From positions 1-21,146 of IMG/VR virus record IMGVR_UViG_3300035698_007406: a DNA stretch of 21,146 nucleotides; one strand, written 5' to 3'. Under the pieces are notes generated by a model. That model did not search any database and was not told the DNA's origin. It saw only the letters and a list, made by a program, of their open reading frames with translations. Of the stretch, positions 1 through 21,146 are shown piece after piece. Position numbers and translations under genes: made by a program. The DNA is from a virus. How positions within the stretch are numbered: position 1 is the first letter of the stretch; each line of letters opens with the position of its first letter.

Positions 1-201
1 AGTGGGCGACATATATACTACGACGAGAAGGGGAATCCTGTTTATCCAGAAGAGAAAGATTGGTCAGTGAGTGTGAATATGGTGAGTCCAGATGGCGAGA
101 AGCGCAACTGCGGGACACACGTACAGAATAACGAGGAAAGTTTCAGTAAGATTTTCTGGTTGTCTGACATGGTGATAAGGACAATAAAGGAATGCAAGTG
201 A
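1..201 (+). CDS. Hypothetical protein, 5'-truncated
   Basis: An open reading frame enters from the left edge in frame 1 and stops with TGA at 199-201, leaving 66 residues. The visible part is hydrophilic, with a tyrosine- and charge-rich start (HIYYDEKGNPVYPEEKDW) and a more hydrophobic end (KIFWLSDMVIRTIKECK). I recognise no domain. It overlaps the start of the next gene by 10 nt, in the same style as the other overlaps here, which supports it being a real gene and the first visible member of the same operon. The true start lies outside the window. Confidence 0.6.
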   Translation, partial: SGRHIYYDEKGNPVYPEEKDWSVSVNMVSPDGEKRNCGTHVQNNEESFSKIFWLSDMVIRTIKECK

Positions 202-668
202 AGCTAACACCACAGACGAACGAGGAGTTGATTAAGAGCGTTGAGGCTGCCTGTCCTGACTTCCAGTACATACCAGACGCAGAGAAGTACGTCATGGCAC
301 TACACACGCTAGGAATGACCTCTACGGGGATCTCTGGCATTACTGGGAAGACAGTGGGAGGTATAGATGCTGTGATTGACAGATACCAGAACTTCACCAG
401 TCAGATTCCAGATTCTACCAAGATTCGGTTGACTGCCAAGATGATGTTCAACTCATTGAGTTCTTATGCTGCGGTGGCGAGTGACAAAAAGAAGATAAGT
501 GAATTAAGTGCGCTGGATGCCATAAAGTGTATGAAAGAGTTAAAGGGGATGATACCCGATCTCTTATCTATGGAAAAAGAGATAATGGAACATCAGAATG
601 CTTTAAGGGGCATGGATGGATTAGGAGAATTTACAAAGAGGCTTAACGATTCAAAGGAGGAAAAATGA
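192..668 (+). CDS. Hypothetical phage protein, possible helix-turn-helix
   Basis: A 158-aa protein that I do not recognise as a named family. Residues about 38-65 read like a helix-turn-helix, with a LGMTSTGISGITGKTVGGID stretch in which a short helix and turn are followed by a putative recognition helix. The remainder is predicted helical and charged, ending in a lysine/glutamate-rich tail. Size and architecture would be compatible with a small terminase subunit (N-terminal HTH, helical core). However, it lies about 1.9 kb and six genes upstream of TerL, so a regulator or other DNA-binding role is equally possible. Its end overlaps the next gene by 4 nt (ATGA), and an AAAGGAGG-like ribosome-binding site for that next gene lies within its last codons. 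Confidence 0.65.
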   Translation: MQVKLTPQTNEELIKSVEAACPDFQYIPDAEKYVMALHTLGMTSTGISGITGKTVGGIDAVIDRYQNFTSQIPDSTKIRLTAKMMFNSLSSYAAVASDKKKISELSALDAIKCMKELKGMIPDLLSMEKEIMEHQNALRGMDGLGEFTKRLNDSKEEK

Positions 669-1465
669 GTGAAGAGAGGGCAAAGTACGGAGAAATCCTA
701 CCAATCATAAAGCAAGACCTCCCGAATGAAGGGCTTTATGAAGTATTAGATATTGGTGCTATTGCAAAGAAGATGGCAAACTATCAGTGTTGCAGGGTTG
801 GATGCACAGAGTTAGACTTCTCGGATGACTGTACCTATACTGAGTGGGCTAGGGCGATCAATCAATTAGATGCTTTCGGTTATGCTGCTACCGTCCGGGA
901 TTGTTTGATGAAGTGGTATATTGGTGATGCTCTGAATGCCGGGGAGAAGTTATTTGGAGAAAAGGCTTCACAGGTATTTGGACCTAACCTACATTGGAAA
1001 CCATCATATATCAATAACATCAGATATGTATGTCGTCAGATTCCCAAAGATATACGGACATTAAAGATTAACCATTGGAAATTTTGGAACTTTATAGCTC
1101 CGATGGATTACAAAGATCAGAAGTACATGGTAGACAAAGCATTGAGTCTGATCCATTACCGGGATTGGTACGATCAAATCAGAGAGTTAGGAAAACAGGA
1201 CAAAGTTTTAGAATTGGCGGCTACCGTAGAGGATGTGGAGTTCAAAGAAGAGTTGATGGATAGGATTAAGACCTATAAGCCAACATATCACGTTGCTAGG
1301 AGTTGGGTAGACCGCAAGCGGTTGCCAAGACAGCGATGTAACATAGGGGAGTGGGTAAGTGATAATACACCAGAAGGAGTGCCAGATGAAGTAAAGCCAA
1401 TGATATTCAATATGTGTGTGAGATTGATGGAAGCGATTCACCGGGATGAAGTATTAAATCAGTGA
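665..1465 (+). CDS. Putative DNA-binding-like helical phage protein
   Basis: A 266-aa protein preceded by a strong AGGAGG site and coupled to the previous gene by an ATGA overlap. Residues about 81-175 follow a spacing pattern I associate with helical, ParB/KorB-like segments in actinobacterial, plasmid and phage proteins. The pattern is a W-x-x-GD-x-L-x-x-GE-x-x-FGE start (WYIGDALNAGEKLFGEK), then a short helix with N-x-x-x-V-C-R-x-I-P-x-x-x-R, an aromatic stretch, and a closing A-x-x-x-x-x-Y-x-x-W-Y-x-x-IRE. Four cysteines near residues 42-56 (CC, C, C) might bind a metal but do not form a clear zinc motif. The family analogy is from memory, so the function, perhaps regulatory or partition-like, is inference. 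The gene itself is well supported by length, RBS and coupling. Confidence 0.7.
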   Translation: MSEERAKYGEILPIIKQDLPNEGLYEVLDIGAIAKKMANYQCCRVGCTELDFSDDCTYTEWARAINQLDAFGYAATVRDCLMKWYIGDALNAGEKLFGEKASQVFGPNLHWKPSYINNIRYVCRQIPKDIRTLKINHWKFWNFIAPMDYKDQKYMVDKALSLIHYRDWYDQIRELGKQDKVLELAATVEDVEFKEELMDRIKTYKPTYHVARSWVDRKRLPRQRCNIGEWVSDNTPEGVPDEVKPMIFNMCVRLMEAIHRDEVLNQ

Positions 1466-1475
1466 AAGGGGAGAT

Positions 1476-1646
1476 ATGACATCGGAAGAGTTCAAGGAAA
1501 AAATGGAAGAGATACACACCAAATACGGAGAAAATACCGAAATGTGTCATAAAATCATGGATGATGCGTTGTGTGATGAGTTGGTTAGGCTCGGATTTGC
1601 GGAAGGTGTGATGATATTTAAAGACGAAAAGAAATGGTATATATAA
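1476..1646 (+). CDS. Small hypothetical protein (56 aa)
   Basis: A short gene with ATG at 1476 and TAA at 1644-1646, preceded by an AAAGGGG ribosome-binding site 10 nt after the upstream stop. The product begins MTSEEFKEKMEEIHTKYGE and ends in a lysine- and tryptophan-containing tail (KDEKKWYI). It is mostly helical and acidic in its first half, with no recognisable domain. It fills the gap between two neighbours, and the next gene's RBS (AAGGAG) overlaps its stop codon, so it probably belongs to the same polycistronic message. Confidence 0.6.
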   Translation: MTSEEFKEKMEEIHTKYGENTEMCHKIMDDALCDELVRLGFAEGVMIFKDEKKWYI

Positions 1647-1654
1647 GGAGAATG

Positions 1655-1873
1655 ATGAAACAGAAGCAGAATATGATGGTGGGGATGTTTGATATTGAGA
1701 ATGGAATGTTCATGCCCAATGATGAGCAGCCAAAAGACATAAGTGAACTTAAAAAGATGGTTGGTTGGTGTAAAGAGCATATTCAAAAAGAAGGCAAATA
1801 TACTTTTATCAAAGTATTGCCGGATTCTCTTTCAATAGAAAAGAAAAGTAATCTTGAATTCAAACTCGTATGA
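1655..1873 (+). CDS. Small hypothetical protein (72 aa)
   Basis: The open frame extends upstream to 1634, but the AAGGAG at 1645-1650 favours ATG 1655 (4-nt spacing) over ATG 1652 (1 nt) or the overlapping 1634 start. The product starts MKQKQNMMVGMFDIENG, then a helical lysine-rich section, and ends with a short beta-like tail. No domain is recognised and no transmembrane segment is evident. It overlaps the following HNH-like gene by 20 nt, which is longer than most overlaps in this cluster. Confidence 0.55.
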   Translation: MKQKQNMMVGMFDIENGMFMPNDEQPKDISELKKMVGWCKEHIQKEGKYTFIKVLPDSLSIEKKSNLEFKLV

Positions 1874-2198
1874 CACAAAAAGGTTAGATGATCTCATTAA
1901 GAAGGTCGTCTTTGCTGAGGAAGGAGGTAGATGTTATGTGTGTGGAAAGGAAGCCCACGATCTCGCGCATCTATTTGTATGTAACAAGCTGCGTACACGA
2001 TGGGACAAAAGGAACTGCCACGCTCTGTGCAGGACATGCCACGCGACGTCTCATAGCGGAGACGACATATACAGCAAGGCATACATCGAAAAGGAGTCTG
2101 AAGAGGCGTACAGCAAGCTCAGATTGGACAGCAATACAATGGTGGGGAATGTTCGGGCGTTTATGGAAGAAACTGAAAGGAAACTAAATGACGGTTGA
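1854..2198 (+). CDS. HNH/NinG-like zinc-binding protein
   Basis: A 114-aa protein with a compact metal-binding core. It has CYVC (C27, C30), an AH pair (H39), then RNCHALCRTCH (N54, C59, C62, H63). Two CxxC knuckles with an intervening His and an Asn before the second knuckle match the layout of HNH/treble-clef endonucleases and of lambda NinG-type recombination proteins. HNH proteins encoded beside terminases are known to support DNA packaging or cleavage in several phages, and this gene lies two small genes upstream of TerL. That makes a packaging or recombination role reasonable but unproven. No ATG lies in frame between the upstream stop at 1836 and the core; TTG 1854 is the only good candidate start and its RBS is weak. 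Confidence 0.75.
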   Translation: MNSNSYDTKRLDDLIKKVVFAEEGGRCYVCGKEAHDLAHLFVCNKLRTRWDKRNCHALCRTCHATSHSGDDIYSKAYIEKESEEAYSKLRLDSNTMVGNVRAFMEETERKLNDG

Positions 2199-2352
2199 AA
2201 TTATATTAGATTCAGATAATTCGCGTGAAGTAGAATGCACAGATGTAAAGGTAGTTGATGGAATGCTCCATGTATTCAGAGATGAAAGGGTAGTAGAGAT
2301 GTGGAATCTTGATGCTATTATGGGAGTAATCATCAGTAATCAGGATCAATAA
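2188..2352 (+). CDS. Small hypothetical protein (54 aa)
   Basis: ATG at 2188 follows an AAAGGA site with 6-nt spacing, and TAA is at 2350-2352. The product (begins MTVEIILDSDNSREVEC) alternates hydrophobic and charged residues like a small beta barrel, ending in a helix-like LDAIMGVIISNQDQ. It overlaps the HNH-like gene by 11 nt and ends 3 nt before the next start. I recognise no family. The good RBS, the tight fit between neighbours and the amphipathic strand pattern support it being coding. Confidence 0.6.
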   Translation: MTVEIILDSDNSREVECTDVKVVDGMLHVFRDERVVEMWNLDAIMGVIISNQDQ

Positions 2353-2355
2353 GTA

Positions 2356-2601
2356 ATGAGTTTAGATAAAGCAATAGCGCACGGTAAAGAACATCGTAAG
2401 CCATACAGAGGATGTAAGGCTGTTGACTCGACGTGTCGCAATCATGGATCATGCCCGGCTTGTGCTAAGGCAAGGGTTGTTAAATGGAAGAAAAGACTCC
2501 CTGCTGAGGATACAGGAGAAGAGCCGGAAGAACCATGCTTGTCTGATTTGGAGTTGGAAATGAGTACGGAAGTATTTATTGAGGTACTAAGTGGTCTTTG
2601 A
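2356..2601 (+). CDS. Small four-cysteine (zinc-ribbon-like) phage protein
   Basis: An 81-aa protein whose first half (HGKEHRKPYRGCKAVD followed by TCRNHGSCPACAKAR) belongs to a short sequence type I have seen repeatedly in phage and prophage genomes near the packaging module. Cysteines at residues 20, 27, 33 and 36, the last two as CPAC, suggest a small metal-binding knuckle, and the surrounding Lys/Arg suggest nucleic-acid contact. The second half is acidic (EDTGEEPEEP). No enzymatic function is established to my knowledge. The gene overlaps the start of TerL by 11 nt, so translation of the two is probably coupled. Confidence 0.7.
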   Translation: MSLDKAIAHGKEHRKPYRGCKAVDSTCRNHGSCPACAKARVVKWKKRLPAEDTGEEPEEPCLSDLELEMSTEVFIEVLSGL

Positions 2602-4456
2602 ATTCTACACAGAAGACGGAATGGAGAAGCTGGAGTATCAGGATTACCTGAACCGTCCTGAGCTTATGGAGAAACTACAGGATAATCGTAGGTTCTTCCT
2701 GAATCTTGGTCTTCGTATATTCTCGTTTGATCGTGAGTGGATGTCGCAGCATCCAAAAGAGTCTTCATACCTAGAGGGGCTATATCACGAATGGGAGATT
2801 AACCCGGTAAGGTTTTATTTACCTCATTGTGCTAACTCTCCAGATTTCAATACGTCTTCCCATAGATTCATCAATGATGCTTCTCATGTTTATACGGCTT
2901 TTCTTTCCGGGAATCGGTACGGAAAATCAACTATTGCAATGGTTAAGATGATTATGACTATGGGTTTAATACCGTGTGATAAAAACTGGGAAGTCTTTAA
3001 AGATCACGGTGTAAAATATAGAGAATGGACTGGACCCAAGGAGATTGGTGTTGCTTCATATAATTGGGATAACATTGAGAAGACTGTATGGCCTCAGATT
3101 GTACGGGCATGGCTTCCTGATATAGAGCTTGGCGAGAAAAAGGATTACAATGCACCACGCCAATCGGCATTTTCTATACCGTTAAACTGTGGAAGTCTAA
3201 TACACATGATGTGTATGGGGCAACCTCAGGGTGCATTTGAATCACAGGCATTGGATGATTTCCTTTGGGATGAACAGGGGGTAGAAGAGAAATTTGATGG
3301 TGCAAATGCCCGTATGCGTACAACTCGCAAATATTCAAAAGGCAAAGATGGTGCTGAATATCTGACAGCAGGGATGCACATTTGCGGGGCAACTCCTCAT
3401 AAGGTTGCTGGTAGAGCAGATACTGGTGGTGGCACATGGTTTGAAGCAATGTTTAATAAGACTGCAACGAAGGCACTTACTTCTGAGTTCTATAAAGGCA
3501 ATCTAATTGAAGATGTGCCAGACTGGATTTTTCCAGAAAGAGAAAAGAAGGTTCTTCTTGCTGAGTTACAAGAGGCTATCACGACAAATAACAAGAAAGC
3601 CGAACGGTCTATAAAGTCTCGGATTTATGGTGATTTTGAGACTACTGGCGGACGTGTATATGACGAATGGGATGATGCAGTCCATGTTATCCACCAAGGG
3701 CGCATAGATGATAACTACTGTGCTTTCAGGTGTATGGATCATGGACGTACAAACCCCACTTCATGTATATGGGTGGCTATTACGCCAGATGATGACTATA
3801 TAGCTTTCAGGGAGTACTTGAAGCCTGATGAAATTATTAGCGAGAATGTTAAGAACATTGTGAAGTTGTCCAGAAACACACTCATTGATAAGGGTATGGT
3901 TAAGATGGGTGGTGGGATGTTTGGACGTTTTCAGGAGGCTGTAGTAGACGAAAATGGCGAACAATATATATTCGACGTAATTGATGGGCGTTCCTTTAGG
4001 AATCCAGACACAAATTCACGCTACACGATAGGTGACATCTATAAACGGAGTGGATTGAATAGATTGCGCCCGGCTCCTATGCAAAGCATCGAGAGTACAA
4101 TCCCCATCATTAAAGAACTTCTAAGGATTGATCCAGAGCGTACCCATATAATCACAGGAAAGAAAGGTGCGCCAAGACTTTATGTATCTTCGGAGTGTAA
4201 GAATCTCATAAAACACATTAAAGGTTACAGGAATAAAGAAACTAAAGATGGAGTATCAGAAAAGCCTAGTGCGAAGGATGATCACGATCTTGATGCGCTA
4301 CGCTATGGATTTATGATGGGACCACGTTATAATCCAAACAGACCAATCAGACCAAAACAAGTAATGAAGTCAAAAAGCAACGGAAAGGGATACTGGATAA
4401 ATGAAGACAAACCACATATACAGCGGGTCGGACGAGATCCTTTCACTGGATACTGA
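2591..4456 (+). CDS. terL: Terminase large subunit (packaging ATPase/nuclease)
   Basis: A 621-aa protein that powers DNA translocation into the procapsid at the portal and cuts concatemeric DNA. The Walker A loop is SGNRYGKST at residues 106-114, Walker B is LDDFLWDE at 221-228 ending in the catalytic Glu, and a coupling motif GATP lies at 266-269. The C-terminal RNase H-like nuclease shows its acidic residues in MDHG (D383), around FDVIDG (462-466), and in DDHDLDALRYG (563-573). The size is normal for a large terminase. The chosen start is GTG 2591, preceded by TGAGG with 6-nt spacing. ATG 2621 is an alternative with a poorer RBS. No neighbouring gene is an obvious small terminase. Confidence 0.95.
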   Translation: MVFEFYTEDGMEKLEYQDYLNRPELMEKLQDNRRFFLNLGLRIFSFDREWMSQHPKESSYLEGLYHEWEINPVRFYLPHCANSPDFNTSSHRFINDASHVYTAFLSGNRYGKSTIAMVKMIMTMGLIPCDKNWEVFKDHGVKYREWTGPKEIGVASYNWDNIEKTVWPQIVRAWLPDIELGEKKDYNAPRQSAFSIPLNCGSLIHMMCMGQPQGAFESQALDDFLWDEQGVEEKFDGANARMRTTRKYSKGKDGAEYLTAGMHICGATPHKVAGRADTGGGTWFEAMFNKTATKALTSEFYKGNLIEDVPDWIFPEREKKVLLAELQEAITTNNKKAERSIKSRIYGDFETTGGRVYDEWDDAVHVIHQGRIDDNYCAFRCMDHGRTNPTSCIWVAITPDDDYIAFREYLKPDEIISENVKNIVKLSRNTLIDKGMVKMGGGMFGRFQEAVVDENGEQYIFDVIDGRSFRNPDTNSRYTIGDIYKRSGLNRLRPAPMQSIESTIPIIKELLRIDPERTHIITGKKGAPRLYVSSECKNLIKHIKGYRNKETKDGVSEKPSAKDDHDLDALRYGFMMGPRYNPNRPIRPKQVMKSKSNGKGYWINEDKPHIQRVGRDPFTGY

Positions 4457-4775
4457 AATGATCGACAAGTTAGATTTGTTGCATGACAACATCTTACTTG
4501 CAAAGTGCGCAAATGACCATATTCGCTATGAAGATGGAAATATATTGATTGCTCATACAGATGATTATATTGACAGAACCCTATGGTGTGAGATATTAAA
4601 GATAGGTAAAGAGTGTAAATACCTCACCGAAGAGAATATTGGTGACTTTATGATTATACCGGAATGGGAAGGAAGAGGCTGGAATAGGATTGGTCCTAGC
4701 ATGTTTATTCTATCAGAGAAGTTGATGGATAAGAAGAATCCACTTCTAAAGCCATTCGTCATAACAAAGGATTAG
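4401..4775 (+). CDS. Hypothetical protein between TerL and portal
   Basis: A protein of up to 124 aa in a different frame from TerL. From ATG 4401 it overlaps the end of terL by 56 nt. ATG 4458, one base after the TerL stop, would give a 105-aa product without overlap. Neither start has a strong RBS (AAGGG with 10-nt spacing versus CTGGA with 7-nt spacing), so the start is unresolved. The product is acidic, with a helical N-terminus and a beta-like second half containing HTDDYIDRTLWCEILKIG and IIPEWEGRGWNRIG. I recognise no family. Its place between terminase and portal suggests a packaging or head accessory role, but this is inferred only from position. Confidence 0.65.
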   Translation: MKTNHIYSGSDEILSLDTEMIDKLDLLHDNILLAKCANDHIRYEDGNILIAHTDDYIDRTLWCEILKIGKECKYLTEENIGDFMIIPEWEGRGWNRIGPSMFILSEKLMDKKNPLLKPFVITKD

Positions 4776-4776
4776 T

Positions 4777-6915
4777 ATGAGTATTCTACAAAATGAAGAG
4801 ACGATGACCACGTTCTTATCTGATTCAAATAAGGATTTTGACAGATACAAGACTGACCGGGATTCAATAGGCTTTGATGATAAGATGCTTGTGAATGATG
4901 GCATGTATCGGTGTTTTAAGAATACGGCACTGAAGGATGCAGAGGCTGCCAGTACGTCAAAAGCTCCAGACACTAGGGCAAGCATAGGTTCAGTTCGTTT
5001 CTTCCGCATGGTAAATCAGAAGGCATCTTTAGGATATGCTATATCTTCTTCTGTAGACCTTCCGTTTAAATATGGTGCAACCACGAATGCTGAGGTTTGG
5101 GGAAGCGCTGAAGAGGCTTCAAGTCAAGCGGCTATTCATAATGTCCTAGCTAAGTATGCGTGGAAGAATGGTAATTGCAAACAGAAGATGTATGAGTTTT
5201 GGTTTCAAGCACATAAATACTGTAATGTCCCGGTTCAGATAGTAATGAATAAAGATGTTCATAGAGTAGCATTGAAAGATCCAAAGACCAAAAAGATTGC
5301 TTTCAAAGAGAAAGAAATAAATGTATTCCCTACGTTTAATATTCTTCATTGGTCAATGCTTTATGCCGATCTATATGCCAAGAACATACAGGATCAGAAT
5401 TGCGTAGTTGTCTTGTCTATTGTGCCGTGGATGGAGATTCAGAAAGGGCTAAAATCCAAGTGGTATGATAAAGAACAGATTCTTAAAATTCGTCAGAACT
5501 TGCAGAAATATCGCTGGGATGGCACAGAAGGATCAACTATCAGGCAGGATATGGTAGAAAACTCTGGTAGTAGCGGATATTCTGCTGGAGAGTCAGAGCT
5601 TTATCTGAAATGGGATGTTTACCGATGGGTTCCGATAAATGGTGAAGTCTACGATGATGAAGCAGACTATGAGTTATATTGGTGTACCACTATTGGTAAT
5701 TCTTTAACAAATTCTATTCCTATTCGCATGGAAAAAGATTTTGATCCTGACGGAGAGATTCCAATCCGAATGATTAAGGTGATTCCAGACGATACTGATA
5801 TGCTTTATTCTATGTCCTGGGGTGAGGCTGCAAGGTCTATGTATTCAGTGGAATGCACATTATGGGCGCAAACTATTGATAATATTGCAGGGGTAAATAC
5901 TCCTCCGATTGTTTATGATTCCACTATGTTTAAGAATATGCCTACCGACTTCAAGTATAGTTCGGGACAAAAATGGGATGTTGATGACATCAATCAAGCA
6001 ATTAAAGAGTTTGCACCGAGAGACACTACGTCTCAGACATCACAGTTGATCAATATAATCCAGAATGAAGAAGGTGTTTCCGGTTCCATTAACTCTAATA
6101 TGATGGGCGAATCAAATGGGGGACGTACTCCGGCTTCGGAATCAATGGCAATAAACCGTTTTAGTCAACAGCCTAACTTGGGAGAAACTTCATACGTTCT
6201 TCATCAGTTAATTGGTTTTATTGCTAAAAAGTATAAATCCTATGCTCAGGCATATCTTGATCCCAAGATGATTAAAATGATTGCCGACGAGGAATTGGAT
6301 TATCCGGTATATGCAGAAGAGGCAGGATACCAGATTTACGGCGACTTTGACGTTGAGATTAACGTAGTTGATGAATTCGTGGAGGACTTTGTTCAAGCCG
6401 GGCAAGAACTTCAGTTACTTCAGATGGTGTCTGCTAATCCTGCATTATTGGAAGGCAAGAAACATAGGGTTGATGTTGGTGCATGGCTAGAAAGTGCGCT
6501 CAGGAGGCTTAAAGTACATGGATCAGATCATATCATTATTCCTACGGGTGGAGTTGATGCACGTCTACGCCAGAGGGATGAGATTCGTTCGATGATCGAA
6601 ACAGGTCAATATATTGATCCACAAGAGGGGGAAGACCATGAAGCTCATATTGCAGAGTTGAATGCAGAGATCATGCGTTGGATGCCTATTTTAAATGCCA
6701 AGATTGACCCTGCTGCCGGTCAGATGAAGAGCGAACAGGGCAAAGTGCAGGATATAATTACACTACTGCTACAGCCTCACATGGACGCTCACAAACAGTT
6801 TATCGAGTCGCAGGGTGCGGCTCAACAGCAACAGGCTCAACAGGCTCAACAAACTACTGGTCAAATGGCTGGCAATGAAATTGCTGGAGAACTTGGATCA
6901 ATACAACCACAGTAA
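4777..6915 (+). CDS. Portal protein
   Basis: A 712-aa protein following TerL and preceding a scaffold-like gene, the standard place for the dodecameric portal that forms the DNA entry vertex. The sequence has the mixed alpha/beta pattern of portals: a long N-terminal part with aromatic-rich wing segments, a helical central region (SWGEAARSMYSVECTLWAQT), and a C-terminal helical crown or barrel. Its length is close to that of P22-type portals and well above typical lambda- or HK97-type ones. The C-terminus (about residues 680-697) is rich in Gln and Ala, encoded by a short CAACAGGCT microrepeat. An AAAGGA site with 5-nt spacing supports ATG 4777, one base after the upstream stop. The family assignment rests on size, context and general pattern, because portals diverge strongly. 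Confidence 0.85.
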   Translation: MSILQNEETMTTFLSDSNKDFDRYKTDRDSIGFDDKMLVNDGMYRCFKNTALKDAEAASTSKAPDTRASIGSVRFFRMVNQKASLGYAISSSVDLPFKYGATTNAEVWGSAEEASSQAAIHNVLAKYAWKNGNCKQKMYEFWFQAHKYCNVPVQIVMNKDVHRVALKDPKTKKIAFKEKEINVFPTFNILHWSMLYADLYAKNIQDQNCVVVLSIVPWMEIQKGLKSKWYDKEQILKIRQNLQKYRWDGTEGSTIRQDMVENSGSSGYSAGESELYLKWDVYRWVPINGEVYDDEADYELYWCTTIGNSLTNSIPIRMEKDFDPDGEIPIRMIKVIPDDTDMLYSMSWGEAARSMYSVECTLWAQTIDNIAGVNTPPIVYDSTMFKNMPTDFKYSSGQKWDVDDINQAIKEFAPRDTTSQTSQLINIIQNEEGVSGSINSNMMGESNGGRTPASESMAINRFSQQPNLGETSYVLHQLIGFIAKKYKSYAQAYLDPKMIKMIADEELDYPVYAEEAGYQIYGDFDVEINVVDEFVEDFVQAGQELQLLQMVSANPALLEGKKHRVDVGAWLESALRRLKVHGSDHIIIPTGGVDARLRQRDEIRSMIETGQYIDPQEGEDHEAHIAELNAEIMRWMPILNAKIDPAAGQMKSEQGKVQDIITLLLQPHMDAHKQFIESQGAAQQQQAQQAQQTTGQMAGNEIAGELGSIQPQ

Positions 6916-6928
6916 TAAGGAGGTTTGA

Positions 6929-7141
6929 ATGTCAAAGAATTACGTTGCGACTCTTTTGAATTCCGAAGACTTAAAAGTCTTCTGGAACGATGTCAAGAGA
7001 CAACGTGAAGGTGCATTAAAAAAACTAATAAATGATGAAGATGTTTCGTATGCTAAAGTAGTTAAAGCTCTTGATAGAGTTTTGGAACTTCCAAACACAT
7101 ACAAAAACAGTGTTGACACTAATAACAGTAATAAAGTATAA
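6929..7141 (+). CDS. Small hypothetical head-region protein (70 aa)
   Basis: A short gene with a textbook TAAGGAGG site before ATG 6929. The product is basic and helical (FWNDVKRQREGALKKLINDE) with an asparagine-rich end. It sits between the portal and the scaffold-like gene, where many phages encode small accessory proteins. I recognise no family and see no signal peptide or transmembrane helix. The strong RBS and tight intergenic gaps (13 and 11 nt) are the main evidence that it is translated. Confidence 0.7.
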   Translation: MSKNYVATLLNSEDLKVFWNDVKRQREGALKKLINDEDVSYAKVVKALDRVLELPNTYKNSVDTNNSNKV

Positions 7142-7152
7142 GGGGGTTATGA

Positions 7153-7881
7153 ATGAGCGATCTTCAGACCGACGACCCGAAAACGGGTGACGAAGCGACA
7201 GAAGAACTCACGGTAGAACAGTTGCAGGAACAGCTGGAACATAAAGAGCATGACATTCAACTCTTGAAGGGAACCAACGGTCAAACCGTAGGTGAACTCA
7301 AGAAAGAGATTGAATTACTGAAGCAACAGCAATACCAATCCGAGGGACGCATTTCCGAACAACGTGAAATGATGAGTCCTAAAGAAAAAGCAAAAGACCC
7401 GTATGAATTCGATGAAGAAACAATCGAAAAGTTCAGCGACAGTCCAATAGAAATAGTACATTTCCTAAAGGAACGTGAAGCTGTAATGAAACGGGAGCAA
7501 TCAGACCTTACAAATCTCGTAGTGGAAGCACTACATGAATTGAATTCAGATATGCAGGGTAAATTTACAGGATTACGCAAAGAAGTTGATCCTGAGATTC
7601 AGGCTTGGAAACCGGCTATTGAGGAGTTAAAAAAATCCGAAGAGCTAAAAGACCTTGATGAATCAAAGTTGATTGCTATTGCAAAGCGCATGGACATGAA
7701 ACCATTGATGGAGTATAGAGGTACTGCCGGAGGCCAGCGAGGGCGTGAACCCGAACAAAAGGCTAGGCAATTTGATTCCCAGTCATCTGGAGGTCAGATG
7801 CTTCTAAAAATGTTTGATGGTGATGTTAAGAAAGCGCAAAGTGCTTGGGATCGTGCTGAAGCTAAGAAAGGATTGAAATAA
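7153..7881 (+). CDS. Putative scaffolding protein
   Basis: A 242-aa, highly charged, almost entirely helical protein located between portal and major capsid genes. Residues about 15-75 have a Gln/Glu/Leu heptad-like coiled-coil pattern (LTVEQLQEQLEHKEHDIQLL). A second helical region runs about 105-180, and the last 50 residues contain a Gly/Gln/Arg-rich linker and a basic C-terminal helix ending AEAKKGLK. An acidic coiled-coil body with a basic C-terminal helix resembles phage scaffolds that nucleate procapsid assembly by binding coat protein. No protease motif is evident, so a maturation protease is unlikely. Start ATG 7153 follows AGGGGG. The neighbouring ATG at 7149 is in another frame. 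Confidence 0.7.
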   Translation: MSDLQTDDPKTGDEATEELTVEQLQEQLEHKEHDIQLLKGTNGQTVGELKKEIELLKQQQYQSEGRISEQREMMSPKEKAKDPYEFDEETIEKFSDSPIEIVHFLKEREAVMKREQSDLTNLVVEALHELNSDMQGKFTGLRKEVDPEIQAWKPAIEELKKSEELKDLDESKLIAIAKRMDMKPLMEYRGTAGGQRGREPEQKARQFDSQSSGGQMLLKMFDGDVKKAQSAWDRAEAKKGLK

Positions 7882-8297
7882 TGAAGAAACGTGCAACTGC
7901 CCCGAATGTTAAAGTGTCCGGTCGTTATCGTGATACGAGAGCGGAAATGCTGAAGGATCTAGAATCAGAGGATAAAGGGTTTTCATATTGTTACCTTGAT
8001 CCAGATGTGACTGGAGTTCAGTTGGAACGCGGTGGCTTTGAATTGGTCAAAGACGAAAAAGGTGATGCTCTACGCTGGCGCGAAGATGTTATTGCCAAAC
8101 GACCACTTAAAGATGTTCAAGAAGAACGAGAGGCACAGACCGAAGCTAGTGCTAATGCTGTTAGAGAACTGTATTGCAAGAAGCCTGAGGGCTATACAGA
8201 GAAGAATGGCGATGAGTACTGGAAGAAGAATAGTGCTGGTAAACGGGTTGCCAAGGCAAAAGACCCAAGTGAAATAGGAAATAATGGAGGTATGTAA
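7881..8297 (+). CDS. Hypothetical head-region protein (138 aa)
   Basis: This gene starts by a 1-nt overlap with the scaffold-like gene (TAATG) and ends by a 1-nt overlap with the next gene, so the three are translationally linked. The 138-aa product has a basic start, a short ordered-looking section (FSYCYLDPDVTGVQLERGGFE), and a charged helical C-terminal half ending in a Gly/Asn-rich tail. I do not recognise the family. Its position between scaffold and decoration candidates suggests a role in head assembly, but nothing in the sequence specifies it. Confidence 0.75.
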   Translation: MKKRATAPNVKVSGRYRDTRAEMLKDLESEDKGFSYCYLDPDVTGVQLERGGFELVKDEKGDALRWREDVIAKRPLKDVQEEREAQTEASANAVRELYCKKPEGYTEKNGDEYWKKNSAGKRVAKAKDPSEIGNNGGM

Positions 8298-8848
8298 TGG
8301 CTGCGAATGTAGAAATTATTCAAGGTGCGCGGATCATCAAAAATGGCGGCGAGATTACGAAGGATCGGTATATTAACGATAGCTCTAACGATCTTACGGC
8401 TGGTTCAATTTGTTACCTAAGTGCGGGGACGATGGTTCCTCTGCGCTCTGGTGCTGGTGTGCTGAGTACTGGTGCTTCACCGTTTGATGCTGCTAATCAG
8501 TATTTTGTAGTTCGTGAAACGGTTGACGTTTCGGAAGATGCTGCGACCTATGTTGCAGTACAGGAGATCAATGCTGACACGGTTCTTGAGGCTTATGTAG
8601 TTGATTCTAGCGAAAGCGGAGATGTTGAGATGGCTGTTGCGGACATTGGTGCAAAACATCCTCTCTATATGAGTGCTACTGGTCTAGTTGGTGTTGACAA
8701 TGTTGACAATACTGCTCCGATTGTAGTGATTGAGGACGTGATGGATAATTACGAGCCTTATCAGATGGGCGGAGACTTTGAGAAAGACTCCAGTGGTGTT
8801 CGGCATGATCGTGTGCAGTTCAAAATTCTTGGCGCATTGCTGGTTTAA
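8297..8848 (+). CDS. Putative capsid decoration/stabilisation protein
   Basis: A 183-aa beta-rich protein immediately upstream of the major capsid gene, the usual place for a capsid decoration or cement protein. It has a small N-terminal strand region (ARIIKNGGEITKDRYI), a Ser/Gly/Ala-rich core with alternating hydrophobic residues, and a C-terminal strand segment (RHDRVQFKILGALLV). There is no signal peptide. A GGAGGT ribosome-binding site lies at the end of the upstream gene. The call rests on gene order and composition rather than a recognised motif; a minor head protein is the alternative. Confidence 0.6.
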   Translation: MAANVEIIQGARIIKNGGEITKDRYINDSSNDLTAGSICYLSAGTMVPLRSGAGVLSTGASPFDAANQYFVVRETVDVSEDAATYVAVQEINADTVLEAYVVDSSESGDVEMAVADIGAKHPLYMSATGLVGVDNVDNTAPIVVIEDVMDNYEPYQMGGDFEKDSSGVRHDRVQFKILGALLV

Positions 8849-8867
8849 TTAGGAAGGATGGTACAAA

Positions 8868-9851
8868 ATGGATATTACTAAAAGTGCAAGTGCTGTATCA
8901 CAGCTAGGTATTACGGGTAGCGATACTCTGTCACAGGAAGATTTCATTAATCTCATTAATGGTTACGTTGATGAAGTAATGGAACAAACCTATGGAACCG
9001 TAGAGAGCGAACAACTCATGGGGTTATTCAGAGTAAATGACCAGAAACAGGATCTTTACAAGATCAAGACGAAGAATCGTCCTGGTGGTGTTGTTCCTCT
9101 GTCGCGTGATGGTGATGACCTTACCTTTATGACGGCCGGCGAAGGCTTCCCGTATGAATTCAGCATGTACCAGTATCGTCTCGGCATTAAGCATGAGCGT
9201 AAGCTGGAAGAGGTTGATGACATTGGTGCTATCACCAGTCAGTATGATTGGCTGATGGATACATCCAAACGGACGATGAAATTAGCTCAGGCTGATGTGT
9301 TCAACCGTGCGGTTACTCCAACGAACGCTCCGTTCTTATGCCCTGATGGAATGTACTTGATTGATTCGGCTCGTCCGAATCCTGATCCTAAAGTTCCTGA
9401 TTGGAGTAATGAGGAAGCGTCTAGTGCTATAACGGAAGAGGCATTCTTTACTGCCCATTCAAATGCTTGGGCTATGACTGATGCCAAAGGTGATCCTCTT
9501 CGCCAGAAGATTCTGAAACTTCTGATTCCTCAGAGTGCAGAACGTCTGGTGTGGAAACTTTTAAAAACGGACAAGAAGCTGAATTCGGCTAATAACGATG
9601 CGAACTGGGCTGCTGGACGGTTTGAGTTTGAAGTTCTGGAGGATCTGACTTCTGATAGTATCTTCTATCTGGTTGGTGATCCCAAGAGCAAGGACAATGG
9701 ACTGCAATTCCGCTTCCAGAATCGTCCTTCTCTGGCTGATATTAACTTCGAGAATCCTGACATCATGGGTAAACGTATTCGTTTCTCCTTTGGTATCGGT
9801 AGCCTTGATCCTCGCTATGTATGGCGTGGTGGTCCGTTAACTGGTCTTTAA
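8868..9851 (+). CDS. Major capsid protein (HK97-fold candidate)
   Basis: A 327-aa protein expected to form the icosahedral shell. It follows the decoration candidate, has an AGGAAGG ribosome-binding site, and is followed by a strong hairpin, as often seen for highly expressed coat genes. Recognisable features of coat proteins include an N-terminal helix-rich region, an E-loop-like part, and a central YLIDSARPNPDPKVPDWSNE segment (like the DGxxLFxxxHP stretch of many coats). This is followed by the helix with AWAMTDAKGDPL, a LLIPQSAERLVWKLL strand/helix (spine-helix region), and a final FSFGIGSLDPRYVWRGG. The length is typical. There is no cleavage domain or protease gene, consistent with scaffold-mediated assembly. 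Confidence 0.88.
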   Translation: MDITKSASAVSQLGITGSDTLSQEDFINLINGYVDEVMEQTYGTVESEQLMGLFRVNDQKQDLYKIKTKNRPGGVVPLSRDGDDLTFMTAGEGFPYEFSMYQYRLGIKHERKLEEVDDIGAITSQYDWLMDTSKRTMKLAQADVFNRAVTPTNAPFLCPDGMYLIDSARPNPDPKVPDWSNEEASSAITEEAFFTAHSNAWAMTDAKGDPLRQKILKLLIPQSAERLVWKLLKTDKKLNSANNDANWAAGRFEFEVLEDLTSDSIFYLVGDPKSKDNGLQFRFQNRPSLADINFENPDIMGKRIRFSFGIGSLDPRYVWRGGPLTGL

Positions 9852-9862
9852 TTCCCCAAACC

Positions 9863-9909
9863 GAACCCACTCTGCTAGTTGACCTTTCACAGCTAGCAGG
9901 GTGGGGTTC
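9863..9909 (+). terminator. Long hairpin after major capsid gene, probable terminator/attenuator
   Basis: The arms 9863-9878 (GAACCCACTCTGCTAG) and 9893-9909 (CTAGCAGGGTGGGGTTC) pair over 16 base pairs with one bulged G and one G-T wobble. Three inner pairs can extend the stem, leaving a loop of about 8 nt. The following bases are TCTCCTT, only weakly U-rich, so it may act as a partial terminator, an RNA-stability element or both. It lies 11 nt after the capsid stop codon and just before the RBS of the next gene. Confidence 0.65.
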
Positions 9910-9925
9910 TCCTTAGGAGATTGAT

Positions 9926-10516
9926 ATGAAAAAGTTGAATATGATTATTGCTGGAGTGCTTGTCGTTTTGACTAGTATTGCTTTGGCTGGAGATGGTGAC
10001 TTGTTTAGCGTTGGTGATGACACTAACTACTTCAAGGTGAATAGTGATGGTACGTTTGAATCGTCCGGGAGAGGGACTATTGCCGCATTGTCTGGTTTAG
10101 CGAAACTCACATCAGGTGTGATAAGTGCGGCTGTTGCTGGCGAGGACTATTTGGAACCTGATAGTATTGCCGGGAATCCTGCTGTTGTGGGTAGTGTAGC
10201 TACCTTGACTAATACAGTTGCGATCACATCAAAGGATGCTGGTGAAGTTACTCTTGCAGCGCGTCGCTTGATTCGTGTATGGCTTGCTGAAACTGCCTAT
10301 GGTGTGCCGAGTACCAATAACATTGTTACCCTCACGCTTTCTGGTGGAACAGCTATCGAGACTGTGACCGCTAATGCTGATTACATCTATCTTACGGCTG
10401 CGACTGGCATTGCAACTGCGGAAGTTGTAGGGACTGCTGCTGGCACGAACTATATCATGGTTGCTGACGGTGGATCTGTTACCAGTGCTGCTGTTGTGTT
10501 TGAAGCTGGTGAGTAA
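9926..10516 (+). CDS. Signal-peptide-bearing, beta-rich virion/fibre-like protein
   Basis: A 196-aa protein with a clear Sec-type signal peptide: Lys-Lys, a hydrophobic core (MIIAGVLVVLTSIALA), and a predicted cleavage after ALA before GDGD. The following section (FKVNSDGTFESSGRGT and LAKLTSGVISAAVAGEDYLE) resembles low-complexity linker modules common in phage tail fibres. The C-terminal half (RVWLAETAYGVPSTNN to the end) looks like a small Thr/Ala-rich beta domain of the kind attached to phage structural proteins. No lipobox is present. A TAGGAG site with 6-nt spacing supports the start. Location between coat gene and adaptor candidate suggests a virion or receptor-contact role; why it would be exported is unclear. 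Confidence 0.75.
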   Translation: MKKLNMIIAGVLVVLTSIALAGDGDLFSVGDDTNYFKVNSDGTFESSGRGTIAALSGLAKLTSGVISAAVAGEDYLEPDSIAGNPAVVGSVATLTNTVAITSKDAGEVTLAARRLIRVWLAETAYGVPSTNNIVTLTLSGGTAIETVTANADYIYLTAATGIATAEVVGTAAGTNYIMVADGGSVTSAAVVFEAGE

Positions 10517-10528
10517 GGAGGATTTATA

Positions 10529-10936
10529 ATGACAAAGTATATTTGTCTTCTACTCCTGATATGCGGAACTGCATTGGCTGCTCCTAACCAGATCGTGCTG
10601 TCGGTTTCGACTGATACGAATGGAATAGGGGCAGCAACTCAGCTTGATCTTACCGGGAAGATTGACACAATCAATGCTTCTGTCCTTGATGGTACAACCA
10701 CAGGAACATTGACTATTGCGTATGCTCCTCTGTATATGAGCGACGTGAACCTAGCTACGAACGCCGTGGTAGCGTCTAAGACGTTTCGCCCAAGGGTTGA
10801 TGCGACTGACGTTGCTGGAGCCGCTTTAACGGATGATACGCCTGTTATGTATTCGTTGTTTGAGAATGATGTCACGGTTAGTGTGACAAATGCTGCTGCT
10901 TCGTCCGTATGGCGGGTAGTTATAATTACAGAATAG
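10529..10936 (+). CDS. Signal-peptide-bearing small beta-rich protein
   Basis: A 135-aa protein with an excellent AAGGAGG ribosome-binding site (7-nt spacing). It begins with a short signal peptide (MTKYICLLLLICGTALA), with likely cleavage after ALA. The Cys residues within it do not form a lipobox, because LLIC lacks the small residue before Cys. The mature part alternates hydrophobic and polar residues (VLSVSTDTNGIGAATQLDL and YAPLYMSDVNLATNAVVASK) and ends in a strand (WRVVIITE). It is most simply a small secreted or virion-associated beta-sandwich. I recognise no named family. Two consecutive genes with signal peptides make the export signal unlikely to be an artefact. Confidence 0.7.
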   Translation: MTKYICLLLLICGTALAAPNQIVLSVSTDTNGIGAATQLDLTGKIDTINASVLDGTTTGTLTIAYAPLYMSDVNLATNAVVASKTFRPRVDATDVAGAALTDDTPVMYSLFENDVTVSVTNAAASSVWRVVIITE

Positions 10937-10945
10937 AGGTTTGAT

Positions 10946-11533
10946 ATGGCTTTCAATGATGCTCCTTATGCGTGGTTTGGACTAGGGTATGACCTGACTT
11001 CCAGTGTGATTGGTCTTGAGACAATTACTGCTGGAGTTGCGGCTATTGATGAGGCTACGGTTGTTGCTGCAACTGATGTCATTACTGTTTCGTCTGCTCA
11101 TTATTTAGAGATTGGCGATAAGGTTCAGTTTACGACTACAGATACGTTGCCTTCGGGTTTAGCGGCATCGACGGATTACTATGTGTTGACAATCCCAAGT
11201 ACAACTACATTAACTGTTTCGGCTAGTTCTGGCGGGACAGTAGTTGACATTACTGACACAGGAACCGGAACGCATTCAATTATGCGTTATCCTACTCTTG
11301 AAGAAGTTACCGATGTGGAAGCAAATGCTACTGATGGTGATTTTCGTAAAGTCATGTATGGTATTTGCGAAAAGGTTGCTAACGCATGGTACAGGAAAGA
11401 TAGTGATGATCGTCCCGCAAAAATGACTGTAAGTAGGTCTACATCTACAGACGAAACTACTGGATTTCAAACAAAACAGTATGTATTCCGGTTTACGACT
11501 GAAGTGGTATCTGCTGAAGTTGTGTCTGAGTAA
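10946..11533 (+). CDS. Beta-rich phage virion protein, tail/adaptor-region module
   Basis: A 195-aa protein without a signal peptide. Residues about 40-113 match a module common in phage structural proteins, a strand-rich unit of the form ITVSSAHYLEIGDKVQFTT, then LPSGLAASTDYYVLTIP, then a TGTGTHSI ending. The C-terminal half (DGDFRKVMYGICEKVANAWY, then KMTVSRSTS, and a final YVFRFTTEVVSAEVVSE) resembles the helical and strand ending often found on the same module in tail proteins. A short AGAGG site precedes ATG 10946. A minor virion protein is the likely role. It is followed directly by an intrinsic terminator. Confidence 0.7.
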   Translation: MAFNDAPYAWFGLGYDLTSSVIGLETITAGVAAIDEATVVAATDVITVSSAHYLEIGDKVQFTTTDTLPSGLAASTDYYVLTIPSTTTLTVSASSGGTVVDITDTGTGTHSIMRYPTLEEVTDVEANATDGDFRKVMYGICEKVANAWYRKDSDDRPAKMTVSRSTSTDETTGFQTKQYVFRFTTEVVSAEVVSE

Positions 11534-11558
11534 TAGGGTGGAATTAACAAAATAACGT

Positions 11559-11587
11559 GCCGCCTGAAAATGGCGGTATTGTTTTTT
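11559..11587 (+). terminator. Rho-independent terminator
   Basis: A GC-rich stem (GCCGCC paired with GGCGGT, 6 bp with a terminal G-T wobble) encloses a 7-nt loop (TGAAAAT), followed by ATTGTTTTTT. This is the classical intrinsic terminator layout. It lies 26 nt after the stop codon at 11531-11533 and ends just before the RBS of the adaptor candidate, so it should end or attenuate the 9926-11533 message. Confidence 0.85.
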
Positions 11588-11598
11588 CAGGAGTTATA

Positions 11599-11949
11599 AT
11601 GAACCTTGCCGACTTGTATGATGATGTATGCACGATGACTTCGAGTATGCAGACGCCGGAAGTAGAGCGTCAATTTCTTTCTTCTTTAAAAATGGTTGTA
11701 TATGACCTTAACCAACGTGTCAATGAGAGTGTCATTCCTCCTACATTTGTAAGTGCTGTTAACATCGGGTTTGAGGATTATTGTGATTCATGCTTTCTAG
11801 CAGGTGTCAAATATTATGGTCAACGCTTAGGCGCATGGGCGCAAGACCCTGACAGTGAGAGTTATAAGCTATACCAATTGGAATTGCAAAAGGTTGTAGG
11901 TCGAGCAATCAACGCGCAAAGTGATTTCGGTACCAGAAACGAGGAATAA
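11599..11949 (+). CDS. Putative head-tail adaptor/connector protein
   Basis: A 116-aa protein beginning at ATG 11599, preceded by CAGGAG with 5-nt spacing. A longer open frame from GTG 11557 would have to read through the terminator hairpin and lacks an RBS, so it is rejected. The architecture is a helix (FLSSLKMVVYDLNQRVN), a short strand (PPTFVSAVNI), then a long helix (about residues 50-100, with FLAGVKYYGQRLGAWAQD, then YQLELQKVVGRAI). Helix-strand-long-helix in a small protein downstream of the coat gene is how several podovirus and siphovirus adaptors bound to the portal look. The assignment is by architecture and place only; a small structural protein of another kind is possible. Confidence 0.55.
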   Translation: MNLADLYDDVCTMTSSMQTPEVERQFLSSLKMVVYDLNQRVNESVIPPTFVSAVNIGFEDYCDSCFLAGVKYYGQRLGAWAQDPDSESYKLYQLELQKVVGRAINAQSDFGTRNEE

Positions 11950-11951
11950 CC

Positions 11952-14900
11952 ATGCCATTTGATTTTGATTATCGGAAGGTTCTTGAGTTATCGAAAGCTC
12001 ATATTAGAGGCAATACCGCCAAAGGACTAATTGGCGATAAGGATGTTCAAGTCTATTATGATGTTCCGCTTGGTGCTGGAGAACAGGCTATTGCTTGGCT
12101 GCAAGATAATAGACAGACTATTCGTAATGCGGTTATTGATTTCCAGAAACTAGATGATGTATGGCGTTCTGTTGAGATCAAGAGCCAGCAGAGTACGTCC
12201 AATAAGGAAGGCGTTGTAATTGCTCAGACGTTCCGGCAAGGATTCCTGGAGAGCCTTACAAAAGGCGATGAGATAGACTTCACTGAGGCAAGACTTGTCG
12301 GAGGCAATGGATGGCATGAAGGAAGCGTCAATGGTGATTTTCCTGAAGGTGATACCGAAGCAGATAGCGCAAATCCACAAAAGTATTTCTTGGTTGAATG
12401 GCACGGCGTAAACCCGGAGAAGACAGAAGAAATACGTTCTGCTTTAAGAGATACGGCAGCAAGTGGTATTACTCCAGTTATAAATGGAGAGTCTTACGGT
12501 TCCGGGTTCTATGTTCTTGATGTAATAGATGAGATTCCTTCGTCGTGGACTGATTCTGATAAATCGTCAACGATAACTGTACTGCTAGGGAAACCACGAT
12601 TCAATCTTCAAGGATGGACGGCATACGATACGCTTGTTGCATCTAAGATTTATTGGTTATTTGATGTTCCCGTATATGTTGCTCAATCATTGATAAACAT
12701 CTACAACAAGACCAAGGGGGCAACGACTTCAGTATCGGCTCCAGATGAGCGTGGTTTGGTAAATATCACAGTAAGAAATAAACCTGATTCAGAAGATGAA
12801 ACCGATTTTATAGCATCTAAATCTTGTGCATATTTTGTAAAGGAAACATTTTATTATGGTATAGCTGCTCCTGTGGATGCTCCTGACAACACGATGGGAA
12901 TCACATACGAAGCTAATTTTAGACTTGATCCAAATACCGGACTTTATTCGGGAACGATAACACAGAAAGTTAGGCAAACCCTTCATGTCCCGTCTTATCG
13001 AAGTGATAATACTCATGCCAATTATACCGAAGTGGAACGCTGGGAAGGTGCATATTTAATTGGCGGCGATTACAAAAAGGCTGTTCTTTCGGTAAATGGT
13101 TCTGGCGAGATTGTATCAGATACAGATACAAGTATCACATTGCCTACTAATTCTATTTCTGCTGGTAATACATGGAGAGTAGATAAACGAGTCAATGATG
13201 ATTGCACGTATGATCTCGCTGTAAGTGATAAGACAGAAAAAGAGATTGATGACCAACAATATGATGTTTCTGATTCTAATATTGCATCTTCTAGTGCTGT
13301 AGATAAATTGAATCAAGAATCCGCAAGTGTTAGTTTGACTGCGGGTGCAAATGAAGTATTGAGGGCTAGTGTCCGGTACAACAAAGAAACTGCTCTTTAT
13401 GATATTGTCGAAGAAACGACTGTTTCAAAAAGTACAGAGGGACAGGATATAGAAATTAGTGCTGCTGCAACCAAAACGGTCGCCAGAAGCATACAGACCG
13501 ATACAAAGCCGTCAGACCCCACACAAGAGGCTGGCAAGGTCAAAGCAACCCAATGGGTGGAGACAGAGTTTGAAGGTCGTTACAGAGCATCTGAGAGCGT
13601 TGTAGAGGTTAATGACCAGACAGCATCTAGTGGAAGTGCTAGAGCCGATCATACTTCAACCGTAACGACTAATACTCAGAAGGCAGCACAGGAAATAGTA
13701 GAAGCCGAGGAAGGCAAAGTTGTCAACATTCAGAACCGTCCGACAGAGGCGGGGATGTTTGCCGTTTCTAAAGAGGTTATCACACCGATCAATCAAGCTA
13801 CTTCAAGTGAAGAAGTTAGGGCAGATTGGACATCCGAGACCAATACAGAGACTCAGGCAGATGAAAAAGCGGAAGCGACACCCATTGATGGCAAGATAGT
13901 CCAGACGCAGAACCGTCCTACTGAATTTGGTAAATACGGAACATCTAAAACGGTTATAACTCCACAGTTACAGACCGTGACGCACGATAGTTCTGTTAGG
14001 GCTGACCAAACTGCATCTAAGGTTATATCGACAAATGCTGAAGAAAAGGTTGATGCAACTGCCATTGAGGGAAAGGTTGTCACTGCTTCAAGCAGAGAGA
14101 ATGAATTCGGCAAATTCGACAATCAGACCGAAACGGTAACTCCAATCAATCAACCTAATGTTGATGGTAACGTAAGCGCAGCGTCAATATCGGTGATAAC
14201 AAAAGCATCTCAGGCAGACGCCGAAGTGGAAGCAACCGCCGAAGATGGCAAGGTTGTAAGAGTTTCCAACCAAAGTACAGAGTTTGGAAAGGTACGGACG
14301 AATAAAGAGGTTATTACGCCAATAAATCAGTCTGCTGCTGGAGGTCAAGCTAGGGCTGATAGGACATCTGTTGTAACCAAACAGACTCAGGCTGACGAAG
14401 AAGTTGAAGCAACAGCAGAAGAAGGAAAAATTGTTGTTGTTGATAACGATGAAACAGAGTTCGGTAAGCATAGAACACGAAAAGAAGTCATTACTCCTGT
14501 AGATCAAACCGGGGAATCAGGACAGGCTAGAGCGGATCGTACAAGTTCAACGACTACGCATACGCAGAGCGATACAGTTGCTAGTGATGATCCGATAGAT
14601 GGCTTTATAATCAATGCACAAAGTCAACCTACCGAGTTTGGCAAATACAAGACAAGCAGAGAGGTTATCACTCCCGCCAATCAGTCTTCGGATAGTTCCG
14701 AGATTAGGGCGGATAGGACATCGGCAACAGAATTAAATACTCAGGCAAATTCAGAAGCAGATGATACCCCTGTTGCCGGAAAAATCATTCAGACACAGAA
14801 TAGACCTACTGAATTCGGCAAATATGGTACGCAGCGAACAGTCATAACGCCATTGCCACAGACTACCACTCATATATCGTCTTCCCGTTCAGATCAGAAG

Positions 14901-17165
14901 TCTGACCGAACTATTGCTATAAATGCTGCTGCCAAGCAAGACGCAACTGCTCAAGATGGTAAAGTTGTTAATGCACAGAGCAAAGAGAATGAATTTGGAA
15001 AGTTTGACAATACCCTAGAGGTGGTCACACCGTATGACCAGACCGGGGAACAGAAAGAACTTAGATCAGATCATACCAGTGAAACGGTAACACATACTCA
15101 AACCGATGATTCTCCTGACGATGATCCTATAGATGGTTTCGTGATACAAACTTCTGAAGCTCCTACAGAATTTGGAAAGAAACGGACACAACGTACCGTA
15201 ATAACACCGATTAACCAAACCAATGATTCCACTACAGAGTCTTCATCTGAATCGGTATCAGAGGAGGTCAACACACAAGCTGATGATGTATTGCCTGATG
15301 CTGTTGAAGTTGAGGGTGAAATCAATGAAGTTCAGAATGTAGAAACTGAGTTCGGCAAATTCCGCACTACTGACCGCACTAGAACCACAAAAGATCAGAC
15401 TGGGGAAGCTACGGAGAGTAGAGCAGATCGAACCTCAGAAACAGAAACGCATACACAAGCTGATGTCGAAGCTGATGATTCGCCTATTGAGGGTAAAATC
15501 GTACAGGCTAATTCCCGGCCTACAGAGTTTGGTAAGTTTGCGACACAGAAGACGATAATAACTCCAGAAGATCAGGTTGGAATATTTGAGGAAGAATCTG
15601 CTTCCGAAGGCATAGATGAAACTGTTCATACACAGGCTGACGAAGTATTGACTTCACCTGTTGAAACTGTAGGCAAAGTTATAGATCGTCGAAGTAATCC
15701 GACAGAGTTTGGCAAATACCACACTACAGATAGGATAAGAACCGGAAAAGAGCAGACGGTGTCACACATTTCAGAATCAAGGGCAGACCAATCTACTGAT
15801 AGAGAATGGGAGCGTAATGTTGCTGCTAAAGCTGATGCTACGCCAATCGAAGGTAAGATTGTTCGTGCATCATCGCAAGAGAATGAATTCGGTTTATTCA
15901 ATAATACCAAAGAGACTATCACGCCAGAAGACCAGGATGGGTCAACTCGTCATGAAGATCATTCAGAGACATCTACAGAAACGCTTCACACGCAAGCTGA
16001 CGATGCTCTAGCAGATCCTTCAGAAACACTTGGGGAGATCATTGACAGAACTTCTATTCCTACAGAGTTTGGTAAGTATAAAACAACAGACAGATCCCGG
16101 ACAGCCAAAACTCAGACGGTGGAACATGTCTCAAAAGCGGATGCTAGTCAAACGATTGCTAGAACGTGGGAACACAACGCAGAATCCAAAGCGGAAGCGA
16201 CCAGTGTTGAGGGAAAGGTGGTATCTACTCGCTCGCAAGAAAATGAGTTTGGGCGATTTGATAATGAGAAGGTAGAAGTAACCCCCATTAATCAACCTGC
16301 TTCCGGTAATTCAGAAAACCATTTATCCTCAACAAACGTAACTACGCATACCCAAAATGATGCACCAGAGGATGCTACGGCTGGTACTGGTGAATCGGTT
16401 GAAGCTCAGAACATTCCTACAGACTTTGGCAAATACCGGACAATTAAGTCAGTATCTACCGGGAATGAAATCACCGTAACAGACTATGATCAAAATGGAT
16501 TAGCAGCACTTGTTACAGATCGGACATTCAATGGCGACAAGATAAGTTCTGTTCCTGTTCGTGGGGAAGGTGAGATTGTCCGACAGACACAAGTACCAAC
16601 CAACTTCAAAGACAAATACAATATCATTGAATCCACAGAGATAGGTCAACCGTGGACTACCGGATGGATTGAGTATGATTCCAGAAAAGGAGCAGAATCA
16701 GTAATTCGATGGGGCAATCAGGCAGAATCTTACGGAACTGCTATTGCCGCATCATTAACCAATGACACATCAAATTCCTTTGGTCATCAGAAAAACCGTT
16801 TTGGATTATGGGATGGAGTGTCGTCTAAAGTTGCTGTTGGTAGTGGATCAACTTTCTGGCGTAGTACGGTGGACGTAGAGACCGAAGAGCCTAAACAAGA
16901 AAGACAAAAAACAACTAAAGATGAAGATCTTGTCGAAATCTACAAAGATGAAGAACGGACAGTAACAAGAATATACAAAAGTGTTATTACACAGACTTTT
17001 GCAGAAGCAGAACAAACAAAGCGCATCTATGTGGGTGTTGCGAGTGAGGATATGGTTGCTATTGGAAGTCCAACTATTGCTAGAATAACAGATTCGGGAC
17101 GAATAGGTTGGTATGTTGAAGCCTATTTTAGAGAATATGGTCCATGGACAGAGGTAACTCCATGA
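11952..17165 (+). CDS. Giant repeat protein, probable phage fibre
   Basis: A 1737-aa protein, about a quarter of the window. Residues 1-400 form a non-repeated head with mixed strands and helices. From about 405 a period of roughly 60 residues is visible in degenerate form, and residues 537-1548 hold 17 recognisable units of 59-60 residues. Each contains a G-K-[IV]-[IV] strand, a P-T-E-F-G-K-[YF] turn, a V-I-T-P strand, and a Thr/Ser/Asp-rich linker with RADxTS and TQAD. The last 180 residues return to non-repeated sequence rich in aromatic residues (including FGLWDG and FWRSTVDVE). There are no coiled coils or transmembrane helices, arguing against a tape measure. A long virion fibre or host-contact filament fits best. 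The start overlaps nothing and has a GAGG site. Confidence 0.8.
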   Translation: MPFDFDYRKVLELSKAHIRGNTAKGLIGDKDVQVYYDVPLGAGEQAIAWLQDNRQTIRNAVIDFQKLDDVWRSVEIKSQQSTSNKEGVVIAQTFRQGFLESLTKGDEIDFTEARLVGGNGWHEGSVNGDFPEGDTEADSANPQKYFLVEWHGVNPEKTEEIRSALRDTAASGITPVINGESYGSGFYVLDVIDEIPSSWTDSDKSSTITVLLGKPRFNLQGWTAYDTLVASKIYWLFDVPVYVAQSLINIYNKTKGATTSVSAPDERGLVNITVRNKPDSEDETDFIASKSCAYFVKETFYYGIAAPVDAPDNTMGITYEANFRLDPNTGLYSGTITQKVRQTLHVPSYRSDNTHANYTEVERWEGAYLIGGDYKKAVLSVNGSGEIVSDTDTSITLPTNSISAGNTWRVDKRVNDDCTYDLAVSDKTEKEIDDQQYDVSDSNIASSSAVDKLNQESASVSLTAGANEVLRASVRYNKETALYDIVEETTVSKSTEGQDIEISAAATKTVARSIQTDTKPSDPTQEAGKVKATQWVETEFEGRYRASESVVEVNDQTASSGSARADHTSTVTTNTQKAAQEIVEAEEGKVVNIQNRPTEAGMFAVSKEVITPINQATSSEEVRADWTSETNTETQADEKAEATPIDGKIVQTQNRPTEFGKYGTSKTVITPQLQTVTHDSSVRADQTASKVISTNAEEKVDATAIEGKVVTASSRENEFGKFDNQTETVTPINQPNVDGNVSAASISVITKASQADAEVEATAEDGKVVRVSNQSTEFGKVRTNKEVITPINQSAAGGQARADRTSVVTKQTQADEEVEATAEEGKIVVVDNDETEFGKHRTRKEVITPVDQTGESGQARADRTSSTTTHTQSDTVASDDPIDGFIINAQSQPTEFGKYKTSREVITPANQSSDSSEIRADRTSATELNTQANSEADDTPVAGKIIQTQNRPTEFGKYGTQRTVITPLPQTTTHISSSRSDQKSDRTIAINAAAKQDATAQDGKVVNAQSKENEFGKFDNTLEVVTPYDQTGEQKELRSDHTSETVTHTQTDDSPDDDPIDGFVIQTSEAPTEFGKKRTQRTVITPINQTNDSTTESSSESVSEEVNTQADDVLPDAVEVEGEINEVQNVETEFGKFRTTDRTRTTKDQTGEATESRADRTSETETHTQADVEADDSPIEGKIVQANSRPTEFGKFATQKTIITPEDQVGIFEEESASEGIDETVHTQADEVLTSPVETVGKVIDRRSNPTEFGKYHTTDRIRTGKEQTVSHISESRADQSTDREWERNVAAKADATPIEGKIVRASSQENEFGLFNNTKETITPEDQDGSTRHEDHSETSTETLHTQADDALADPSETLGEIIDRTSIPTEFGKYKTTDRSRTAKTQTVEHVSKADASQTIARTWEHNAESKAEATSVEGKVVSTRSQENEFGRFDNEKVEVTPINQPASGNSENHLSSTNVTTHTQNDAPEDATAGTGESVEAQNIPTDFGKYRTIKSVSTGNEITVTDYDQNGLAALVTDRTFNGDKISSVPVRGEGEIVRQTQVPTNFKDKYNIIESTEIGQPWTTGWIEYDSRKGAESVIRWGNQAESYGTAIAASLTNDTSNSFGHQKNRFGLWDGVSSKVAVGSGSTFWRSTVDVETEEPKQERQKTTKDEDLVEIYKDEERTVTRIYKSVITQTFAEAEQTKRIYVGVASEDMVAIGSPTIARITDSGRIGWYVEAYFREYGPWTEVTP
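13560..16595 (+). repeat. Array of 17 protein-level repeats within the giant fibre gene
   Basis: Seventeen consecutive units of 59-60 codons, from residue 537 to 1548, with consensus features PTEFGKYxTxxxVITPxxQ, RADxTS, TQAD and a P-[IV]-[ED]-GK-[IV]-[IV] closing strand. At DNA level the copies differ at many synonymous positions (for example GAG/GAA, TTT/TTC, GGT/GGC/GGA in the EFGK core), so it is an old array held by protein selection rather than a fresh slippage expansion. Weaker units extend upstream from about residue 405, and the motif begins again (PTNF, with FGLW further on) downstream. Confidence 0.9.
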
Positions 17166-17836
17166 CCGCTGAATTATTAGAACTATTTGAAGCACTTGCC
17201 AGAAAGATTGCAAAAGAAGAGATTGCGGAACAGCAATTTAAGTCTATTGCTTCGCAAGATTCGGATTCATCTATGCACCAAGTATCCATTCCGTTTCCTG
17301 TAGATTCCATCCAAGCTCCAGTGCCGCTCAAACGACCACATCCATTTAGAATTATCGTATTGTTTGAAGAAGGTGCAGTATCGGCAGTAAAGGTTAGACA
17401 TGGTGCATTTGTCCTTAATGACTCAGATGGCACTCATTTGTTTATAGGGACTGAAGGATCGGATGATGAATCTGATTATACGTTAATAATGGTTCCAGAA
17501 GGCGTCACCACTGGAGATAAATCTATATGGGCTATTCTTGATAAGAGTTCAACTCCATATACATCAAGCATTTCAACTATCAAACCTTCCGATAGCATAG
17601 ATACTTATGCTGTATGTGTAGGAAAAGTGACTTCAGCAGGGGCAATCCAACAGTATGTCTTTGGGCATATCCCCGTATTTGGCAGTGAAAATACGACGGT
17701 CAGGGGTGAAAAGAAATTATACAAAGTGATCGAATTAAGAGCGTATGATCCTGATGGTGGTACATTGCGCGCGCCCGGTGATGAGCAATCTGGGGATGAT
17801 TTATTCAGAACGTGGGATTATCCGAGGCAACGATGA
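17162..17836 (+). CDS. Hypothetical protein following giant fibre gene
   Basis: A 224-aa protein chosen to start at ATG 17162, which overlaps the upstream stop (ATGA) and has a GAGGT site with 6-nt spacing. The upstream ATG 17144 would overlap the RBS. Residues 1-30 form an acidic and basic helix (LLELFEALARKIAKEEIAEQ). The middle has strands (FRIIVLFEEGAVSAVKVRHG and HLFIGTEG), and the C-terminus is Gly/Asp-rich (YDPDGGTLRAPGDEQSGDDL). No named domain is recognised and no signal peptide is present. Its location and translational coupling on both sides suggest it works with the two large flanking fibre-like proteins, perhaps as a chaperone or minor tail part, but this is inference. Confidence 0.7.
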   Translation: MTAELLELFEALARKIAKEEIAEQQFKSIASQDSDSSMHQVSIPFPVDSIQAPVPLKRPHPFRIIVLFEEGAVSAVKVRHGAFVLNDSDGTHLFIGTEGSDDESDYTLIMVPEGVTTGDKSIWAILDKSSTPYTSSISTIKPSDSIDTYAVCVGKVTSAGAIQQYVFGHIPVFGSENTTVRGEKKLYKVIELRAYDPDGGTLRAPGDEQSGDDLFRTWDYPRQR

Positions 17837-17905
17837 AACATTTAATACTGCTAATGTTTACAACTTTGTCTGCATTTGGAGCATGGCAATCGGGGGATGA
17901 TTTAT
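17785..17905 (+). repeat. Pair of 20-bp near-identical direct repeats flanking a gene junction
   Basis: GCAATCTGGGGATGATTTAT at 17785-17804 and GCAATCGGGGGATGATTTAT at 17886-17905 match at 19 of 20 bases, 101 bp apart. The first lies near the 3' end of the 17162 gene and the second just after the signal-peptide region of the next gene. They are read in different frames of the window but both encode QSGDDL. Confidence 0.7.
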
Positions 17906-20442
17906 CTTCATCTACGAATTGGCTCCCTCTTACTCAATCATTACGGACTCATAGCGTTATGAACTTCCATGATGATGACACTCCGTGGTTTGGTGCTAAT
18001 TATTGGCTATCCAGAACTACTCAGAGTAACGCACTCCCAAACATTGATCCATCTTGGTATAATACGATTCTTTTCCCTACAAATGGTGGGTGGGTATGGC
18101 ACGACGGTTTTACAGACATGGCATATGATGAAGATGCTACCGTAGTTGCTTCCAGAATCTATCCATTTGATACCAAGGATGGTCAGGCTCCCTATATCTC
18201 ATGGTATGTTTATGAAGCACAACGGCACGTCACAAATTGGTTTAATGAGGGGAGAGTAGTTCTTCATGGAACTGAGACAAACTGGAATAGCATATCGAAT
18301 ACAGGAGGAAGCAATCTGACTCTTCAAGCTGCACTAGAATTAACGGGCATGACCAATGGTGTACGTCGTACCTATGATATATCCGCTACCAATGTGATCC
18401 TTATTACTGGAAGCACAACACCAGACATGTCAGGTACATATATATGGTCAAGTCCATCTTATTACAATGAGGATACTACCAATAAATATATTGGATGTGA
18501 AAATCCTGAGGATGAAAACAAGAGATACCACTTAGTATATAATGCACCAGCTACCTATTACGTATGGACAAATAATCTTGTTGATATTAGCATATTTAAC
18601 CCTATTCTTGCAACCCTAGCAGCAGGAACGGCTTATGGAGAGGTTGAATACGGTTTTGTATTCACAAATGGATGGGCTAAATCTGGCGACTTTACGGGTT
18701 ACTGGCATAGAGATGATTTAACTAATCTTTTGTCAGTAATGAAATCGGGATGGTATAAGCCGGATAAAGATGGTGACGAGTATCATGGTGAAGATGTTAA
18801 CCATTTTCTGACAATTCCAAATGAATCAATTCCTTTATATCTTCGCAGTGGTGGTTTCCTCAAATATGCCGATTGGAATTTTCTATCTTCTATGGGGGGA
18901 TCGACAACGAAAGTGGATTTAATTGTGACAAATGCAATCTCTCCAGACTGTAATGGGAACTATCTTGAGGGATACCAATATGATTATGGTCGGCTAGATG
19001 GACTTGCCTTCATAGAACAGCCAGTAAGCAATATATGGATACTCTATGGAGAAAGCAATTATGTATCAGTAGCGGATAGTTCTAATACGGTCGCTAATGG
19101 TGATTACACTTATATTGATGAATCAAATTACACCAATGCAAATGCTTGGCATATTCGGGAAGATGAAGATATGTGTTACCTTTATCCTGACAATCAGGAC
19201 TATGCTGGCTATCTGATAGCAGTCACCGGGGCGGTTTCTCCAGACATTACGGGTGGGTGGGAGCTTTATTCGACACCACATCAAGGAGAATGGAAGGTTG
19301 TCGTCACCAATGGCAATAGCTATATACTAAGATCAACAAAACTGACATTTTCTGCTAATTTGGTTAATGGAACGGGTGAATATTCAACAACAAATGTATT
19401 CTGGCCTGACGATCCGTCCGAGTGGGGAACTTACGAAAGAGGAGATTTTGTATGGTCTTTCCTTGGTTGGACTTACAGTATATCAGATGGAGATGTTAGT
19501 TGGGCGAATGGCTTGACAGATGATCCATTTGCTACATATACCTTTACAACTGGCGGAACTATATGGTCTGGTACTGCCACAGTAGAAAGATGGGTAAAAT
19601 CTGGCACGAATCTATTTGGTGCTTATACACCCGATCCGAATAGTCTAGTAACTGGCACAGCATATTTGATTGATACTTCCTTCAAGGGATACACAAATGA
19701 TGTGCTGGATGGGGAATATGGTGGTGTAGGAGCATATTCAGGAGACACTTCGACAGTCCATGCAGCATACTTTTACCGTGATGGTACAGTCACAGGTGTT
19801 TATGAAAATATAGGTATAGCCACCTCGACAGGAACCACTGAAGTTCTGGAAGGACCGGGATGGATTGATTGGACTGGATATTCAGAAGCAACGTGGGATA
19901 ATGCTATTGGTTATATATCGGACAACTTTTCAACACTTCTATCATCTAATCAGGCAGCTATGGTATTGCCTACAGCAGACTTTACCTATACGGCAGGAAA
20001 AGGAAACCATGATAGACGTCTTTCAGCGTCAATAAGTACTAGAACGTCTGTTCCCACAAATCCTTGTCCAACAAATGTGTTTAAGTCAATAGTTCTAGCG
20101 ATAGATGAATATGAGTCTGTGGTTTCTCCTGCTTGCCGTGTAGCGCACAAGTTTGGAGATGGGACAAGCATTACTTCCGGCAGACAACTTCCTTCGATTA
20201 CTAATGTATGCCTATTCACAGAGAATGGATATTACACCAATACTTATGGTCTGGTCTATTCCGATGGAAATACATTTCCGTATGTTGATTTCCGAATATG
20301 CAAGTTTCCATCAGACACGACTTACTTCAAATATTACTTTAGTGGATTAACGAATAACCCTTCCGGCGATGACTATCCACAGCCAGATGCGGGAATAGAA
20401 ACCAATTTTGTAGGATGGGTGATGCAGTTCGATATTAATTAA
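17833..20442 (+). CDS. Large signal-peptide protein with repeated beta modules, putative tail fibre/adhesin
   Basis: An 869-aa protein with start ATG 17833 (ATGA overlap, GAGG 5 nt upstream); the longer frame from 17812 lacks a better RBS. It has a signal peptide (MKHLILLMFTTLSAFG, cleavage near AFG-AWQ). The mature chain is rich in Trp, Tyr, Asn and Thr. A recurring module of the form [IV]T(G/N)xxxPDxxGxY/W occurs near residues 187-245 (ITGSTTPDMSGTY), 362-406 (VTNAISPDCNGNY), a weak copy near 411-450 (VANGDYTY), and 462-505 (VTGAVSPDITGGW). These resemble the small NGTY-type beta units in metagenomic phage adhesins, and the last third is non-repeated. Role as a receptor-binding or surface protein is inferred from place and composition. 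Confidence 0.75.
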   Translation: MKHLILLMFTTLSAFGAWQSGDDLSSSTNWLPLTQSLRTHSVMNFHDDDTPWFGANYWLSRTTQSNALPNIDPSWYNTILFPTNGGWVWHDGFTDMAYDEDATVVASRIYPFDTKDGQAPYISWYVYEAQRHVTNWFNEGRVVLHGTETNWNSISNTGGSNLTLQAALELTGMTNGVRRTYDISATNVILITGSTTPDMSGTYIWSSPSYYNEDTTNKYIGCENPEDENKRYHLVYNAPATYYVWTNNLVDISIFNPILATLAAGTAYGEVEYGFVFTNGWAKSGDFTGYWHRDDLTNLLSVMKSGWYKPDKDGDEYHGEDVNHFLTIPNESIPLYLRSGGFLKYADWNFLSSMGGSTTKVDLIVTNAISPDCNGNYLEGYQYDYGRLDGLAFIEQPVSNIWILYGESNYVSVADSSNTVANGDYTYIDESNYTNANAWHIREDEDMCYLYPDNQDYAGYLIAVTGAVSPDITGGWELYSTPHQGEWKVVVTNGNSYILRSTKLTFSANLVNGTGEYSTTNVFWPDDPSEWGTYERGDFVWSFLGWTYSISDGDVSWANGLTDDPFATYTFTTGGTIWSGTATVERWVKSGTNLFGAYTPDPNSLVTGTAYLIDTSFKGYTNDVLDGEYGGVGAYSGDTSTVHAAYFYRDGTVTGVYENIGIATSTGTTEVLEGPGWIDWTGYSEATWDNAIGYISDNFSTLLSSNQAAMVLPTADFTYTAGKGNHDRRLSASISTRTSVPTNPCPTNVFKSIVLAIDEYESVVSPACRVAHKFGDGTSITSGRQLPSITNVCLFTENGYYTNTYGLVYSDGNTFPYVDFRICKFPSDTTYFKYYFSGLTNNPSGDDYPQPDAGIETNFVGWVMQFDIN

Positions 20443-20445
20443 ATG

Positions 20446-20472
20446 TTGTCAGGTATAATGTTTTGGTATAGA
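20446..20472 (+). promoter_or_regulatory. Candidate sigma-70-like promoter before the last gene
   Basis: TTGTCA at 20446-20451 is followed 15 nt later by TATAGA at 20467-20472 with an extended -10 TGG immediately upstream. A perfect TATAAT also occurs at 20454-20459 but has no reasonable -35 at 16-18 nt. The spacing of the first pair is short, and the region is AT-rich so chance matches are expected. It lies in the 57-nt gap before the partial last gene, one of the few real intergenic gaps in the window. Confidence 0.3.
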
Positions 20473-20499
20473 TTGTATATTATTTAAAGGAGATCTGAT

Positions 20500-21146
20500 A
20501 TGGCATGGAATAAAGGTTTACTGCAACGCGGAATATCAATGTTAGACCCAAGGCCGTTTAGAGATGTTATGTTTGGAGATGATATACCTGATCTTAACGC
20601 AGCCCGTACTCGTCCTGCAACAAGTGATTCAGCATTAGAACTGAAGGCTAGGCTTAAACAAGCGATGCAGGGAGAGTCTGGATCTATGCTTACGCAAGAA
20701 GACAAACAAGCTATGGGTGATGTTCCGTCGGATTCTCAAGATCCAACAGGAAATCCAGCAGCCCGTACTCGTCCCGCAACAAGTACAAGAGCATTAGAAC
20801 TGAAGGCTAGGCTTGAACAAATAATGCAGGGAGAGTCTGGATCTATGCTTACGCAAGAAGACAAACAAGCTATGGGTGATGTTCCGTCGGATTCTCAAGA
20901 TCCAACAGGAAGTCCAGCAGTACCTATTAGTATTATTGATTCACCTTCAGCGCGAGATACACTTCAATCAATAGCTGAAACTCAAAAAGGAACTGGTATA
21001 TTTACAACTGTTGATGGGGAAAAACGAGAATGGCAACGACCTAACCTACAGACACCTGAATTAAAGGCAGGAGAAGTTTATGATCCCCGGCTTGGCAGAG
21101 TGATGAAGGCTGGAGATGCAATCGAGATGCTGAAACAAAGATCAGA
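20500..21146 (+). CDS. Hypothetical virion-region protein with tandem repeat, 3'-truncated
   Basis: ATG 20500 has an AAAGGAGA site with 7-nt spacing and opens a frame that remains open to the right edge (215 codons seen). The product begins MAWNKGLLQRGISMLDPRP and contains two tandem 53-residue copies of a Gln/Asp/Ser-rich segment (with LELKARL, MLTQEDKQAMGD, SDSQDPTG). It continues with a more ordered charged region (EVYDPRLGRVMKAGDAIEM). There is no signal peptide. In podovirus-like gene order, proteins after the fibres are often internal or ejection proteins, which its hydrophilic, repeat-bearing sequence would allow, but no motif confirms this. The rest of the gene lies outside the window. 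Confidence 0.75.
   Translation, partial: MAWNKGLLQRGISMLDPRPFRDVMFGDDIPDLNAARTRPATSDSALELKARLKQAMQGESGSMLTQEDKQAMGDVPSDSQDPTGNPAARTRPATSTRALELKARLEQIMQGESGSMLTQEDKQAMGDVPSDSQDPTGSPAVPISIIDSPSARDTLQSIAETQKGTGIFTTVDGEKREWQRPNLQTPELKAGEVYDPRLGRVMKAGDAIEMLKQRS
20599..20916 (+). repeat. Two tandem 159-bp in-frame copies inside the last gene
   Basis: Copy 1 spans 20599-20757 and copy 2 spans 20758-20916, with exactly 53 codons each. I count 11 mismatches over 159 bp (about 93 percent identity), including an 88-nt identical stretch. Five codons change the amino acid (DS to TR, K to E, A to I, N to S) and one is synonymous. The high identity points to a recent duplication. Confidence 0.92.

Follow-up and report, generated by a model that had tools for sequence, protein, structure and literature searches.

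Stalks built from tandem beta domains have precedents both in phages and on the surface of bacteria. In crAss-like phages, small BACON beta domains are arrayed in tandem, up to eight per ORF, and these arrays are tail-associated in three lineages (PMC6949934). The less conserved C-terminus of the BACON arrays accompanies the proposal that they form a host-binding stalk (PMC6949934), an argument that runs parallel to the fibre reading developed here. On bacterial surfaces, the Periscope proteins (SasG G5/E, Rib and SHIRT arrays) use tandem folded modules as a projecting stalk, and near-identical repeat DNA is linked in them to changes in repeat number (PMC8201768). Our literature search found no direct precedent concerning repeat number in a phage fibre.

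The locus analysed here lies in a virus record of 21,146 bases, taken as a whole and called the window below. We consider it fairly probable that the product of its repeat gene forms a long fibre or stalk on the virion of an uncultured phage whose tail is probably short, and that this protein has an N-terminal anchor, a rod of 16 modules and a C-terminal tip. The parts of the gene are as follows.

11952-17165, plus strand: repeat-protein gene, 1737 aa, a single open frame without a signal peptide.
11952-13616, plus strand: N-terminal region, aa 1-555, putative virion anchor, ~26% identical to relatives L002 and L004.
13617-16469, plus strand: array of 16 full beta modules, d1-d16 (Q-T...VITPxx), 59-60 aa each, aa 556-1506, from unit alignment, shuffles, phase test and AlphaFold2 (AF2).
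13971-14150 (d3), 14859-15038 (d8), 15753-15932 (d13) and 16113-16292 (d15), plus strand: type II modules, from clustering and tree.
15216-15395 (d10), 15573-15752 (d12) and 15933-16112 (d14), plus strand: type III modules, from clustering and tree.
16470-17162, plus strand: C-terminal region, aa 1507-1737, where the repeats fade out, starting with a degenerate hairpin; putative tip.

The array is far beyond chance. Self-similarity at the best lag is 0.69, against -0.33 +/- 0.03 in 500 shuffles (maximum -0.20). The earlier note had described 17 near-contiguous units of 59-60 residues occupying 1012 residues, and in its phase aa 525-1536 are indeed 17 consecutive units of that length and exactly 1012 residues; the array is the same one, but the position given for it, 13560-16595, is shifted by 36 bases from the 13524-16559 that we find. 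Two glycines are invariant in all 17 units, and the core motif residues E, F, T and Q are each present in 16. Tandem Repeats Finder did not detect the array at the DNA level, which argues that the module copies in the window are old. Protein identity among d1-d16 ranges from 17 to 64%. Sampled close unit pairs share 55-65% of their residues, with identities of 0.62-0.75 at codon positions 1-2 and 0.28-0.37 at position 3; since agreement is concentrated at the first two positions and the third is near-random, selection at the protein level has maintained the sequence of the array. The array lacks cysteine and has a net charge of -79, and an exposed stalk would therefore fit its composition.

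Covariation within the array redefines the module. Each unit in the original phase joins an AB half (GKIV...TEFGK...VITP) to a CD half (QT...RADRTS...TQAD...). The similarity of CD halves follows that of the AB halves one unit further on (r = 0.65, Mantel p = 0.0002) and much more weakly that of the AB half of their own unit (r = 0.25, p = 0.02); among six offsets compared, the +1 offset stands clearly apart from the rest. Because CD covaries with the AB half that follows it, the inherited module is C-D-A-B, running from Q-T to VITPxx. The unit first drawn, which began at EFGK, is thus offset from the evolutionary module by half a unit, and it had been described as two strand-like segments with a Thr/Ser/Asp-rich linker, a linker for which two further strands are predicted, making four per period.

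Clustering of the modules yields type I (d1, d2, d4-d7, d9 and d11), types II and III as listed above, and d16, an odd module apart from all three. Types II and III each have their own one-residue insertion, at different places, and this accounts for the alternation between 59 and 60 aa. In the tree, type III occupies one side of a branch (support 95/87), type II falls together with the modules of the relatives introduced below (100/99), and type I is the remainder and not a supported clade; as the types were assigned by clustering the same sequences, the tree supports them and is no independent discovery.

For a stretch of three to five units, the earlier note had set a beta structure against a disordered chain. 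We gave AF2 four units as a monomer, with an alignment made of non-overlapping stretches of the same array plus the relatives. The best model (mean pLDDT 82.9, pTM 0.55) is all-beta and helix-free and places four strands in each period, and so bears out the beta structure in one model of five, the other four having pLDDT 45-55. A Foldseek search with this model returned no PDB entry at E 0.001 (best E 0.06). It did return BFVD entry A0A516MBI3, part of a long viral protein that carries no name (E 9e-4, probability 1.00, TM 0.37 by query length, yet 12% identity), and two pieces of that protein are within the first three rows. The structural aligner VIA placed single Ig domains on model residues 28-87, 87-147 and 148-207, with Z of 4.4-5.5 and rmsd of 3.3-3.7 Å over 58-60 residues in the single-domain rows, a likeness for which a common beta arrangement may suffice. 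The periods so matched agree in phase with the covariation of the subtypes, an independent line of evidence. We rejected these matches as homology, the list being mostly antibody domains, and read them solely as "small beta-sandwich-like".

These weak per-period matches point to beads on a chain more than to a single continuous fibre, and small beads of this kind account for the AF2 model no less well than a continuous beta fibre does. Most known phage fibres are trimers, however, and the repeats might instead intertwine three chains as a single continuous beta fibre, in the manner of triple-stranded phage fibre shafts. The low content of large hydrophobic residues (Leu 1.4%, Tyr 0.9%) would suit such an intertwined shaft, and the poor quality of four of the five monomer models also speaks for it. 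Against it, the one confident monomer model has compact Ig-like periods, and the module types were inherited as whole four-strand blocks; an interlocked shaft seems to us rather unlikely.

The repeat had been said to belong to no named family, and our searches agree: there is no credible sequence match in Pfam, PHROGs, NCBIfam or PDB sequences. Nor did the 1737-aa protein as a whole receive a fibre-family assignment from any of these four sources, and the want of a PHROG or Pfam tail family weakens the fibre reading, as does the confidence of AF2 in only one of five models of the units and its low confidence in the N-terminal region (pLDDT 33). Low-scoring matches to VirD1, FKBP-like_N and TPP_enzyme_M were below cut-off and biologically unrelated. 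The BACON profile matched neither the full-length protein at E up to 1 nor the units at E up to 10, and the Ig, Big and FN3 families gave no sequence match on the modules. By tblastn, 50,697 phage records and 72,556 plasmids held no relative of the repeat protein; an N-domain match in Pseudoalteromonas phage Slicky01 (E 0.04) lies inside its terminase gene and was judged to be chance. Pattern scans of GTDB genomes with the module and N-domain alignments, a limited test, also returned no relative. Within the collections searched, the repeat was thus found only in virus contigs, an outcome that the earlier note had named as support for its claim, with the reach of the genome searches limited by their reliance on patterns. 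The module family is unnamed and would add to the parts available for long phage stalks.

Relatives were found in only two viral contigs, IMGVR_UViG_3300031224_000001 (40.5 kb) and IMGVR_UViG_3300012178_000009 (33.6 kb). In the part of the repeat gene that both contain, the two are 99.6% identical and therefore count as one independent relative. Both contigs break inside the array, one of them having ends that overlap exactly over 102 bases, so that neither copy number nor its variation can be observed in the relatives. Their modules, where compared, are 94-99% identical in DNA and group with type II, a near-identity that fits recent expansion or homogenisation. In the window, type II modules lie nearer to the modules of the relative than to the neighbouring types I and III. 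Either the module types predate the split of the window and relative phages, or a module moved between them. No further shared genes were detected between the window and the stretches of the relative that we compared.

The two ends of the protein have fared differently. The homologous part of the N-terminal region, ~aa 61-422, is 26% identical to L002 and L004 over ~390 aa (E ~1e-17 to 1e-20), and the last 31 residues of the region form an AB hairpin like those of the repeats. The C-terminal region shows no credible similarity to its counterpart in the one independent relative compared. A conserved N-domain with a dissimilar C-terminal region is the usual pattern for fibres. This contrast favours the fibre reading, as does the lack of any other obvious fibre gene in the stretches of the relative that were read. 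The C-terminal dissimilarity may reflect divergence rather than exchange.

The setting of the gene in the window points the same way, and includes three further features.

11557-11589, plus strand: terminator-like hairpin with a T-run, preceding the putative fibre genes, from a consensus scan in which the number found is about the chance expectation (shuffles).
11599-11949, plus strand: small ORF directly upstream, ending 2 bases before the repeat gene (ORF list, sequence).
17144-17836, plus strand: downstream ORF of 230 aa, its first 22 bases shared with the end of the repeat gene (ORF list).

Terminase and portal genes lie upstream of the repeat gene, as does a gene whose capsid product weakly resembles that of Pelagibacter phage HTVC023P. 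Also upstream, at 10946-11533, is a 195-aa protein with a small domain common to several tail-fibre and baseplate PHROGs. A position downstream of these four genes favours the fibre reading. The terminase and capsid resemblances, together with the lack of an obvious tape-measure or tail-tube gene among the ORFs of window and relative, indicate that the phage is probably short-tailed. No relatives of the window's capsid or portal proteins were seen in the viral contigs, and the terminase relatives L010 and L011 have no comparable repeat protein in the stretch examined. The repeat gene has an SD-like GAGGA ahead of its ATG. Neither the small ORF upstream nor the downstream ORF has a family match. 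The listed GTG start of the small ORF (11557-11949) sits in the terminator-like hairpin, and AGGAG precedes ATG 11599, which is probably the real start.

The same setting bears on the possibility that the product belongs to the virion without being a tail fibre; it might be a whisker, a fibre on the head or an elongated piece of a short tail. The gene comes after the head genes, and its N-domain matches no known family that would assign an attachment site. The domain that the nearby protein shares with tail-fibre PHROGs argues for the tail, however, and the C-terminal region is dissimilar, as in receptor-binding proteins, which makes a virion protein of this other sort improbable in our estimate.

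Several other observations concern the two genomes more broadly. ORFs 9926-10516, 10529-10936 and 17833-20442 in the virion-gene block have signal-peptide-like hydrophobic starts, which is unusual for phage structural genes, and their products may be secreted or surface-displayed. The last ORF of the window contains an in-frame tandem duplication (20599-20920; 159 bases, 2.0 copies, 93% match). The relative carries an integrase-like gene, recognised from sequence, and is probably temperate. It also encodes a 2145-aa protein (L003:3221-9658) with DnaJ, sigma-70 region 2 and LPD38 domains and with DPFAGHEIVNADD repeats at its start; this may be an injected polyvalent protein carrying a sigma factor. 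Different genes occupy the same place in the two otherwise near-identical phages (L002:5477-7130 and L004:3402-5469): one site has BspA-type leucine-rich repeats and a sulfotransferase, the other a set of other genes, among them one for a repeat-rich protein, and the whole looks like a variable cargo locus.

The genes just upstream in the relative are cargo- or lysis-like (leucine-rich repeats, sulfotransferase, lipoproteins, hydrolase), which would agree with a repeat protein that is not part of the virion at all but a repetitive beta scaffold, cytoplasmic or host-modifying. Sequence inspection of the 1737-aa protein found no hydrophobic N-terminus or signal peptide, which argues that it is made in the cytoplasm and also counts against this alternative, together with the virion-gene neighbourhood in the window and a length and beta-module build typical of stalks. 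We regard a non-virion protein as highly improbable.

Under the fibre reading, the N-terminal region (~aa 1-430) would anchor the protein to the particle, presumably at the tail. Behind it, the 16 four-stranded modules (C-D-A-B, ~60 aa) would be joined head to tail into an elongated rod or bead string, acidic and without cysteine, alone or as an oligomer, spanning by our own estimate ~40-55 nm at 2.5-3.5 nm per module. The C-terminal 230 residues would form the tip that meets the host and may bind its receptor. Duplication of modules could lengthen or shorten the array and, in this way, control the length of the fibre. The earlier note had likewise proposed that copy number could set fibre length, and that the protein may be the virus's chief organelle of host contact.

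The array resembles both the BACON and the Periscope stalks and is a member of neither, because it lacks the profile match, the surface anchoring and the high identity within the window. Like the BACON arrays, it is a phage-encoded tandem array of small beta domains; unlike them, it gives no BACON profile match, and it is built from 16 copies of a 60-aa four-strand module in three types. The Ig-like domains of phage structural proteins are likewise small all-beta modules, and each period here aligns weakly with one Ig domain, whereas the module of the window is ~60 aa long with four strands and has no Ig, Big or FN3 sequence match. High DNA identity between repeats, as in the Periscope proteins, is found in the relative contigs only; the modules of the window are just 17-64% identical in protein. 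Moreover, there is no bacterial cell-surface anchor, and the gene lies in a virus record and encodes no signal peptide. It is tempting, if speculative and on balance unlikely, to see a phage counterpart of the Periscope proteins: a virion stalk of a new 60-residue beta module, its length changed by recombination between modules, with types older than the split of distant phages and arranged to tune stiffness or binding. The two phages, with their homologous N-domains, offer a natural comparison, the array of one being old and diverged and that of the other homogeneous, apparently through recent expansion. Together the two arrays make it a testable question in phages whether repeat number sets the reach of a fibre.
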